Below, in pieces: positions 1 through 64,000 of a stretch of DNA of 64,000 bases (positions within the stretch are counted from its first letter, which is position 1; each line of letters opens with the position of its first letter). The notes beneath the pieces are model-generated. The model saw only the letters and a program-made list of their open reading frames with translations, did no database searches and was not told the DNA's origin. Source of the DNA: Citromicrobium bathyomarinum (GTDB lineage Bacteria; Pseudomonadota; Alphaproteobacteria; Sphingomonadales; Sphingomonadaceae); contig CP155577.1 in assembly GCA_001306305.2 (NCBI GenBank), positions 1,843,501 to 1,907,500 on the forward strand, read 5' to 3'. The position numbers and the translations under genes are program-made.

Positions 1-308
1 CCCTCGATGCTGGTCGCACGATAGGATGCCCACGCCTTCTCGATCGCGGCCTCGCCCTCGCGCACGTTCTTTTCCGCTTCAGCGTAGCCGATATTGCCGT
101 TGAGCGCCTTGTGCGCGTTATCGACGATCAGCACCGCATAGGTGTCAGCGACCGTCTTGAGGTCTTCGAGCGGCTCGACGCGGTCGACCAGGATAGTCGA
201 AAAGGCCGCCTCGTTGTTCTGCGCGGTGTGATAGAAGGCCCCTGCGAGCGCCAACAGGGCGGCGCTTAAGATCGCGAGGCAGGCAAAGAGCTTTAGCTTC
301 AGGGTCAT
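1..308 (-). CDS. Methyl-accepting chemotaxis protein, N-terminal part
   Basis: Reading the minus strand from the ATG at 308 gives an open frame that runs off the left edge. It starts with a short basic stretch (MTLKLKLF) and a hydrophobic membrane segment at about residues 7-25. A helical periplasmic stretch follows, with spaced acidic and basic residues typical of the four-helix-bundle sensor domain of chemotaxis receptors (4HB_MCP). Only about 102 residues are visible, so the HAMP and signalling domains are not seen. A GGGAG-like ribosome site precedes the ATG at 7-8 bases. The assignment rests on the general layout; another 4HB-containing sensor such as a histidine kinase is possible. Confidence 0.6.
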   Translation of the reverse strand, partial: MTLKLKLFACLAILSAALLALAGAFYHTAQNNEAAFSTILVDRVEPLEDLKTVADTYAVLIVDNAHKALNGNIGYAEAEKNVREGEAAIEKAWASYRATSIE

Positions 309-489
309 CCGGGAGGATCTTCTCTTCAGTGGAAATGGGAAATACCCGTCCATTCTAGATGAGAAGCGCCGGTTTTGGCGGAAGACCGCCATTTTCTTCG
401 ATGGCAGACCAAGTGGCTGCCCCCGCATGCGTCTGCAACAGCCTGTTCGCAGAGGGTTAATCGGCCCTTCGCGACATCCTGCGTGCCGC

Positions 490-1068
490 CTACCCTCCGA
501 GAATCCCGGCGGCCTGAGCGATCACCCACAGCCCGATGACGAGGAACAGCAGCGCGGCGATGATCCGCACGGCCTTGAGCGATACGCGCTCGATAATCGC
601 ATTGCCGAACCACACCGCGGGCACGTTCGCCAGCATCATGCCAGCCGTGGTGCCGATGGTGACCAGCAGCACGTTGCCGAACTGCGCGCCGAGCGCGATG
701 GTCGCGATCTGCGTCTTGTCGCCGATCTCGACCAGGAAGAAGGCGATTGCTGTGGTCAGGAACGCGCCGAAGCGGCCTGTCTTGGGCTCGTCGTCGTCTT
801 CGAATGTGTCCGGCACCAGCGTCCACGCCGCCATCGCAACGAAGCCGATACCCACCGCATAGCGGAACCACTGCCCGTCGAGCAGTCCGGCGATCGCATG
901 GCCGAGGAATGCGGCGATGCCATGGTTGGCGAGCGTGGCGACGAGGATGCCGAGGATGATCGGCACAGGCGTGCGAAACCGCGCGGCGAGCACGATGGCG
1001 AGCAGCATGGTCTTGTCGCCGATCTCGGCCAGAGCGACCACGGCGGTAGAGGTGAGGATGGCGTCCAC
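490..1068 (-). CDS. GDT1/TMEM165 (UPF0016) family Mn2+ exporter
   Basis: This membrane protein has two homologous halves. Each carries the family signature E-x-G-D-K-T (EIGDKTMLL near the N-terminus and EIGDKTQIA in the middle), which forms the cation-binding centre. Members move Mn2+ (or Ca2+) out of the cytoplasm by cation/proton exchange. The GTG at 1068 is preferred as start because GGAG lies nine bases upstream and the protein then begins with the first membrane helix; an in-frame GTG at 1110 would add 14 polar residues. A manganese riboswitch lies immediately upstream, which supports Mn2+ as the substrate and predicts induction by excess Mn2+. Confidence 0.88.
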   Translation of the reverse strand: MDAILTSTAVVALAEIGDKTMLLAIVLAARFRTPVPIILGILVATLANHGIAAFLGHAIAGLLDGQWFRYAVGIGFVAMAAWTLVPDTFEDDDEPKTGRFGAFLTTAIAFFLVEIGDKTQIATIALGAQFGNVLLVTIGTTAGMMLANVPAVWFGNAIIERVSLKAVRIIAALLFLVIGLWVIAQAAGILGG

Positions 1069-1120
1069 TTTGACTATCTCCGGGCCGGGCGAACAAGACA
1101 GCAACGGCACATGACCTCCC

Positions 1121-1258
1121 GCCCGGCCAGGCGAAAGTCAGGTGCCATTGGTCTTGCCCGTGCGGATCACTCCGCGCCCCTGCGCCACGACCTCTCGGCC
1201 GAGTATGTTGACGCGAGGGAACCGCTGCGCGTGAGCTGCGGCGGGCTACTCCCCAGAT
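1121..1258 (-). promoter_or_regulatory. yybP-ykoY manganese riboswitch
   Basis: On the minus strand the leader of the UPF0016 gene contains the conserved blocks of this Mn2+-sensing class. GGGGAGTAG lies at 1254-1246, CGTCAACATACTC at 1213-1201, and GGCAAGACC at 1158-1150, in the right order and spacing for the two co-axial stacks. A GC-rich stem containing GCCTGGCCGGGCG follows, just before the ribosome-binding region. The class normally turns on Mn2+ exporters when Mn2+ is high. Whether control is on transcription or translation is not evident; no T-tract follows, so translational control is slightly favoured. Confidence 0.85.
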
Positions 1259-1657
1259 GACGGGCGCGAGCTAACAGGGGGGAGGGGGTGGTGCAAGGGT
1301 TGCAGTGGAGAGGCGAACTGGCCTGAAATCATAAATCATGATCTTCAGGAACTGGACCTGACATCGGCGCAATTTGATCTACGCCAAATCTATTTCTAAT
1401 AAAGCGTTCTTGGCGCTTGTCGGTCGCAGCAACAAAGTTTTCAGCTTTTTCGACGATCCAGCGATTAACCTGCGTCACTAAATCTTTGGTCGTCATCGCG
1501 CTAATATCGCGCAGAGTTTTCTTTTGGTGTGCTGCAACGAGAAGGCGTCGGGGGCTTAGAGGAATGGCGTAATGGGCTCCGTCAGTTGCTAACCCGTTAG
1601 TTCTGATGGGTACGCCGTCCGAGATAAGGAACGTATTAGCTGGAGGCGAGGTGGTAA

Positions 1658-2612
1658 GAGCCTGACTCAGAAGTTTATGCGATCTGGCAGTGGCTTGCGA
1701 TGAGGCGGGTGAGGCGGCGGATGTGGGCGATGGTAGTCCATGCGGTGGAACTTTCGATAGTTCTTTCCCAGTCCTTTGCGAGCCGTCGACATCTGCCGAG
1801 CCAGGCGAAGGTGCGCTCGACCACCCAGCGGCGCGGGAGCAGAACAAAGCCCCTGGCGGTGTCGCAGCGGCGCACGATCTCGAGCGTCCATTGCCCATGC
1901 CCTTGAAGCGCGCCGATGAGCTTGTCGCCTGCGTAGCCCCCATCGGCGAAGAGGTGGCGCAGCCACGGGAAGCGGTAGCGGATTGCCTTGATGAGATCGA
2001 CCGCCCCGTCGCGATCCTGAATGCTGGCAGCGTGGATGGTGACGAACAACATCAGTCCGAGCGTATCGGTGATGATGTGACGCTTGCGTCCCATGATCTT
2101 CTTGCCCGCATCGTAGCCCCGTGGGCCGCCACTCTCGGTGGTCTTGACGCTCTGGCTATCGATCACCCCGGCGCTGGGGCTGGCCTCGCGCCCTTCGATC
2201 TGGCGCGCAGCCATCACCAGCAGGTGATTGATCGTCTGCCATAGGCCGCTGTCGCGCCAGGCATAGAAATAGCGTTGAACCGTCGAGAGCGGAGGGAAAT
2301 CCTTGGGCAGCATCCGCCATTGGCAACCGCTTGTTGCCAGATAGAGGATCGCGTTCATCACCTCGCGCAGGTCGGCGCAGCGCGGCCTGCCGCCAGGTTT
2401 CGCGGGCGGCAACAGAGGCTCGATCAAGGCCCACTCGGCATCGCGCAAATCGCTTGGATAACGTAGACCCGGGCGGCTATGCTGCTGCCGGGAGGTATCG
2501 GTCCACATCGCTTATTCCTCGGTCGTTTCTGGCGAAACCCCGGAATCAGCGATGCACCAGCGCGTCAAGCGCAACCAGCTGATATCTCCCAACTACTTTT
2601 GAAGACAGGCTC
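1658..2612 (-). mobile_element. IS5-family insertion sequence (IS1031-like), 955 bp
   Basis: The element begins GAGCCTGACTCAGAAGT on the plus strand at 1658. At 2612 it ends with the imperfect complement, which reads GAGCCTGTCTTCAAAAGT inward. These form terminal inverted repeats of about 17 bases with a one-base gap and a few mismatches. It contains one transposase gene filling most of the length, is flanked by TAA repeats, and disrupts the DUF4238 gene. Ends starting with GAG plus a TNA target fit the IS1031 group; the exact ISfinder name is not claimed. Confidence 0.85.
1675..2508 (-). CDS. IS5-family transposase
   Basis: A 277-residue single-frame DDE transposase. An N-terminal DUF4096-type domain (YPSDLRDAEWALIEPLLP) is followed by the catalytic core, with the first Asp in AGVIDSQSVKT, the second in LFADGGYAGDKL, and the Glu in WVVERTFAWLGRCRRL followed by the family K/R-W-E segment. 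All three catalytic residues are present and no frameshift is seen, so the enzyme looks active. GAGG lies about eight bases upstream of the ATG at 2508. Confidence 0.92.
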   Translation of the reverse strand: MWTDTSRQQHSRPGLRYPSDLRDAEWALIEPLLPPAKPGGRPRCADLREVMNAILYLATSGCQWRMLPKDFPPLSTVQRYFYAWRDSGLWQTINHLLVMAARQIEGREASPSAGVIDSQSVKTTESGGPRGYDAGKKIMGRKRHIITDTLGLMLFVTIHAASIQDRDGAVDLIKAIRYRFPWLRHLFADGGYAGDKLIGALQGHGQWTLEIVRRCDTARGFVLLPRRWVVERTFAWLGRCRRLAKDWERTIESSTAWTTIAHIRRLTRLIASHCQIA

Positions 2613-3208
2613 TAAGGTAAGCGTGATGGAGGTTGTTGAGGAACTGGCCAACCCTACTGCTCATCATAGTATCGGGAAAGTGCTCTAAGACCTGATCATA
2701 TGCGGCCCCATTGATCCCCTCTCGAATGTATTCATCTATAGTTTCTGGATCGTCGGGGCCCTTCATTTGTGCATACCGCGGTCCGATTTCCCTTACAGTC
2801 TCCTCCCAAATTCTTATGCTATGGAACTGGGTCGATTTGAATCCACTTGGAGATCTATGGAATAGAGTACGCACGAATATACTCCATGCGGACATTTCTG
2901 CGTCAGAGAGCCCCACGACAGGAGATTGGACCATCTTCGCGTGCGATCGTGCAGCCATGCTATCGACTCTCTGAAGAAAATCGTTTTCAAGCCAATTGCG
3001 ACCGCGACGGGATGGATTTCTCGTCGAGTAGAGGTGTTTTTCAAATCCGACCTGAGATGGATAAACCCATTCCGCCATCAACTTGGTAGCATGAGGTTTA
3101 TAGAATCTAACAAGTCGCCCATCTTCGCCAGTCCACTGGCGAAGAAGGAACTGCGGAATGTAATGGTGGTCCTTTTGATTACTCACATTTGATTATGCAC
3201 TGACTAAT

Positions 3209-4882
<1,674 letters not shown>

Positions 4883-4995
4883 CGTGGGTCCTTCGGATCA
4901 ATCTGTCGGGTTCGGGAATTGGGCGGTGAGATAGGCGCGAAGCGGCGAGGGGGCAAGCGTCCGCCCGCCCGCGCACCCACACGACAGGATGTTCT

Positions 4996-5925
4996 ATGCA
5001 CGTTGCAGTTATCGGGGCCGGAATGGCCGGGCTTACATGCGCCTCTCGCCTGGTCGAGGCGGGCCACAATGTCGCAGTGTTCGATAAAGGGCGCGGGCCC
5101 GGCGGGCGCATGGCGACTCGCCGGGTGGAGCATGACGGGGCGACCTTCCGCTTCGATCACGGCGCGCAATATTTCACCGCGCGCGAAATGGCGTTCCAGA
5201 CGCAGGTGCGGGCGTGGGAAGCCGACGGCATCGTCGCCCCGTGGCCCGCCGCGAAGGACGGCGCATGGGTCGGCACGCCGGGGATGAACGTGCCGATCCG
5301 GGCGATGGCAGAGGCTCTGGAGGTGCGCTTCGGCACTCGAATTGCCGGGCTGGTGCCCGATCGCGGTGGCTGGCGGGTGGAGGGCGAGGGCGCCCCCGAC
5401 GACCGGTTCGACGCGGTCGTGATCGCGGTCCCCGCCGAACAGGCGGCGCCGCTGCTGGCCGTCCACGCACCCGATTTCGCCGAGGATGCGCGCGATGTGA
5501 AAACCGAACCGTGCTGGACCGCAATGGTCGCGTTCGAGAGCCGTGTCGATGCGCCCGACACCTTGGCCGATGAAGGCGCGATCGGCTGGGCGGCGCGCAA
5601 CTCGGCCAAGCCGGGGCGCGATGCGGACCAGGAATGCTGGGTGATCCAGGCCAATCCGCGCTGGTCGCGCGCCCAGCTGGAGCGGGAGGCGGAGAATGTC
5701 GGAGAGGAACTGCTCGCCCATTTCGCCCGCGCGGTCGGCGATCTGCCGCCGCTCCTGTTCAGCAACGCGCACCGCTGGCGCTATGCTAAGTGCGAGAAGA
5801 ACGACGCGGGCGCGCTGTGGGACGCCGGGCTGCGCATCGGCGTGTGCGGAGACTGGCTGTCGGGCCCACGGGTCGAGAACGCATTTCTCTCCGGTCTGGC
5901 GCTTGCCCGGCGCATCGCAGATTAG
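4996..5925 (+). CDS. Renalase-like NAD(P)/FAD-dependent oxidoreductase
   Basis: A 309-residue flavoprotein. The N-terminus carries the Rossmann dinucleotide fold VIGAGMAGLTCASRL, followed by the FAD-binding FDKGRGPGGRMATRR and FDHGAQYFTAR, the signature stretch of bacterial renalase-like proteins. The C-terminus has the second FAD contact GVCGDWLSGPRVENAFLSG. Bacterial renalases oxidise aberrant isomers of reduced nicotinamide cofactors; the substrate here is not proven. It is probably cytoplasmic, since no signal peptide is visible. A lipoprotein L,D-transpeptidase gene follows 38 bases downstream. Confidence 0.85.
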   Translation: MHVAVIGAGMAGLTCASRLVEAGHNVAVFDKGRGPGGRMATRRVEHDGATFRFDHGAQYFTAREMAFQTQVRAWEADGIVAPWPAAKDGAWVGTPGMNVPIRAMAEALEVRFGTRIAGLVPDRGGWRVEGEGAPDDRFDAVVIAVPAEQAAPLLAVHAPDFAEDARDVKTEPCWTAMVAFESRVDAPDTLADEGAIGWAARNSAKPGRDADQECWVIQANPRWSRAQLEREAENVGEELLAHFARAVGDLPPLLFSNAHRWRYAKCEKNDAGALWDAGLRIGVCGDWLSGPRVENAFLSGLALARRIAD

Positions 5926-5963
5926 TCGGGGAACGGCTTGCGCGCTGCCGCCGTTCGGGTGGC

Positions 5964-7043
5964 ATGAACAGGATATTCAGCCCGCTGTGCCTCGCCCTTT
6001 CCCTCACCGCGCTGACGGGCTGCGGCCTGCAAGGAACCGACACCGACAAGGACGAACAGACGCCTGTCGAGCGCAAGGCTGAGGCGCCTGCCGCGACCGG
6101 CGGCTACGACGATCCGCGCATGGCTGCCGAGCCGGAAGCGAGCGTGAGCGATGGCAAGCTCTCGCTCAAGCTGCCTGACGGCATGACGCAGGAGATGCTG
6201 GGTGACCGCACCCCGGAGATGATCGCGGTGCAGGTGATGCTCGACCACACGGCCCACGCGCCCGGCGTGATCGACGGCTTCGGCGGTGGAAACACCGACA
6301 GCGCGATCCGCTACTTCCGCGAGGCGCACGGGATGTCCGCCGATGGCGGTGTCGATGACAAGCTGCTCCAGGCGCTGTTCGACGAGACGAGCGGCGATAT
6401 CTTCCGCACCTACACCGTGACCGAGAAGGATGCGAAGGGCCCGTTTAAGAAGCTGCCCGAGGACTTCGCCGACATGGCCGAGATGGATGCGCTGGGCTAC
6501 GAAACCCCGCTGGAGATGCTGGCCGAGCGGTTCCATATGGACGCGGAGTTCCTGCAGGCGCTCAACCCCGATGCCGATTTCGGCAAGGCGGGCACCAAGC
6601 TGGTGATCGTGAGCCACGGCAACGAGAAGGTGGCAGGCGACATCGCCAAGCTGGAAGTGCGCAAGGGCGAGGGCAGGCTGGTCGCGTTCGACGACGCGGG
6701 CGAGATCGTCGCGAGCTTCCCCGCCAGTATCGGCAGCGTCGAATTCCCGAGCCCGAGCGGGTCGATGTCGGTCAACACCGTCGCGCCCGAACCCAACTAC
6801 ACCTTCGATGGAGACAAGCAGGAGTGGGGGCCGGACGGCACCTTCATCCTGCCGCCGGGGCCGAACAATCCGGTCGGCGGGACGTGGATCGACCTGACCA
6901 AGGATGGCTACGGCATCCACGGCACGCCGGACCCGGACTTTATCGCCAAGGGCAAAAGCCACGGCTGCGTGCGGCTGACCAACTGGAATGCCGCCGCGCT
7001 CGCCAAGGTGATCGAGAAGGGCACCAAGGTGGTGTTCGCATGA
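5964..7043 (+). CDS. L,D-transpeptidase (YkuD) lipoprotein with peptidoglycan-binding domain
   Basis: The protein starts at ATG 5964, where MNRIFSPLCLALSLTALTGC gives a lipobox (LTGC, Cys20). A longer open frame upstream lacks such a signal. The middle holds a PG_binding_1-like repeat (AIRYFREAHGMSADGGVDDKLL) and a LysM-like stretch. The C-terminal YkuD domain has HGTPDP and the catalytic SHGCVRLTNWN with Cys at about residue 335 of 359. Such enzymes make 3-3 cross-links in peptidoglycan or attach proteins to it, in the periplasm from an outer- or inner-membrane anchor. The catalytic His and Cys are both present. Confidence 0.9.
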   Translation: MNRIFSPLCLALSLTALTGCGLQGTDTDKDEQTPVERKAEAPAATGGYDDPRMAAEPEASVSDGKLSLKLPDGMTQEMLGDRTPEMIAVQVMLDHTAHAPGVIDGFGGGNTDSAIRYFREAHGMSADGGVDDKLLQALFDETSGDIFRTYTVTEKDAKGPFKKLPEDFADMAEMDALGYETPLEMLAERFHMDAEFLQALNPDADFGKAGTKLVIVSHGNEKVAGDIAKLEVRKGEGRLVAFDDAGEIVASFPASIGSVEFPSPSGSMSVNTVAPEPNYTFDGDKQEWGPDGTFILPPGPNNPVGGTWIDLTKDGYGIHGTPDPDFIAKGKSHGCVRLTNWNAAALAKVIEKGTKVVFA

Positions 7044-7059
7044 CCGGCAGGTGCACCGC

Positions 7060-7557
7060 ATGAAACGGCCCGATCCGATCCCGCCCGGCCCGGGGCAGGA
7101 AAGCGTGTGGGACTATCCGCGCCCCGCGATTGCCGAGCCGACGGACGTCCATATCGTGATCGAGCATCGCGGTGTGCGGATTGCGGAGACGCGGGCCGCG
7201 ATCCGCGTGCTCGAAACCAGTCATCCGCCGCAATATTACATTCCCCCGCAGGACATCACCAATGGCGTGCTGGAGCCCGCACCGGGCCGCTCGCTATGCG
7301 AGTGGAAGGGGCAGGCGCGCTACTGGGATGTCGTCGCCGGGGGCGATCGGCTGGCGAAGGTCGGCTGGAGCTATTCCGACCCCACGCCCGGTTTCCGCAT
7401 CCTGACCGATCATGTCGCGTTCTACCCCGCACCGTTCGACCGGATCACGGTGGATGGGGAGGTCGTGACCCCGCAGCCGGGCGAATTCTATGGCGGGTGG
7501 ATCACGTCGCGGGTGGTCGGCCCGTTCAAGGGCGTTCCCGGCAGCCGCTTCTGGTGA
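7060..7557 (+). CDS. DUF427 domain protein
   Basis: A protein of about 165 residues with the DUF427 pattern. It has an early VWDYPRPAIAEP, then VLETSHPPQYYIPPQDI, then CEWKGQARYWDV, and ends with YGGWITSRVVGPFKG. The fold is a small beta-tent with no assigned enzymatic role. ATG 7060 is preferred over the in-frame GTG at 7051; both lie just after the previous stop at 7043, so it is probably cotranscribed with the L,D-transpeptidase gene. Confidence 0.85.
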   Translation: MKRPDPIPPGPGQESVWDYPRPAIAEPTDVHIVIEHRGVRIAETRAAIRVLETSHPPQYYIPPQDITNGVLEPAPGRSLCEWKGQARYWDVVAGGDRLAKVGWSYSDPTPGFRILTDHVAFYPAPFDRITVDGEVVTPQPGEFYGGWITSRVVGPFKGVPGSRFW

Positions 7558-7570
7558 TCGGCCCGCGCGG

Positions 7571-7978
7571 CTAGCGCACGATCACGACCACGGTGCTCAT
7601 CAACCGGCGCGCGGCGGTCCAGATCGAATTGCGACCCGCGCGACCGATCATGTCCTCGACCAGCTCGTCGAACACGCCGCGTTCGTTGCGCGCGGCGGCG
7701 GTGCACAGGTCGACCAGCAGCATCTCGTCATAGCTCAGTGCCATCTGGCACGGCCGGTTGAGCGCGATCGGTTCGGGCCACGCCCTGCCTGCCTCGTCCA
7801 TGAAGACGTGAAACGGGCGCACCGCATCCGACGTGCCGATCTGCGCGGCCAGCGCGCGGCAGCTATATTTGCCCTCGCACCGGGCGAGGTGGACGTAGCG
7901 CATCGCGCAGACCAAGCGGGCGTGGATCGGCGAGACATCGTCGAGATTGGGGGTTGCGAGCAGCGTGTGCAAAGTCAT
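7571..7978 (-). CDS. Conserved hypothetical protein, 135 aa
   Basis: I do not recognise this family. The protein starts at ATG 7978 with AGGG eight bases upstream; an ATG at 7999 lacks a clear site. It contains several Cys and His (RLVCAMRYVHLARCEGKYSC) in the N-terminal third and no signal peptide or membrane segment. It ends in a hydrophobic tail, MSTVVVIVR. Codon use resembles the neighbours, so it looks like a resident gene. It is divergent from the M28 peptidase across a region holding an 11-bp inverted repeat. Confidence 0.7.
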   Translation of the reverse strand: MTLHTLLATPNLDDVSPIHARLVCAMRYVHLARCEGKYSCRALAAQIGTSDAVRPFHVFMDEAGRAWPEPIALNRPCQMALSYDEMLLVDLCTAAARNERGVFDELVEDMIGRAGRNSIWTAARRLMSTVVVIVR

Positions 7979-8024
7979 CGGTTGAGCCCTGTCTATCATT
8001 GCGAGTGCTTCGCAATAGCGTTTA

Positions 8025-8056
8025 AAGCCTGCTTGCAGGGCGCGTCAAGCAGGCTT
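8025..8056. repeat. Perfect 11-bp inverted repeat in a divergent promoter region
   Basis: AAGCCTGCTTG at 8025-8035 and CAAGCAGGCTT at 8046-8056 are exact complements around a 10-base loop. The repeat lies between divergent genes starting at 7978 (minus) and 8124 (plus). No T-tract follows on either strand, so an operator or a structured leader is more likely than a terminator. Confidence 0.55.
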
Positions 8057-8123
8057 CCCCAAAAACACCTCCGACTGTCGACAGGCTTGGCAGATCGTGG
8101 CGAGTGGCTTAGCGCTGCGGGCC

Positions 8124-9515
8124 ATGAAAACATCGCTCGTCGCGCTCGCTGCGCTCTCGCTCGCCGCCCCGTTCTGGGCTTCTCCCGCTCTTGCTCAGGA
8201 GGCACCCGACCGGCTCTCCGCAGTGGCCGATGAGGCGCTGGCAAGCGACACCGCCGCGTGGGACTTCGTCGAAGGAATCACCACCGAGGTCGGCCCCCGT
8301 CAGGCGGGCACCGAGGCGGAACAGCGCGGGCGCGACTGGGCGGTCGAATGGCTGCGCGCCAACGGCTTCCGCAATGTCGCTGACGAACCCTATCAGATGC
8401 AGACCTGGGTGCCGGGCAGCAACGCGACCGCACGCGTCACCGCGCCCTATGCGCAGGATCTGATGATCGTGCCGCTGGGCAACAGCGCCAGCACGGGCGA
8501 AGCGGGGATCGAGGCCGAAGTGGTCTATTTCCCCAGCTACGCCGATCTCGCCGCCGCGCCCGAAGGTTCGCTGACCGGCAAGATCGCCTTCATCAGTCAC
8601 GATATGCGTCCGACTCAGGATGGCTCGGGCTACGGCTTTGCCGGGCCGGTTCGCTGGACCGGCGCAGGGCTGGCCGCGAGCAAGGGCGCGGTCGCGACCG
8701 TGATCCGCTCCATCGGCACCGAGACCGAGCGTACGCCGCATACCGGCGGCACCAGCTTCCCCGCTGGCGTCGAGCCGACCCCGGCAGGCGCGCTGTCCAA
8801 CCCGGATGCCGACAATCTGGAGCGGATGTTCGCCCGCGCCGACGGCAAGCCGATCACCATGAAACTGGTGCTGACCCCGCGCGTCATCGGAGAGACGACC
8901 AGCGGCAACGTGGTCGGCGAGATCGTCGGCCGCGATCCCTCGCTGCCGCCCGTGCTGCTCGCCTGTCACCTCGACAGCTGGTGGAACGGCACCGGCGCGT
9001 TCGACGATGGCGCAGGCTGCGGGATCGTGGCGGCCGCCGCGCTCAACGTTGCCAAGGCGGGCCAGCCGCTGCGGACCATTCGCGTGCTGTTCGCCGGGGC
9101 GGAGGAAGTCGGCCTGTTCGGCAGCACCGCCTATTCGGAGGCGCATATCGACGAGCCGATCGCGGTCGGTATCGAAAGCGATTTCGGCGCGGATAGGATC
9201 TGGCGGATCGACAGCAATTTCACTGCCTCCAACCCCGATCTCTACGGCAAGCTGGCGCGGGCCGTCGCCCGCTTTGGCGTGGCACCCTCGCGCGAAGTCG
9301 CCACCGGCGGTGCGGACATCAACATCGTGCGCGACCAGGGCGGTGCGCTGATCGATCTGCAGCAGGATGGCAGCCGTTATTTCGACCTGCACCACACCAA
9401 CAACGACACGCTGGACAAGATCGACCCGGCGCAGCTGCGCCAGAACGTCGCGGTCTACACGCAGGTGGCCGGCATCCTCGCCAACACCCGCGAACCGTTC
9501 AAGCCGGCGGAGTGA
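8124..9515 (+). CDS. Secreted M28 family metallopeptidase
   Basis: ATG 8124 opens a clear signal peptide (MKTSLVALAALSLAAPFWASPALAQ), whereas the longer frame from 8097 would bury it. The protein has a PA-like inserted domain and then the M28 zinc ligands: His in LACHLDSWWNG, bridging Asp in GAFDDGAGC, the catalytic Glu-Glu in AGAEEVGLFG, Asp in IESDFGAD, and the last His in YFDLHHTNNDTLD. All ligands are present. Members are aminopeptidases or carboxypeptidases acting in the periplasm or outside the cell. A strong hairpin follows the stop. Confidence 0.92.
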   Translation: MKTSLVALAALSLAAPFWASPALAQEAPDRLSAVADEALASDTAAWDFVEGITTEVGPRQAGTEAEQRGRDWAVEWLRANGFRNVADEPYQMQTWVPGSNATARVTAPYAQDLMIVPLGNSASTGEAGIEAEVVYFPSYADLAAAPEGSLTGKIAFISHDMRPTQDGSGYGFAGPVRWTGAGLAASKGAVATVIRSIGTETERTPHTGGTSFPAGVEPTPAGALSNPDADNLERMFARADGKPITMKLVLTPRVIGETTSGNVVGEIVGRDPSLPPVLLACHLDSWWNGTGAFDDGAGCGIVAAAALNVAKAGQPLRTIRVLFAGAEEVGLFGSTAYSEAHIDEPIAVGIESDFGADRIWRIDSNFTASNPDLYGKLARAVARFGVAPSREVATGGADINIVRDQGGALIDLQQDGSRYFDLHHTNNDTLDKIDPAQLRQNVAVYTQVAGILANTREPFKPAE

Positions 9516-9523
9516 CGGGGCGA

Positions 9524-9550
9524 GGGGGCCTGAAGCCGCTTCGGGCCCCC
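9524..9550 (+). terminator. GC-rich hairpin after the peptidase gene
   Basis: GGGGGCCTGAAG and CTTCGGGCCCCC pair over 12 positions (one G-T wobble) around a three-base loop. The hairpin starts nine bases after the stop at 9515. There is no run of T after it, so it may be a factor-dependent stop or an mRNA-stabilising hairpin. Confidence 0.5.
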
Positions 9551-9576
9551 ATCCGCTGCCCGCGCGTTGAAGGCTG

Positions 9577-10839
9577 ATGGACAAGGCAACCTTCGGTCTC
9601 GATCCCTACCATATCCTGCTGACCGGTTGCGGGCTGGCGATCATCGCCGCCTATTGGCTGCCGCGCTACTTCCGGGGGCGAGAGCCAGCCGCATCGGGCC
9701 TGCTGATCCTTGGCGGGCTGGCGGTCTTCGGGCTGCTGCCCGGCGTGCCCAACGCGCTCAACCCGATAGACAACCCGCGGGTGTGGGAACTGGCGTCGGA
9801 ATTCGCGGTGATCATCGCGCTGTTCGGCACCGGCATCCGGATCGACAAGATCCGCGGCCACAACCTGTGGAACACCACGATCCGGATGCTCACCATCGCG
9901 ATGCCGCTGTGCATCCTTTCGGTGGTGGTGCTGGGGCTGGGAATCGGGCTGTCGATCGCCGGGTCGGTGCTGCTGGCGGCCGTGCTCGCCCCGACGGACC
10001 CGGTGCTGGCGGCCGACGTGCAGGTCGGGCCGCCGCTCGAAGGGGGCGAACACCCGGTTCGATTCGCACTCACGACCGAGGCGGGCCTGAACGACGGGCT
10101 GGCCTTTCCCTTCGTCTATCTGGCGATCTTCATCGTCGCGGCGACTGGTGGGGTGGGCGAGTGGATCGGCGAATGGCTGGGCTTTTACGTCGTGTACAAG
10201 ATCGCAGTCGGTGTGGTTGCGGGCTGCGCCGCCGGATGGGTTCTCGGCCGGGTGCTGTTCACTCTTCCGGGTGATAATCCGCTGGCCAATGCCGGAACCG
10301 GGGTGATCGCGCTGGCCGGTGTGCTGGTCACCTATGGTCTGACCGAACTGATTGAGGGCTATGGCTTCATCGCCGCCTTCTTCATGGGGTTGGTGCTGCG
10401 CCGCAAGGAGGCGGAGCATGAGTATCATGGGCGGCTGCACAGCTTTTCGAGCGCGCTGGAACACTCGGTTACCGCCGTGCTGCTGGTGCTGCTGGGCGGC
10501 GCGATTCCGGCGCTGCTGGGTTATCTCGACTGGCAGCACGCGCTGCTGGGCGTTGCGCTGATCTTCATCATCCGCCCGATCAGCGGGATGCTGGCCCTGT
10601 GGGGCGATCCGATGTCGCTGCGCCAGCGCGGGGTGGTCGCCTTCTACGGGGTGCGGGGGATCGGTTCGATCTATTACCTCGCCTACGCCGGCGGCCAGCT
10701 GAACCTGGTGGACGAGGGCGCGCTGTGGGCGACGGTCACTTTTACGATCCTGCTATCGACCATCGTCCACGGCTTCAGCGCGGGCAGCGTGGTGTGGGCG
10801 GCGACCCACGAAGGCGAGCGGCCAAGCGAGCCGACCTGA
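9577..10839 (+). CDS. CPA1-type Na+/H+ antiporter
   Basis: A 420-residue integral membrane protein with about 12 hydrophobic segments. The ion-binding core of the CPA1 family is visible: LLAAVLAPTDPVLAADVQVG in the middle and FALTTEAGLNDGLAFPFVYL shortly after, holding the essential Asp residues. A later GVRGIGSIYYLAYA segment is also characteristic. It exchanges protons for Na+ (or K+) across the inner membrane for pH and salt control. The substrate cation cannot be decided from sequence alone. Confidence 0.9.
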   Translation: MDKATFGLDPYHILLTGCGLAIIAAYWLPRYFRGREPAASGLLILGGLAVFGLLPGVPNALNPIDNPRVWELASEFAVIIALFGTGIRIDKIRGHNLWNTTIRMLTIAMPLCILSVVVLGLGIGLSIAGSVLLAAVLAPTDPVLAADVQVGPPLEGGEHPVRFALTTEAGLNDGLAFPFVYLAIFIVAATGGVGEWIGEWLGFYVVYKIAVGVVAGCAAGWVLGRVLFTLPGDNPLANAGTGVIALAGVLVTYGLTELIEGYGFIAAFFMGLVLRRKEAEHEYHGRLHSFSSALEHSVTAVLLVLLGGAIPALLGYLDWQHALLGVALIFIIRPISGMLALWGDPMSLRQRGVVAFYGVRGIGSIYYLAYAGGQLNLVDEGALWATVTFTILLSTIVHGFSAGSVVWAATHEGERPSEPT

Positions 10840-10956
10840 GCGGTCCGCGCTGATGCCTCGATGATCGACGCGATTGACAGTTTAAGAGCTTCTCTAACTT
10901 GACTTGTCAAATGCCCCAAAAGTAAGGTTTTTCGGCCAACTTGTTAGGAGCGACCC

Positions 10957-11106
10957 TTGGCCAGCCGAATCCCCAATACCGAAGAAGGTCGCCAAGCCTA
11001 TTTCAAACGCCGCCGCGACCGCAAAACGCTGGGCAAGGCGATCGTGATCGGTCTGCTGCTGCTTGCTGCGGCGCTGCTGGGCGTGGCCTACACGCAAGGG
11101 CTTTGA
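10957..11106 (+). CDS. Small single-pass membrane protein, 49 aa
   Basis: A TTG start at 10957 follows TAGGAG at good spacing. The product has a basic, charged N-terminal half (residues about 1-27, rich in R and K: YFKRRRDRKTLGK) and one membrane helix (IVIGLLLLAAALLGVAY), ending QGL. The amphipathic basic start followed by one helix suggests an inner-membrane protein with its N-terminus in the cytoplasm. I do not recognise the family. Support comes from the ribosome site, the typical membrane pattern and GC-biased third positions. Confidence 0.65.
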   Translation: MASRIPNTEEGRQAYFKRRRDRKTLGKAIVIGLLLLAAALLGVAYTQGL

Positions 11107-11330
11107 TTCTCCTCGCCTAGCGACCCCGATATCGGGGTGAGCAGGCGCGGGAGCAGACTGACCAGTCGGCCCCGTGGTGCCTTTTCCACCGGCAGGACGA
11201 CAGCGACCGCACGCCGGAAGAAGCCCGCTTCGAGGATACACGATCCGCGCCGCAGGATCCGGTCGGATCGCGGCACGCCGTTGATCGATGCAGTATTGCT
11301 TGGAGGTGGTCGCGCCTATCTGGCTGCGGG

Positions 11331-11858
11331 TTATTCTGGCCAATCGCGTCGTTCGCTGAAATCCGCTCCGCTTCGTGAGCCGCGGTGGATGCCCGGCTGG
11401 TCGAAGAAGGAATGGTCGGCGGGCTGGTCGGTCACCCAGTCGGTGACAAGCCGCCGCTTCGCGATGCGCCACTCACCGTTCCTGCAGGCGTATTCGTCGA
11501 CATAACGGCCCGCGATGAACAGGTCGCGCGGTGCGCCGTCCTCGCCGGTGCTGTTGTGCCACGCCTGGAAATAGCATTCCCCGCTCGCGGTGTCCGCACC
11601 GGTGAAGATGATCGACACCTGTCCCAGCTGATGGTGCGAGGCACCGGCCTGGCCGAGGAATTGCTGGCAGAAGGCGACGAATTCGTCCGGCCCGCCTGCC
11701 GACAGCCCGGCATCGACATGCGCGTCGTCGTGGAAGGCGCTGCGCTGAAGCGGGGCATCGAGCCGGTCGAGTCCGCGCACGTAGCGCTGTACTGCCGCAG
11801 TAATATCGCGCCGCGCTGCGAGATCCCGAACTTCCGCTTCCAGGTCGAACCCGCTCAT
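11331..11858 (-). CDS. SnoaL-like (NTF2-fold) protein
   Basis: A 175-residue protein with the SnoaL_4-type layout. It has an N-terminal helix with ITAAVQRYVRGLDRLD, then SAFHDDAHVDAG, GQVSIIFTGADTASGECYFQAWH and GRYVDEYACRNGEWRIAKRRLVTDW. The family includes polyketide cyclases, dehydratases such as scytalone dehydratase, and ring-hydroxylase beta-like proteins; the Asp/His pair typical of catalysis is present. The start at ATG 11858 overlaps the stop of a small upstream ORF (ATGA), indicating translational coupling. Confidence 0.8.
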   Translation of the reverse strand: MSGFDLEAEVRDLAARRDITAAVQRYVRGLDRLDAPLQRSAFHDDAHVDAGLSAGGPDEFVAFCQQFLGQAGASHHQLGQVSIIFTGADTASGECYFQAWHNSTGEDGAPRDLFIAGRYVDEYACRNGEWRIAKRRLVTDWVTDQPADHSFFDQPGIHRGSRSGADFSERRDWPE

Positions 11859-11968
11859 TTCGGCGTCTCGCAATTTATCGTGGGGTCGATGGCCCGACCG
11901 CGGTGCGAACTGTGCTCATGCACGCTCGTAGAGCCGCCGCCGGTGCGCGGGCTCGGCACTGTCTTCAT
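11855..11968 (-). CDS. Small upstream ORF, 37 aa, coupled to the SnoaL-like gene
   Basis: ATG 11968 is preceded by a very strong purine-rich ribosome site (GAGGGGGAG) and opens a frame of 37 codons. Its TGA overlaps the ATG of the SnoaL-like gene in the form ATGA. The peptide is polar, rich in Ser, Thr, Gly and His, with no membrane segment and no family I know. Since the SnoaL gene itself has only a weak site, this ORF probably feeds ribosomes to it. It could be a leader peptide or the remnant of a lost first gene. Confidence 0.5.
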   Translation of the reverse strand: MKTVPSPRTGGGSTSVHEHSSHRGRAIDPTINCETPK

Positions 11969-12259
11969 CGGAAACTCCCCCTCTTGGTCCGCGCTCTTCG
12001 CAGGTCGGCTTGCTGCCAGGATGGTGGAGGCTAGGCACTGCGGGATGCGCCATCCACTCGCCATCTGGTTAGGTGGCCGCATGGTCGCGGAGGCGCCTCT
12101 GCCGCGCAGTTGTTCGGTATGCAGGAAGGCTGGTGCCCGCAGAATGCACTAAGAGGCGAATGTTCGCAGCCAGCGCGCCAGACACGCTAGCCATTGGACT
12201 AGTGTGGCCAAGTAACGAAATCTCCTAAGCCAATACCATAACAAAAATGGGAGTGGATC

Positions 12260-14728
12260 ATGAACCTCGTTCTTCGCGGTGTGTTGTTGTCGTCTGCTGC
12301 GACCGCGCTGGTGGCTGGTGTTTCTCCGGCCCTTGCGCAGGACAGCGAGGTCTCATCGGATAGCCAGGCGGACGAGCCGCAGGAGGGCGGGATCGGAGAG
12401 ATCGTCGTCACCGCGCGCAAGCGTGAGGAAAGCCTGCAGGACGTGCCCGTTGCTGTCAGTGCCTTCGACGAAAAGCTGATCGAGAACCGGGACATCACCA
12501 GTGTCGAGAAGATCGCCGCGATCGCGCCGAATTTCAATGTCGGGCGCGCGTCGAACGGTTCGGGCGCGCAGCTGACCCTGCGCGGTATCGGCTCCTCCTC
12601 CACCTCGATCGGTATCGAGCAGTCGGTCGCGGTGGTGGTCGACGGGGCATACTACGGTCAGGGCCGCGTCATTCAGGAAGGCTTTTTCGATCTGCAGCGG
12701 GTCGAGGTTCTCAAGGGGCCGCAGGCGCTCTTCTTCGGCAAGAACGCGACGGCCGGCGTCATTTCGATTACCAGCGCAGACCCCGGGCCGAACCCTGAAT
12801 TCATGCTGCGCGGCGGCTACGAATTCCAGGCGCAGCAGTATCGCGTCGAAGGGGTTGCCTCGGTTCCGTTGTCGGACACGGTCGGCGTCCGCCTCGCCGC
12901 GCGCTACTCGAACTCCAACAAGGGATACTACCGCAACGAAAGCGTCGACCGGACCTATTCGGTCTTCGACCTGGCGACTAGCACGACCGAAGACCTGATC
13001 GCGACGCCCGCGCCAACCTGGCAGCCTGCGGAAGAGGAATTCATCGGTCGCGCCACGCTCAAGATAGAACCGAGCGATCGCCTTACGCTCACCCTCAAGG
13101 GGACGTTCGACAGCAATAATGTCAACAACTCCTCGTGGAATTACGTCCCCTATGCATGCGGCCTGCCCTCGGGCGTCTCGCAGCTCACCGAATATGCGTG
13201 CGAGAGGGACTTCGTCACGCACCAGAACAACATTCCCGCAGCGATCGCCGCCAGCGGCTTCCCTTTTGCAAGGCAGGACGGCTCGCTCTACAACCGCTAT
13301 CGGTCGGCCGCGGGCACGCTGAACGTCCAGTATGATGCGGACGTGCTGCAGATCAGTTCGGTGACCAATTACCAGTGGACCAACAACCGCTGGGCCTGCG
13401 CCTGCGACTTCCAGTCGAGCGACATTTCCAACTGGGCGACCGAGAATTCGAGCTGGAAGGCGTTCTCGCAGGAGCTGCGCGCGCTGAGCCAGCTCGACGG
13501 CCCGTTCAATTTCATGGTCGGCGCGCTCTATCAGACGACCAAGCGCGACTTCGAGCAGTACATCATTCTTGGCGGTGTCGCCAACAGCGCGGCCCCTCCC
13601 GGCTTCGAGTATGTCGGGACTTCAAAGACGAGCTTCACCGACGGCGACACCCTCGCCGTATTCGGTCAGGCGACTTTCGAGATCACGCCGACCCTCGAAG
13701 TTTCGGCCGGTGGCCGGTATACGACTGAATCGAAGGACAGCTTTTTCACCCAGCCGTACAACAATCCCGGGCTGGCCGCGATCTTCCGTCCGCAGGACGA
13801 TCCGGACGGGCTGGGCGTCATCACCGCGAGCCAGGACTTCACCGATTTCTCGCCCGAAGCGACGATCACATGGAAGCCTTCGACCGGCCTCATGATCTAT
13901 GGCGCGTACAAGACCGCCTACAAATCGGGCGGCTTCTCCAACGGCGGCATCAACTCCAAGTTTTCCGCGGACCCGAAGGACGACCTGACATTCGATCCCG
14001 AGACTGCCGAGGGCTTCGAATTCGGCATTAAATCGACGCTGCTGGATCGTCAGCTGCGCCTGAACCTGACGCTGTTCACCTATGACTACAAGGATCTGCA
14101 GGTCGACTTCTTCAACTCGCCGATCTTCGCGTTCCAGACGCTCACGGCAGATGCCCGGACGCGCGGCGTCGAGCTGGAGTTCGAATTCGCCCCCCGCGGC
14201 GTTCCCGGACTGAACCTGAGCGGCTCGATCAACTACACGGACGCCCAATATACCGATTTCCCGTTGGCCCCCTGCTATGCCGGCCAGACAGTTTCGGAAG
14301 GATGCACGCTGATCGGCGGGATCACGGCCCGCCAGGATCTGACCGGCGCTGCGCTGTCGGTCGCGCCGGACTGGACCGGAAATCTTGGCGTGGTCTATGA
14401 AATGCCGGTGGGCAGCAGCATGAAGCTCGGCTTCAATGCCGATGCTCGCTATTCCGACGAATACCTGGCATCGGGCTTCGGCAATCCCCTGTCGCTGCAG
14501 GATCGCTACGTCACGCTCGACGTTGGCGTGCGCTTCGGTGCCGACGACGATAACTGGACGCTGGCGGTGATCGGCAAGAACCTGACGAACCAGTTCTACG
14601 TGACCGGGGTCGTCGATGGCCCGCAGACGGGTAGCGGGACGGGCACCGCGACCGGCGTCAGGGCCGACCAGGTCGGCTTCGGATCGCTGCCGCGCACCGT
14701 GATGGTGGAAGTCACCAAGCGGTTCTGA
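12260..14728 (+). CDS. TonB-dependent outer-membrane receptor
   Basis: An 822-residue receptor. Residues 1-26 form a signal peptide ending SPALAQ, and EIVVTARKREESLQDVPVAVSAFD opens the plug domain, the pattern usual in sphingomonad receptors. VEVLKGPQALFFGKNATAGVI is the conserved plug strand, and alternating beta strands run to a C-terminal aromatic residue (VEVTKRF) typical of outer-membrane beta barrels. Substrate is unknown; such receptors take up siderophores, carbohydrates or aromatic compounds. It stands alone, with no adjacent sigma/anti-sigma pair or TonB. Confidence 0.92.
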   Translation: MNLVLRGVLLSSAATALVAGVSPALAQDSEVSSDSQADEPQEGGIGEIVVTARKREESLQDVPVAVSAFDEKLIENRDITSVEKIAAIAPNFNVGRASNGSGAQLTLRGIGSSSTSIGIEQSVAVVVDGAYYGQGRVIQEGFFDLQRVEVLKGPQALFFGKNATAGVISITSADPGPNPEFMLRGGYEFQAQQYRVEGVASVPLSDTVGVRLAARYSNSNKGYYRNESVDRTYSVFDLATSTTEDLIATPAPTWQPAEEEFIGRATLKIEPSDRLTLTLKGTFDSNNVNNSSWNYVPYACGLPSGVSQLTEYACERDFVTHQNNIPAAIAASGFPFARQDGSLYNRYRSAAGTLNVQYDADVLQISSVTNYQWTNNRWACACDFQSSDISNWATENSSWKAFSQELRALSQLDGPFNFMVGALYQTTKRDFEQYIILGGVANSAAPPGFEYVGTSKTSFTDGDTLAVFGQATFEITPTLEVSAGGRYTTESKDSFFTQPYNNPGLAAIFRPQDDPDGLGVITASQDFTDFSPEATITWKPSTGLMIYGAYKTAYKSGGFSNGGINSKFSADPKDDLTFDPETAEGFEFGIKSTLLDRQLRLNLTLFTYDYKDLQVDFFNSPIFAFQTLTADARTRGVELEFEFAPRGVPGLNLSGSINYTDAQYTDFPLAPCYAGQTVSEGCTLIGGITARQDLTGAALSVAPDWTGNLGVVYEMPVGSSMKLGFNADARYSDEYLASGFGNPLSLQDRYVTLDVGVRFGADDDNWTLAVIGKNLTNQFYVTGVVDGPQTGSGTGTATGVRADQVGFGSLPRTVMVEVTKRF

Positions 14729-14812
14729 TCGACACGGTTCGCGGCGGATGTGCGGCTCGCAAGCCACCGCTCCTGCCCTGGCAAGCAATGCGGAGGTGAG
14801 GCTTCTCGCGAA

Positions 14813-14892
<80 letters not shown>

Positions 14893-14921
14893 ACACGGGA
14901 TATCTTATGGCGGTCGCTTCC

Positions 14922-14938
14922 GGTGGGCCCGGCAGGAC
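14922..14938. repeat. Left attachment site (att core copy)
   Basis: GGTGGGCCCGGCAGGAC is an exact 17-bp copy of positions 24621-24637, which form the 3' end of tRNA-Ile2. Identity stops abruptly on both sides. This copy is the distal end of the island, created by integration. Confidence 0.85.
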
Positions 14939-15000
14939 CGCAACCCCCATTAAGCCGTCATCAGCAAAAACAAGGTCTTACGTCGAACTGAGACCTTACT

Positions 15001-15021
15001 TGTGTCACACTACTGTGTCAC
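15001..15021 (+). repeat. Left integrase arm-type sites (two TGTGTCAC, 13-bp period)
   Basis: TGTGTCAC at 15001-15008 and 15014-15021 are in direct orientation with starts 13 bp apart, 62 bp inside the left core. The same pair with the same period and orientation occurs at the right end. This fits arm-binding sites of a lambda-type integrase. Confidence 0.65.
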
Positions 15022-15104
15022 ACACTGGCTCCGTACGGCTGGCGGATATAGCGGTCAAGCAATGCGTAACTGAGCCCCGCACGTTAGGCTCGTAAGCGGT
15101 ATCT

Positions 15105-15842
15105 CTACGGCGTGTTTCCGTCCTCTACAGTAGCGCAATATGCCACAAATGCCTCTTCGGCTGCGGGGCTTGGCCCTTCTCTGAAAAATTGATCAATGCG
15201 CTCATCTCTAACGGTAGTCACACCTTCAGAAAGATCGCAGTTGAAGATGTCGATAGCTTCCGAAGGCGGTCGAAGCTTCTCCGTGCTGATGGCAAATCCG
15301 TCTGCCGCAAGAGCACGCAAGGTCGTTTCATAGGCCGCTTCCAGCGCATCACCATCGTCTGAAGAAAGAGAAATGTCATCCACATAGGCTGCCACGTGGA
15401 CGTCGTCTGGAAGCCCGCACAAGTGTCTACCAACATCCGAGCTCGCCACAACTAGGGATGCAAGGATAGTTGATTGAGGAAAGCCGTAGGGCAGAGCATA
15501 TGGCGGGTTGCCGAACGGGTTCGAGACCGTTGACCATTTGGCGTAAAACCGCTCGTTCCCGATCCCGGTCCGTTCCAGCGCGCTTTGTACGCGTCGCCGT
15601 GAGATGCTGTAGAAGAAATTGGCGATATCGATACGCGCGAATAGCTTATTCTTCCGGTGATCATGGATCGCCGCAACATGCCCACCTTTCCTCAGGTGAT
15701 AATAGATTGGATCGAAGGCATAGGCCTTTTCGACAGCTTGTTTAAGCTCCTGACCAATCCGCCTGCCGATCTTGCTCGGGACGAAGATTGGTTTTCCGTT
15801 CCGATTGTAGGAATAAGAGAAATTTGGGATTGCCACGGGCAT
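15105..15842 (-). CDS. Compact reverse transcriptase (RT 1), 245 aa
   Basis: A short RT limited to the fingers-palm core. Motif A is FARIDIANFF (Asp72), motif B-like PYGFPQSTILASL lies at about 118-130, and motif C is AYVDDISLSS with YVDD at 153-156, so all catalytic aspartates are present. An N-terminal GKPIFVPSKIGRRIG segment and a downstream FNCDLSEG are also visible. It lacks a maturase or endonuclease domain and retron hallmark motifs are not evident. Its start lies inside the 3' end of the small membrane protein gene, so the two are probably coupled. Chromosomal RTs of this size in islands often belong to defence systems; the role here is inferred. Confidence 0.85.
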   Translation of the reverse strand: MPVAIPNFSYSYNRNGKPIFVPSKIGRRIGQELKQAVEKAYAFDPIYYHLRKGGHVAAIHDHRKNKLFARIDIANFFYSISRRRVQSALERTGIGNERFYAKWSTVSNPFGNPPYALPYGFPQSTILASLVVASSDVGRHLCGLPDDVHVAAYVDDISLSSDDGDALEAAYETTLRALAADGFAISTEKLRPPSEAIDIFNCDLSEGVTTVRDERIDQFFREGPSPAAEEAFVAYCATVEDGNTP

Positions 15843-15951
15843 AGCTGACAGCCTTGATCACGATTTCGACTACCACCTGAACCAATCCGAGGATTGCAGT
15901 CCAGAGCAGAAGCTTCTCGCGATCAAGGCCGGTGCGCGGCTTTTCAGTCAT
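15742..15951 (-). CDS. Small membrane protein overlapping RT 1, 69 aa
   Basis: ATG 15951 is preceded by an excellent ribosome site (GGGAGGTG). The peptide has a charged N-terminus, one membrane helix (LLLWTAILGLVQVVVEIVIKAV) and a polar basic tail. Its last 101 bases overlap the start of RT 1 in another frame, so the two proteins are likely made from one mRNA and coupled. I do not recognise the family. A one-helix partner next to an RT would fit an effector that acts on the membrane, but this is inference. Confidence 0.65.
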   Translation of the reverse strand: MTEKPRTGLDREKLLLWTAILGLVQVVVEIVIKAVSYARGNPKFLLFLQSERKTNLRPEQDRQADWSGA

Positions 15952-16238
15952 AAGCACCTCCCTCATCAACGCGTCCGGCAAACCACAAACCCTCTTAAGA
16001 GGGGTTGTCAGCCAAGAGACCCGATGGGCTCAAAACGTGAATTCCCGGATGGCTGAAAAGCTAAATCTGGGATTTCCGACAGGTGGGCATGTGGACCTAT
16101 CGCCGAACGTGCAAGCAGAATAGGATGGCACCGGTCGCTGCACAAGGGTTTAGTCGTTCGCGAGCGTTCGGGAGAGGTTCGGGGACGATCCGCGCTCCAT
16201 TGTTCATGTCTGTTGAACCAATAATACGGAGACCGAGC
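15952..16238. other. 287-bp divergent intergenic region of the island
   Basis: This region separates the minus-strand membrane protein/RT 1 pair from the plus-strand XRE gene, so it must hold both promoters. It contains a palindrome CCTCTTAAGAGG within AAACCCTCTTAAGAGGGGTT near 15990, and an imperfect 11-bp inverted repeat near 16042-16076 (AATTCCCGGAT / ATCTGGGATTT). It could encode a structured leader or small RNA for the RT, but no known ncRNA motif was recognised. Confidence 0.4.
16199..16222. promoter_or_regulatory. Probable operator of the XRE regulator
   Basis: ATTGTTCA and TGAACCAAT form an imperfect inverted repeat around a seven-base centre, ending 17 bases before the ATG at 16239. 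The position next to a XRE gene suggests autorepression. Confidence 0.45.
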
Positions 16239-16931
16239 ATGGACACGTTGAAGCGAGACCCGGAATACATCGCTGAGCAGGTGAAGCTCATTCGGAAAAT
16301 GTTTAGCCTTACCCAAGAAAACTTGGCTGATGCGGCAGGCCTGAGCTCGCGCACGATAGAGAAAATTGAAAGCGGTCGGCATCGGCCAGAGATACAGACA
16401 CTGCGCAGCATCGCGAGGGCGGTGCAATTCGATGTGAACGTATTTGCAAAGCCGAGCCCTGAAGAGGAAGAGCGCCAAAAGTCGGAAATGCTCCGCGCTT
16501 TCCGGAAGACTGTCGTTGCACCCATAAACCCAGTTCGAACTGTAAATGACTTCCTGCACGCTCTGGAAGCCCGGGATGCATTCCGTATCGATACCTCTGC
16601 CGTCAGCGAAGATGCCGCCCTTTCTATAGCGGCTGAGATGACTGATTGGATCAGAGATTTGGGGGACATATGGGACGAGTGTTACATGTCTCAACGAGTA
16701 GAGTACGCGAGAGAGTTCGTGAACTTGTGCCAGCAAATTGAGGGCGCAGGCTACATTTGTTATATGGGCAGACACCGCCAACAGATGAGATATCGTGAGG
16801 GGTCTAGAACTATCCTGACTGTCGGACTCATGATCATCCTCCCCAAAAATTCAGATGCGACCCGATATACAATCATTCCTCTAGAAGGGGTTTGGGAAAG
16901 TGTGGAAGAAGAACGCGCTAATTTGGAATAG
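16239..16931 (+). CDS. XRE-family transcriptional regulator with C-terminal domain
   Basis: The start is ATG 16239, preceded by CGGAGA at good spacing. A longer frame from 16083 has no ribosome site and adds a basic, unlikely leader. Residues about 10-65 form a helix-turn-helix (IRKMFSLTQENLADAAGLSSRTIEKIESG). The remaining 165 residues form an unassigned domain with LGDIWDECYMSQRVEYAREFVNLC. The stop is 20 bases before the next gene, so the two form an operon. By layout it could be the regulator or antitoxin of the downstream protein. Confidence 0.8.
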   Translation: MDTLKRDPEYIAEQVKLIRKMFSLTQENLADAAGLSSRTIEKIESGRHRPEIQTLRSIARAVQFDVNVFAKPSPEEEERQKSEMLRAFRKTVVAPINPVRTVNDFLHALEARDAFRIDTSAVSEDAALSIAAEMTDWIRDLGDIWDECYMSQRVEYAREFVNLCQQIEGAGYICYMGRHRQQMRYREGSRTILTVGLMIILPKNSDATRYTIIPLEGVWESVEEERANLE

Positions 16932-16951
16932 TTCAGGACTTTTTAAATAAT

Positions 16952-17521
16952 ATGTCGCAGGGACTTCGGGATCAGATTGTTGAGAAGATTGTTCAAGGCC
17001 AACCTTCTCTCGGAGCATTTCTTCATAGTTCTCCAAATGCTCTCGACCTGAGCGTTGGTTCTTGGGATTTTCAGTCCTATGCATTTCAACAGGGCTTCGA
17101 GACCCTATGGGATCATGCGCGAGCGGATCGCTCGGGGTTGCTGATCCAGCCCATGCTCTCGCTCTGGCGGCAAAGCATCGAATTGTCTCTAAAGGCAGCG
17201 ATAATTTACATTGCCGGTGAAATCCCGGGCAATCCGGGCCACAAGCTGGACGCACTTTTTTCTGAACTCATAGCCGCAATATCCTCATTTGGATTGTCTG
17301 TCGATGACCATTTGACCGCTAGCGTCAGTGATATGATTGCTCTGGCGCAATCAATCGATCCGATTGCTGACCGGTTTCGATATCCGACCAATAAGAAGGG
17401 CGAGGTATTTGAGAGGCTCTCAACTGATCTCGACGAGCTATTTCAAGCTCATTGGATCATCGTCACCTATTGCGAGGGAGCGGCAATAGAGGTGGAGGCC
17501 CTCAGAGGATCGACATCCTAG
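16952..17521 (+). CDS. Hypothetical protein, possibly HEPN-like
   Basis: A 189-residue soluble protein, largely helical. It has the arrangement LWRQSIELSLKAAIIY, then PGHKLDALFSEL, then IADRFRYPTNKKGE. The helix with R..E..LK, a GHxL element and a following FRYP stretch recall HEPN-superfamily proteins seen in defence islands, but the canonical RxxxxH RNase motif is not evident. It follows the XRE gene at 20 bases, which fits a two-gene toxin-antitoxin or defence unit. The family call is a weak inference; the gene itself is well supported. Confidence 0.65.
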   Translation: MSQGLRDQIVEKIVQGQPSLGAFLHSSPNALDLSVGSWDFQSYAFQQGFETLWDHARADRSGLLIQPMLSLWRQSIELSLKAAIIYIAGEIPGNPGHKLDALFSELIAAISSFGLSVDDHLTASVSDMIALAQSIDPIADRFRYPTNKKGEVFERLSTDLDELFQAHWIIVTYCEGAAIEVEALRGSTS

Positions 17522-17600
17522 CGGCTGCACCCGCAGGTCATTCGGAGCGCATTTGGGCGAGGGAAATTAGCTCTTACTATTGCGAGCAGCTGGATTGATT

Positions 17601-17616
17601 TTGCAACTGGTTGCAA
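17601..17616. repeat. Island palindrome copy 1 (TTGCAACTGGTTGCAA)
   Basis: Matches the 16-bp palindrome TTGCAACCGGTTGCAA with one change in the centre. It is the first of a tandem pair (second at 17649) upstream of the RT 2 promoter, so it is a likely operator. Confidence 0.6.
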
Positions 17617-17648
17617 CGCTGAATTAACGAGAATGCTGATCGAGTTCA

Positions 17649-17664
17649 TTGCAACGGGTTGCAA
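17649..17664. repeat. Island palindrome copy 2 (TTGCAACGGGTTGCAA)
   Basis: Second copy, starting 48 bp after copy 1 and ending 10 bases before the putative -35 of RT 2. The location suits a regulator that controls RT 2 transcription. Confidence 0.6.
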
Positions 17665-17674
17665 CCGATAGTTG

Positions 17675-17702
17675 TTGCAGAGCGTTTCCCTGTGCTTATA
17701 AG
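17675..17702 (+). promoter_or_regulatory. Putative promoter of RT 2
   Basis: TTGCAG (17675-17680) and TATAAG (17697-17702) are separated by 16 bases and lie 32 bases upstream of the RT 2 start. They sit immediately after the two palindromes. The -35 box itself is similar to the palindrome half-site. Confidence 0.4.
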
Positions 17703-17706
17703 CCCC

Positions 17707-17730
17707 AGCTCCTTTTGATCCTCAGGAGCT
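17707..17730 (+). promoter_or_regulatory. Hairpin that hides the RT 2 ribosome-binding site
   Basis: AGCTCCT (17707-17713) pairs exactly with AGGAGCT (17724-17730) around a 10-base loop. The 3' arm contains the AGGAG ribosome site of RT 2, which starts at GTG 17734. Folding would block translation, so RT 2 is probably kept silent until something melts or binds the leader. Confidence 0.55.
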
Positions 17731-17733
17731 TTC

Positions 17734-19062
17734 GTGGCCATCTTATTTTGCCCTCACTGCGATGTTTCCGCATCGGGCAAGTTGTTCACGCCCGAGCGAT
17801 TTGTATCAGAAATTACTTCGGATCAGTCGCGGCCTGTCTACCTTTGCGCGACTGCGGAGAGGCAACTACGTGAGTGGACCCGAAGTGCCGCCAATCGTTC
17901 GCTAAGGAGGATCGAAGACGCGTACGCTCTAGGTCGCTACAAGATCGCTCGACGTGAAAGACGCGAACACATCGCGAGGCGGGCGGTTCATCTCCATGCG
18001 CTCTTCCTCGCGTTGCGGATGCAGTGGCCTGTTCTTAGCAGCATGTCATCAGAAGAGCAGGAACGGGTGAGGCGGCATCGGATACGAGTTGCCTTCGAAC
18101 AGCTTCCACGCATCGGCAACTTCCGCAAGCCTGCCCGCGCGCGAATGCGTCTCAAGCCAAAGCGCAATGGGCAAGGGCATCGCGGAATTACCTCTTTCGG
18201 CTGGGTAGATAAAGCGCGTCAGTTTGTGCTCCGCTCAGCCTTCCAACCCTTTGCGAACCTCCACGAGGCCCAGTTCATGTATGCGCATGAAGGAATTCCT
18301 CGTGGACCAGCGGCGGTTCGCGAAGCTCTCCTCTCGTCCCTCGCTGATCGCGGTGATGGATGGTCGTTCCTGCAATTCGACATCGTGGACTTCTACGGGT
18401 CGATCTCGCACGCATGGCTGGAGAGTAACCTCGGCATCGATCCGATGGTCGTATCTCGTCATGTCCATACCGGGCAGATGATGATTAAGCGTCCTAGGAA
18501 GATGGCCACCGTTCATGCCACGCATGAAGCAAACGCAGAGGGGGGTCTGCGGGGAATACCGCAAGGATCGGCGCTCTCTCCCATCATCGCCGACTGGATA
18601 ATGGCCCAGGTTCTAAGAGATACCGCTGTCTTCGACGAACTGCCGGTCTACGTTTGGTCGGACAACGTCGGCGTGCTTGCACCCCGGCATAGGGAGAGAG
18701 AGATCGTCGGCCTTGTCCGAGAAGCTTTCGAGCGACACGGCGCAGGCCCCTTCAAACTAACATACAGCGCCAAGCCGACCGTTGAAGAGTTCAAGTTCCT
18801 TGGCACCAATTATCGAGTGGACGAGTGCGGGGTGCCGCACGCCTATATTGCAGAGCAAATCTGGTCCAACTGGGTCTCGTCGATCGGGAGCCGACTGCTG
18901 ATCGCGGGGTCCAACGAAATTGCAGATATTGAGCGTCACGTGGCCGGAAAGCGGGCGGCGTGGTCTTGGTGGGGCGGGTGGCCTGCAATTGAGGATGAGG
19001 TTGCTTCGCTTATCGCCAGCGCGAAGATGCAACCGGGCGTGTCAGAACGCATCGCTGCCTGA
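17734..19062 (+). CDS. Reverse transcriptase with divergent catalytic motif (RT 2), 442 aa
   Basis: GTG 17734 follows AGGAG at six bases. The N-terminal 140 residues are basic and helical, starting with a FCPHCD pair of Cys that could be half a zinc ribbon. The RT palm follows: motif A FLQFDIVDFYGSI (Asp216), motif B LRGIPQGSALSPIIA (about 272-286) and motif C VYVWSDNVGVL, where the usual YxDD reads WSDN (Asp310, Asn311). EEFKFLGTNYRV, a D/E-type motif, comes next. The second catalytic Asp is therefore Asn. No maturase or endonuclease domain is seen. It is unlike RT 1 in length and motifs. Its last 21 bases overlap the convergent serine recombinase gene. Confidence 0.85.
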   Translation: MAILFCPHCDVSASGKLFTPERFVSEITSDQSRPVYLCATAERQLREWTRSAANRSLRRIEDAYALGRYKIARRERREHIARRAVHLHALFLALRMQWPVLSSMSSEEQERVRRHRIRVAFEQLPRIGNFRKPARARMRLKPKRNGQGHRGITSFGWVDKARQFVLRSAFQPFANLHEAQFMYAHEGIPRGPAAVREALLSSLADRGDGWSFLQFDIVDFYGSISHAWLESNLGIDPMVVSRHVHTGQMMIKRPRKMATVHATHEANAEGGLRGIPQGSALSPIIADWIMAQVLRDTAVFDELPVYVWSDNVGVLAPRHREREIVGLVREAFERHGAGPFKLTYSAKPTVEEFKFLGTNYRVDECGVPHAYIAEQIWSNWVSSIGSRLLIAGSNEIADIERHVAGKRAAWSWWGGWPAIEDEVASLIASAKMQPGVSERIAA

Positions 19063-19632
19063 CGAGCAGTAGCGAGAAACGGTATTCTTCGAGATACCGA
19101 ACTGCGCCATCGTTTGTGAGATGCTCGCGCTGTTTTCGCGACGCCACTTGCGGACTTCCGACGGGTCGGCGGCATAAGGACGACCGAGGCTTTCTTTGCC
19201 GCGATGAGTTTTTCCCGTCGTCGCAAGCGCCGCTCGCGCAGCGTCTCGGCCTGCATCGCATCGTTCTTTGATCCGTTGGCGCTCCATGTCCGCGATCTGT
19301 GCAAGCACGGCCACAATGAGCTCGCCCACGCCTTTGCCAATCGGTCCGAGGCCCACAACGTCGAGCGTAACTCCTTGCGAAATCAAATTACGAACGTTCG
19401 CCTGTACGTCGAGCGCGTCACGTCCGAGACGGTCGAGAGCATAGACACAAACAGTGTCGCCCTCGCGCACGTAGGATAAAAGATCGCTAAATCCGGGGCG
19501 GGTGGCAGCGGGCGTTGCTCCGCTCACACCTTCGTCGCTGAACTCACGATCAAATGGACCTTGGAGAGCACTGCGCTGTGCGTCGAGGCTCTGCCCTCCC
19601 GTAGATACTCGAAAATAGGCGATCCGGCTCAT
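19042..19632 (-). CDS. Serine recombinase (resolvase/invertase family)
   Basis: ATG 19632 with GGAGAACAGGA upstream opens MSRIAYFRVSTGGQSLDAQ, the catalytic start with the nucleophile Ser in RVST. DEGVSGATPAATRPGFSDLL and VYALDRLGRDALDV are conserved catalytic-domain stretches, with the long E-helix region AQIADMERQRIKERC following. The C-terminus ends in a helix-turn-helix (SISQTMAQFGISKNTVSRYC). At 196 residues it has the size of Tn3-type resolvases or Pin-type invertases. No paired res or inversion sites were seen nearby, so its DNA target is unknown. Confidence 0.9.
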   Translation of the reverse strand: MSRIAYFRVSTGGQSLDAQRSALQGPFDREFSDEGVSGATPAATRPGFSDLLSYVREGDTVCVYALDRLGRDALDVQANVRNLISQGVTLDVVGLGPIGKGVGELIVAVLAQIADMERQRIKERCDAGRDAARAALATTGKTHRGKESLGRPYAADPSEVRKWRRENSASISQTMAQFGISKNTVSRYCSSGSDAF

Positions 19633-19864
19633 TCCTGTTCTCCCTACACCCAGAAGATAGCTAAGCTTTTTAGGGCATCCCCAAAACGTCTCCACCCTAT
19701 CTTATGGGGCAGGAGGTGCAAGCCGAAATGCGCGCCCCAGAACTTACAAGTTTTGCTCTGCATTTTGACAAACGGGGCCCAATCGATATCACGGTGTAAC
19801 AAACCTTTCTTTTTGAGAGGGCAGCATAGTTTCTGGTGGCATCTTTCTGGGGGGAGTGAATTTG

Positions 19865-21577
19865 ATGCGTTCGTCGTTTCTATTATCCGCTGCTTTTTTT
19901 ACGATTGCGGGCATGTTCGCAGCACCCTCACCCGCTCATGCAACGGCGGACACTGACGCTGCTACGCCCCAAAGCCTGTGGCAATTTCTTGATGATTCCT
20001 TTGAGGAGATTGCGTCAGCATGCATCAAGGAGGGTAAATTCAAGGCGAAAGAGCGAATTTTAGACGGTACGAAGTATCAGACTTTCGTGCCCGACTATGT
20101 TTGGAACTCCGATCGCCTAGATGGTCAACTAAGAGATCAGGTTACGGGCTCGAATGTAAATGGATTGCAAACCTACTGGGGAGGTATTTACAGCTCGCGA
20201 TCTGTGACGAGCAGGCTACCCAATACCTCGTTAGACATCTTTTGGGGTGGTGATGAGCTAATAATCTCCACCGACCAAACTGACCGAGACATCGAGTTTA
20301 CAAACTGTGTTACAATGGTAGCTGCACAAGGTGGAGTCGAAGCGAACTTCTCCGCTTTTCAAGCGGCTGTAGACTCGTCATTGGCCTCTTCAGAGAAGAC
20401 TACAGCCTACGTATTTATAGGCAAGGCCTTTTCTCCCTATGCGATAGCTTTGGGAATGGAAAATACACAGGGGACTAGTCTCCCGCCAAACAGAAGTCCT
20501 CTACAATACATGACTAGGCTCTGGCACTGGTATAAGAGAAATCCGACTCAAGCAGCTAACACCCTCTATATCCCCGCGTCTGTCGACACTGTTCAAGTTC
20601 GCAGGGAAGCAAACGTTTCCTTAGAGACTTTACTCGACGCCCGCGCGAGTGCTGCATTTGGACTGGGTGTTGTGCAGGGCTCCGTATCTTCGAATGCGAA
20701 ATACGATATGGCAATTGATCGCTCAAGTATTGATACGGACGTGGCTTTGCTGGGAGATTTTTCCTTTCTGGAAATTGATGACGCAAACCAGCTGGCGAAA
20801 AAACTGACCAATGCTCTTAAGTTGGACGTCGCTGGGCCTGAAAATATCCAAGAAATCGGCGCTAACAACTTTTCGTACACCGCAGAGATCGAGGGTATGA
20901 GCCGGGCTCTTTGTGACAGCGCAGAACTCGAAACGGACAGCGGTGGCGATTTCCCGGGCGTGAAGGCGTCTTACATCAGGCCAAAGCAAGACGCGGGCGG
21001 TGGCGAGACTGATGCTTGTATTGTTCGTTGGGACTTCCAAGGGCCGTCTCAAATCCGGGAAAAACACAGGCTTCAGCTTATAGTACGGTCTCGCTTAAGC
21101 AATGAGGGTGGCGGTGCATCGTTCGAAATTAAAACAAATGACGAACTCGCGTTAGCTGATGTAAGAAATAAAATAGGGCTCGGTGGATCGAGATTTCCTA
21201 CTTTGACCTTGCGTCCAGAAGATGCGACCATGGATAAAGAGTACTCGTTAAATTACCTGATCAAGGAAGAAGACGGTGTGCGCTTAGAGCGCATCTTGGT
21301 CAATCCTTCTAATGTTTCAGTCGAGTGTGAGGGAAGGGATGCTAGCTTAAATGGTTTCGCCGAGTTGTGGGATGCCAACATTACGCAACCCGATACGAGG
21401 CGACTAGTCGGTCTCACTCTTCGCTTTAGCGCTGACTATTTCCGTTTCCTCGGGAAGGGGGACACTACTACGTGCTCACTTTCCGGCACTCTCCGCTCTG
21501 ACAGATCCGGTATTAGCCCCGCAAGGTTCGATCTTCCCCTCCCAACAAAGGAGTTTTCGGTCGTTAGGCCGGAATGA
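19865..21577 (+). CDS. Exported protein of unknown function, 570 aa
   Basis: ATG 19865 lies eight bases after GGGGGGAG. MRSSFLLSAAFFTIAGMFAAPSPAHA is a clear Sec signal peptide, so the product is exported. The mature part is mixed alpha/beta, with scattered Cys that could form disulfides (CIKEG, NCVTM, ALCDSA, DACIV, VECEG, TTCSL). It has no motif I recognise; the second half (from about residue 330) looks like repeated beta-rich units. GC is clearly lower than the chromosome. It sits alone in the island between the recombinase and another exported protein gene. Confidence 0.75.
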   Translation: MRSSFLLSAAFFTIAGMFAAPSPAHATADTDAATPQSLWQFLDDSFEEIASACIKEGKFKAKERILDGTKYQTFVPDYVWNSDRLDGQLRDQVTGSNVNGLQTYWGGIYSSRSVTSRLPNTSLDIFWGGDELIISTDQTDRDIEFTNCVTMVAAQGGVEANFSAFQAAVDSSLASSEKTTAYVFIGKAFSPYAIALGMENTQGTSLPPNRSPLQYMTRLWHWYKRNPTQAANTLYIPASVDTVQVRREANVSLETLLDARASAAFGLGVVQGSVSSNAKYDMAIDRSSIDTDVALLGDFSFLEIDDANQLAKKLTNALKLDVAGPENIQEIGANNFSYTAEIEGMSRALCDSAELETDSGGDFPGVKASYIRPKQDAGGGETDACIVRWDFQGPSQIREKHRLQLIVRSRLSNEGGGASFEIKTNDELALADVRNKIGLGGSRFPTLTLRPEDATMDKEYSLNYLIKEEDGVRLERILVNPSNVSVECEGRDASLNGFAELWDANITQPDTRRLVGLTLRFSADYFRFLGKGDTTTCSLSGTLRSDRSGISPARFDLPLPTKEFSVVRPE

Positions 21578-21686
21578 TCAAAATCTGACCAAGAGCAACG
21601 CCGCTTGGGCCCGTGCTATGGCTCATTTAAGGTGGAGAAATTACGGCGTCCAACCGCTTGTCATCATGAGGGCAGGAGACATCGCT

Positions 21687-21702
21687 TTGCAACAGGTTGC
21701 AC
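21687..21702. repeat. Island palindrome copy 3 (TTGCAACAGGTTGCAC)
   Basis: A less perfect copy of the island palindrome. It lies between the convergent ends of the two exported-protein genes, where a promoter is not expected, so a role other than simple repression is possible. Confidence 0.45.
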
Positions 21703-21726
21703 AGGGCGCGGAGCGCTGAGCAGACC

Positions 21727-22269
21727 TCAAAATGCCAACTTATCTGAGAGGTCAGCCGGATCAGTTTCCACTGCTTCGGCGCCACACATGATGGCAACAT
21801 GTTCGTCGTAAAGGCTACTAGACAACATAAGTTTTGGCTTCTCGGCGATGTTCGTCTCCTCGGGCTCACGCTTCATCGGCCTGCTAGACATATCCATCGA
21901 GTAAAGAGTGACGATGTCGGTCTGGCTCGGTTGCAGCGCGAATGGCTCCCATCCGGTGTAGCCACCCATCCGGTTTTTCGCATTAATTTCGCCACAGAAA
22001 ATTAGCACTATCCCACCTCGATGCTTCCACGGAACCTTGTCTGATTGCCCTTCATCGGAGGTGTACACGGAACGAACGAGACGTGCCTGGACATTCCTAA
22101 ACCGAGCCGAAGGATAATCCGTAAGCGCATCATCCAAGGTCGCCCGCGCTTCGGGGATAGCCGCCATTGCTCTAGCGTTGAGGGTTTCTTGGGCAGTGTC
22201 AGTTTGAGCCGCTGCCATGACTGGAATGGAAATGAGAGTAGCGCCAAGCACGGTCGCGAGCTTCAACAT
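21727..22269 (-). CDS. Exported protein of unknown function, 180 aa
   Basis: Starts with a signal peptide (MLKLATVLGATLISIPVMAAAQ). The mature region has ARFRNVQARLVRS, then GGIVLIFCGEINAKNRMGGYTGWEPFAL. This FCGEINxKNxxGGYTGW pattern is one I associate with small exported proteins on sphingomonad plasmids and islands, without an assigned function. A second Cys near the end (AIMCGAEA) could pair with the first. It is transcribed toward the 570-residue exported protein gene. Confidence 0.75.
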   Translation of the reverse strand: MLKLATVLGATLISIPVMAAAQTDTAQETLNARAMAAIPEARATLDDALTDYPSARFRNVQARLVRSVYTSDEGQSDKVPWKHRGGIVLIFCGEINAKNRMGGYTGWEPFALQPSQTDIVTLYSMDMSSRPMKREPEETNIAEKPKLMLSSSLYDEHVAIMCGAEAVETDPADLSDKLAF

Positions 22270-22331
22270 TCGATCTCCTGTCGTTCGTAAATAGGTACTA
22301 TAAAGCCCTGTTTGCTAACTGCAAACCGGCA

Positions 22332-22718
22332 TTGTGCGTGCCTGTCGCAATCGGTCCTTCGCCTCCAAAAGTCTCACCTTGGGAGGCGCGATTGGCCACA
22401 CTGGCGAGAGAGTTTGGGAATGGGGTCCGTGTTCGCCGGAAAGCGCGCGGGCTCACGCAAGCAAAGCTCGGTGAGGCAGCTGGACTGAGCGAGGAGTGGT
22501 TACGTCGCATCGAACGGGGTGCCGGTACGCCGTCGTTTGACGCTATCGAAGCCTTATCAGAAGCTCTCGGGTGCTCGGCTGGTGATCTCTTCACCGTGCC
22601 GTCAACTCGTGATCAGAACCTCACGAGAATCGATGCAATGCTCGCCGATCTGCCCATCGATGATTTGGCATGGGTGGAGGAGCTGCTTTCGGTCGCTCTG
22701 CGCGGTAGAGGCGAATAA
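22332..22718 (+). CDS. XRE-family regulator, about 128 aa
   Basis: A small DNA-binding protein with the helix-turn-helix at VRVRRKARGLTQAKLGEAAGLSEEWLRRIERG, then GTPSFDAIEALSEALGCSAGDLF. The C-terminal LADLPIDDLAWVEELLSVAL could be a dimer helix. The exact start is uncertain: the frame opens at TTG 22332, and GTG 22338 is also possible. It lies just ahead of a copy of the island palindrome at 22768 and convergent to the integrase, a usual place for an island regulator or directionality factor. Confidence 0.75.
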   Translation: MCVPVAIGPSPPKVSPWEARLATLAREFGNGVRVRRKARGLTQAKLGEAAGLSEEWLRRIERGAGTPSFDAIEALSEALGCSAGDLFTVPSTRDQNLTRIDAMLADLPIDDLAWVEELLSVALRGRGE

Positions 22719-22767
22719 CGCGAACGTGAGGCAGACTTACATCTGGATCACAGCCGCTCAGGTTGTG

Positions 22768-22783
22768 TTGCAACCGGTTGCAA
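22768..22783. repeat. Island palindrome copy 4 (perfect TTGCAACCGGTTGCAA)
   Basis: The perfect 16-bp form of the palindrome. It lies between the end of the second XRE gene (22718) and the convergent end of the integrase gene (22804). Confidence 0.6.
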
Positions 22784-22803
22784 AATTGGGCTGAAGAGAC
22801 TGC

Positions 22804-24534
22804 CTATGTGGAGTCCTTCCGAAGCACACTTATGAGGCTGAAATCGTCATACTGCACTTTCTGGAGAGCCCGGTGTAGCAGCGGGACTGCGGTCCGGTCT
22901 CCGTACCGCTGGCCCTGATTGATTGCTGCCCAGCCGCCCAAGGCGTTTGCGGTGTCATCGGGTATGTCAGCCATCCGACAGGCATCCCTAAATCCATGCC
23001 GGAAGCTATGAAATACGAGCGAGGCGTCGCGCAGTCCGACACCGTCCATAAATCGTCCAAACCACTTCGAGAAATTATCTGAGTAACTGCCTTTGGCGCT
23101 TCGGGTAAGTCCGGGGAAAAGCCGGTCGGTCTTTCCGCAGCTTCGGACGTAATCCTCAAACCCTGCTGCGAGCAACTCATCGTGGATGGGGAGGATGCGT
23201 TCACTGTTGCGGTTTTTGAAGCGCTTCCCCTCCACCGCTCTACCGGTTCGGTCGAAACGCGTAAGATTGAGACATCGGACCCCATTGACCGTCACCGCGT
23301 CCTCAGTTCGCAGTTGGCATAGCTCGCCAGCGCGGGCTCCGGTGTACGCTGCCAAAGCAGGTATCCAAAACTTGTGAGGGGCTTCAATGCGGAATGCTGC
23401 AAGATGCCGAAAGATCGTCCTCAATTCATCCGGCGTCATTCCGCGTCGCTCGACTTCGGCCTCCCGCTTTGGCTTCAAACCTTCGGTTTTGACGGTTACG
23501 CCGTAGCCGTGAAGTGCGCCCCAGCGAAGGATGGTGCAGAGCCCTTGCACGTAGCTCCTTACAGTATTCGGTGCGAGGCGCTTATGATCGCCGTCATCGG
23601 CAGCCACGATGGATTGAGCAAAAGTCAGCCTTGGGAACTTCTTGGTTCCATTCGCGGGGAGCCGTTCGATGAAGGCGACCAGATGGGCGCAACGCTGCCG
23701 CGTGATCTGAGAGGTAGGTAGTTCTCGTCCCCATTCTTCCTCAATGAGACGGAAGAGTAAGCCGTACTTTCGAGCGGTGCTCTCGGTGCCATGGAGGCGC
23801 TCCCGCTCCGCGCGATAGTCGTCCAGAAGGTCGCCAACGGTGCCCCTATGCTCCTCACCAGCGTGTCCCATGGGATTAAAGATGGGATGGGCAGGCGTTC
23901 GCGCCTCACCGGTGAGGTGATCCCTCGCGAGCATGGTTTCATGCCGCAAGCCTTCCGCTACCAGCGATCTCAAGCGTCTGAAGGCTGGGCCGTCGTGATC
24001 GACCGACGCATAGTGGACCGCAGTTTTTATCCTACCGAGCTTAAGGGGCCTACTCGCGGCACCTGCTTCTACAAGCAGCCGATCGGCCATATCGGTAGCC
24101 AAGTCTCGCCCCTCTTCTCGGGCTTGAGACCCTAGTGCCTGATCCGCCTCGATGGCTTCGATAGCACCTTGAATGCCTGTGTCGTCATCCGGGGAGGGCT
24201 GGCGGATTGCGCTCCGACCGTTCCACCAGTCGCGAACGAGGTTTTCCAACTCACCTCTACCGAGTGCATCGATGCAACCGGTTGCAATGGCCGCTCGTTT
24301 AGCAGGCATTGATCGGAGCTCGTCCCTAGCTCTCGCAAACATCAGCTCAATCTCAGCCATCTTGATCGGGTAGAGCCGGATCGCTTCCCGCTTGCTCTCG
24401 GTACCCAAGCTGCGGCGGATCGATTCTTTTCCAACAACCGCGACGATCTCCATTGGCGTGCGCTTGCGCACCCACCAGCGGCTGGAGTTTTTCGGTCTGT
24501 GTAGCCCGGGGTAGTTCGCCATTTCATCGTCCAT
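22804..24534 (-). CDS. Site-specific tyrosine recombinase (island integrase)
   Basis: A 576-residue integrase. The N-terminus (YPGLHRPKNSSRWWVRKRTP) matches the DUF6538-type arm-binding start. A SAM-like core-binding domain spans roughly residues 230-345. The catalytic domain has Arg401 in YTGARAGELCQL, HSFRHGF with His509 and Arg512, GGW near 533-535 and the nucleophile Tyr544 in GQRYGD. All catalytic residues are present, so the enzyme looks active. The start codon overlaps the right-hand TGTGTCAC pair, suggesting autoregulation. It sits 86 bases from tRNA-Ile2, its target. Confidence 0.93.
   Translation of the reverse strand: MDDEMANYPGLHRPKNSSRWWVRKRTPMEIVAVVGKESIRRSLGTESKREAIRLYPIKMAEIELMFARARDELRSMPAKRAAIATGCIDALGRGELENLVRDWWNGRSAIRQPSPDDDTGIQGAIEAIEADQALGSQAREEGRDLATDMADRLLVEAGAASRPLKLGRIKTAVHYASVDHDGPAFRRLRSLVAEGLRHETMLARDHLTGEARTPAHPIFNPMGHAGEEHRGTVGDLLDDYRAERERLHGTESTARKYGLLFRLIEEEWGRELPTSQITRQRCAHLVAFIERLPANGTKKFPRLTFAQSIVAADDGDHKRLAPNTVRSYVQGLCTILRWGALHGYGVTVKTEGLKPKREAEVERRGMTPDELRTIFRHLAAFRIEAPHKFWIPALAAYTGARAGELCQLRTEDAVTVNGVRCLNLTRFDRTGRAVEGKRFKNRNSERILPIHDELLAAGFEDYVRSCGKTDRLFPGLTRSAKGSYSDNFSKWFGRFMDGVGLRDASLVFHSFRHGFRDACRMADIPDDTANALGGWAAINQGQRYGDRTAVPLLHRALQKVQYDDFSLISVLRKDST
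24273..24286. repeat. Island palindrome copy 5 (TGCAACCGGTTGCA)
   Basis: A perfect 14-bp core of the palindrome inside the 5' part of the integrase gene, about 250 bases downstream of its start. An intragenic position could allow a roadblock on integrase transcription. Confidence 0.5.
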
Positions 24535-24554
24535 GTGTCACGCATATGTGTCAC
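24534..24554 (+). repeat. Right integrase arm-type sites (two TGTGTCAC, 13-bp period)
   Basis: TGTGTCAC at 24534-24541 and 24547-24554, same orientation and 13-bp period as the pair at 15001-15021. They lie 66 bp inside the right core. The first copy covers the integrase ATG (24534-24532 on the minus strand). Confidence 0.65.
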
Positions 24555-24619
24555 AGTTCGACGGGAAAACCCTATATTTTGCGATGGCTTACGCATTTCT
24601 GCGCCGTCCGGTGGGGGGG

Positions 24620-24696
24620 TGGTGGGCCCGGCAGGACTCGAACCCGCGACCTAGCCGTTATGAGCGGCCAGCTCTAACCAACTGAGCTACAGGCCC
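24620..24696 (-). tRNA. tRNA-Ile2 (anticodon CAT, lysidine-modified)
   Basis: The minus strand folds as a tRNA. The acceptor GGGCCTG pairs with CGGGCCC, the D arm contains AGCTCAGTTGGTTAGAGC, the anticodon loop CTCATAACG carries CAT, the T arm has GGTTCGAGTCC, and CCA is encoded. The CTCATAA anticodon loop identifies it as the AUA-reading tRNA-Ile, whose C34 is changed to lysidine by TilS, and not a tRNA-Met. Its 3' end doubles as the island attachment site and was regenerated on integration. Confidence 0.88.
24621..24637. repeat. Right attachment site (att core in tRNA-Ile2)
   Basis: The 17 bases GGTGGGCCCGGCAGGAC are the complement of the tRNA 3' end (T-arm side through the CC of CCA). They are repeated at 14922-14938, marking the integrase-proximal junction. 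Confidence 0.85.
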
Positions 24697-24767
24697 CCGG
24701 ATCGCGATGCCATCGCAAGGCCGGGCGCTAGCCGCGATTGCGCGAGCCTGCAAGCGGGCAGTGGCCC

Positions 24768-25757
24768 TCAATCGTGGTCGGCGGCTGCCCAGATATCGGC
24801 AACCGTGCTCGGCGCGACCTTGTGCGCGGCCATGTGCGCGTAAACCCCGCTCAGCCAGCCATACAGCCGGTCCACATCCGCATCGCTATGGGTATAGGGC
24901 GTGTTACCGGGCGCGAGGGAGGGACTGTGGAACGACAGGACCAGCACCGGCAGCCCCGCATCAAGCGCGGCATCGACTGCTTTCTTTGCAGCGCCCAGCG
25001 GCGTACCCTCTGGCGTCAACCGCACCCGTTCGAGCAGGCCGGTGCGCGATGCGATTCCGGCACCTCGGGGCAGCCGGGTGAGCTTTGGGAACAGCGTCGC
25101 GCCAGAGCGCCTCAGCGCGCCGCGATAGACGCTGGTGACCGGCAGTTCGAGCAGCTCGGGCTCGCGAGAGACCCAGTAGGGGTGGTTGGGGAAATCCTCG
25201 TAATTGGGGCCGTCCTGCTCCGAATAGTCGAACAGCGCGCGGACCGATGTGTCCACGCGAATGCCGGTGTCGTGCAGGATCGCCTTGGTCGAAGGGCCCA
25301 GACCATATCGGCCCGCGCGGTAGGAAATCGGCGCGGTGCCGAACCCTTCCTCGATCGCATCGCGCAGGCGGGTAAACTTCTCGCGTTCCAGCTCTGCCGG
25401 AAGATTGCCTGCGAAGCTGTTGAAAGTAGTCACTTCTTCATCGAAGGGTGGATTGACCCAAGGGTGCAGCTGCACGCCGACCTCGGCCTTCCCGCGACGC
25501 ACGGCATCGCCGATGATCTCGCGCGCGCGGGCCGACTGGACGATCGGCCAATCGACCAGATAGAGCGGCGAGACGCCCAGCTCTTCGCAGAAGGACTGGA
25601 ACCGGGGGATCTGCTCGACATGGTCGAGATCGTGCTGGTCGCGGGTGAAGGGCTTGTCCCAGTCGAAGCCTTCTTCGGTATCGACGGTCAGCAGCGAAAC
25701 GGGCGCGAAGCCGGGCGCGAATTGCGCCGCCTGGTCCGCCGTCGGCAATCTCAGCAT
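24768..25757 (-). CDS. WalW-like polysaccharide deacetylase family protein
   Basis: A 329-residue protein with LLTVDTEEGFDWDKPF near the start (the Asp of the NodB-type metal site), then VGVQLHPWVNPPFDEE, ISYRAGRYGLG and LPVLVLSFHSPSLAPGNTPY. This is the WalW variant of the carbohydrate-esterase fold linked to surface polysaccharide. No signal peptide is visible. It lies just upstream of the island-flanked tRNA and downstream of a sensor kinase gene in the same direction; a 40-bp gap suggests they may be cotranscribed. Confidence 0.82.
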   Translation of the reverse strand: MLRLPTADQAAQFAPGFAPVSLLTVDTEEGFDWDKPFTRDQHDLDHVEQIPRFQSFCEELGVSPLYLVDWPIVQSARAREIIGDAVRRGKAEVGVQLHPWVNPPFDEEVTTFNSFAGNLPAELEREKFTRLRDAIEEGFGTAPISYRAGRYGLGPSTKAILHDTGIRVDTSVRALFDYSEQDGPNYEDFPNHPYWVSREPELLELPVTSVYRGALRRSGATLFPKLTRLPRGAGIASRTGLLERVRLTPEGTPLGAAKKAVDAALDAGLPVLVLSFHSPSLAPGNTPYTHSDADVDRLYGWLSGVYAHMAAHKVAPSTVADIWAAADHD

Positions 25758-25797
25758 AGGTTTTGGCCCCCGTCAGGTCGGGCGCCACGCCCGCAGT

Positions 25798-27729
25798 TCA
25801 AACCGCGTGTTCGGGCACTCCGCCACGTTGATTAGCGGCGGGTTCGCTTGCGGTCAAAGCGGGCAGCGTGAGTATCAACTGTCGGTTCTCGCGCCGTAGG
25901 CTGCCGCCGATCGCAAGCGCTTCGGCCCGCGCGAGGCGCAGCGCGAAGCCGGGGCCGAACGGCCCGGCGCTGATCGCGACCGACAGCGGCTTGCCGCGTG
26001 CGGCGAAGATATCGTCACTGCCGTTGAGTGAGGCGGGCAGGTCGGCAATGAGTTGCGCCGTCCCCGCGTGGGTTTCCAGCGTCAGCGCGAGCTTCTCGCT
26101 CGGCGCGGCAGCCGAGCCGAGCGTGGCGAGGATGCGCCAGCTGAGCAGCTCCGCGTCCGCGCGGGCCAGATCGACCTTGCACACCCCGCCCAGCGTGGCG
26201 ACGAAGCTCGCACTGCGGGGCTGCAGCATCGGGATCAGTTGCGCGACATGCTGGCGGAAGATCGCGGCAATATCCGCATCGCCGCCGGCCGGGCGCAATT
26301 GGCCGCTCTCCAGACGGCTGAGGCGTTCCAGATCGTCGAACCCCGCGAGCATGCGCGCACTGTCGCCCGCAATTCCTGCTGCAAGCGCGCGATAATCGTG
26401 CGGGACGGGGCCGACCACCTGCTGCTGGATGACCTCGGCAAAGCCCTGGATCGCGTTCACCGGCGTGCGCAGCTCGTGCAGCAGCTGGCGCAGGCGATCG
26501 CTGTGGTTGCCAGGCTCCTCCGCCTCCAGCGCGCGGCGCATCCCGCCTGCAAAGCCGAGGAAGCGCCCGTCCGGGCTGGAAAAGCGCGGCTGTGCATCGA
26601 GAATCCAGTCGCCCGTGATCGCCGGACCACCTTCGAGCTTTACCTGCACGGCGCGCAGCGGCTGCTGCAGCGCGATCGCTTCGGCGAATTCCTCGGGCAG
26701 GATGGAGGGGAGCGACAGATACATCACGCGCGAGGCGGCGAAGCTGTCTGCCCAGTCGATCGTGCCTGTGGTGTCGGTCGCAAAGCCGAAGCCGGTCAGC
26801 TCCTCCTGCCGGATGCTCGCCTCGGTGAAGGGCAGGGTGGGGGCGGTGCGGTCGGGCTCTGCCGGGGCGGCAGCGCGGCGATCTTCGTCGTTGCTCGCTC
26901 CGCCCCCGGCGTTCTTCTCTTCCTTGGCGCGCTGGAACGCTTCGATCCGGTGGCGCAGCGCGGCAATTTCGCCCTGTGCGTCGGGTTGTGCTTGGGGTTG
27001 CGGCTGAGCTTGGGGCTCCGGCGCGGGCTCGCGATCCGAAGCGGAAGGCGATTCGGTGCGGGCCGCGGCCTGCGCGCCGGCGATACCCGCCGCGAGCGCG
27101 CCGATCGCCGCAGCCATTTCGCTACCGCCGGCGGTGGCGGGCGCATGTACGGGCTCGGCCTCGGTGGTCTCGTCGACCTCGGTGAATTCGCCATCGACGA
27201 TGTCGTCGTCCTCCGGTTCGGGCTCCGGTTCTTCAGCCACCGGCGCTTCGTCAGTCGGCGCGTCTTCCACCAGCGGCTCTTCTGCGTCCGGCAGCGGCAG
27301 CGCGCGGTCGCGCACGCCGAGCCTTTCGAGCAGATCCTCAACCTTTCCGGGCAGATCGCGGCGCAGGCGCATAAACCCGCGCGCGCGCACCGGTAGCTCG
27401 GGAATCAGTTCGAGCCACTGCTCTTCCGTGAGTCGTGCGGTGGACAAGGTGGCGCAGGCGACGTCGGGTTCGCCTTCCGCGAAATGCGCGACCAGCTCCG
27501 GATCGTTCAGCCGTCGGCCCTGTTCGCGAATGATCTCGGCCCGCTCGCGCACCGAGATGGTTTCGGCGAGTGATTCGAGCCGCAGGCGCGCAGCCGCAAG
27601 CAGGCTCGGATCGCGCCCTTCGCGGGGACGACCGAGCAGGTCCAGCAACTGGCGATATTGCGTGCGCGCACCCGCGCTCGCGCTCGCTTTCTGGCGCAGG
27701 ACAGTGGCTAGGCGATCGTCGAACTGCAT
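25798..27729 (-). CDS. Histidine-kinase-like protein with degenerate ATPase domain
   Basis: A 643-residue protein. An N-terminal helical region (to about 150) is followed by a long acidic, Glu/Pro/Ala-rich linker. A PAS-like region follows (QEELTGFGFATDTTGTIDWADSF), then a HisKA dimer helix with the phospho-acceptor His in LLHELRTPVNAIQGFAEVI. The C-terminal domain corresponds to HATPase but the N-box reads LLSWRILATLGSAA and no DxGxG or GTGLGL box is visible. It has no transmembrane segment. ATP binding may be weak or absent, so it may act as a phosphatase or scaffold. Confidence 0.78.
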   Translation of the reverse strand: MQFDDRLATVLRQKASASAGARTQYRQLLDLLGRPREGRDPSLLAAARLRLESLAETISVRERAEIIREQGRRLNDPELVAHFAEGEPDVACATLSTARLTEEQWLELIPELPVRARGFMRLRRDLPGKVEDLLERLGVRDRALPLPDAEEPLVEDAPTDEAPVAEEPEPEPEDDDIVDGEFTEVDETTEAEPVHAPATAGGSEMAAAIGALAAGIAGAQAAARTESPSASDREPAPEPQAQPQPQAQPDAQGEIAALRHRIEAFQRAKEEKNAGGGASNDEDRRAAAPAEPDRTAPTLPFTEASIRQEELTGFGFATDTTGTIDWADSFAASRVMYLSLPSILPEEFAEAIALQQPLRAVQVKLEGGPAITGDWILDAQPRFSSPDGRFLGFAGGMRRALEAEEPGNHSDRLRQLLHELRTPVNAIQGFAEVIQQQVVGPVPHDYRALAAGIAGDSARMLAGFDDLERLSRLESGQLRPAGGDADIAAIFRQHVAQLIPMLQPRSASFVATLGGVCKVDLARADAELLSWRILATLGSAAAPSEKLALTLETHAGTAQLIADLPASLNGSDDIFAARGKPLSVAISAGPFGPGFALRLARAEALAIGGSLRRENRQLILTLPALTASEPAANQRGGVPEHAV

Positions 27730-27972
27730 GATCGGGAAAAGACGCGGGCTCCGGCGACAAACGAAAGGGTCCGCCGGCCCGGGCGGCGCGACGTGTATGG
27801 TGCATAACCCTTTAACACGCAGCAGGAATGCCAGTCAGTCCCCACGTTGCAAAGCGGGACATTCGCTGTCATGAACAATAATGTTAGTCGCTCGAATTAT
27901 TAACAAAGGTGATCCTTTCAGGATTGGTTCGGATGGCGACAGGGATGATGGATTGTTGCGGAAGGGGGGCCT

Positions 27973-28437
27973 GTGGCCAATCTTGATGAGATCGATCGGC
28001 AGCTGCTGCAGGAATTGCAGGCTGAAGGGCGGATTACGAATGTCGAACTGGCGCGCCGTGTCGGGCTGACGGCACCACCATGCTTGCGCCGCGTGCGCGC
28101 GCTGGAGGATATGGGCGTGATCCGCGGCTATCACGCCGATCTGGAACCCTCGAAGCTGGGTTTTGCGATCGTGGTCTTCGCAATGGTCAGCCTGAAGAGC
28201 CAGGCCGAGGATTCGCTGCGCGAGTTCGAGGCCGCGATGCAGGATCTGCCCGAGGTGCGCGAGGTCCACATGCTCAACGGCGAGATCGATTTCGTTCTCA
28301 AGATCGTGAGCCGGGATTTGCAGAGCTTCCAGGAATTCCTGACCAGCAAGCTGACCCCTGCGCCCAACGTAGCGAGTGTAAAGACCTCTCTGACGATCCG
28401 GACCAGCAAATATACCCCGGGCGTTCCGCTCAAGTAA
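27973..28437 (+). CDS. Lrp/AsnC family transcriptional regulator
   Basis: A 154-residue protein with a GTG start. The N-terminal helix-turn-helix is IDRQLLQELQAEGRITNVELARRVGLTAPPCLRRVRALEDMGVI. It is followed by the ligand-binding RAM domain (VHMLNGEIDFVLKIVSRDLQSFQEF). Such proteins sense amino acids and bind as octamers or dimers. The upstream 240 bases are AT-rich and shared with the divergent kinase gene. A GFA-family gene follows at 11 bases in the same operon. Confidence 0.9.
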   Translation: MANLDEIDRQLLQELQAEGRITNVELARRVGLTAPPCLRRVRALEDMGVIRGYHADLEPSKLGFAIVVFAMVSLKSQAEDSLREFEAAMQDLPEVREVHMLNGEIDFVLKIVSRDLQSFQEFLTSKLTPAPNVASVKTSLTIRTSKYTPGVPLK

Positions 28438-28448
28438 GCGGGGCGAGA

Positions 28449-28883
28449 ATGACTTCTTCCGAACCGTTTTCGGGCCATTGCCTGTGCGGCGAGGTGGCCA
28501 TCGTGCTGGCGCAGCCCTCGCGCGAGGTGGAGATCTGCCAGTGCGATATGTGTCGCCGCTGGGGCGGGGCATTCTATGCCGCGCAGAGAGGTTCCGAGGC
28601 GACGGTAACGGGCGAGGATTTCGTCACCGAATACCGCTCTAGCGAGTGGGCCAGCCGGGCCTTTTGCAAACAGTGCGGCAGCGGGCTGTGGTTCCGCTTC
28701 CTGCCGACGGGCAACCGCAGCTTTTCCGCAGGATTGTTCGACGGCGCGGCGCACCACGCAATCGAGAAAGAGATTTTCATCGACGAGCGCGCCGACTGGT
28801 GCCGGATCGAGGGCGCTCACCCGCGCCAGACCGGCGCGGAAGTGATTGCGGAGGCCAAGGCGGCGGGTTTTACCTTCGACTAG
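28449..28883 (+). CDS. GFA family (CENP-V/glutathione-dependent formaldehyde-activating type) zinc protein
   Basis: A 144-residue protein with the GFA zinc pattern: GHCLCGEV, ICQCDMCRRWGGAFY and AFCKQCGSGLWFRF. The Cys pairs form the two zinc sites of the mss4-like fold. The family includes a glutathione adduct enzyme, but most members have unknown substrates. The start is ATG 28449, directly after the Lrp stop, since the longer overlapping frame from 28080 would duplicate the Lrp gene in another frame. Confidence 0.87.
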   Translation: MTSSEPFSGHCLCGEVAIVLAQPSREVEICQCDMCRRWGGAFYAAQRGSEATVTGEDFVTEYRSSEWASRAFCKQCGSGLWFRFLPTGNRSFSAGLFDGAAHHAIEKEIFIDERADWCRIEGAHPRQTGAEVIAEAKAAGFTFD

Positions 28884-28961
28884 GCGGGCGTCGGCGGGTT
28901 GGCCCGCTCTCTCGTCATTTTCCAATACCGGCAAAATGGGCGAGACAGCGCGTTGATAAGA

Positions 28962-28976
28962 TGATACATTGTATCA
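28962..28976. promoter_or_regulatory. Perfect palindrome TGATACATTGTATCA before the methyltransferase
   Basis: TGATACA and TGTATCA are exact complements with one central base, ending right before the ATG at 28977. A repressor bound here would cover the ribosome-binding region; no Shine-Dalgarno is visible, so the transcript may be leaderless. Confidence 0.55.
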
Positions 28977-29684
28977 ATGAGCAACCCTGCATCCAATTCG
29001 ACCTCCGACTTCTTCGACCAGAATATCGCCGACAGCTACGACGAGCGAAACAGCCGGCTGGCCGCGATTTCCGACGGCTTGCACTTCCTGCTGCGGCTGA
29101 CGCTTGCATCGCTGCCCGAGAACGCCCGCGTGCTATGCGTGGGCGTTGGCACGGGGGCGGATATTTTCGCGCTCGCCAGCGAACGTGCCGACCTGACATT
29201 CGTCGGCGTCGACCCTTCGGCCCAGATGCTGGAGATTGCCCGACATCGCCTGGACGAGGCAGGCATCGGCGCCCGGTGCGAGCTGGTCCACGGCTATGTC
29301 GACGCGGTGGCGGAGCGCGATTTCGCTGCGGTGGTCAGCCTGCTCGTCGCTCATTTCGTGCAGCGCGCGGATCGCCCCGCGTTCTACCGCGCGATTTACG
29401 ATCGGCTCGCGCCGGGCGGGCGCTTCCTCAGCGCGGAGATCAGCGGCGACCTCGACGCACCGCAGTTTCCCGCGATGGTCGACGACTGGCGGCAGGTTCA
29501 CGCGCTGATGGGCGCGAACGAGGAATCGCTCGCCTCGCTGGGCGACACCTTGCGCAACGTTCTCGGCGTGATCGGCCCGGCGGAAACGGAGGCTTTATGG
29601 CGCGAGGCAGGCTTTGCTGTGCCGGTGCCGTTCTTCCAGGCATTCATGATTCGCGGATGGCATGCGGACAAACCGTCCGCCTGA
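28977..29684 (+). CDS. Class I SAM-dependent methyltransferase
   Basis: A 235-residue protein with the SAM-binding Rossmann fold: VLCVGVGTGADIFAL (motif I), FVGVDPSAQMLEIAR (motif II) and VHGYVD. A helical lid and FLSAEISGDLDAP follow. The substrate is unknown; the small size and lid fit methylation of a small molecule. The gene stands alone, with a 15-bp palindrome at its start codon. Confidence 0.87.
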   Translation: MSNPASNSTSDFFDQNIADSYDERNSRLAAISDGLHFLLRLTLASLPENARVLCVGVGTGADIFALASERADLTFVGVDPSAQMLEIARHRLDEAGIGARCELVHGYVDAVAERDFAAVVSLLVAHFVQRADRPAFYRAIYDRLAPGGRFLSAEISGDLDAPQFPAMVDDWRQVHALMGANEESLASLGDTLRNVLGVIGPAETEALWREAGFAVPVPFFQAFMIRGWHADKPSA

Positions 29685-29686
29685 CT

Positions 29687-30346
29687 TCAGCCGCCCGTGA
29701 CCGCGAAGCTCTGCCTCAGCTTGAGCAGGCTGGCGGGCTGCCAGAACAGCTTTTTCCCGCGCGGAAAGCTGGCGAAGACGGGGTAATCCTTGCCACTGAC
29801 ATTGAGCCTGACCAGGACCGGCAGGTCGCCCGACTGATTCAGGAAATCGCGCAGCGTGCTCCAGTTGCCGACGATCTGGACGAAACACCCGCTCTTCTCT
29901 CCGGCGGTGAACTTGCGCGTGGTGGCGCTGTCCAATGTCAGGCTCCCCGCTCTCGAAGCGAGGGTCAGCGCGAAAGTGTCTTCGGCCAGATTTTCGCAGC
30001 TATCTCCGATTCCGGCATTGAGGATGGCAACCTTGAGGTTGGCCTTGCTGTCCAACCCGATGAGCAAGTCCTGCCGGAAGTCGCCGGTGGTCAGATGGCG
30101 ACCGAACACATGGTTCGCCCGCATCTGGCTGAAAATCTCGCCGTTCACCCCTTCGGCACGCGGCTTGCCCCAGTCCTTTGCCAGCTCGTAGTTGCGATCC
30201 CGTGTGTCGCCTTCCGTGGCCATCCGGGTCTCCCCGACGGCCAGCGCGGCTCCAGCTTCGCCGGGTCGGGTATCGCTTTGCGACGCGAACGCCGCGGTTC
30301 CGGCGCACAGGGAAATTGCGGCAATGGTGCAGATCAACTTACGCAT
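29687..30346 (-). CDS. Exported hypothetical protein, 219 aa
   Basis: Begins with a signal peptide (MRKLICTIAAISLCAGTAAFA). The mature protein has TGDFRQDLLIGLDSKANLKVAIL, GDSCENLAEDT and a second Cys in KSGCFVQIVGNW, which may form a disulfide. I do not recognise the family. It is convergent with the methyltransferase, with stops two bases apart, and codon use fits the chromosome. Confidence 0.7.
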   Translation of the reverse strand: MRKLICTIAAISLCAGTAAFASQSDTRPGEAGAALAVGETRMATEGDTRDRNYELAKDWGKPRAEGVNGEIFSQMRANHVFGRHLTTGDFRQDLLIGLDSKANLKVAILNAGIGDSCENLAEDTFALTLASRAGSLTLDSATTRKFTAGEKSGCFVQIVGNWSTLRDFLNQSGDLPVLVRLNVSGKDYPVFASFPRGKKLFWQPASLLKLRQSFAVTGG

Positions 30347-30462
30347 GGGCTGGTCCTCCTGCGGGCGAGGATCAGCCGCCCCGCACGCCTATTCCGCGAT
30401 CGTCTTGTCGGTGAAGACAGCGGATAGGATCGCGCGGGGCGAAGCGTAAGTTACAAGTGCCG

Positions 30463-31818
30463 TTAGCTTTCGCTCTCGCGCTGCGCGAGCCACTCTTCCA
30501 GCCACTTGATCGAATAGTCGCCGTTGAGGATGTCGGCCTCTTTCAGCAGCGCCTGGTGCAGCGGGATGTTGGTCTTCGGACCTTCGATGACCATTTCCTC
30601 CAGCGCGCGCTTCAGCCGCATGATGCAGCCCTCGCGCGTGCGACCATAGACGATCAGCTTGGCGATCATCGAATCGTAGTAAGGCGGGATCGAATAGCCG
30701 GCGTAGAGCCCGCTATCGACGCGCACATGCATGCCGCCGGCCGAGTGGTAATAGCTGACCTTCCCGGGCGAGGGGGAGAAGGTGAACGGGTCTTCGGCGT
30801 TGATCCGGCATTCGATGGCGTGGCCCTTGAACGCGATCTCGTCCTGCGCGACCGACAGCGGCCTGCCTTCGGCGACGCGGATCTGTTCGCGGACCAGATC
30901 GACCCCGGTGATCGCTTCGGTCACGGGATGTTCGACCTGCAGGCGGGTGTTCATCTCGATGAAGAAGAACTCGCCGTTTTCCCACAGGAATTCGATCGTG
31001 CCCGCGCCGCGATAGGCCATCTGCGCCATCGCATCCGCGCACACCTTGCCCATCCGGTCGCGCTCGGCAGAGGTGAGCACGGGGGAGGGCGCTTCTTCCA
31101 GCACCTTCTGGTGGCGCCGCTGGAGCGAACAGTCGCGTTCGCCCAGATGGATCGCGTTGCCATTGCCGTCGCCGAACACCTGGAATTCGATGTGGCGCGG
31201 ATTGCCGAGATACTTCTCGAGATAGACGGTGTCGTCGCCGAACGCGGATTTCGCTTCCGACTTGGCCTGGCTCATCAGGCTTTCGAGCTGGCTTTCCTCA
31301 GGCACGACCTTCATGCCGCGCCCGCCGCCGCCGCTTGCCGCCTTGACCAGCACGGGATAGCCGATTTCGGCGGCGATCCGCTTCGCTTCCTCGACGCTTT
31401 CGACAGCACCCGGGCTGCCCGGGACCAGCGGCAGACCCAGATCGCCGGCGGTTTTCTTGGCAGTGACCTTGTCGCCCATCGTGCGGATATGTTCGGGCTT
31501 GGGGCCGATCCACTTGATGTCGTGCGCCTCGACGATCTCGGCGAACTTGGCGTTTTCGGACAGGAAGCCATAGCCGGGATGGATCGCATCCGCCTGGCTG
31601 ATCTCGGCGGCCGAGATGATGTTGGCGATGTTGAGATAGCTGTCGGTCGCGCTCGGCGGGCCGATGCACACCGCATGGTCCGCGAGCCGCACGTGCATCG
31701 CGTCGGCATCGGCGGTGGAGTGCACCGCGACCGTTTCGATCCCCATTTCGTGCGCCGCGCGGTGGATGCGCAAGGCGATTTCGCCGCGATTGGCGATCAG
31801 GATGCGGGTAATGCCCAT
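30463..31818 (-). CDS. accC: Acetyl-CoA carboxylase biotin carboxylase subunit
   Basis: A 451-residue ATP-grasp enzyme. The N-terminal fold starts ITRILIANRGEIALRIHRAA, a lid Gly-rich loop reads KAASGGGGRGMKVV, catalytic Glu/Asn residues lie in FFIEMNTRLQVEHPVTEAITG, and GHAIECRINAEDP is also diagnostic. It carboxylates the biotin on AccB using ATP and bicarbonate for fatty-acid synthesis. It is the third gene of aroQ-accB-accC, with 11 bases between accB and accC. Confidence 0.97.
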   Translation of the reverse strand: MGITRILIANRGEIALRIHRAAHEMGIETVAVHSTADADAMHVRLADHAVCIGPPSATDSYLNIANIISAAEISQADAIHPGYGFLSENAKFAEIVEAHDIKWIGPKPEHIRTMGDKVTAKKTAGDLGLPLVPGSPGAVESVEEAKRIAAEIGYPVLVKAASGGGGRGMKVVPEESQLESLMSQAKSEAKSAFGDDTVYLEKYLGNPRHIEFQVFGDGNGNAIHLGERDCSLQRRHQKVLEEAPSPVLTSAERDRMGKVCADAMAQMAYRGAGTIEFLWENGEFFFIEMNTRLQVEHPVTEAITGVDLVREQIRVAEGRPLSVAQDEIAFKGHAIECRINAEDPFTFSPSPGKVSYYHSAGGMHVRVDSGLYAGYSIPPYYDSMIAKLIVYGRTREGCIMRLKRALEEMVIEGPKTNIPLHQALLKEADILNGDYSIKWLEEWLAQRESES

Positions 31819-31829
31819 TGGTAGCGTCC

Positions 31830-32324
31830 TCAGTCGATGACGACGAGCGGCTGGTCGAACTCGACCGGCTGGGCGTTGTCGACCAGGATCGCCTTAACGG
31901 TGCCGCTGCGCGGGGCGGTGATCGGGTTCATCACCTTCATCGCCTCGACGATCAGGATGGTCTGGCCTTCCTTGACCTGCGCACCGACCGAAATGAAGTC
32001 CGCCGCGCCGGGCTCGGGCGCGAGGTAGACGGTGCCGACCATGGGGGAGGGGACTGCGTTGGAAAGATCCGGCCCGCTATCGGCTGCGGCGGGCGCGGCC
32101 TGCGGCTGCGCGGCCGGAGCCGCGGCGGGCGCGGCCTGCGGGGCCGGAGCGGCGGTGTAGGATGCGGCGTGCAGCTCGCGCGCGACGCGCAGCTTGCGAT
32201 CGCCATCCTCGACCTCGATCTCGGACAGGCCGGTTTCGGAAAGGAGTTCTGCCAGCTCGCGAAGGAGCTCGATGTCGACGTTCATTTTCGATTTGCGACC
32301 GGAATTGCGGCTATGCTCTGCCAT
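31830..32324 (-). CDS. accB: Biotin carboxyl carrier protein of acetyl-CoA carboxylase
   Basis: A 164-residue protein. It has an N-terminal [20 protein letters not shown], a middle Ala/Pro-rich flexible linker, and a C-terminal biotinyl domain with VEAMKVMNP, where Lys at about residue 130 is biotinylated. ATG 32324 (MAEHSRN) is chosen because AAGG precedes it; ATG 32285 would also make a complete domain. The gene is between aroQ and accC, as is common in alphaproteobacteria. Confidence 0.95.
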
Positions 32325-32390
32325 GGACAACCTTGATCGGTGAATGGGGGAAGAGGGGCGTATGCGCTGCTGCCCGCGTTCATGCAAGGT

Positions 32391-32825
32391 TTAGCGGGCG
32401 GCAACCGCGTCGATTGCGTCGAGATAGGACTGAAGCCCCTTTCCCTTGAAGCAGGCGACGGCAGCCTCGCCGATATAGGATTTGTGGCGGAATTCCTCGC
32501 GCGTCTGCGGGTCCGACAGGTGCACCTCGATAACCGGCGGGGTGACCGCCTTCGCCGCGTCGAGCAGCGCGATGGAGGTGTGGGTATAGGCCGCCGCGTT
32601 GATGATGATCGCGCGCGCCTTCGCCTTGTGCGCCTGGTGCATCCAGTCGACCAGCACGCCTTCGTGGTTGCTCTGGCGAAAATCGACCGAAAGACCATGC
32701 TCGCGCGCCTTGGCGACGCACGCCGCGTCGATCTCGGCCAGCGTGGTGGTGCCGTAGATCTCTGGCTCGCGCGTGCCGAGCAGGTTGAGATTGGGGCCGT
32801 TGAAGATGAAGATATTGGTGCTCAT
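32391..32825 (-). CDS. aroQ: Type II 3-dehydroquinate dehydratase
   Basis: A 144-residue shikimate-pathway enzyme that dehydrates 3-dehydroquinate. FNGPNLNLLGTREPEIYG carries the catalytic Arg19 and Tyr24, the substrate loop SNHEGVLVDW follows, NAAAYTHTSIAL is next, and IEVHLSDPQTREEFRH carries the catalytic His. The size matches the dodecameric class. It leads the aroQ-accB-accC operon. Confidence 0.97.
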   Translation of the reverse strand: MSTNIFIFNGPNLNLLGTREPEIYGTTTLAEIDAACVAKAREHGLSVDFRQSNHEGVLVDWMHQAHKAKARAIIINAAAYTHTSIALLDAAKAVTPPVIEVHLSDPQTREEFRHKSYIGEAAVACFKGKGLQSYLDAIDAVAAR

Positions 32826-32979
32826 CCCCCGCGCGTAGCGTCTCGCGAGGCGTCAAGGAAGCGCGGCGCGATGCCTGTCCCGAGGCGAATTCGAGCGAGC
32901 CCCGTTTGAACGCATGTTCCGGGACGCATCGACGCGACACCCGCCCCTATCGCGTGGCCGAGCAATAGGAGCGCACATC

Positions 32980-33732
32980 ATGAAATTACTCGACGGCAAA
33001 GCGGCGATCATTACGGGAGCCAGCGCTGGCATAGGCAGAGCCGCTGCCGGCCTGTTCGCAGAGCATGGGGCCTCGCTCGTCCTCGTCGCAAGGCGGGCGG
33101 ACCGTCTGGAAGAGGTCGCAGCCCAGATCGAGCGGCAGGGCGGCCAGGTGAGGGTCGTGGTCGGCGATGTTACGCAGGAGAATACGCATCGGGATGCCGT
33201 CGCCACCGCGCTCGATACCTTCGGCAGACTGGATGTCGCGTTCAACAATGCTGGCCTTGTGGGCGAAATGGGCCCGCTGGCCGACACGAGCATAGAGACG
33301 TGGACGCAGGTTATCGACGCAAACCTGACAGCCGCTTTTCTGGGAGCGCGGAGCCAGATTCCGGCGATGCTTGCCGGGGGCGGCGGGGCGCTGGTGTTCA
33401 CCAGCAGCTTTGTCGGGAACAGCGTCGGGCTGCCTGGCATGGGCCCCTATGCCGCTGCGAAGGCAGGGCTGATGGGGCTCGTCCGGGCGATCACGGCGGA
33501 CTATGCCGCGCAGGGGATCCGCGCCAACGCACTGCTGCCCGGCGGGACCGCAACCGAAATGGCCGACGATGCGGATCAGCGCGAGTGGGCCGCCAGCCTG
33601 CACGCCATGAAGCGAATCGCAGACCCTCGCGAAATTGCGCAGGCGGCGCTGTTCCTCGCCAGTGAGATGGCCAGCTTTGTGACGGGTTCGGCTCTCTGGG
33701 CGGATGGCGGCAACGCAGCGGTCAAGCTTTAA
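32980..33732 (+). CDS. Short-chain dehydrogenase/reductase (SDR)
   Basis: A 250-residue classical SDR. It has the NAD(P)-binding TGASAGIGRAAAGLF, NNAGLV, active-site Ser in VFTSSFVGN, YAAAKAG with Tyr and Lys of the catalytic site, and a C-terminal FVTGSALWADGG. Arg residues after TGASAGIG (VLVARRADRLEE) suggest NADP(H) preference. The substrate is unknown. ATG 32980 is used because AGGAG lies upstream. Confidence 0.9.
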   Translation: MKLLDGKAAIITGASAGIGRAAAGLFAEHGASLVLVARRADRLEEVAAQIERQGGQVRVVVGDVTQENTHRDAVATALDTFGRLDVAFNNAGLVGEMGPLADTSIETWTQVIDANLTAAFLGARSQIPAMLAGGGGALVFTSSFVGNSVGLPGMGPYAAAKAGLMGLVRAITADYAAQGIRANALLPGGTATEMADDADQREWAASLHAMKRIADPREIAQAALFLASEMASFVTGSALWADGGNAAVKL

Positions 33733-33743
33733 GCAGTGGTACC

Positions 33744-33776
33744 GGAGCGGTGGTGAAACGGGCCTGCCACCGCTCC
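33744..33776. terminator. Terminator hairpin after the SDR gene
   Basis: GGAGCGGTGG (33744-33753) pairs exactly with CCACCGCTCC (33767-33776), 11 bases after the SDR stop, in a convergent spacer with ohrR. There is no T-run. Confidence 0.55.
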
Positions 33777-33834
33777 AGACCTCTGATCACGCCGCGTCGA
33801 GCTCGGCCAGCGTGGCGCTAAGCTCGTAAGGGGG

Positions 33835-34302
33835 TCAGTCTTCCGAATTCTGATCCGCTAACATGGCGACGAGCTTTCGCACGCTGTTGCCGAGTTCCTC
33901 GATTCCTTCGGGAGTTCGTCCACTGGCGATGGTCTCGGGCACGTGCAGGGCCTGTTCGCGCAAGGCTCTGCCCTTTTCGGTAAGCCCGATGACCACGCGC
34001 CGTTCGTCATCCGGATCGCGCGACCGCGTGACGTGGCCTGCCGCTTCCATCCGCTTGAGCAGGGGCGTCAATGTCCCGCTGTCGAGATAAAGGCGCGCAC
34101 CAAGGCCGCCCACGGTCTGGGGCTCCTCTTCCCATAGCACCAGCATGACAAGATACTGGGGATAGGTGAGGCCGAGCGGCCGTAGAACCGGCCCGTACCG
34201 CCGGTTCAGCAGGTTGGTGGCAGCATACAGGGGAAAGCAGATCTGCCGATCGAGCAGCAGGGGGTCATCCCGGTCGCGTGATGCTGCCACCGGACCACTC
34301 AC
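33835..34302 (-). CDS. ohrR: Organic-peroxide-sensing MarR-family repressor OhrR
   Basis: The GTG at 34302 overlaps the ohr stop in a GTGA junction. With this start, the redox Cys of LLDRQICFPLY is Cys22, the usual sensing position. The winged-helix DNA-binding part is TVGGLGARLYLDSGTLTPLLKRMEAAGHVTRSRDPDDERRVVIGLT. When Cys22 is oxidised by organic hydroperoxide the protein leaves DNA and ohr is induced. The Tyr pair typical of the family is present (YAATN, YGPVLRPLGLTYPQY). Confidence 0.92.
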   Translation of the reverse strand: MSGPVAASRDRDDPLLLDRQICFPLYAATNLLNRRYGPVLRPLGLTYPQYLVMLVLWEEEPQTVGGLGARLYLDSGTLTPLLKRMEAAGHVTRSRDPDDERRVVIGLTEKGRALREQALHVPETIASGRTPEGIEELGNSVRKLVAMLADQNSED

Positions 34303-34724
34303 TGCGCGAAGACGGTCAGAGTGACGTCGACATTGCCGCGGATTGCATTCGAGTAGGGGCACACGGCGTGGGCGGCTTTCACGATTTCCTCTGCCTTGGA
34401 CTGTTCGACACCGGCAATCTCGACATCGAGCGCCACGACGAGCTTAAAGCCGTCTTCGCCGTTCGGCGCCAGCCCAACTTCGCACGAAACCTCGATATCC
34501 TCGTCGCGCACCTTGTCGGCCTGGGTACGGGTCACGTGGATCACGGCATTCTCGAAGCAGGCGGCATAACCTGCCGCAAACAGCTGCTCCGGATTGGTTG
34601 CGCCGCCCTTGCCGCCCAGTTCCTTGGGCAGGGCGAGCGGCATATCGAGGATGCCGTCCTCGCTTCTGATCGTTCCGCTGCGCCCACCATAGGCATTGAC
34701 GCGTGTCTTGTAGAGATTGCTCAT
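34299..34724 (-). CDS. ohr: Organic hydroperoxide resistance protein
   Basis: A 141-residue OsmC/Ohr thiol peroxidase. The two catalytic Cys are in AAGYAACFENAVIH and HAVCPYSNAIRGN. The N-terminal YKTRVNAYGGRSGTIRSEDG is typical. It reduces fatty-acid hydroperoxides with lipoyl-protein reducing power. ATG 34724 is the start, with a palindromic operator 43-62 bases upstream and ohrR directly downstream. Confidence 0.95.
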   Translation of the reverse strand: MSNLYKTRVNAYGGRSGTIRSEDGILDMPLALPKELGGKGGATNPEQLFAAGYAACFENAVIHVTRTQADKVRDEDIEVSCEVGLAPNGEDGFKLVVALDVEIAGVEQSKAEEIVKAAHAVCPYSNAIRGNVDVTLTVFAQ

Positions 34725-34766
34725 CGTTAGCTCCTTAGGTTCAACGACAAACAATGTAGTGAGCAA

Positions 34767-34786
34767 TCATATTGTGCGCAATATGA
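34767..34786. promoter_or_regulatory. Probable OhrR operator
   Basis: TCATATTG and CAATATGA are exact complements around TGCG, 43-62 bases upstream of the ohr start. OhrR sites of alphaproteobacteria are AT-rich inverted repeats of this kind, so this is the expected autoregulated operator. Confidence 0.65.
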
Positions 34787-34821
34787 ATCGCGAGATGTGC
34801 CCGAAGAGCGTGGCGACATAC

Positions 34822-35235
34822 CTACCGCTCCACGCCCTTCACCTTACCCCACTGGCGCGCTGCGGTGTAGCCGAGGTAGCCGGTGCCGAAGAGCGCGTAG
34901 AGTTCTTCGGGCAGGCCGCGCAGGTAGGCGGTGATGCCGTTGCCGATGTTCACCGCCATGCGCGGATCGAAGGCGGACAGCACGCCCATCGGCAGCGCGA
35001 ACAGGATCATCGCGTACATCACGTAGAGGAAGCTGGGGCGCGCGCGGCTGGTCCACGGGTCCGCCGATTGCGCCTCCGCGACGATTGCGGACATGCGCGC
35101 CTCGATCGCCCTGAGTTCCTGCGATCCCTCAAGCGCGAGCAGTTCCAGCTTGGCCTTGGCGCGCGCTTCCTTGTCCGGGATGATCTTGTCGATGATCGAG
35201 GCGACGGGTCCGATCAGGCTTTCGAGGAGGGGCAT
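34822..35235 (-). CDS. Three-TM holin of the GTA type
   Basis: A 137-residue protein. Its N-terminal amphipathic helix (MPLLESLIGPVASIIDKIIPD) is followed by a helical linker and two to three hydrophobic segments (RPSFLYVMYAMILFALPMGVLSAF, IGNGITAYLRGL, ALFGTGYLGYTAARQWG). This is the GTA_holin_3TM pattern, used for release of gene transfer agent particles. No other GTA or phage gene is seen in this window, so it lies apart from any GTA cluster. Confidence 0.8.
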   Translation of the reverse strand: MPLLESLIGPVASIIDKIIPDKEARAKAKLELLALEGSQELRAIEARMSAIVAEAQSADPWTSRARPSFLYVMYAMILFALPMGVLSAFDPRMAVNIGNGITAYLRGLPEELYALFGTGYLGYTAARQWGKVKGVER

Positions 35236-35361
35236 GGCACGACTCCGGATTGTTGGAGCTGCATCACGTAACCAGATCGGTTCGAGTAGGAAAATGGTTT
35301 GCGGGCCCGAGAGCCGCAGCTACGCCCGCCACAAACGCATTCAAGCAAAGGAGAGATGCAC

Positions 35362-35820
35362 ATGGCCGGGATGTGGTTCGACGATATGGAAGTGGGCCAG
35401 GTGATCGACCATCCGATCCGCCGCACGGTGACCGAAACGGACAATGTCATGTTCACCTGCATGACGCATAATCCGGCGCAGCTTCACCTCGACGAGGAAT
35501 ACATGAAGGGCACCGAGTTTGGCACGCGGATCGTCAACTCGTGCTTCACCCTCTCGGTGATGGTGGGGATTTCGGTCAACGACACGACGCTGGGTACGGC
35601 TGTGGCCAACCTCGGTTGGGACGAGGTGCGCTTCCCCAAGCCGCTGTTCCACGGCGACACGATCCGGATCGAGACCGAGATCGTCTCCCTGCGCGAAAGC
35701 AAGTCGCGCCCGAATGCCGGGATCGTCACCTTCGAACACCGCGCGTTCAACCAGCACGGCGATCTGGTCGCCAGCTGCAAGCGCAGCGGGCTTCAGATGA
35801 AGCGCCCGGCGGATAGTTGA
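35362..35820 (+). CDS. MaoC-like dehydratase
   Basis: A 152-residue hot-dog fold protein. MWFDDMEVGQVIDHPIRRTVTETDNVMFT opens the fold, the usual DxxxxH position reads MTHNPAQLHLDEEY, and NDTTLGTAVANLGWDEVRFPKPLFHGDTI gives the MaoC core. Such enzymes hydrate enoyl-CoA thioesters such as mesaconyl-CoA. ATG 35362 is chosen because AAGGAG lies eight bases upstream; the ATG at 35356 is too close to it. Confidence 0.87.
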   Translation: MAGMWFDDMEVGQVIDHPIRRTVTETDNVMFTCMTHNPAQLHLDEEYMKGTEFGTRIVNSCFTLSVMVGISVNDTTLGTAVANLGWDEVRFPKPLFHGDTIRIETEIVSLRESKSRPNAGIVTFEHRAFNQHGDLVASCKRSGLQMKRPADS

Positions 35821-35983
35821 TCGGCGCGTTTTCTTGGCAAAAGCACTATTTGTGACACCGCGTCATTTTCCGAATCTTGTGTGAAAGCGTCGGAAGACCG
35901 CCGATTTGGCCTCTGAAGGCGTGACGGAAAGATGACAATGTTTCAGTTTTGTTGCAGTTTCGAGGCGAAAGGTTCATAAACAT

Positions 35984-35999
35984 CTCCTGAAAACAGGAG
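35984..35999 (+). promoter_or_regulatory. Hairpin hiding the ribosome site of the TPR gene
   Basis: CTCCTG (35984-35989) pairs with CAGGAG (35994-35999) around an AAAA loop. The 3' arm includes the AGGAG used by the ATG at 36008. Six base pairs with a four-base loop would sit near the melting range, so temperature or ribosome access could control translation. Confidence 0.5.
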
Positions 36000-36007
36000 A
36001 GCGAAAC

Positions 36008-36331
36008 ATGATTGTCCAAAGTCTGATCGTGGGTGCCATGATGCTTCAGGGAGCGCCCGCCGCCGAGCCGCTCGCGCCGACGCCGATTGCGCTGATCGAA
36101 TCGCAGGAAGACCCGGCTGCGCTGCTCAACCTGGGCGTGAAACTGGCCGAGCAGGGCGAGACCGAAGCCGCCCGCCGCGCGTTCGAAAAGGTCCGTAGCA
36201 TGCGGATCGACTATACGCTGGAAACCACCGACGGACGCTATGTCTATCCGGCGGATCTGGCGCGTGACGGGCTAAGGATGCTCGACCGGGGCGAGTTCGC
36301 CCAGCGGAGCGACAAAGTCGCCACCCGCTAG
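36008..36331 (+). CDS. Small TPR-like protein, 107 aa
   Basis: It starts with a hydrophobic MIVQSLIVGAMMLQGAPAA, which may be a weak signal or anchor. One TPR-like unit follows (DPAALLNLGVKLAEQGETEAARRAFEKVRSM) and then an unassigned tail (TTDGRYVYPADLARDGLRML). A single TPR suggests a scaffold. It lies upstream of the virB operon in the same direction but with a 209-base gap, so a link is uncertain. Confidence 0.75.
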   Translation: MIVQSLIVGAMMLQGAPAAEPLAPTPIALIESQEDPAALLNLGVKLAEQGETEAARRAFEKVRSMRIDYTLETTDGRYVYPADLARDGLRMLDRGEFAQRSDKVATR

Positions 36332-36540
36332 CAACCGATCAAAACTTGCGTGCGCGCGGCCGTCCCCGGGATGGCCCGCGCATGTGCTTTTCGTCGCCGC
36401 AATTCGTGCCTTCCCGACCCGGGCGGGCGCGATTTGCGGCGACAAGCCGTTGCGAAATCGGGATTACGGGCGGGAACCGTTCAGCTATATGTCACTGCGC
36501 TGTCATGTATGATGCGCAAGGCGGTCGGACGGAGGGCTCG

Positions 36541-37179
36541 ATGATTCTCGGGACAACGGGTCGGTTGGCGATTCTCGCCTCCCTTACCCTGCTTTCGGCC
36601 CCGGCGCGGGCCGATGTAATGGAAATCGGAGAGAATGGCGCGCGCTGGATCGCGGGCCAGCAGGCAGGCATGCCCGCGGGCGACCTGTCGATGACGCCGG
36701 CCCAGCTCGCCGCGCTCGATGGCGCAGCAGTGCTGGAAGATGTGCCGACGCATGTCACATCCGATCCGCGACTGACCGCACGCGCGGTTCCCGATACCTA
36801 CAAGGCCAAGGTGGCAGAGCTTGCCGCGCGCTTCGACCTGAGCCCCAGCCTGATCGAGGCGCTGGTATGGCAGGAAAGCCGCTGGCGCGCCGATGCTCGC
36901 TCCCCGGTGGGCGCCCGGGGCCTTGCCCAGCTGATGCCCGGCACCGCGCGCGATCTGGGCGTGAACCCGGACGATCCCTTCGCCAATCTGGAGGGCGGGG
37001 CGCGTTACCTGCGCGAACAGCTCGACCGGTTCGACGGCAATCTCGAGAAGGCGCTGGCAGCCTACAACGCGGGGCCCGGACGGGTGATCCGCGCCAATGG
37101 CGTGCCGCGCATCCGCGAGACGCAGGCTTACGTGGCGGCGATCATGGGTCGCCTCTCCAATCATTCACGGAACGACTAA
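36541..37179 (+). CDS. virB1: VirB1-like lytic transglycosylase
   Basis: ATG 36541 with GGAGGG upstream. A signal peptide (MILGTTGRLAILASLTLLSAPARA) precedes a domain with the SLT pattern: LIEALVWQESRWRADARSPVGARGLAQLMPGTARDLG, including the catalytic Glu in QES, then YNAGPGRV. It cuts peptidoglycan so that the secretion channel can pass. It is the first gene of the type IV secretion operon, and the pilin gene follows at 10 bases. Confidence 0.9.
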   Translation: MILGTTGRLAILASLTLLSAPARADVMEIGENGARWIAGQQAGMPAGDLSMTPAQLAALDGAAVLEDVPTHVTSDPRLTARAVPDTYKAKVAELAARFDLSPSLIEALVWQESRWRADARSPVGARGLAQLMPGTARDLGVNPDDPFANLEGGARYLREQLDRFDGNLEKALAAYNAGPGRVIRANGVPRIRETQAYVAAIMGRLSNHSRND

Positions 37180-37189
37180 AGGTATGAAG

Positions 37190-37492
37190 ATGAACCCGCT
37201 TTCCCGGTTTGCGACGCTTCTGGCGCTGGTTTCTCCCAGTGCGGCACTCGCGCAGGTCCAGGCGAACGATCCGCAGGGCGCGGGGCCGATCGTCAACGCG
37301 CTGGCGTGGCTGCAGGGCACGCTGCTCGGCTCGGTCGCCACGGCGGTCGCGGTGATGGCGGTGGCTGCGGTCGGCTTCATGATGCTGACCGGCCGGATGA
37401 ATTGGCGCTTCGGCGCGACCGTGATCATCGGCGTGTTCATCCTGTTCGGTGCCGCCTCGATCGTCGCGGGCATCCAGGCGGCGGCAGGCTAG
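37190..37492 (+). CDS. virB2: VirB2-like pilin
   Basis: About 100 residues: a signal peptide (ending AALAQ), a polar stretch, then two hydrophobic helices (LLGSVATAVAVMAVAAVGFMML and ATVIIGVFILFGAASIVAGI) joined by a short basic loop. This is the TrbC/VirB2 pilin pattern. ATG 37190 is preferred since AAGG lies seven bases before it; ATG 37184 is an alternative. The mature subunit would form the T4SS pilus. Confidence 0.88.
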   Translation: MNPLSRFATLLALVSPSAALAQVQANDPQGAGPIVNALAWLQGTLLGSVATAVAVMAVAAVGFMMLTGRMNWRFGATVIIGVFILFGAASIVAGIQAAAG

Positions 37493-37513
37493 GCCGGGGA
37501 AGGGGGCAGACGC

Positions 37514-37798
37514 ATGGATCAGCTCGTTCGCCATCCGGTCCACCGTGCGCTGACCCGTCCGCAGATGTTTGCGGGCGTGACGCTGAACTATTTCATCATC
37601 AATATCGGCGTCACCACCGAAGTGTTTCTGATCACCGGCAGCTGGCTGGCACTGCCGGTCGCCGCCGCGATGCACGGCATCGGTTATTTCGCCTGCCTTC
37701 GCGAACCGCGCATCTTCGACCTGTGGATCACCAAGGTCAGCAAGTGTCCGCGGGTCAAGAATTACAAGCGGTGGGGCTGCAACAGCTACGCCGCCTGA
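37514..37798 (+). CDS. virB3: VirB3-like inner-membrane protein
   Basis: 94 residues, with the VirB3 start (VHRALTRPQMFAGVTLNYFIIN) and two adjacent membrane segments, ending in a basic cytoplasmic tail. It lies 21 bases after virB2 and 23 before virB4. VirB3 works together with VirB4 in pilus assembly. Confidence 0.9.
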   Translation: MDQLVRHPVHRALTRPQMFAGVTLNYFIINIGVTTEVFLITGSWLALPVAAAMHGIGYFACLREPRIFDLWITKVSKCPRVKNYKRWGCNSYAA

Positions 37799-37821
37799 AC
37801 TCGACCTAGGAGGGTCGACGC

Positions 37822-40260
37822 ATGAGCAAATGGATCGGAGCTGCTGCCTGGAGCGCGAAGGAAGCCCGCGTCGGCGACCGGCTGCCTTTTGCGCGTCTGG
37901 TGGACGAGCACACGCTGATGCTGCGCGACGGCGCGCTGCTCACCGCCATCCAGGTGCCCGGCTTGCTGTTCGAGACCGAGGATACCGAGGCGCTCAACGC
38001 CCATGCCGCCACCCGCGAGGTGATGCTGCGCAGCACGCTCGACAGCCGCTTCGTGATGTACCACCACGTGATCCGCCGCCGGGTCGAGGTTGAGCTGGAC
38101 GCGGAATTCGAAGACCCGCTCGCCCGTCATATCGATGCGCGGTGGAAGGAACGGCTCGGCTCGGGATCGCTGTTCATCAACGACCAGTTCGTCACGCTCA
38201 TCCGTCGCCCCGCGCGCGGCAAGGCGGGCTGGGTCGAGAAGGCGGGCAAGGCGCTCAGCAACCGCAAGAAGCAGGCGGTCGAGGTCGATCCCAAGGACTT
38301 GCGATCCTTGCGTGCTGCCGCGACCGGCCTGGTCGCCTCGTTGCAGCCCTACGGGGCGGCGCTGCTGGGCGATTACACCGGCCCCAAGGGCTACACCAAT
38401 TCAGAAATTCTCGAGCTGCTATCTGCGCTGTATAATGGCGAGATGCAGCCGGTCCGCCGTCCGGCGGAAGACCGGGATATCGGCCACATGCTGCCCTATC
38501 GCCGGGCGAGCTTCGGGATCGACGCGATGGAGCTGCGCGGCTTTGGCGAGCCCGATTTCGCCGCGATGCTGAGCCTCAAGGACTATCCCGACGCGACCAG
38601 CCCGGGCCTGCTCGATGGGCTGCTGCGGCTGCCCTACGAAATGGTCGTCTCGGAAAGCTATGCCCCTTCGGAACGGACCACCGCGCGCGAGCGGATGGAC
38701 CTTGCGATCCGCCGCCTGCGCTCGGTCGACGAGGAAGCGCAGGCCGAACGCGCCGACATGCTCGCCGCGCGCGATGCGCTGGGCAATGGAGCGGTCGGCT
38801 TCGGCGATCATCACCTGAGCGTGCTGGTGCGTGAGCGCACGCTCCCCCGGCTCGACGACGCGACCGCCGCCTGCGCCGCCGCGCTGGCCGATACGGGCGC
38901 CATCGTCGTGCGCGAGGATACCAATCTGGAACCCGCCTTCTGGGCGCAGTTCCCCGGCAACGAGCAGTATATCGTGCGCCGCGCGATGATCTCTTCGGCC
39001 AACATGGCGAGCTTCGGTTCGCTGCACGGCTTCGCGCTCGGCCAGGCCGAGGGCAATCACTGGGGCGAGGCGGTGACGCTTCTGGAGACGACCAGCGCGA
39101 CGCCGTTCTTCTTCAACTTCCACAATGGCGATCTCGGCAATTTCTCGGTCATCGGGCCGTCGGGTTCGGGCAAGACCGTGGTGATGAACTTCCTCGCCGC
39201 GCAGGCGCAGAAGTTCAATCCGCGCACGATCCTGTTCGACAAGGATCGCGGTGCCGAACTGTTCGTGCGCGGGATCGGCGGGCGCTACGACCGGATCTAT
39301 GCGGGCGAGCCGTCGGGTTTCAATCCGCTCGCGCTGCCCGACACACCCGCCAACCGCGCCTTCCTGCGCGATTGGCTGGGCGTGATGCTTAAGGCCGAAG
39401 GGCCTGAGGAACTGCAGACCATCAGCCACGCGGTCGATGCGGCGTACGAGAATGATGCGAGCCTGCGCCGTTTGCGCAATTTCCGCGAGCTGCTCAGCGG
39501 CACGCGTCGGCCCGAGCCGGGCGATCTGGCGGATCGTCTCTCGGCATGGATCCATGGCGGCGAGCATGCCTGGCTCTTCGACAACGAGACCGACGAGCTC
39601 GACTTGGAGCGCAAGACGCTCGGCTTCGACATGACCGCGCTGCTCGAAAATCCGCGGCTGCGCACGCCGACGATGATGTACCTGTTCCACCGGATCGAGG
39701 AGCGGCTGGACGGCGAGCCGACCATGATCCTGATCGACGAGGGCTGGAAGGCGCTGGACGACGAGGTGTTCGCAGCGCGTATTCGGGACTGGCTCAAGAC
39801 GCTGCGCAAGCGCAACGCGCTGGTCGGCTTCGCCACGCAGAGCGCACGCGATGCGCTGGAAAGCCGCATCTCCACCGCGCTGGTCGAACAGACCGCGACG
39901 ATGGTGTTCATGCCCAACAGCCGCGCGCGGCCGGAAGACTATTGCGACGGGTTCGGCCTCACCAGCCACGAGCTGGCGCTGATCCGCACGCTGCCCGCGC
40001 ACAGCCGCTGTTTCCTCGTCCGCCAGCCCGATGCGAGCGTCGTGGTGCGGCTCGACCTGTCGAATGCGCCCGAAGTCCTCACGATCCTCTCGGGTCGTGA
40101 GAGCAGCGTGCGCCGGCTCGACCTGTTGCGCGAAGCGGTGGGCGACAATCCCGCAGACTGGTTCCCCGCACTCACCGGCCATGCCTGGCCGGGCGAGCGC
40201 AGCGATGGCGCGGCGGATGACGACAACGTCGTCCTGCCGTTCAAGCAGGCTGCCGAATGA
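37822..40260 (+). CDS. virB4: VirB4-like ATPase
   Basis: An 812-residue conjugal-transfer ATPase. The N-terminal half has the CagE/VirB4 domain. The C-terminal half has Walker A IGPSGSGKTVVMNF, Walker B TMILIDEGWKAL, and GFATQSARDALESRI downstream. It powers substrate and pilus movement at the inner membrane. Its stop overlaps the virB6 start as ATGA. No frameshift is seen. Confidence 0.93.
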   Translation: MSKWIGAAAWSAKEARVGDRLPFARLVDEHTLMLRDGALLTAIQVPGLLFETEDTEALNAHAATREVMLRSTLDSRFVMYHHVIRRRVEVELDAEFEDPLARHIDARWKERLGSGSLFINDQFVTLIRRPARGKAGWVEKAGKALSNRKKQAVEVDPKDLRSLRAAATGLVASLQPYGAALLGDYTGPKGYTNSEILELLSALYNGEMQPVRRPAEDRDIGHMLPYRRASFGIDAMELRGFGEPDFAAMLSLKDYPDATSPGLLDGLLRLPYEMVVSESYAPSERTTARERMDLAIRRLRSVDEEAQAERADMLAARDALGNGAVGFGDHHLSVLVRERTLPRLDDATAACAAALADTGAIVVREDTNLEPAFWAQFPGNEQYIVRRAMISSANMASFGSLHGFALGQAEGNHWGEAVTLLETTSATPFFFNFHNGDLGNFSVIGPSGSGKTVVMNFLAAQAQKFNPRTILFDKDRGAELFVRGIGGRYDRIYAGEPSGFNPLALPDTPANRAFLRDWLGVMLKAEGPEELQTISHAVDAAYENDASLRRLRNFRELLSGTRRPEPGDLADRLSAWIHGGEHAWLFDNETDELDLERKTLGFDMTALLENPRLRTPTMMYLFHRIEERLDGEPTMILIDEGWKALDDEVFAARIRDWLKTLRKRNALVGFATQSARDALESRISTALVEQTATMVFMPNSRARPEDYCDGFGLTSHELALIRTLPAHSRCFLVRQPDASVVVRLDLSNAPEVLTILSGRESSVRRLDLLREAVGDNPADWFPALTGHAWPGERSDGAADDDNVVLPFKQAAE

Positions 40261-41465
40261 CCCCGACCGGCGCCTGCGATCTGGCGATGTCCGAGGCTGC
40301 GGGCGGCGTTGCCGCTGCGCTGGAGGCGGTCAATTGCGTCGCCGCCGACGTGACGGGCACCACCTTCGGGCGGTTGTTCGCCCCGGGCGGCGTGCTGGTC
40401 ACCGTGCTGACCATAATGCTGACGCTGTATGTCGCATTCTTCGCGATCCAGCTGGTGACCGGACGCAGCACGCTGGGCGTCAGCACTCTGACCCCGCGGA
40501 TGCTACGGATCGGCCTGGTGCTGACCTTCGTGACCAGCTGGATCGCCTATCAGGCGGTGTTCTGGAACATCTTCGTCGAAGGGCCGGACTGGCTGGCGAG
40601 CGTGCTTACCGGAGACAGCGGCTCCGCCACGCAGACCTTCGCGACCAAGATCGACGTCGTCTTCGCCGCCGTGCAGCAGGCGAGTGAAGGGCAGACCGAT
40701 ATCGAGACCTTCTCCCCCGCAGGGATGCTGTGGATGGGTGCGCTGCTGTTCATGCTCGGCACCGTGGGCCTGCTGGTGACCGCGCGGATCGCGCTGGCGC
40801 TGCTGGTCGCGCTCGGCCCGATCTTCCTGGTGATGGCGCTGTTCGATGGCACGCGCGGTCTGTTCGTCGGCTGGCTCAAGGGGCTGACGATGATGGGGCT
40901 GACCCCGCTGTTCGCGGTGCTCGGCGGATCGATCATGCTGGAGATGTCGGTACCGATCCTGGCCTCTCTGGTCGCCGTACCCGGCGATATTCCGGCGCGC
41001 GCGGCGATGGCGTTCTTCATGATCGGCGCGGTGCACGTCGCGCTGATGGTGATGGTGCTGAAGGTGATGGGCACGCTGGTCGGTGGGTGGACCGTGTTCG
41101 GCCTCGCCAATTCCGACAGCGAGCGTGACCGCGGCCGGTCGAGCGCCGCTGCGCCCGCTCCCGCCGCCGCCGTCTCCAGCCTTTACAACAACGCCAGCGC
41201 TTCCGCCCCGGCGCAGTCGAGCGCGGCGCGCCGCACGGCTGTTGTCGCCGCCACGCCGACCATGGCGGCAAACGATCTTGGCAATCGTGGCGGAACGGAA
41301 GGCTCTGGCGGCGCCCGTGTGACCAAGGTTTACGCCACCTCTTCAGGGGATGGACATGCCGGCGTGGCCAGCAAGGCCGCCTCGCGCACCAGCGGCTTGG
41401 GCACGCGGTTCAAGACTGCATCCGGCGCTTCGGGCGCAGGACGCCAGACGGAGAAAATGAAATGA
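40257..41465 (+). CDS. virB6: VirB6/TrbL-like multi-spanning membrane protein
   Basis: 402 residues with about six hydrophobic segments between residues 45 and 280 (VTVLTIMLTLYVAFFAIQLV, ALLVALGPIFLVMALFDG, MGLTPLFAVLGGSIMLEMS, AAMAFFMIGAVHVALMVMVLKVM). It ends in a long, low-complexity Ala/Ser/Gly-rich tail. It forms part of the inner-membrane channel. Overlaps with virB4 and virB9 (ATGA at both ends) show tight operon coupling. Confidence 0.88.
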   Translation: MTPTGACDLAMSEAAGGVAAALEAVNCVAADVTGTTFGRLFAPGGVLVTVLTIMLTLYVAFFAIQLVTGRSTLGVSTLTPRMLRIGLVLTFVTSWIAYQAVFWNIFVEGPDWLASVLTGDSGSATQTFATKIDVVFAAVQQASEGQTDIETFSPAGMLWMGALLFMLGTVGLLVTARIALALLVALGPIFLVMALFDGTRGLFVGWLKGLTMMGLTPLFAVLGGSIMLEMSVPILASLVAVPGDIPARAAMAFFMIGAVHVALMVMVLKVMGTLVGGWTVFGLANSDSERDRGRSSAAAPAPAAAVSSLYNNASASAPAQSSAARRTAVVAATPTMAANDLGNRGGTEGSGGARVTKVYATSSGDGHAGVASKAASRTSGLGTRFKTASGASGAGRQTEKMK

Positions 41466-42241
41466 TCGCCGCGCGTTACACAGCGCTCGCCTTCCTCGCA
41501 GTGATGGTCGCGAGCCCGGCTCTGGCCGACGACCCGCGGCTGGTCGAACGCCTGTACGATCCCGACGAGGTCGTGGTGATCCAGGGCAAGACCAAGGTTC
41601 AGGCGACGATCCAGTTCGGCGAGGATGAATCGATCGAGAATGTCGCGATCGGCGATTCCAACGCCTGGCAGGTAACCCCCAACCAGCGCGCCAACCTGCT
41701 GTTCGTCAAACCGCTGGAGCCCAGCGCGCAGACCAACATGACCGTGGTCACCAACCGCCATACCTATCTGTTCGATCTTGTCGCAAGTCCGCGCGCCAAA
41801 CCGCTGTATGTGCTGCGTTTCACCTATCCGGAGCCGCCGGAAGAAGACGCCGGCGCACAGCTTGCGGCGGGGCCTGTGCAGGAGGCCAATCCGGTCGAGC
41901 TGGCGGCGGCGAATGATCCGCTCGCGGTGGTCGACCCCGCGCTGCTCAACTTCAAGTGGGAGCCGGAAGGCCAGCGCGAGCTGTATCCCGACGAGGTCTA
42001 CGACGATGGCCGATCGACCTACCTCCGGTGGGAGCAGGAGCGGCCCGTGCCCGCGATCCTGATCGAGAATTACGAGGGCGATGAAGGCCCGGTAAACTCC
42101 ACCGTGCGCGGAGACACGGTGATCGTCGATGGCGTGCCGAGGCAGATCATCCTGCGCTCGGGCCGCGAAAAGGCTGTATTGGTGAACAATGGTCCGGTCC
42201 GGGCAACCGCTGCGAGCGGGCCGGTCGGGGGTGGCCGCTAG
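41462..42241 (+). CDS. virB9: VirB9-like outer-membrane complex protein
   Basis: 259 residues with a signal peptide (ending SPALA), an N-terminal DPRLVERLYDPDEVVVIQGKTKVQATIQF and a C-terminal VYDDGRSTYLRW of the VirB9/CagX fold. It joins VirB10 and VirB7 in the outer-membrane core ring. No lipoprotein (virB7) gene is found next to it. Confidence 0.92.
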   Translation: MIAARYTALAFLAVMVASPALADDPRLVERLYDPDEVVVIQGKTKVQATIQFGEDESIENVAIGDSNAWQVTPNQRANLLFVKPLEPSAQTNMTVVTNRHTYLFDLVASPRAKPLYVLRFTYPEPPEEDAGAQLAAGPVQEANPVELAAANDPLAVVDPALLNFKWEPEGQRELYPDEVYDDGRSTYLRWEQERPVPAILIENYEGDEGPVNSTVRGDTVIVDGVPRQIILRSGREKAVLVNNGPVRATAASGPVGGGR

Positions 42242-42266
42242 GGCCGCCGAGGAAGGGAAGCGAACT

Positions 42267-43415
42267 ATGCGCCTCGCAATGAAGATGCCGCCCAAGAAGC
42301 GCCCCACCGATGGCGATTTCGCCAACGGGGCCCACGATACCGATCCGCGCGAGAACCAGAGCGCGGAGGTGATCGACCTCGCCAGCCGCAGCGTCCTGCC
42401 CAGCGTTGCGAACAAGAAGAGTTCGGACACGATGGGCATGGTCGCAGGGATCGCGATCGTCGCCGCTCTCGGCCTGGTCACGCTATGGAGCATGAACAGC
42501 GCGCGGCTCGACGATGCGGACGCTACTCCTGCGGGCGATGTGGCCGCCGATGCCGGCGCAGCCCCCGCCGCGATCGCGGTGGGCCCGGCCCCGGTCACGA
42601 CCGGCGTCGCGCCACAGCAGCAGGTCGTGCGCGCGGACCCTGCGCCCGCACCGATCCTCTCGAACAATCCCAACCTTGCGCCGGGCACCGCGTCCAATCC
42701 CAACAACAGCCCCACGATCGTGTTCGACGCGTCGGGCAGGGCGGTCGCCAGCGTGCCAACCAGCGCTCTGCCCGAAGCCGCTGCCGCCCCCGGCAGCAAT
42801 GGCGCGACCGGCACTGCGGCGGGCGATTTCGCCAGTCGCGTGGGCGGCGTGGGCGGCAGCACTGCGCGCGCGCAGGCGATGGCCAATCCGGGCACCACGG
42901 TGACGCAGGGCACGCTGATCCCCGCGATCCTCGAAACCGCGATCGATACCGACGTGCCCGGCTATGTGCGCGCGGTGGTGAGCCAGGATGTGAAGAGCTT
43001 CGACGGCAAGAACGTGCTGATACCTCGCTCCAGCCGCCTCGTCGGCCAGTACCAGTCCGGCCTGCAGGCGGGGCAGAAGCGCGCCTACGTGATCTGGACT
43101 CGCCTGATCCGCCCCGATGGGGCGAGCGTGAACCTGCAATCGCCGGGGATCGGCTTCGATGGCACCACCGGCCTGCCCGGCGATGTCGACAGTCGCTTCT
43201 TCCAGCGCTTCGGGTCCGCGATGCTGCTCTCGGTGGTCGGCGGCCTGTCGGCGATCGGATCGGGCGGTGCCTCGGTCATCGTCGGTGGCGGCGGGCAGGC
43301 GGCGGCCGCCGCTGCCGTCTCGCAGGACAGCCAACTCGGCCCCGTGGTGCGGGTGCGCCAGGGCGAGCCGATCCGCGTGTTCACCGCGCGCGACCTCGAT
43401 TTCTCCGGCGTCTGA
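42267..43415 (+). CDS. virB10: VirB10-like core complex protein
   Basis: 382 residues. It has a short cytoplasmic part, one membrane helix (MVAGIAIVAALGLVTLWSM), a long periplasmic Pro/Ala/Asn-rich linker, then the TrbI/VirB10 domain starting GTLIPAILETAIDTDVPGYVRAVVSQDV. The outer-membrane antenna region follows (RFGSAMLLSVVGGLSAI). ATG 42267 is chosen; a longer frame from 42189 overlaps the end of virB9. Confidence 0.93.
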   Translation: MRLAMKMPPKKRPTDGDFANGAHDTDPRENQSAEVIDLASRSVLPSVANKKSSDTMGMVAGIAIVAALGLVTLWSMNSARLDDADATPAGDVAADAGAAPAAIAVGPAPVTTGVAPQQQVVRADPAPAPILSNNPNLAPGTASNPNNSPTIVFDASGRAVASVPTSALPEAAAAPGSNGATGTAAGDFASRVGGVGGSTARAQAMANPGTTVTQGTLIPAILETAIDTDVPGYVRAVVSQDVKSFDGKNVLIPRSSRLVGQYQSGLQAGQKRAYVIWTRLIRPDGASVNLQSPGIGFDGTTGLPGDVDSRFFQRFGSAMLLSVVGGLSAIGSGGASVIVGGGGQAAAAAAVSQDSQLGPVVRVRQGEPIRVFTARDLDFSGV

Positions 43416-43436
43416 CCGCTGGGCGAACGACCGATC

Positions 43437-44477
43437 ATGAGTGCCGATATCCAGCCTCTGACCCCTGCGAGCGGTACTGCCGACCGGCAGGGGCCGGGCA
43501 CGACGGGTGGCGGTAGCGTCTATCTCGACGCCTATCTCGCGCCGTTCCGCCAGTGGCTCGACCGGGACACGGTGACCGAGATCATCGTCAACCGCCCCGG
43601 CGAAGTGTGGATCGAGGATGCCGCCACGCCGGGCGGGATGCAGCGGATCGAGACCGACGCGATTACCGACATGTTGGTCCAGCGGCTGGCCGAACAGGTC
43701 GCGCGGGTCAGCCACCAAGGCATCAACCGCGAGCATCCGCTGCTCGGCGCGACACTGCCCGATGGCGCGCGGGTCCAGTTCTGCGGACCGCCCGCCTCTC
43801 GCAAGCACTGGGTGATGGCGATCCGGCGCCACCGGCGTCTGGACCTGCCGCTCGATGCCTACGACACCGGCCCGCTCAAGCAGCAGGAAAAGGCCGCGAT
43901 GCCCGAACCGCAGGCAGAGCCGATCGCGTTTCTGCGCGAGGCGATCCTGCAGCGTCAGACGATCCTGATCTCGGGCGGGACCAGCACCGGCAAGACCACC
44001 TTCCTCAACGCGATGCTCGGCGAAATCCCGAAGGACCAGCGCGTCGTGCTGGTCGAGGATACGCCCGAGCTGAAGCTGCCGGGCGAAAACGGCGTCGGGC
44101 TGGTCGCGGTGAAGGGCGAACTCGGCGAGGCCAAGGTGACCGCCAACGAGCTGCTTCAGGCCGCGCTGCGCCTGCGGCCCGACCGGATCGTGCTGGGCGA
44201 ACTACGCGGCGAGGAAAGCGTCAGCTTCCTGCGGGCGATCAACACCGGCCATCCAGGCAGTTTCTCGACCGTGCACGCCAATTCGCTGCACGGCGCGCTG
44301 GAACAGCTATCCCTGATGGTCATGCAGACCGGCATCGGCCTGTCGCGCAGGGACATCATCGCCTACGCCGCCAGTGTCATCGACGTCATGGTCCAGCTGG
44401 GCCGCGGCGCGGACGGCAAGCGCGGCATCGCCCAGATCGCGCGTAGCGCCGATCTGTTGAAATCGGACGCCTGGTAG
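43437..44477 (+). CDS. virB11: VirB11-like hexameric ATPase
   Basis: 346 residues. Walker A is ISGGTSTGKTTFLN, the Asp box VLVEDTPELKL, Walker B LRPDRIVLGELRGEE and the His box GSFSTVHANSLHGALEQL. These are the GspE/VirB11-type motifs. It drives pilus assembly and substrate transfer. It closes the operon 132 bases before ppk. Confidence 0.95.
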   Translation: MSADIQPLTPASGTADRQGPGTTGGGSVYLDAYLAPFRQWLDRDTVTEIIVNRPGEVWIEDAATPGGMQRIETDAITDMLVQRLAEQVARVSHQGINREHPLLGATLPDGARVQFCGPPASRKHWVMAIRRHRRLDLPLDAYDTGPLKQQEKAAMPEPQAEPIAFLREAILQRQTILISGGTSTGKTTFLNAMLGEIPKDQRVVLVEDTPELKLPGENGVGLVAVKGELGEAKVTANELLQAALRLRPDRIVLGELRGEESVSFLRAINTGHPGSFSTVHANSLHGALEQLSLMVMQTGIGLSRRDIIAYAASVIDVMVQLGRGADGKRGIAQIARSADLLKSDAW

Positions 44478-44551
44478 GCGAACGAAGCCGCCGCGCAGGC
44501 TGGTCAGTCGCGCCGCCAGCCGATAGATGCGCGCCCAAATCCCCCATGCGC

Positions 44552-44578
44552 CTCACCCCGCCGCGCGGGCGCGGTGAG
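44552..44578 (+). terminator. Possible hairpin between virB11 and ppk
   Basis: CTCACC (44552-44557) pairs with GGTGAG (44573-44578), with an inner CGCC/GGCG pair after one mismatch. The stem is GC-rich and has no T-tract, so the call is tentative. Confidence 0.35.
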
Positions 44579-44609
44579 CCGCCACAATCGAAGCGAGTGC
44601 CGAAGCCCG

Positions 44610-46760
44610 ATGGACACCCCGCTAAGCGCCAGCCCCGACCGCGATATCAGTGCGCGTTTCTTCAATCGCGAACTGAGCTGGCTGGCATTTAACGACCGGG
44701 TTCTCTCCGAAGCGCGCAACCCCGATTATCCACTGCTCGAACGGCTGCGGTTTCTTTCCATTTCCGGAAGCAATCTCGACGAATTCATGATGATCCGCGT
44801 GGCCGGGCTGGTCGGGCAGGTCCAGCGCGGGATCGACAAGCCTTCGGTCGACGGACTGACCCCGGCGCAGCAGCTTTCCGAAATTCGTACACGGCTCGCC
44901 GCGCTGAACGAACGCCAGCAGAGAACGCTGCGCGACCTTCGGGAAATGCTCGCCGAGGCGGGCATCCACATGGCCGACGACCGGCGGATCGACCGCGAGG
45001 CGCATGAATGGCTGCGACGGCATTTCCTCGACGAGATCATGCCGGTGATCACGCCACAGGCGCTCGACCCGGCGCACCCCTTTCCCTTCATCGCCAATGA
45101 GGGGCTGGGCGTGCTGTTCACCGTGCGCCGCGAGGAGATCAAGGCGAACCAGGAAGAAGAGCTGGTCGAGATGGTGCTGATCCCCTCGGCACTGCCACGC
45201 TTCCTGCGCGTGCCCGGTGAAGAGGCGATCTATATCGGGATCGAGAATCTCATCACCCGCTTTGCCGAGCACTTGTTCCCGGGCTTCGAGATGTGCGGCA
45301 GCGGCGTCTTCCGCGTGCTGCGCGACAGCGATATCGAGATCGAGGAAGAAGCCGAAGATCTGGTCCGCACCTTCCGCAGCGCGATCCAGCGGCGGCGGCG
45401 CGGGCAGGTGATCCAGCTGGAACTGGAGACCGAGTTCGATCCCACAGCCGAGGCACTGCTGCGCGACCGGCTGGCAACGCCGGGCGCGACTTTCGTGAAG
45501 ATCGACGGCATGCTGGGCATTTCCGGCCTGTCGGACATCGTGAAAGAAGACCGGCCGGATCTGAAGTTCGATGCCTATTCCCCCCGCTACCCGGAGCGGA
45601 TTCGCGAGCATGACGGCGATTGCTTCGCCGCGATCCGCGAAAAGGACATCATCATCCACCACCCCTACGAAAGCTTCGATGTGGTGGTCGATTTCGTGCG
45701 GCAGGCGGCGAACGACCGCAATGTGGTCGCGATCAAGCAGTCGCTCTACCGCGCGGGCAACCAGTCCGAGGTAATCGAGGCGTTGGTGGAGGCGGCGGAG
45801 AACGGCAAGTCGGTGACCGCCGTGGTCGAGCTGAAGGCGCGTTTCGACGAGGAACAGAACCTCTACTGGGCGAACAAGCTCGAACGCGCGGGCGTGCAGG
45901 TTATCTACGGCTTCGTCGACTGGAAGACCCACGCAAAGGTCGCGATGGTGGTTCGCCGCGAGGAAGAGGGCTTTCGCACCTACTGCCATTTCGGGACCGG
46001 CAATTATCACCCGGTCACGGCCAAGTTCTACACCGATCTCAGCTATTTCACCGCCGATCCGCGACTGGGGCGCGACGCGGCCAAGCTGTTCAATTTCGTG
46101 ACCGGTTATGTCGAACCGCGCGGAACCGAACTGCTCGCGATCAGCCCGATCGACCTGCGCGAAACGCTCTACGAGCGGATCGATGCCGAAGTGGAGGCCG
46201 CGCGGCAGGGCCGGCCGAGCGGGATCTGGCTCAAGATGAACCAGCTGACCGATCATGACATGATCGAGCGGCTTTATGCCGCGAGCGAGGCGGGCGTGGA
46301 GATCCAGCTGGTGGTGCGCGGGATCTGCAATCTTCGCCCGGGCGTGCCCGGCCTGTCGGAGAATATCCGCGTAAAATCGATTATCGGGCGTTTTCTTGAA
46401 CACAGCCGGATATATGCGTTCGCGAATGGCGCAGCGATTCCGGGTGCGGAGACCAAGGTGTATATTTCGAGTGCGGACATGATGGAACGCAACCTCGACC
46501 GGCGGGTGGAACAGCTGGTCCCGATCGAGAACAGCACGGTGCACGATCAGGTGCTGCAACAGGTGTTGCTTGCCAATCTGCTGGACAACGAGCGCAGCTG
46601 GTTCCTCCAGCCCGACGGGACGTACGAGCGCGCCGATCCGGGCGAGAAGCCGTTCAATTGTCACCGCTATTTCATGACCAATCCCTCACTTTCCGGGCGC
46701 GGTGGCGCGCTGGAGGCGGGCGGTGTGCCGACGCTGGCACTGCGACGAGGAGCTGTCTGA
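44610..46760 (+). CDS. ppk: Polyphosphate kinase 1
   Basis: 716 residues. The N-terminal domain starts FFNRELSWLAFNDRVLSEA, LRFLSISGSNLDEFMMIRVAGL follows, and the phospholipase-D-like catalytic domain has KTHAKVAMVVRREEEGFRTYCHFGTGNYHPVTAKFYTDLSYFTADP, with the autophosphorylated His. ISSADMMERNLDRRVEQLVPI closes the fold. It makes polyphosphate from ATP at the membrane. ATG 44610 is chosen since the upstream GTG frame adds only a basic leader. The stop overlaps the ppx start (TGATG). Confidence 0.96.
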   Translation: MDTPLSASPDRDISARFFNRELSWLAFNDRVLSEARNPDYPLLERLRFLSISGSNLDEFMMIRVAGLVGQVQRGIDKPSVDGLTPAQQLSEIRTRLAALNERQQRTLRDLREMLAEAGIHMADDRRIDREAHEWLRRHFLDEIMPVITPQALDPAHPFPFIANEGLGVLFTVRREEIKANQEEELVEMVLIPSALPRFLRVPGEEAIYIGIENLITRFAEHLFPGFEMCGSGVFRVLRDSDIEIEEEAEDLVRTFRSAIQRRRRGQVIQLELETEFDPTAEALLRDRLATPGATFVKIDGMLGISGLSDIVKEDRPDLKFDAYSPRYPERIREHDGDCFAAIREKDIIIHHPYESFDVVVDFVRQAANDRNVVAIKQSLYRAGNQSEVIEALVEAAENGKSVTAVVELKARFDEEQNLYWANKLERAGVQVIYGFVDWKTHAKVAMVVRREEEGFRTYCHFGTGNYHPVTAKFYTDLSYFTADPRLGRDAAKLFNFVTGYVEPRGTELLAISPIDLRETLYERIDAEVEAARQGRPSGIWLKMNQLTDHDMIERLYAASEAGVEIQLVVRGICNLRPGVPGLSENIRVKSIIGRFLEHSRIYAFANGAAIPGAETKVYISSADMMERNLDRRVEQLVPIENSTVHDQVLQQVLLANLLDNERSWFLQPDGTYERADPGEKPFNCHRYFMTNPSLSGRGGALEAGGVPTLALRRGAV

Positions 46761-48316
46761 TGGCACGCAAGGACAAGCGCGGCCGGTCGACCATTTCCGG
46801 TTCCGAACCGCTCGGCGCGATTATCGATATCGGGTCCAACACGGTCCGTCTGGTGATCTATGGCGGCCCGCCGCGCGCGCCGAGCATCCTGTTCAACGAG
46901 AAGGTTACCGCCCGGCTGGGCCGCGATCTGGACGCGAACGGGATGCTCGCCGATGAATCGATCGAGCTGGCTCTCGCGGGGCTGGAGCGTTTTGCGCTCC
47001 TGCTGGCCGACCTGGAGGTCAAGCGGGTCGATACCGTGGCGACTGCCGCGGTGCGCGACGCGAAGAACGGCAAGGAATTCCTCGCGCAGGTCAAGTCGCT
47101 CGGCCTCGAACCGCGGCTGCTGAGCGGCCTGGACGAGGCGACCTACAGCGCGCAGGGCGTGCTCGGTGCATTTCCGATCGCGCGCGGAATCGTAGCTGAT
47201 ATCGGCGGTGGCAGCCTCGAACTGGTGCCGGTGGAAGACGGCACGGTGGGCGAGGGATGCAGCCTGCCTGCGGGCACCCTCCGGCTGCCCAATCTGGGCG
47301 GCGGCGACCGCAGCAAGCTGCGCGACAAGCTGCGCAAGATGATCGGCAAGAAGGCCCCCGAGATGGTCGGCGAGGGCGATCTGTATCTGGTCGGCGGCAC
47401 CTGGCGCGCGCTCGCCGCGTTTGCCCGCGACGGGTCCGACTTCCCGCTGACCGATCCGCATGGTTTCATGATGAGCCGGGAGGACGCCGGCGATCTGGTA
47501 AAAACGCTCGCCAAGACGGATATCGAGACGATCAGGGCGAACCCGCGGATTGCCTCTTCGCGCGTGGAGAGCCTGCCCGACGCCGGGCAGCTGCTGCACG
47601 TGCTGCTGAAGCATTACGAACCCCAGCGGGTGGTGATTTCCGCCTGGGGGCTGCGCGAAGGGCTGATGATGGGGCGGATCGACCCCTACCAGCTGTCGCA
47701 AGACCCGCTGCTGGCGGGCGTGGTCGATTTCGCCGAAAGCCGGGGGGCCTCGGCTCTGCAGGCAACCCGTGTGGCCGGGTGGACCGTGGACACCGTCAGT
47801 TCGCTGCGCACGGGTGCGGAGCGGCTGCGGCTGGCGGCGATCATGCTTGGCATGGCGGCGATGCAGACCGAGCCGAACCTGCGGGTCACGCAAGGGGTCG
47901 ACTGGGCGCTGCATAAGCGCTGGCTGTCGATCTCGCCCGAAGGGCGCGCGATGCTGGCCGCCGCGATCTGCGTCAATTCCAATCAGCTGGAGCTTCCCGA
48001 GATGCTTCCAAGGCTGGCCTCGAAAGATGCGCTGGACGAGGCGATTACCTGGGGGCTGGGGCTGCGGCTTGCCCGGCGGCTGGGGGCAGGCTCGGCACGC
48101 TCGCTCGACGCCACGCGGCTGACGCGTGAGGACGACGCGCTGGTGTTGACCCTCGCGAAGAGCCACGCCGCGCTCTACGGTCCGCCAACCGAGCGCGACC
48201 TTGCGCAACTGGCCGCCCATCTCGGGCTCGAGCCGAAGATGCGGGTGAAGGGTGAGAAGAAGCTGCCCGAAAAGGGCGAAGCGGCTGTGCTGCTGGAACA
48301 GCAGATCAAGCGCTAG
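46760..48316 (+). CDS. ppx: Exopolyphosphatase (Ppx/GppA family)
   Basis: 518 residues. The ASKHA phosphatase fold opens with GAIIDIGSNTVRLVIYGG, VATAAVRDAKNGKEFL follows, and GIVADIGGGSLELVPV is the second nucleotide loop. The C-terminal helical domain has the HD-type features of longer Ppx. It removes terminal phosphate from polyphosphate. It is cotranscribed and coupled with ppk (one-base overlap; GAGGAG at seven bases). Its stop overlaps the convergent yhhQ stop by four bases. Confidence 0.93.
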   Translation: MARKDKRGRSTISGSEPLGAIIDIGSNTVRLVIYGGPPRAPSILFNEKVTARLGRDLDANGMLADESIELALAGLERFALLLADLEVKRVDTVATAAVRDAKNGKEFLAQVKSLGLEPRLLSGLDEATYSAQGVLGAFPIARGIVADIGGGSLELVPVEDGTVGEGCSLPAGTLRLPNLGGGDRSKLRDKLRKMIGKKAPEMVGEGDLYLVGGTWRALAAFARDGSDFPLTDPHGFMMSREDAGDLVKTLAKTDIETIRANPRIASSRVESLPDAGQLLHVLLKHYEPQRVVISAWGLREGLMMGRIDPYQLSQDPLLAGVVDFAESRGASALQATRVAGWTVDTVSSLRTGAERLRLAAIMLGMAAMQTEPNLRVTQGVDWALHKRWLSISPEGRAMLAAAICVNSNQLELPEMLPRLASKDALDEAITWGLGLRLARRLGAGSARSLDATRLTREDDALVLTLAKSHAALYGPPTERDLAQLAAHLGLEPKMRVKGEKKLPEKGEAAVLLEQQIKR

Positions 48317-49050
48317 CGGTCACCGGTCGCGAAGGGCGAGAAATCGGTGTCGGTATCGAAGATTTCGACACCCTCCTCGCGCTTCAGCCAATTGACCGCG
48401 AGATAGGTGAACGGGGTCAGGATCGCTTCCCAGGCGGTCTTGATCAGCCATTGCGAGATGACGACCTGCCACAGCAGCTCGGGCGGCCATCCCGCGAGGC
48501 CATAGAACGCGAGCGGATAGAAGATCAGGCTGTCGAGCCCCTGGCCCACCACCGTAGATCCGATGGTGCGGGTCCACAGCGCCTTGCCCTTCGTCCAGAC
48601 CTTCATCTTGGCAAGAACATACGAATTGGCGAATTCGCCCGCCCAGAAGGCGATCATGGAGGCCGCGACGATGCGCCAGGTGTTGCCGAAGACCTTTTCG
48701 TAAGCCTCCTGCCCGTCCCATCCATCGGCGGCGGGCAGCGAGACCACCGCCCACGCCATGAAGGCCATGAACAGCAGCGCGGCAAACCCGGTCCAGATCA
48801 CGCGGCGCGCGCGGGCGTAGCCATAGACCTCGGTCAGCACGTCGCCGATGATGTAGCTGACGGGGAAGAACAGCACTCCGGCGCCGAAGCTCCATTCCAT
48901 GCCGCCGGGCAGGGTGACGTAGCTGGGCTTGGACGCGCCGATCAGGTTGGACAACAGCAGGATGGTGACGAAAGCCGCCATGATCCGATCGTAATGCTTG
49001 AAGCGCGGGGGCGCGCCCTGGTCCGCTGTTTTCACCGGTTCGTCCGACAT
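48313..49050 (-). CDS. yhhQ: Queuosine precursor transporter (YhhQ/VUT family)
   Basis: 245 residues with about six membrane helices. Conserved family stretches are LLLSNLIGASKPSYV, FPVSYIIGDVLTEVYGYARARRVIW, AGEFANSYVLAKMKVWTKGKALWTRTIGSTVVGQGLDSLIFY and TPFTYLAVNWLKREEGVE. It imports queuine/preQ1-type precursors for tRNA modification. ATG 49050 (MSDEPV) is preferred; the longer frame from 49119 adds unlike residues and approaches tRNA-Arg. Confidence 0.92.
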   Translation of the reverse strand: MSDEPVKTADQGAPPRFKHYDRIMAAFVTILLLSNLIGASKPSYVTLPGGMEWSFGAGVLFFPVSYIIGDVLTEVYGYARARRVIWTGFAALLFMAFMAWAVVSLPAADGWDGQEAYEKVFGNTWRIVAASMIAFWAGEFANSYVLAKMKVWTKGKALWTRTIGSTVVGQGLDSLIFYPLAFYGLAGWPPELLWQVVISQWLIKTAWEAILTPFTYLAVNWLKREEGVEIFDTDTDFSPFATGDR

Positions 49051-49126
49051 CGTTACACCCCCCGAAGCCAATCCTTGCATAAGCCGGTTTTGCACCGCCG
49101 CAAAGATGGCTATGCGCATCGCACAA

Positions 49127-49203
49127 GCGCCCTTAGCTCAGTTGGATAGAGCACGGGACTTCTAATCCTGAGGCCGCAGGTTCGAATCCTGCAGGGCGCG
49201 CCA
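49127..49203 (+). tRNA. tRNA-Arg (anticodon TCT)
   Basis: The acceptor GCGCCCT pairs with AGGGCGC, the D arm is AGCTCAGTTGGATAGAGC, the anticodon loop ACTTCTAAT holds TCT (reads AGA), the T arm is GGTTCGAATCC, and CCA is encoded. Anticodon and cloverleaf are clear. No attachment-site duplication was noticed downstream within the window. Confidence 0.95.
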
Positions 49204-49228
49204 CAGCAATCCCGGGGGGAATCGAACG

Positions 49229-49963
49229 ATGAGTCACAAGTGGACCAGGGGCCTGTCATGGCTCGCGCTGGTGCTGGCGCTGGGCGGTACGATTGCCGCG
49301 TTCACCGGGATGACGCTGGCGCGGTTCGATACCATCGGCAAGCTGGAAGGCTTTGAGTACCTGACCCTGTCCGCCCCCGTCATGGTCGGCGCGCTGGTTA
49401 TCGCGATCATCGCACTGCTGCTCAACTGGCGTACTGGGTGGCCTGCGCGCCGGGCGGCGCTCATCGGTTTCCTGTTCGCGGCCGGATTCGTCGGCTCGCT
49501 GGCGGTTCGCGTGGCCATGGGGGCCGACGCACCGATGATCCACGACGTCACCACCGACCTTGCCGATGTCCCGCAGTTCGAGACGATTACCCTGCCGGAC
49601 GACAATATGCGCGGGCTAAGCGAACCTTCGGAATGGGTGAGCCTGCACGAGATCGGCTACCCCGACCTGCGCAGCGTGGTGCTCGATAGGCCGGTTGCGC
49701 AGACCATCAGCGATGCGGAGATGCTGGCGAAGGAACGCGGCTGGACGATCCGTGCGGTCGATCCCGAAGCGGGGCGGCTGGAAGCGACTGCCTATGCCTC
49801 ATACATCCGGTTCGAGGATGAGGTGGTGCTCCGCGTGCGCCCCGACGGTGCCGGGCGCAGCCTGGTCGACATGCGCTCGGTCAGCCGGGTTGGGGTCGGC
49901 GATCTGGGCGTCAACGCGCAGCGGATCCGCGACTTTCTCGAAGATCTCGCCGCGGTGAGGTGA
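49229..49963 (+). CDS. DUF1499 membrane protein
   Basis: 244 residues with three hydrophobic N-terminal segments (WLALVLALGGTIAAFTGM, APVMVGALVIAIIALLLNW, ALIGFLFAAGFVGSLAVRV) and a soluble DUF1499 domain with IRAVDPEAGRLEATAYASYIRFEDEVVLRVRPDG and SVSRVGVGDLGVNAQRIRDF. The function is unknown. It is likely an inner-membrane protein with a periplasmic or cytoplasmic soluble part. It begins 26 bases after tRNA-Arg. Confidence 0.88.
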   Translation: MSHKWTRGLSWLALVLALGGTIAAFTGMTLARFDTIGKLEGFEYLTLSAPVMVGALVIAIIALLLNWRTGWPARRAALIGFLFAAGFVGSLAVRVAMGADAPMIHDVTTDLADVPQFETITLPDDNMRGLSEPSEWVSLHEIGYPDLRSVVLDRPVAQTISDAEMLAKERGWTIRAVDPEAGRLEATAYASYIRFEDEVVLRVRPDGAGRSLVDMRSVSRVGVGDLGVNAQRIRDFLEDLAAVR

Positions 49964-49967
49964 GGGG

Positions 49968-50891
49968 CTAGCCCGCCGCGCTTTCGCCCGGTTCGCGGCC
50001 CAGCGGGACGCGCTCCTTGAAGGTGTGGGTGATGTAGGGGAAGGGGATCTCGATCCCTGCCTCGTCCAGCCCGCGCTTGATTGCGCGCACGACCTTGTCC
50101 TTCGATTCCCACCCGTCGCGCGGGGTCGAGCCTGCGTGCCAGCGCACCAGAAAATCGACCGAGCTGGAGTTGAAGGTGGTCGCGAAAATGTCGACGCCCT
50201 TGTCTTTCTCGATCCCCTCGACCGCTTCCACCGCCTTGCGGATCACCTCGGCCGCGTGGTCCAGATCGGTGTCGTAGGAGACCCCGGCAACCACTTCGTG
50301 GCGGCGCACCTGCTCGTCGGTCAGGATTTCGACCGGGTTCTTGAAGATCATCGAGTTGGGCACGATCGTCAGCTCGCCCGACAGCTTGCGCACATGGGTT
50401 TCGCGCAGCGTGATGTGCTCGACCTTGCCCTTGATCCCCTCGCATTCGATCACATCGCCGATGCGCATCTTCTCGCGCAGCATGATGAGCACGCCGGCGA
50501 GGAAGTTCTCGAAGATGTCCTGAAAGGCAAAGCCGATCGCGACCGCGCCGATCCCGAGACCGGCGATCAGGCTGGCGGGCGTCATCCCGGGCATGACCAC
50601 GATCAGTGCGATCATCAGGCCGATGATCCAGATGCCCAGCTTCACGACGGTATCGATCAGGTTCTGCAAGGAGGGGCGCATATCGGTCTTGCCGATGGCG
50701 CGGCTCACTCCTCGCACCGCGATGCGCGCGACGATCCAGGTAATCAGGATGATCACGAGGGCGATCGCCATATTGGGAAGGGCGCGGACGAAGCCTTCGC
50801 CCATATCGACCAGCTGGTCCTGCAAGGTGGCCAGCGTATTGACAGTCTGGTCGTAGGTTTCGCCCGAAGGCGTCTTCGTCGGTATGCTCAT
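49968..50891 (-). CDS. Small-conductance mechanosensitive channel (MscS family)
   Basis: 307 residues with three N-terminal membrane helices, the third carrying the pore pattern SLIAGLGIGAVAIGFAFQDIFENFLAGVLIML. A beta domain (IKGKVEHITLRETHVRKLSGELTIVPNSMIF) and an alpha/beta vestibule end the protein. It opens under hypo-osmotic shock to release solutes. It is convergent with DUF1499, four bases apart. Confidence 0.93.
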   Translation of the reverse strand: MSIPTKTPSGETYDQTVNTLATLQDQLVDMGEGFVRALPNMAIALVIILITWIVARIAVRGVSRAIGKTDMRPSLQNLIDTVVKLGIWIIGLMIALIVVMPGMTPASLIAGLGIGAVAIGFAFQDIFENFLAGVLIMLREKMRIGDVIECEGIKGKVEHITLRETHVRKLSGELTIVPNSMIFKNPVEILTDEQVRRHEVVAGVSYDTDLDHAAEVIRKAVEAVEGIEKDKGVDIFATTFNSSSVDFLVRWHAGSTPRDGWESKDKVVRAIKRGLDEAGIEIPFPYITHTFKERVPLGREPGESAAG

Positions 50892-50945
50892 GGAATTCCC
50901 CGTTTTGCGGCTCCAACGGCGGCAAAACGGGGACGGTTCCGAAAA

Positions 50946-51542
50946 TCAGGGCAAGTCGGGTTCTTCGGCAGGCTTGACCTTGGCATGTTCTTCGCGAGCG
51001 ATCTCGTGCAGCCATGCCGCGTGCTGCGGAGCTTTCTTGGTCTCGCTCCATTCGTCCAGCATCGGCATCGCGACCCGCTTGAGCTCGGCATATTGTTCGT
51101 CTGTGCCGATGTCGGCAGCCAGCTCGACCCGGTGGCCGTTGGGATCGAAGAAGTAGATCGACTTGAAGATGCCGTGGTGGGTGGGGCCAAGCACATCGAT
51201 ACCGAGGCCTTCGATGTGGCTCTTCGCCGCGATCAGCGCGTCTTCATCCGCGACCTTGAAGGCAAGGTGCTGGACCCAGATCGGGGTATTCTCGTCACGG
51301 CCCATATCCTTCTGGTTGGGCAGTTCGAAGAAGGCGAGGATGTTGCCGTTCCCCGCGTCGAGGAAGACGTGCATGTACGGATCGTACTCGCCGGTAGAGG
51401 GCACGTGGTCCTCCGAAAAGGCGCTGGTATATTCCATACCCAGCACCTTCTCGTACCACTCGACGGTCTCTTTCGCGTCCTTGCAACGATAGGCGGCGTG
51501 GTGGACGCCGCCCAGTTTCACGGGGTGGCTCGCTTCGTTCAT
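50946..51542 (-). CDS. VOC-family dioxygenase-like protein
   Basis: 198 residues, with a vicinal oxygen chelate fold: [42 protein letters not shown] and [17 protein letters not shown], with metal-binding His, His and Glu. It is translationally coupled to hpd (its ATG overlaps the hpd stop as ATGA), so it probably works in tyrosine or homogentisate metabolism. The exact reaction is unknown. Confidence 0.87.
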
Positions 51543-52657
51543 TCTGCCGGCTCGGACACGGTCTTGGCGTCTTCGACGTTCAGCACGCCGCGGCGGACCT
51601 GGTCGCGCTCCATGCTTTCGAACAGCGCCTTGAAGTTGCCTTCGCCGAAGCCTTCGTCACCCTTGCGCTGGATGAATTCGAAGAACACCGGGCCGACCTG
51701 CGCCTCGGCGAAAATCTGCAGCAGCAGGCGCGGCGAGCCGCCTTCGGTCGTCCCGTCGAGCAGGATGCCGCGTGCTTTCAATTCATCGACCGGCTGGCCG
51801 TGATTGGGCAGACGCTCGGGCAGCATTTCGTAATAGGTTTCGGGCGGCGCGGTCATGAAGGGCACGCCGAACTGCTTGAGCCTGTCCCACGCGGCGATCA
51901 GGTCGTCGCAGATCAGGGCGATATGCTGGATGCCTTCGCCGTTGAATTCGCGCAGGAACTCCTCGATCTGGCCGCCGCCACCCTTGGCTTCCTCGTTGAG
52001 CGGAATGCGGATCTTGCCGTCGGGCGCGGTGAGCGCCTTGGAGGTCAGGCCGGTATATTCGCCCTTGATGTCGAAGAAGCGGATTTCCTGGAAGTTGAAC
52101 AGCTTCTCGTACCAGTCGGCCCAATAGGCCATACGCCCGCCGTAGACATTGTGCGTCAGGTGGTCGATCCGCTGGAAGCCCGCGCCTTCGGGATACTTTT
52201 CCACCCCGTCGAGATATTCGAAGTCGATGTCGTAGATTGACAGGGCTTCGTCGCCATCATCTGCATAGCGATCGATGATGTAGATCAGCGCGCCGCCGAT
52301 GCCCTTGATCGCGGGGATCGAGAGTTCCATCGGCCCGGTCTGGGTATCGACCGGCTCGGCACCCGCGTCCATCAGCTTCGCCCATGCTTCGGCCGCGTCC
52401 TTCACGCGGAAACCCATGCCGCACGCACTCGGCCCGTGTTCGCGGGCGAAATACCACGCCGCGCTCATCGGTTCGTAATTTGTGATCAGATTGATATTGC
52501 CCTGCCGCCACAGCTGCACATCCTTGGAGCGGTGGTTGGCGACATGGGTGAAGCCCATCGCTTCGAACACCGGCTCAAGCGTGCCTTTTTCCGGCGCGCA
52601 GAACTCGACGAACTCGAAGCCATTGAGGCCCACGGGATTCTCGAAAAGGTCGGCCAT
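51539..52657 (-). CDS. hpd: 4-hydroxyphenylpyruvate dioxygenase
   Basis: 372 residues. The C-terminal half holds the iron site: His in RIDHLTHNV, His in [11 protein letters not shown] and Glu in [19 protein letters not shown], as in all HPPDs. It oxidises 4-hydroxyphenylpyruvate to homogentisate. ATG 52657 with GGAGG upstream is chosen; the longer frame from 52879 adds a spurious leader. It forms an operon with the VOC gene. Confidence 0.96.
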
Positions 52658-52887
52658 ATCGGCATCCTCCGTAGCGGTGACTGTGTCTTGGCGGGCGGCA
52701 GCAGCGTATCCGGGGGAGGGCGCGCGCCGTTTCCCGCTCGAGCTAGGTCTGACCAGCCTGCCTGTCAATCGGTGTAACGGGTGCGGGACATGCCCGGTTC
52801 CTGCGCTGAGACGGGATGAGGGCGGGCGGATTTCCCTTGCGTCAAAGGGGCTTGCCTCCGCCCGGCGCATGTGATTCAAGGGCGTCC

Positions 52888-53229
52888 ATGAACCTCGCCA
52901 GGAAAACCATTGCCAAGCAGAACCGTGCGGCCCGGCGTGAGCGCCTGACCCAGGGCCTCGCTCTCGCGGCGCTGCTGCTGATGGGCGGCATGGCGATCGC
53001 AGGGCCGAGCGGGATTTTCGCGTGGAGCGATGCCTCCAAGGCGCTGGCCGAGCGTGAGGCGCGGATTGCCAAGCTGCAGGATCAGCGGGCGGACCTGCGC
53101 CAGCGGGTCGACGCGCTCGACCCCGACAATGCCGATCCGGACATGGTCGTGGAAATGATGCGCCGCAATCTCAACGTGGTTCATCCCGACGAGGTGATCC
53201 TGCCCAAGCCGGACGCTCCGGCACGCTGA
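52888..53229 (+). CDS. ftsB: Septum formation initiator FtsB/DivIC family
   Basis: 113 residues: a basic N-terminus, one membrane helix ([17 protein letters not shown]) and a coiled coil ([29 protein letters not shown]), then [24 protein letters not shown]. This is the FtsB layout of the division complex with FtsL and FtsQ. ATG 52888 is chosen. It lies ahead of pdhA, as is usual in alphaproteobacteria. Confidence 0.9.
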
Positions 53230-53374
53230 TCGCCGCCTTCATCCGGGCGCGCTCCACAAAGCTCAAGATTTTTCGCAACCATTGCAAGCCGCGCGACGTT
53301 ACGTCATGGGGCTACGCCACGCCCCTGAGGAACACGTGCCGGGCCGCCGTGCGGCCTGCGTGAAGGAGTTACCA

Positions 53375-54463
53375 TTGGCCAAGAAACCCGCTGCGAAGAA
53401 GTCCCCCGCCAAGGCCGAGAATCTGGCCGCCGTGGATGATCCGGACTTCGTACTCCATTCGCTGCAAGAGGAGTTCGACAAGAACAAGCTCTACGACGCG
53501 AGCGAAGAGCAGATGCTGCACTTTTACGAGCAGATGCTGCTGATCCGCCGGTTCGAAGAACGCGCGGGCCAGCTGTACGGTCTCGGCCTGATCGGCGGGT
53601 TCTGCCACCTGTATATCGGGCAGGAAGCGGTCGCGATCGGGCTCCAGTCGGCGCTCGATAACGACAAGGACTCGGTCATCACCGGCTATCGCGACCATGG
53701 CCACATGCTCGCCTACGGGATCGACCCCAAGGTCATCATGTCCGAGCTGACCGGGCGCCAGGCCGGGATTTCGAAGGGCAAGGGCGGCTCGATGCACATG
53801 TTCAGCACCGAGCATAAGTTTTACGGCGGGCATGGCATCGTCGGCGCGCAGGTGCCGCTGGGCGCGGGCCTCGCCTTCGCGCACAAGTACAACGAGGACG
53901 GCGGCATCTGCCTCGCCTATTTCGGTGACGGCGCGGCGAACCAGGGTCAGGTCTACGAAGCGTTCAACATGGCCGCGCTGTGGAACCTGCCGATCTGCTT
54001 CGTGGTCGAGGACAACCAGTACGCGATGGGCACCGCGACCAAGCGCTCCAGCGCGGAAACGCGGTTCTACCGCCGCGGCACGAGCTTCCGCATCCCGGGA
54101 ATGGAAGTCGACGGGATGAATGTGCTCGAAGTGCGGCAGGCGGCCGAAGTTGCGTTCAAGCATATTCGCGAGGGCAACGGCCCGGTGCTGATGGAGTGCA
54201 ACACCTATCGCTATCGCGGGCACTCGATGTCCGACCCGGCGAAATACCGCACCCGTGAAGAGGTGCAGGACCAGAAAGAACACCACGACCCGATCGAGCG
54301 GATCAAGAAGACGCTGATCGAGAAGGGCAAGAGCGAGGACGAGTTGAAGGAGATCGACAAGGGAATCCGCTCTCAGGTTTCCGAAGCTGCGGACTTTGCC
54401 GAGAATTCGCCCGAGCCTGAGGCTGCCGAACTCTACACCGACGTTCTGGTGGAGGAGTACTGA
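53375..54463 (+). CDS. pdhA: Pyruvate dehydrogenase E1 component, alpha subunit
   Basis: 362 residues with a TTG start at 53375 preceded by AAGGAG at six bases; an upstream frame has no ribosome site. A Lys/Ala-rich N-terminus precedes the thiamine-diphosphate fold: YGLGLIGGFCHLYIGQEAVAIG, GDGAANQGQVYEAFNMAALW and the binding motif from GDG to EDNQYAMGTA. YRRGTSFRIPGMEVDGM and YRYRGHSMSDPAKYRTR carry the phosphate and substrate contacts. It is followed three bases later by pdhB. Confidence 0.95.
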   Translation: MAKKPAAKKSPAKAENLAAVDDPDFVLHSLQEEFDKNKLYDASEEQMLHFYEQMLLIRRFEERAGQLYGLGLIGGFCHLYIGQEAVAIGLQSALDNDKDSVITGYRDHGHMLAYGIDPKVIMSELTGRQAGISKGKGGSMHMFSTEHKFYGGHGIVGAQVPLGAGLAFAHKYNEDGGICLAYFGDGAANQGQVYEAFNMAALWNLPICFVVEDNQYAMGTATKRSSAETRFYRRGTSFRIPGMEVDGMNVLEVRQAAEVAFKHIREGNGPVLMECNTYRYRGHSMSDPAKYRTREEVQDQKEHHDPIERIKKTLIEKGKSEDELKEIDKGIRSQVSEAADFAENSPEPEAAELYTDVLVEEY

Positions 54464-54466
54464 GCG

Positions 54467-55879
54467 ATGGCGACCGAACTGAAGATGCCCGCGCTCTCTC
54501 CGACGATGGAGGAGGGTACGCTCGCCAAGTGGCTCAAGTCCGAAGGCGACAAGATCGAAATCGGCGACATCATCGCCGAGATCGAGACCGACAAGGCGAC
54601 GATGGAATTCGAAGCGGTCGACGAAGGCACGTTGGCGAAGATCCTCGTCGATGAGGGCACCGAAGGCGTTTCCGTCGGCACGGTCATCGCGATGATGGCC
54701 GATGAGGGCGAGGATGTCGGCGATGTCGAAGCGCCCGCCGCGAAGTCCGATAACTCGTCCGACCAGAAGGAAGACGTCGAGGGCGAAGGCAAGGATGTGG
54801 GGCGCGAACCTTCCGAAGCCGAAGTGACGCAGACGGCGGAAAAGCCGACCCGCTCCCCGGCCAGCGATCCCGCGATCCCCGAGGGCACAAACATGGTTTC
54901 GACCAGCGTGCGCGAGGCATTGCGCGATGCGATGGCCGAGGAAATGCGCCGCGACGAGCGCGTGTTCGTGATGGGTGAGGAAGTCGCCCAGTATCAGGGC
55001 GCGTACAAGGTGACGCAGGGGCTGCTCGACGAATTCGGCGACAAGCGCGTCGTCGACACGCCGATCACCGAATATGGCTTTGCCGGGCTCGGCACGGGCG
55101 CGGCGATGGGCGGCCTGCGCCCGATCGTGGAATTCATGACCTTCAACTTCGCGATGCAGGCGATCGATCACATCGTGAACTCGGCGGCGAAGACCAATTA
55201 CATGTCTGGTGGCCAGATGCGCTGTCCGGTGGTGTTCCGCGGACCCAATGGCGCGGCCAGCCGCGTCGGCGCGCAGCACAGCCAGAACTACGGGCCCTGG
55301 TACGCCAGCGTTCCCGGCCTGATCGTGATCGCGCCCTATGACGCGGCCGACGCCAAGGGGCTGATGAAGGCCGCGATCCGCAGCGAAGACCCGGTCGTCT
55401 TCCTTGAGAACGAGCTGGTCTACGGTCGCAGCTTCGACGTGCCCGAGCTGGACGATTACGTGCTGCCGATCGGCAAGGCGCGGATCGTGCGCGAGGGTAG
55501 CGATGTGACTATCGTCAGCTATTCCATCGCGGTCGGGCTGGCGCTCGAAGCGGCGGAGAAGCTGGCGGAAGACGGGATCGATGCCGAAGTGATCGACCTG
55601 CGCACGCTGCGTCCGCTGGACAAGGAAACGGTGCTCGAAAGCCTCAAGAAGACCAATCGTATGGTGGTCGCCGAAGAGGGGTGGCCGACCTGCTCCATCG
55701 CCAGCGAGATCGTGGCGATCTGCATGGAAGAAGGCTTCGACTATCTCGATGCGCCGGTGACGCGGGTCAACAACGAGGACGTGCCGCTGCCCTACGCCGC
55801 CAATCTGGAGGCGATGGCGCTGATCGATACGGACCGGATCGTGAAGGCGGTGAAGAAGGTCTGCTACGTCGAGGAGTAG
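54467..55879 (+). CDS. pdhB: Pyruvate dehydrogenase E1 component, beta subunit, with lipoyl domain
   Basis: 470 residues. The N-terminal lipoyl domain has [17 protein letters not shown], where the Lys of TDKA is lipoylated. An acidic linker joins it to the E1-beta fold ([61 protein letters not shown]). A lipoyl domain on E1-beta is a known feature of alphaproteobacteria. With E1-alpha it decarboxylates pyruvate. A GC hairpin overlaps the stop. Confidence 0.96.
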
Positions 55880-55899
55880 GGGCGCCGGCAGGGCGCCCC
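55879..55899 (+). terminator. Terminator hairpin after pdhB
   Basis: GGGGCGCC (55879-55886) pairs with GGCGCCCC (55892-55899), starting at the last base of the pdhB stop. The stem is very stable. No T-run follows, so termination is presumably Rho-assisted. Confidence 0.6.
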
Positions 55900-55939
55900 A
55901 CCACGCCGCCCATCAGCGCACGGTTCCTGCCACTTCTCG

Positions 55940-56713
55940 TCAGTGACAGTGGTAGCCGTCGAAAGCGGTTGTATGGCAAACACCGGCGGCAGCGTTGTCG
56001 CGAAAGGGATTGGGCAGCGCGGGCACAGGGGCACAGACGGGATCGGGCGCGCCATCATCTGCGACACCGGGCAGAAGGTCTCGGTCGTCACGGATCGGAA
56101 AGGCGGCTTCGTGCCTGATCACGCGGTTGCCGAGGAACATGTCGCCGAACAGCCCCTGATATTCGTAGAACACCTCGACATACATCACCGCATCGCCGAC
56201 CGGCGCGCGGATCTCGCGGCCCGTTGGGCCCATCCCGGTGAAACTGGGATCGGTGACCTCGCTGGTAAGCTCCGGCCCGTAGCGTGACGCGTAGGCAGCC
56301 GAACCCGTGCAGCGCTGCCAACGGATCAGCTGCTTGTCGAGAACGCCAACCGTCTCCAGGCTGGAGAGCACGACCCGGCCATGCTCGGTCAGGTCGATGT
56401 TTTCGCCCTGCTTCGCTGCGCCGGCGAAGATCGAATTGACGTCCGACCGGTAGATGGTCTTGGTCGTGCTGCTCGACGAGGTCTGGCCCATCCGGGCGGC
56501 GTTATCCGCGATGGTCAGCGAAATCTGGCTGACGTTCATGCTGGTCACCGCGTAATTGGCCAGCTCGATCCCGAACATGCCCAGGCCGAGGAAGATCGGC
56601 AGGCTGATCGCGAATTCGATCAGCGCGAGGCCACGATTGTCGCGGCGCAGGCGTTTGAGGCGGCGGCCGAACTGGCGCAGTCGCGCGGGAACAGGGGGGA
56701 GGGAGGTCAGCAT
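55940..56713 (-). CDS. TadE-like pilus assembly protein (second copy)
   Basis: 257 residues with the TadE start: RRDNRGLALIEFAISLPIFLGLGMFGIELANYAV, i.e. a prepilin-like basic segment with the conserved Glu of IEFA, then a membrane helix. The rest is periplasmic, with Cys pairs (QRCTG, PVCAPVP, GVCHTT, YHCH). Its start overlaps the preceding TadE-like gene by 7 bases, so both are coupled. Confidence 0.88.
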   Translation of the reverse strand: MLTSLPPVPARLRQFGRRLKRLRRDNRGLALIEFAISLPIFLGLGMFGIELANYAVTSMNVSQISLTIADNAARMGQTSSSSTTKTIYRSDVNSIFAGAAKQGENIDLTEHGRVVLSSLETVGVLDKQLIRWQRCTGSAAYASRYGPELTSEVTDPSFTGMGPTGREIRAPVGDAVMYVEVFYEYQGLFGDMFLGNRVIRHEAAFPIRDDRDLLPGVADDGAPDPVCAPVPALPNPFRDNAAAGVCHTTAFDGYHCH

Positions 56714-57303
56714 GGCTCGGTCTCCGGCACCGCCTTGCCATTCTGCTGGGCGTAGGGCTGGTTCTTGAGCACCGTGCTCATCTCGATGCTGGCTTCCTGG
56801 GGCAGACCAAGCAGACCGTAGAGCGGAAACAGCTTATCGTAGGTCGCGGTGACGGTGTACATCGTGATATCGCGCGCGCCGCCGAAACCGCCACTGCCGA
56901 CATCGGAATCCCAGCTTCCATTGCCGTTTTCGTCTTCGAAGGTTTCGCCCGCGTCGCATTCGCCATTGGCGTTATCGTCATTGATCGCTTCTGCCCGCTC
57001 GATGTCGGTGAAGTCGTAGTAGCTCTTGCGATCGAAAGAGAGTTCTGCGCTGCGCAACACATGCTGGACGCGGGTTTCAACCATCCCGTCGATGGCCGCT
57101 TCCGCAGTGGGGCCACTTTCCAGCGTGGAATCGCGCGCGGCCTCCTGCATCGCGCCATTCATCACCGCGCGCAGGTAGACCGCCTGGCCGAGATCGAACA
57201 CGCCCATCAGCAGGATCATAAAGGACGGCGCGATGATGGCGAACTCGACGATGGTCGAGCCACGCGTGTCGCGGCGCAGACGGTTGAGAGCGCGCGCCAG
57301 CAT
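56707..57303 (-). CDS. TadE-like pilus assembly protein
   Basis: 198 residues with the pseudopilin-like start RRDTRGSTIVEFAIIAPSFMILLMGVFDLGQAVYLRAVM, followed by a periplasmic domain with an acidic NDDNANGECDAGETFEDENGNGSWDSD stretch that could bind calcium. Its start overlaps the stop of the TadG-like gene by one base. Confidence 0.9.
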   Translation of the reverse strand: MLARALNRLRRDTRGSTIVEFAIIAPSFMILLMGVFDLGQAVYLRAVMNGAMQEAARDSTLESGPTAEAAIDGMVETRVQHVLRSAELSFDRKSYYDFTDIERAEAINDDNANGECDAGETFEDENGNGSWDSDVGSGGFGGARDITMYTVTATYDKLFPLYGLLGLPQEASIEMSTVLKNQPYAQQNGKAVPETEPC

Positions 57304-59132
57304 CAGTCGACCAGCCTCAAGTCGGCAATTTCTTCGGCGATCTGGCCGAATGCGTCGTTGAGCGCGCCCGAATTGTTCGCGGTGTAGCTGCTGTTAGGGC
57401 TGGCGCATTCGGTCATGTCGGTGGTCAGCGTGGTGTTGAATGCGACCACCCACAGGCGGATACCCTTGGCCTTGATCGCCTTGCACAGCTCTTTGTAGCG
57501 GCGGGTGTGCCGGGTGTGCTGTTCGTTCCTGATCGCAGTCTGGCTGTTCGACGTTTGCATGCCGGTGATCCGGCCGTCGTGCTGCTCGATCCCGTATGCA
57601 TTGTAATAGGTTGGGCCGGGAGACAGTTCGCCATCGGTCATGAACACGATATGCCGACCGACGTAGCTATTGTTGGATGGGGCGGCGTTCACGGTGCTGG
57701 AGAAGATGCCTTGGGGGGAACTGACCCGGGCCCCCCACAGCAAGCCGATATCATGGTAGGTACCGCCATCGGGGGAGAGATTGTTTGTGTAGCTCCGCAA
57801 TGCCGAGAGAGAGTCGTAGGTCCCGAGAAGCTCCGCCTGATATGGACAGCTTATCTGTGGCTTCCCGTCCGGGTACCCTGGAGTGTTCGACTGCGTAGTG
57901 TTTGGATCGCGATAAAACACGACCTCCGGCCAATAAGGCCTCCACTTTGTTGCGTTATTGCTCGGCGCGCTGTCGATATCCAGGTCGTAAAGCCCGTTCG
58001 GGCTGAAGGTCTTGGTGCTCGCGTTGAAAGTGACCGAGTCCGAGGCGACCGTATCGCGCTCTTCGATGCAGCCTTCCCATGTATAGCTGTCGCTTGTCAC
58101 ACCCGTCGGGTCGGGAGTGGCTGAGAAGGTCTTGTAACTCGACGTGGGGTGCGTGACCTGCCGGTAGACCGTATTGTAGGTATTGGTTCCCTCATGGTAA
58201 TCGCGCCAGATGCATCCCGAGAAGGTGGTCGCGTTTTCCCCCCGAATACTGGTGTTGTGATAGGTGTAGTAGCGCGAGGTGCAGTTTTGTCCGGCGTTGG
58301 GATTAACCCAGCAATTCCACCAGCCGGAGCACACGGCTTCCGTGCGGTGCACAACCCATTGCGCCGGCGTCGTACCGGTCACTTCGTTCTTGCGAGACTG
58401 GTAGGCATGGCTGTCGACGATGTAGTTCTGCGGCAGCAGTCTGCCTACGTTGACCGTACCGGTGTATGGCACGAATGAGTACCGGATGCGGCCCCCGCTA
58501 CCAGCGGAGGCTGTGGCGAGCGTGTTGTAAAAGCTGTCAATCGCGTCTTTTAGCGCGCTCATCCGCGAAGTTCTGGACAGGCTGCCGTAGGCGCGTCCTT
58601 CCTTGTCGGCGTAGCTATTATAGTAACTGAGATAAGAGTTGCACTGGCTCGTATCGGCATCGCTCGGGCATGCCATCGAGCCGGTCGTGTCGAGCACGAA
58701 GGTCACGTCCGCATTGCCGACGTCGTAGCGCGCCGCGCAGTCGACCGCGAGGTTGAGCTCGCTGAACGTGAAGAACTGCATGATGACCGTGGGCAGGCGG
58801 ACCGAGGCGGTCCCCTCGACCGTTGTCGTGCCGGAAGGGTTGGTCGGTACGAAGCTGACGTCCTGCGAACCGAGGTAGTCGCTGGCGTAGTTGACCTCGA
58901 AATATTCGGAGGCGACGTTCGCAGCGGCAGTGGTCCAGGTGCTGTTGCCCATTTCCTTGCGACCGGCAAGCACGCCCGCGTCGCACGCCTGCTGGAGACG
59001 CGATTCCACCATGTAGGCGCGGCTCATGTCGACGCCGCTGCCGATCAGCGCGACCAGCGGCACGAGTGCGGCCGCGACGATGGCGACGGTATTGCCCGCC
59101 ATATTACGGCGCAGGCGCGTCAGAAAATTCAT
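57303..59132 (-). CDS. TadG-like protein with von Willebrand A domain
   Basis: 609 residues. The N-terminal prepilin-like helix (NMAGNTVAIVAAALVPLVALIGSGVDMSRAYMVESRLQQACDAG) is the TadE/G-like pattern. A vWA domain starts VTFVLDTTGSMACPSD, giving a MIDAS (DxTGS) site. Several Cys and Trp-rich repeats follow (SGWWNCWVN, CTSRYYTY). A second vWA metal region FMTDGELSPGP lies near the C-terminus. It starts the three-gene operon, and is probably a surface or periplasmic part of a Tad-type pilus. Confidence 0.9.
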   Translation of the reverse strand: MNFLTRLRRNMAGNTVAIVAAALVPLVALIGSGVDMSRAYMVESRLQQACDAGVLAGRKEMGNSTWTTAAANVASEYFEVNYASDYLGSQDVSFVPTNPSGTTTVEGTASVRLPTVIMQFFTFSELNLAVDCAARYDVGNADVTFVLDTTGSMACPSDADTSQCNSYLSYYNSYADKEGRAYGSLSRTSRMSALKDAIDSFYNTLATASAGSGGRIRYSFVPYTGTVNVGRLLPQNYIVDSHAYQSRKNEVTGTTPAQWVVHRTEAVCSGWWNCWVNPNAGQNCTSRYYTYHNTSIRGENATTFSGCIWRDYHEGTNTYNTVYRQVTHPTSSYKTFSATPDPTGVTSDSYTWEGCIEERDTVASDSVTFNASTKTFSPNGLYDLDIDSAPSNNATKWRPYWPEVVFYRDPNTTQSNTPGYPDGKPQISCPYQAELLGTYDSLSALRSYTNNLSPDGGTYHDIGLLWGARVSSPQGIFSSTVNAAPSNNSYVGRHIVFMTDGELSPGPTYYNAYGIEQHDGRITGMQTSNSQTAIRNEQHTRHTRRYKELCKAIKAKGIRLWVVAFNTTLTTDMTECASPNSSYTANNSGALNDAFGQIAEEIADLRLVD

Positions 59133-59288
59133 GCCTGCCCTTTCCCCGTCATTCTCGTGGTCCCGTCTTGTGGCTTGCGTGTCGGACGATGGTTAACCGC
59201 CATCATCCTTCCGCTTAACCTACCAGTGGTTGTCGGGCTTTGACCGATCAGGGTTGAAGCGAGGTTAAGAGCCGCGCATTGGCGTGCC

Positions 59289-59966
59289 ATGGCGAGCGCA
59301 CGAACCGAGGGAGAATCAGGTCCGGCAGCGGACCCTTCGCTTACGCTGGCGCTGGCCTACGCCCCGCGCGATGCGCGGCCGGTATTCGACGATCTGTTCG
59401 CGCTCGACCGGCGGCTGGCGGATGCGGTGCGGCAGGCGAGCGAGCCGATCATCGCGCAATTGAAGCTCGCCTGGTGGCGCGACCGCTTCGCGCAGGATCG
59501 CAGCGACTGGCCGAAGGGGGAGCCGCTGCTGGCCCGCCTTGCGGCGTGGGATGCGGATGTCTCGCAACTGGCATCGCTGGTCGACGGGTGGGAGGCGCTG
59601 CTGGCCGAAGGTCCGCTGACCGAGGAGGCGATTACCGCGTTCGGCGAAGGTCGTGCCGATGCTTGGGCGCTCGCCGCAGCGGCGCTGGGTGAGCCGGGAC
59701 CTCCGCTCCCCCATCATACCGCGCTGCTGTGGTCCTACGCCGATCTGGCGCAGCATTGCTCCACGCCCGAGGATGCCGAACGCGTGCGGGCTGTGGCGCG
59801 GGGACAGGGACTGCTCGACCAGACGCCGCCCAGGCTGCCGCGTGCCTTGCGGCCCTTCGCCGTACTCGGCACGCAGGGCTTGCGCAGCCTGCGTTCGGGC
59901 AGGCCAATGATGTCGGCAGGCGGAGATTTCCTCGCGGCGGTGCGGGCGGGTATGCTAGGCCGCTGA
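59289..59966 (+). CDS. Squalene/phytoene-synthase-family protein (NDUFAF6-like)
   Basis: 225 residues with the family helices AYAPRDARPVFDDLFALDRRLADAV and SEPIIAQLKLAWWRDRF (the usual RLqWWrd stretch), and LLWSYADLAQHCSTPEDAERV. The two Asp-rich motifs of true synthases (DxxxD) are missing or changed. It is therefore more like the NDUFAF6 (complex I assembly) branch than an isoprenoid synthase. ATG 59289 is used though its ribosome site is weak. Confidence 0.78.
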   Translation: MASARTEGESGPAADPSLTLALAYAPRDARPVFDDLFALDRRLADAVRQASEPIIAQLKLAWWRDRFAQDRSDWPKGEPLLARLAAWDADVSQLASLVDGWEALLAEGPLTEEAITAFGEGRADAWALAAAALGEPGPPLPHHTALLWSYADLAQHCSTPEDAERVRAVARGQGLLDQTPPRLPRALRPFAVLGTQGLRSLRSGRPMMSAGGDFLAAVRAGMLGR

Positions 59967-59990
59967 CAGGGTATCGAAGGGGGAGGACTG

Positions 59991-60449
59991 ATGGATCGCG
60001 TGGTGCTGGGTGCAGTGCTGGGGCTGATCCTGGCGGGTGTCGGGATTTTCTGGTGGCAGGGCCGCGCGCAGGTGGAAGAGGCCGCTCCGCCGCCGCCTGA
60101 CGTTGCTGCAACTCCGGCAGAGGACGCGCTGCCCCAGGCCGATCCGGCCGACCTTACCGGCCCGGCTCCTCCCGAAGCGACCGAGCTGACCCGCGAACAG
60201 CGGCGCTTCTTCCGCTACGACCGCAATCGCGACCTCAAGATCACCCGCAACGAGATGCTCTCGACCCGCAGCGATGCGTTTCGCAAGCTGGACAAGGACG
60301 GCAACAACCTACTCGATTTCGAGGAATGGGCAGTGGCGACCGTCGACAAGTTCGAGGGTGCCGACGCGGATGGCGACCGCGTGCTGACGCAGGCCGAGTT
60401 CGCAACCACCGCGCCCAAACCGAAGAAAAAACCGCGCTGTAGCTGCTAG
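59991..60449 (+). CDS. Membrane-anchored EF-hand protein
   Basis: 152 residues: one N-terminal membrane helix ([19 protein letters not shown]), a Pro/Ala-rich linker, then three EF-hand loops [28 protein letters not shown] and [14 protein letters not shown]. It ends [10 protein letters not shown]. The loops hold the Asp/Asn and Glu needed to bind Ca2+. It is likely periplasmic. The stop overlaps the convergent trmFO stop by four bases. Confidence 0.9.
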
Positions 60450-61813
60450 GCAGGCACGCGCGCGCGCGCGGCAAGCCATTCGCCCAGATCCGCCTTTGCG
60501 CGTCTGGTATAGGCTTCCTTGCGCTGTTTCTTCTTCACTTCGTGGAGCGGCGGGAAGAGCCCGAAATTGACATTCATCGGCTGGAAGGTCTCCGCCTCGG
60601 CATCGCCGGTGACGTGGCTCAGCAGAGCGCCGAGCGCGGTGGTGCGCGGGGGAGGGGACCAGTCCTCGCCGCGATGCTCGGCGGCCACCATCAGTCCAGC
60701 GAGCAAGCCGATCGCCGAGCTTTCGACATAGCCCTCACACCCGGTGATCTGTCCGGCGAAGCGGATGTGGGCCGCGTTCTTCAACCGCAATTGCCGGTCG
60801 AGCACCAGCGGCGAGTTGATGAAGGTGTTGCGGTGCAGCCCGCCCAGCCGCGCGAATTCAGCGTTCTCCAGACCGGGGATCGTCCGGAACAGCTCCACCT
60901 GCGCGCCGTATTTCAGCTTCGTCTGAAACCCGACCATGTTCCAAAGCGTGCCCAGCTTGTTGTCCTGCCGCAGCTGAACGACCGCATAGGGCCAGCGGCC
61001 TTGCGGATGTTCCTCGGTGGTGTCGTAGGGGTTGTCGAGTCCGACGCCCTTCATCGGTCCGTAGCGCAGCGTTTCGACACCGCGCGATGCCATCACCTCG
61101 ATCGGCATGCAGCCGTCGAAATAGGGGGTGTCGGCCTCCCACTCCTTGAACTCGGTCTTATCGCCGTCGATCAGCGCCTGCACGAAGGTTTCGTACTGCT
61201 CTCTGGTCATCGGGCAGTTGATATAGTCGCCATCCTCGTTGCTGGCCTCAGTCCGCTTGTTCCAGCGGCTCTGAATCCAGCATTTGCTCATGTCGATCGA
61301 GTCGCGGTGGACGATCGGGGCGATGGCGTCGAAGAAGGCCAGCCGATCCTCGCCGGTCGCCTGCACGATGCTTTGTGCGAGGTTCTGCGCCGTCAGCGGC
61401 CCGGTCGCGACGATGGCGAGGCCTGCATCGGGCAGCGTATCGACCCGTTCGCGCACCACGGTGACGTTGGGATGCTCGGCCAGCCTGCGTTCGACTTCTG
61501 CCGAAAAGACGTCGCGGTCCACCGCCATCGCGCTGCCAGCGGGCACGCGCGCCTTTTCGCCAGCGGACATCACGATCGAATCCAGCCGCCGCATTTCGTC
61601 GTGCAGCAGGCCGACCGCGTTCTTGTCGCTGTCGTCGGAGCGGAAGGAGTTGGAGCAGACCAGCTCGGCCAGTCCGTCGGTCTGGTGCGCGGGTGTCATC
61701 TCGCCGCTGCCGCGCATTTCCGACAGGCGAACCTTCAGCCCCGCCTGCGCCAATTGCCACGCCGCCTCGCTGCCCGCGAGACCGCCGCCGATAATGTGTA
61801 CGTCATGTGTCAT
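60446..61813 (-). CDS. trmFO: Methylenetetrahydrofolate-tRNA-(uracil-5-)-methyltransferase TrmFO
   Basis: 455 residues. The FAD fold starts [21 protein letters not shown], and [12 protein letters not shown] carries a catalytic Cys. Also present are [46 protein letters not shown] and [21 protein letters not shown]. It makes m5U54 in tRNA with folate as carbon donor. It is longer than the short GidA family and complete. Confidence 0.96.
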
Positions 61814-61891
61814 TGCCAGCGCACCTAGGCGCAGTACTGCAAAAGTTCAAAGCATGTGGCGAGTACGCGGCACCCGCGTTAGAGACGGGCC

Positions 61892-62536
61892 ATGCCGCGC
61901 CGTGCCCTCGTCCAGTATCGCCCTTGGCTTGTCCTGAGCCTGATTGCGGCAATCGCCTTGCCGCTGCTCGAGCAGACTGCGCTGGGCGGGGTCTGGCTGA
62001 TGGCGATCAAGACCAGCGCGGTGGGCTTCCTCGCACTTTATGCTGCGCAGCGGACAAAGGGCCTGAGGGCCGGGCTGTTCGTTCTCGCGCTCGCTTTGAG
62101 CGCTCTGGGCGACCTCGCGATCGAGCTGTCGTTCATTGCGGGGGGCGTGGCGTTCTTTGCTAGCCACGTCGTCGCGATTTTGTTCTACCGCCGCTACCTG
62201 CGGCCGGAGCCGAGTGTGGCACGTACCTGGGTGACGACGCTGCTGTTTCTTGGCGTTCCGCTGGTTGCCTGGTGGCTGAGTGGCGACATCCTGATCGGGC
62301 TCTACGGCCTCGCGCTGGGCGGGATGGCGATGGCCGCGTGCCTAAGCCTGTTCCCGCAATCGCGGGTGGGGCTGGGCGCGCTGCTGTTCGTCGTGTCCGA
62401 CTGGCTGATCTTCAGCCGCCTTGGCCCGTACGACCTCGCGCCGCTGCCCGACCTGCTGGTCTGGCCGACATACTACGTCGGACAATTCCTGATCGCGACC
62501 GGAGTGGTGCAGACGCTGCGCCGGTTCCGGCGGTAA
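61892..62536 (+). CDS. YhhN/TMEM86 family lysoplasmalogenase-like membrane protein
   Basis: 214 residues with about eight hydrophobic segments and the conserved YhhN signature residues: KTSAVGFLALYA, ALSALGDLAIELS and LLFVVSDWLIFSRL. Two Asp (LGDLA, SDWLI) are thought to be the catalytic pair. Members cleave lysoplasmalogens. A bidirectional terminator lies between it and gyrA. Confidence 0.85.
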   Translation: MPRRALVQYRPWLVLSLIAAIALPLLEQTALGGVWLMAIKTSAVGFLALYAAQRTKGLRAGLFVLALALSALGDLAIELSFIAGGVAFFASHVVAILFYRRYLRPEPSVARTWVTTLLFLGVPLVAWWLSGDILIGLYGLALGGMAMAACLSLFPQSRVGLGALLFVVSDWLIFSRLGPYDLAPLPDLLVWPTYYVGQFLIATGVVQTLRRFRR

Positions 62537-62556
62537 ACCAGTCGCCCTTCCAGCGA

Positions 62557-62594
62557 CCGCTCGCCCCGATGTGTTCGAGGGCGAGCGGGCTTTG
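62557..62594. terminator. Bidirectional terminator between yhhN-like gene and gyrA
   Basis: CCGCTCGCCC (62557-62566) pairs exactly with GGGCGAGCGG (62579-62588), followed by GCTTTGTC. It lies between convergent genes ending at 62536 and 62615. Confidence 0.65.
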
Positions 62595-62614
62595 TCTGGG
62601 AGCGGGACTACGCC

Positions 62615-64000
62615 CTAGACATCCGTGGGTGTCGGATCGTCCCGGTCCAGCGTGGTGTGCGGCGAGGTGGTCTGGTCTTCGCGCGCCATGCGTTCGTCCA
62701 TGATCGCCTCTTCGGCCTCGTTTTCCGGATCGGCATCCTCGTCGATCCGCGCCGCGCCGACGATCTGTTCGCCCTTGGCGACGTCGAACACCTTCACGCC
62801 CGAGGAGCCGCGGCCGTAGATCGACCAGCCCTTGTGGTTTACGAACCCGTCGGGAATCAGGTGGCGGAAGTCGATCGGCAGGCGGATCAGCTTGGCCTGG
62901 TCGGTCACCAGCATCAGCTGCATGCCGTGGCGCACGGGGAAGCTGGCGACGACCGGGCCGTTGCGCTTGGAATCGCTAGGCTCGCCGATATTGGTAATGC
63001 CCTGGCCGCCGCGCCCGATGGTACGGTATTCGTAGGCCGAGGATATTTTGCCGTAGCCATTGGCGGTAAGGGTGAGGATGAACTCTTCGTTCTCCTCCAT
63101 CTCCTGCGCCAGCTCGGTATCCAGCGTGTGGTCGGTGTCGTTGTTCTTCCACACCGCGCCGCGAAGGTAGGCCTCGCGCGTTTCCATGTCGTGGCTGAGC
63201 GGGTGGAGCACGGCGAGGCTGACGACCTTGTCGCCTTCCTTCAGCTTCATGCCCCGAACGCCGATGCCGGTGCGGCTCTTGGTTTCGCGCGCGTCCGTGG
63301 CGGCGAAGCGGATCGCCTTGCCCGCGTCGGAGGCGAGGAAAATCTCCTGATCCTCGTTCAGCAGGCGCACGCCGATCAGTCGGTCGCCGCTGTCCTCGAC
63401 GAAGCCCATCGCGTATTTCCCGTTGGACGGGATTCTGGTGAAGGCGTCCATCGAGTTGCGGCGGACCATTCCCTGTTCGGTCGCGAAGACGATGTTGAGC
63501 TTGCTCCACTCGGCCTCGTCCTGCGGCAGGGGCAGCACGTTGGTCACACGCTCGTCCTCGCCCAGCGGCAGCAGGTTGACCATCGGGCGGCCCTTGGTGG
63601 TCGGGCTGCCTTCGGGCAGCTTCCATACCTTCAGGCGATAGACGCGGCCCGTATTGGTGAAGAACAGCACCGGATTATGGGTGCTGGTGACGAACATCTC
63701 GACCACCGCATCCTCGTCCTTGGTGGCCATCGAGCTGCGGCCCTTGCCGCCGCGCGCCTGGGCGCGGAAGGCGTGCAGGGGGGTGCGCTTGATGTAACCG
63801 CCATGGGTGACGGTGACGACCATGTCTTCCTGCTCGATCAGGTCTTCGTCGTCGACGCCATCCCATGCGGGCGCGATTTCGGACATGCGCGGCGTCGCGT
63901 ACTGGTCGCGGATCGCCTGCAATTCCTCGCGCATGACCTGGTACAGCTTGCGCCGGTCGGCGAGGATCGAGAGGTAGTATTCGATCTTGGTCGCGAGTTC
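62615..64000 (-). CDS. gyrA: DNA gyrase subunit A, C-terminal part
   Basis: The frame is open to the right edge; the visible 461 residues are the 3' part. It begins in the coiled-coil end of the breakage-reunion domain (EYYLSILADRRKLYQVMREEL) and continues into the beta-pinwheel. The GyrA box is seen as FRAQARGGKGRSSM, which is diagnostic for gyrase rather than ParC. The tail is acidic (ENEAEEAIMDERMARED). The catalytic Tyr and quinolone region are outside the window. Confidence 0.95.
   Translation of the reverse strand, partial: ELATKIEYYLSILADRRKLYQVMREELQAIRDQYATPRMSEIAPAWDGVDDEDLIEQEDMVVTVTHGGYIKRTPLHAFRAQARGGKGRSSMATKDEDAVVEMFVTSTHNPVLFFTNTGRVYRLKVWKLPEGSPTTKGRPMVNLLPLGEDERVTNVLPLPQDEAEWSKLNIVFATEQGMVRRNSMDAFTRIPSNGKYAMGFVEDSGDRLIGVRLLNEDQEIFLASDAGKAIRFAATDARETKSRTGIGVRGMKLKEGDKVVSLAVLHPLSHDMETREAYLRGAVWKNNDTDHTLDTELAQEMEENEEFILTLTANGYGKISSAYEYRTIGRGGQGITNIGEPSDSKRNGPVVASFPVRHGMQLMLVTDQAKLIRLPIDFRHLIPDGFVNHKGWSIYGRGSSGVKVFDVAKGEQIVGAARIDEDADPENEAEEAIMDERMAREDQTTSPHTTLDRDDPTPTDV

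Follow-up and report, generated by a model that had tools for sequence, protein, structure and literature searches.

Retron reverse transcriptases (RTs) carry NAXXH and VTG as hallmark motifs, and in retron RNAs a conserved priming G follows the a1 repeat. The retrons with solved structures found here have sizeable effector proteins. In the DRT3 systems two RTs (Drt3a and Drt3b) are encoded, which are co-directional and adjacent. Type IX retrons encode a HEPN protein, a winged-helix protein, a non-coding RNA and the RT (PMC13405049).

The locus described here lies in a window of 64,000 nt from Citromicrobium bathyomarinum (contig CP155577.1), and resembles DRT3 in having two RTs. RT1 (15105–15842, minus strand) is a small retron-class RT of 245 aa with the motif YVDD, while RT2 (17734–19062, plus strand) has 442 aa with WSDN replacing YxDD. 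Both are intact, with Pfam RVT_1 scores of 50.4 and 35.3 bits respectively (cut-off 29.6), and with an E-value limit of 0.001 the whole genome contains three matches to RVT_1. Two dissimilar RTs in opposite orientations are thus present as originally predicted, and the layout does indeed depart from that of DRT3; the RTs are opposed and separately distributed, and scores with the Drt3a model are 23.0 and 18.8 bits (cut-off 200). The prediction also placed an XRE and a possible HEPN-like gene between the RTs. The XRE-type regulator (16239–16931, plus strand, 230 aa) is real, with an HTH_3 score of 38.6 bits; by inspection its start is likely to be the ATG at 16239 and not 16083. The HEPN-like protein (16952–17521, plus strand, 189 aa) is weakly assigned, at 15.2 bits against a cut-off of 22.

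The tRNA-Met island

Both RTs, the XRE and the HEPN-like gene all lie inside an integrative island of about 9.7 kb (14922–24645), inserted at the 3′ end of a tRNA-Met gene (24620–24696, minus strand). The island is flanked by 25-bp att copies (14922–14946 and 24621–24645) that are identical at 22 of 25 positions, including the first 17. A tyrosine integrase with Pfam DUF6538 and Phage_integrase matches is encoded at 22804–24534 on the minus strand. The site is empty in two congeners (G676 and G680), where 29 bp separate tRNA-Met from tRNA-Pro and both island flanks align with a 25-bp overlap. The GC content of 1-kb bins is 50–58% within the island and about 57–70% outside. The integrase and att repeats were not part of the original prediction, nor were three features described below, the serine recombinase and, ahead of RT1, the retron RNA and the short ORF.

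The distributions of RT1 and RT2 do not overlap. In sequence searches of the available flanks, none of 49 RT1-family loci contained RT2, the XRE or the HEPN-like gene, and none of the four islands of close RT2 relatives contained RT1, the XRE or the HEPN gene. Among 296 genomes drawn, only the present one matches both RTs. A paired-RT system, one of the two arrangements first proposed, is rejected on these distributions; the other, two independent systems stacked in one hotspot, fits them. Judged from the sequences, the tRNA-Met island probably holds two independent systems, a retron variant based upon RT1 and the unrelated island RT2. The two look like neighbours and not partners, because RT1 appears to be central to a retron and RT2 to be the island's own.

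RT2 and its recombinase partner

RT2 looks like one of the core genes of such tRNA islands and most likely contributes to their maintenance or mobility; a role in defence is the alternative. It lies tail-to-tail with a serine recombinase of the resolvase family (19042–19632, minus strand; Resolvase 99.3 bits), such that the last 21 bp of the genes overlap. The same convergent recombinase is found in all four close RT2 relatives (G139, G226, G161 and G110), with an integrase and a tRNA nearby, and a small HTH gene lies immediately upstream of RT2 in three of these and in two of four distant relatives. G139 and G226 share a 4.2-kb block including RT2 that is 98% identical, compared with 70–78% in the aligned chromosomal flanks. 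The cargo varies, comprising IetAS in G139, a methylase in G161, and, in G226, a cytosine methylase along with a weak Eco29kI match. The recombinase also occurs apart from RT2; a close copy adjoins the RT1 of one RT1-family locus (L072), and G221 has a copy without RT2. The distant RT2-like matches G280 and G220 have about 38 C-terminal residues in common and no recombinase, and G350 and G559 have no such island. Seven weak matches (G038, G508, G617, G639, G649, G652 and G657) were left out of the relatives considered. One scan of public genome contigs gave no relative of RT2 and another gave two loci, apparently G226 and G161. A pattern search of viral contigs found none, as did a plasmid search at E up to 1e-5, and four phage records resemble RT2 weakly.

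The palindrome TTGCAACNNGTTGCAA occurs upstream of RT2 as two full copies 48 bp apart (17601–17664). There are further sites at 21687 (14 of 16 bases kept), at 22768 (full, just beyond the integrase stop) and at 24274 (to 24287), this last inside the integrase gene and keeping 14 of 16 bases. Exact matches to TTGCAACNNGTTGC on both strands of the 3.3 Mb number eight, all of them within the island (five sites), and the reversed control pattern gives none. The palindrome ties RT2 to the integrase, which argues against RT2 and the serine recombinase being a stand-alone defence module of the UG/Abi kind. This second reading of RT2 is possible, if not the one that we favour. It draws on weak matches to the UG17 profile in all four RT2 members and on defence-type cargo in three RT2 islands, but the UG17 match of RT2 itself is partial (36.5 bits, positions 124–277 of 429) and the recurring partners are recombination or HTH genes. 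Of the defence role originally suggested for both RTs, the part concerning RT1 is supported by retron class and context; the part concerning RT2, whose neighbours are recombination genes, is unproven.

The structural model of RT2 has a pLDDT of 67.8, and its top Foldseek matches are a group II intron RT and the G2L4 RT. The profiles of group II intron/G2L RTs and of UG17/UG4 RTs are also matched weakly, but RT2 differs from all of these in its SDN motif C and serine recombinase partner. A group II intron maturase was rejected, with no intron RNA in evidence at Rfam thresholds and a maturase score of 36.2 bits against 300. The results for RT2 point to a class of small tRNA islands comprising an RT and a serine recombinase with exchangeable cargo.

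RT1 compared with the retrons

RT1 resembles the RTs of the retrons Eco1/Ec86, Ec78/Eco7, Ec83, Eco8 and type IX Kva2 in both fold and sequence class. Its structural model (pLDDT 93.0) has retron RTs at Foldseek ranks 1–4, and among the first 11 matches of a PDB sequence search 10 are named retron RTs and the other (9kjx) is titled Retron-Eco7. RT1 is a complete small RT from a widespread family of 33 clusters, whose members in the clustered set are mostly around 250 aa with some up to 300. A truncated pseudogene was ruled out, as relatives match across the full length of RT1. RT1 differs from known retron RTs in its size and in the near absence of the hallmark motifs from its family, NAXXH being present in 3 of 31 members and VTG in 0 of 31. 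For this reason the RT1 locus is termed a retron-like variant, and no named type is assigned. Like retrons, family members occur in viral contigs, and also on plasmids in the vicinity of defence-type genes. Gene tables (PLSDB, incomplete) exist for six plasmid loci; they name the product ‘reverse transcriptase domain-containing’, and have no entry for the short ORF discussed below. None of the defence models searched names the RT1 system, and in an E. coli collection the retron of one family locus (L045) was matched by a fragment of about 60 bases only, in one of 5,426 genomes.

The genes beside RT1 raise the question of a variant type IX retron, in which the HEPN-like protein would be an RNase and the XRE a DNA-binding protein, both held by the RT with its msDNA. 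RT_IX is the best of the PADLOC profiles for RT1 (50.1 bits), Kva2 RT is the top PDB match of the RT1 family profile, and the XRE and HEPN-like proteins are similar in size to those of Kva2. Yet these genes are divergent from RT1 and outside its operon, and neither occurs in the flanks searched of the 49 family loci. Nor do their homologs stay together at the eight loci searched: neither of the two XRE-homolog records covered, out of 28, has a HEPN-like gene or an RT of either family, and the XRE is missing from all six loci of HEPN-like homologs. A PDB sequence search with the HEPN-like protein gives nothing at E up to 1, and across nine family members the best RT_VI match exceeds the best RT_IX match. 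A type IX retron including both genes is thus very improbable, and is rejected since a HEPN and a winged-helix gene are not found in the RT operon; the XRE and HEPN-like genes are taken as separate cargo.

The RNA and the short ORF upstream of RT1

As in retrons, RT1 is preceded by an msr-msd RNA closed by a1/a2 inverted repeats, here recognized from the sequence (15969–16112, minus strand) by a covariance model, the a1/a2 pairing and the palindrome of a hairpin. The a1 repeat is at 16100–16109, a2 at 15972–15981 and the msd hairpin at about 15985–16008. A covariance model built from six relatives without the window gives a single match in it, at 15968–16112 on the minus strand (34.3 bits, E = 3.4e-6 for the 354,532 bases searched). 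In an alignment of eight alphaproteobacterial rows 95.0% of the a1/a2 cells are paired and both sides have changed in 4 of 10 pairs; the covariation score is 0.321, compared with 0.186 when shuffled (0 of 500 reach the observed score) and at most 0.145 when slid. The msd helices are just 76.6 and 55.0% paired. In 19 prophage-type rows (of 20; L067 was omitted) 92.1% of cells are paired compared with 34–47% when slid, and the covariation score is 0.142 compared with 0.112 when shuffled (3 of 500 shuffles reach 0.142). The structures counted were taken from rows of the same two alignments, and are consequently favoured against the slid controls. In the prophage-type alignment the a1/a2 helix itself lacks any pair altered in both partners, and additional pair types are rarer than after shuffling (499 of 500 shuffles reach the count). 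The observed total of pairs altered in both partners is reached by 73 (prophage-type) and 56 (alpha) of 500 shuffles. Four members (L009, L039, L072 and L082) are in neither alignment.

The expected priming G lies in the context TTAG in all 19 prophage-type rows; the alpha rows have TAG in the window and six of seven others, with TAA in L004. A DNA scan with a 16-mer of the RNA gave 38 stretches, of which 30 have an RT1-family gene 187–196 bases downstream; one other ends after 70 bases and seven are without such a gene. Folding of the window RNA is no better than that of shuffles (z −1.00). An unguided repeat search of single sequences outperformed every one of 60 shuffles for 4 of 32 members, and in the window it picked a different pairing (p 0.10). 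Rfam gave no retron-family match in the window or in five relatives at E up to 0.5.

Between the RNA and RT1 is a short ORF of 69 aa (15742–15951, minus strand) that overlaps the start of RT1. Its ATG at 15951 is preceded five bases away by GGGAGG, and it has a hydrophobic middle with a maximal 19-residue hydropathy of 2.44. A counterpart lies between RNA and RT, overlapping or abutting the RT start, in all 32 family members examined (the broken copy L012 was omitted). The peptides are otherwise diverged, sharing a hydrophobic middle in most and a terminal NY, HY or SY. dN is lower than dS in 29 of 31 pairs, which are not independent. Seven of the peptides were compared with the PADLOC models, and none matches at E up to 1. 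No large effector was found at the RT1 locus, so that it differs from known retrons in having the short overlapping ORF instead.

Lying at every RT start, the ORF could also be something other than an effector, either a leader serving to couple RT1 translation or a part split off from the RT. We regard this as a real, though lesser, possibility. In L052 and L054 the ORF and RT share one frame with no stop between, RT1 is shorter by 65 or more residues than the listed retron RT chains (310 aa and more, tags included), and hydropathy is low in L039 (0.54) and L072 (0.67). Against it, the diverged peptides keep their common pattern, and in the prophage group the ORF has its own ribosome-binding site under a covarying RNA helix (89.2% paired, with both partners altered in 4 of 11 pairs). 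This helix is a further difference from known retrons. It was sought in the eight alpha rows including the window, and is unsupported there (window z 0.1).

RT1 appears to be the central part of a highly compact retron, likely an anti-phage device, whose computed parts are the covarying a1/a2-closed RNA, the msd hairpin, the short ORF and an RT starting inside it. Reverse transcription by RT1 would be primed at the conserved G that follows a1 (..TAG..), with the hairpin as template for a short msDNA. The complex of RT, msr and msDNA would keep the system quiet, until a phage product meeting the msDNA or RT frees the short, often hydrophobic peptide, which might then stop growth at the membrane. 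Translation of the peptide is probably gated too in the prophage relatives, since in most of these the msr is able to base-pair with the ribosome-binding site of the peptide. More tentatively, RT1 might represent an undescribed type of retron, with a short-peptide effector between msd and RT and, in the prophage branch, a pseudoknot over the ribosome-binding site, so that reverse transcription could switch translation of the toxin. A literature search, with most retron papers outside its reach, found no retron with such a peptide and no RT-serine recombinase island. A retron pared down to a single small RT, a short RNA and a tiny peptide, with control of the peptide at the level of RNA in one branch, would be a minimal case, in which a few base changes could test how reverse transcription is connected with toxicity.

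An island bearing two reverse transcriptases

The island lies in a region of lower GC content between tRNA-Pro (14816–14892) and tRNA-Met (24620–24696) of a 3.3 Mb genome. A 25-bp repeat is present at both ends (14922–14946 and 24621–24645, 22/25 identical). The site is empty in the congeners G676 and G680, where the tRNA-Pro and tRNA-Met genes are spaced by 29 bp. The flanks align with those of the congeners at 95% over 1,280 bp on the right and 97–98% over 135 bp on the left, with a 25-bp overlap between the two alignments. From the repeat and this overlap at the empty site the island spans 14922–24645. Its insertion was most likely carried out by the tyrosine integrase (22804–24534), and an island is found at the same place in G110, from another genus of the same family. 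Two genes of the island match no Pfam family at cut-off; the product of 19856–21577 (573 aa) has a signal-like start and is without a PADLOC match, and that of 21727–22269 (180 aa) has weak PHROG matches.

The island contains the reverse transcriptases RT1 (15105–15842, minus strand) and RT2 (17734–19062, plus strand), as the original prediction correctly observed. It had also raised the possibility that they form a paired system, which is rejected by their distribution. In searches of 296 genomes drawn from the order, RT1 matches five others and RT2 ten others (E ≤0.001), with no overlap; within the flanks searched, RT2 is present in none of 49 RT1-family loci and RT1 in none of the four close RT2 islands. 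It is likely that the two separate into a compact retron variant, RT1, and what is most probably an island gene, RT2. A third RVT_1 gene of the genome, outside the window (G000:C1:2925581-2926093, locus L002, frame of 352 aa), matches neither.

The XRE gene (16239–16931, plus strand) and the HEPN-like gene (16952–17521, plus strand) are a third item of the island, apart from RT1 and RT2. Homologues of XRE occur in 28 plasmid records; in the two loci read they lie beside phd/YoeB genes or transposases, and the HEPN-like gene is absent from both. XRE is absent from all six HEPN-like loci (three plasmids, three genomes). In G221 (L152, 16–9852) the HEPN-like gene is accompanied by a serine recombinase of the same family as the window's, a MobA/MobL relaxase and an RT–trypsin-like fusion, which we take to resemble type XI retrons. 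This region suggests that mobilisable relatives of the window island exist.

RT1 and its retron-type RNA

RT1 most likely heads a compact retron variant. Its AlphaFold model has a pLDDT of 93.0, and the first four Foldseek ranks are retron RTs, followed by a DRT9 RT; the family profile finds first the Kva2, Ec86 and Eco8 RTs in the PDB. The profile search against RT classes proposed in the original prediction places retron RT_IX first at 50.1 bits, but this PADLOC match is weak, with a CRISPR-type RT profile close at 49.8. Across nine family members the best PADLOC match is RT_VI, again weak, and the NCBIfam St85 model scores RT1 at 47.5 against a cut-off of 235. NAXXH and VTG are motifs of retron RTs; among 31 family members NAXXH occurs in three, VTG in none and [YF][MV]DD in all. 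The locus is very probably a retron in architecture. By architecture and predicted fold it would be a retron, and by its RT an unnamed variant, since the profile matches are weak, NAXXH is rare and VTG absent among the members.

Plasmid matches to RT1 comprise 14 records, nine of which cover ≥80% of it at 32–52% identity, and 38 viral-contig loci match; from these alignments RT1 is complete and belongs to a family. In six plasmid loci with gene tables the homologue is the single annotated RT gene, and no common partner gene is seen. By annotated names, toxin–antitoxin, restriction, AbiEii, PIN or abortive-infection genes lie within 6 kb in L004, L005, L006 and L009, and AAA ATPase and UvrD-helicase genes neighbour the RT in L007; none of these names occurs within 6 kb in L008. 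In L072 (4932–6593) an RT1-family retron has directly after it a serine recombinase closely matching that of the window (318 bits), a second side-by-side case of retron and recombinase.

Ahead of the RT, all six plasmid loci lack any listed gene over about 330 to 1,080 bp. This gap is not empty: an alignable RNA region lies there, with a short ORF. Among the alpha members roughly 250 bp upstream of the RT can be aligned, and among the viral-contig members and L008 the alignment is stronger. The latter form the prophage group; its viral contigs are without host names, and it is probably gammaproteobacterial, since L008 is Pantoea and L069 has an enterobacterial RybB RNA nearby. The prophage-group region starts with CCTGACGTTAGC and ends with GCTAAG..CGTCAGG, which is the a1/a2 arrangement of inverted repeats closing a retron RNA. 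Its two helices have 92.1% of cells paired in 19 rows, compared with 34–47% when slid, and a covariation of 0.142 against 0.112 in shuffles (3/500 reach 0.142). The a1/a2 helix is nearly invariant, and therefore without covariation of its own. Across the eight alpha rows, one of which is the window, the a1/a2 repeats have 95.0% of cells paired, with four of ten pairs changed on both sides, and the msd helices 76.6% and 55.0%; the whole structure scores 0.321, against 0.186 shuffled (0/500 reach it) and ≤0.145 slid. Both structures derive from rows of the very alignments on which they were counted, and 73 (prophage) and 56 (alpha) of 500 shuffles have at least as many pairs changed on both sides.

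A covariance model of six alpha RNAs, with the window and L044 left out, was run on 23 loci (354,532 bases). It matches only L012, L044 and the window (15968–16112, minus strand, 34.3 bits, E = 3.4e-6), with no match in the six prophage-type loci given or in L009, L039, L072 and L082. It is therefore position and architecture, and not this model, that speak for homology of the alpha and prophage RNAs. Two results count against the RNA in the window: it does not fold better than its shuffles (z = −1.00), and an unguided one-by-one repeat search of the window is not significant (p = 0.10). In L012 (3724–4735, a Rhizobium jaguaris plasmid) the retron RNA is kept (134 bits) and the RT1 copy is broken.

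The short ORF starts 76–163 bases before the RT and reaches or passes its start in 32/32 representatives; this criterion is lenient by itself, and the weight is carried by a shared pattern: many members have an LGL-like motif close to the start, the middle is hydrophobic, and NY, replaced in some by HY or SY, stands close to the RT start. The maximal 19-residue hydropathy ranges from 0.54 (L039) to 2.68 (L082), with 2.44 in the window, so not all the products look transmembrane. dN is lower than dS in 29/31 within-group pairs, which are not independent and to which RNA constraint may contribute. ORF and RT share one frame in L052 and L054, with no stop between them. Seven peptides were searched against PADLOC and gave no match. 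We place the chance that the peptide is the effector a little below even.

Prophage-group RNAs offer a further pairing, between the msr segment CTCTCTGTAC and GTATAGAGAG at the ribosome-binding site, which would cross the a1/a2 helix; both sides change together in other members (e.g. TCCGTAGAA with TTCTACGGA). This helix is 89.2% paired in the prophage rows, with 4/11 pairs changed on both sides. For duplex energy, ≤7/200 shuffled RNAs are as good in 16 of the 19 rows, and 17, 23 and 15 in L070, L077 and L078. The corresponding numbers for five members outside both alignments are 4 (L067), 5 (L009), 6 (L072), 17 (L082) and 25 (L039). Among the eight alpha rows, the window being one, none has a duplex that stands out in this way (z = −0.6 to 0.8). 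The pairing could act as a gate on the peptide, a reading made for the prophage group and not claimed for the window.

RT2, the serine recombinase and the integrase

RT2 is also carried by Allopontixanthobacter confluentis and Qipengyuania mesophila. Its close relatives are in G139 and G226 (49%), G110 (53%, interrupted) and G161 (33%), the other six matches being weak or short. All four have the same serine recombinase (19042–19632, minus strand, in the window) tail-to-tail with RT2. Their islands carry an integrase and sit at tRNA-Leu in three cases and, like the window island, at tRNA-Met in G110. A small HTH gene is directly upstream of RT2 in G139, G226 and G161 (HTH_17 in the one scanned) and of distant relatives in L036 and L037; a search of the window island and the G110 locus found none. 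G139 and G226 share a 4.2-kb block that includes the RT2 module at 98% identity, while their alignable chromosomal flanks are 70–78% identical. The cargo varies between islands, with IetAS in G139, a cytosine methylase and a match to Eco29kI below threshold in G226, and a methylase in G161. In G110 (L035, 7263–9975) an apparent IS21-type insertion splits the RT2 copy, which also carries another in-frame stop, a sign that this gene can be lost.

The distant relatives in L036 and L154 adjoin an integrase related to that of the window, near tRNA-Tyr and tRNA-Ser; the matches in G350, G559, G280 and G220 have no such setting. Short frames in L040 (5871–6062) and L041 (9797–10078) have only ~38 C-terminal residues in common with RT2 and no recombinase or tRNA nearby, and are either remnants or a small motif in its own right. 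In the aligned close relatives motif C reads WSDN or YSDN; it is YCDN in L037, YVDD in L154, HGDD in L036 and YADD in L038. RT2 is modelled with moderate confidence (pLDDT 67.8), and its top structural matches are group II intron and G2L4 RTs.

The palindrome TTGCAACNNGTTGC has eight exact matches on both strands of the whole genome (five sites), all inside the island: two of the sites precede RT2, a third is at 21687, a fourth comes shortly after the integrase stop and the fifth falls within the integrase gene. No match of the reversed control pattern occurs in the genome. Full 16-base copies are also present in L032, L033, L035 and L154; L154 and the window each have one at 36 bp from the integrase gene end. 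Copies are partial in L034, L037 and L038 and absent from L036, L152, L153 and L159. As read from these sites, the palindrome would tie RT2 to the integrase.

RT2 most likely belongs to the island, and the odds that it serves the island rather than defence seem about even. This weighting, like those given to the retron architecture and to the peptide, is a matter of judgement and not of computation. The recombinase is not exclusive to RT2, as a close copy lies just downstream of RT1 in L072 and the G221 copy is without RT2; this fits a set of islands with a common recombinase, among which both RTs are exchanged as parts.
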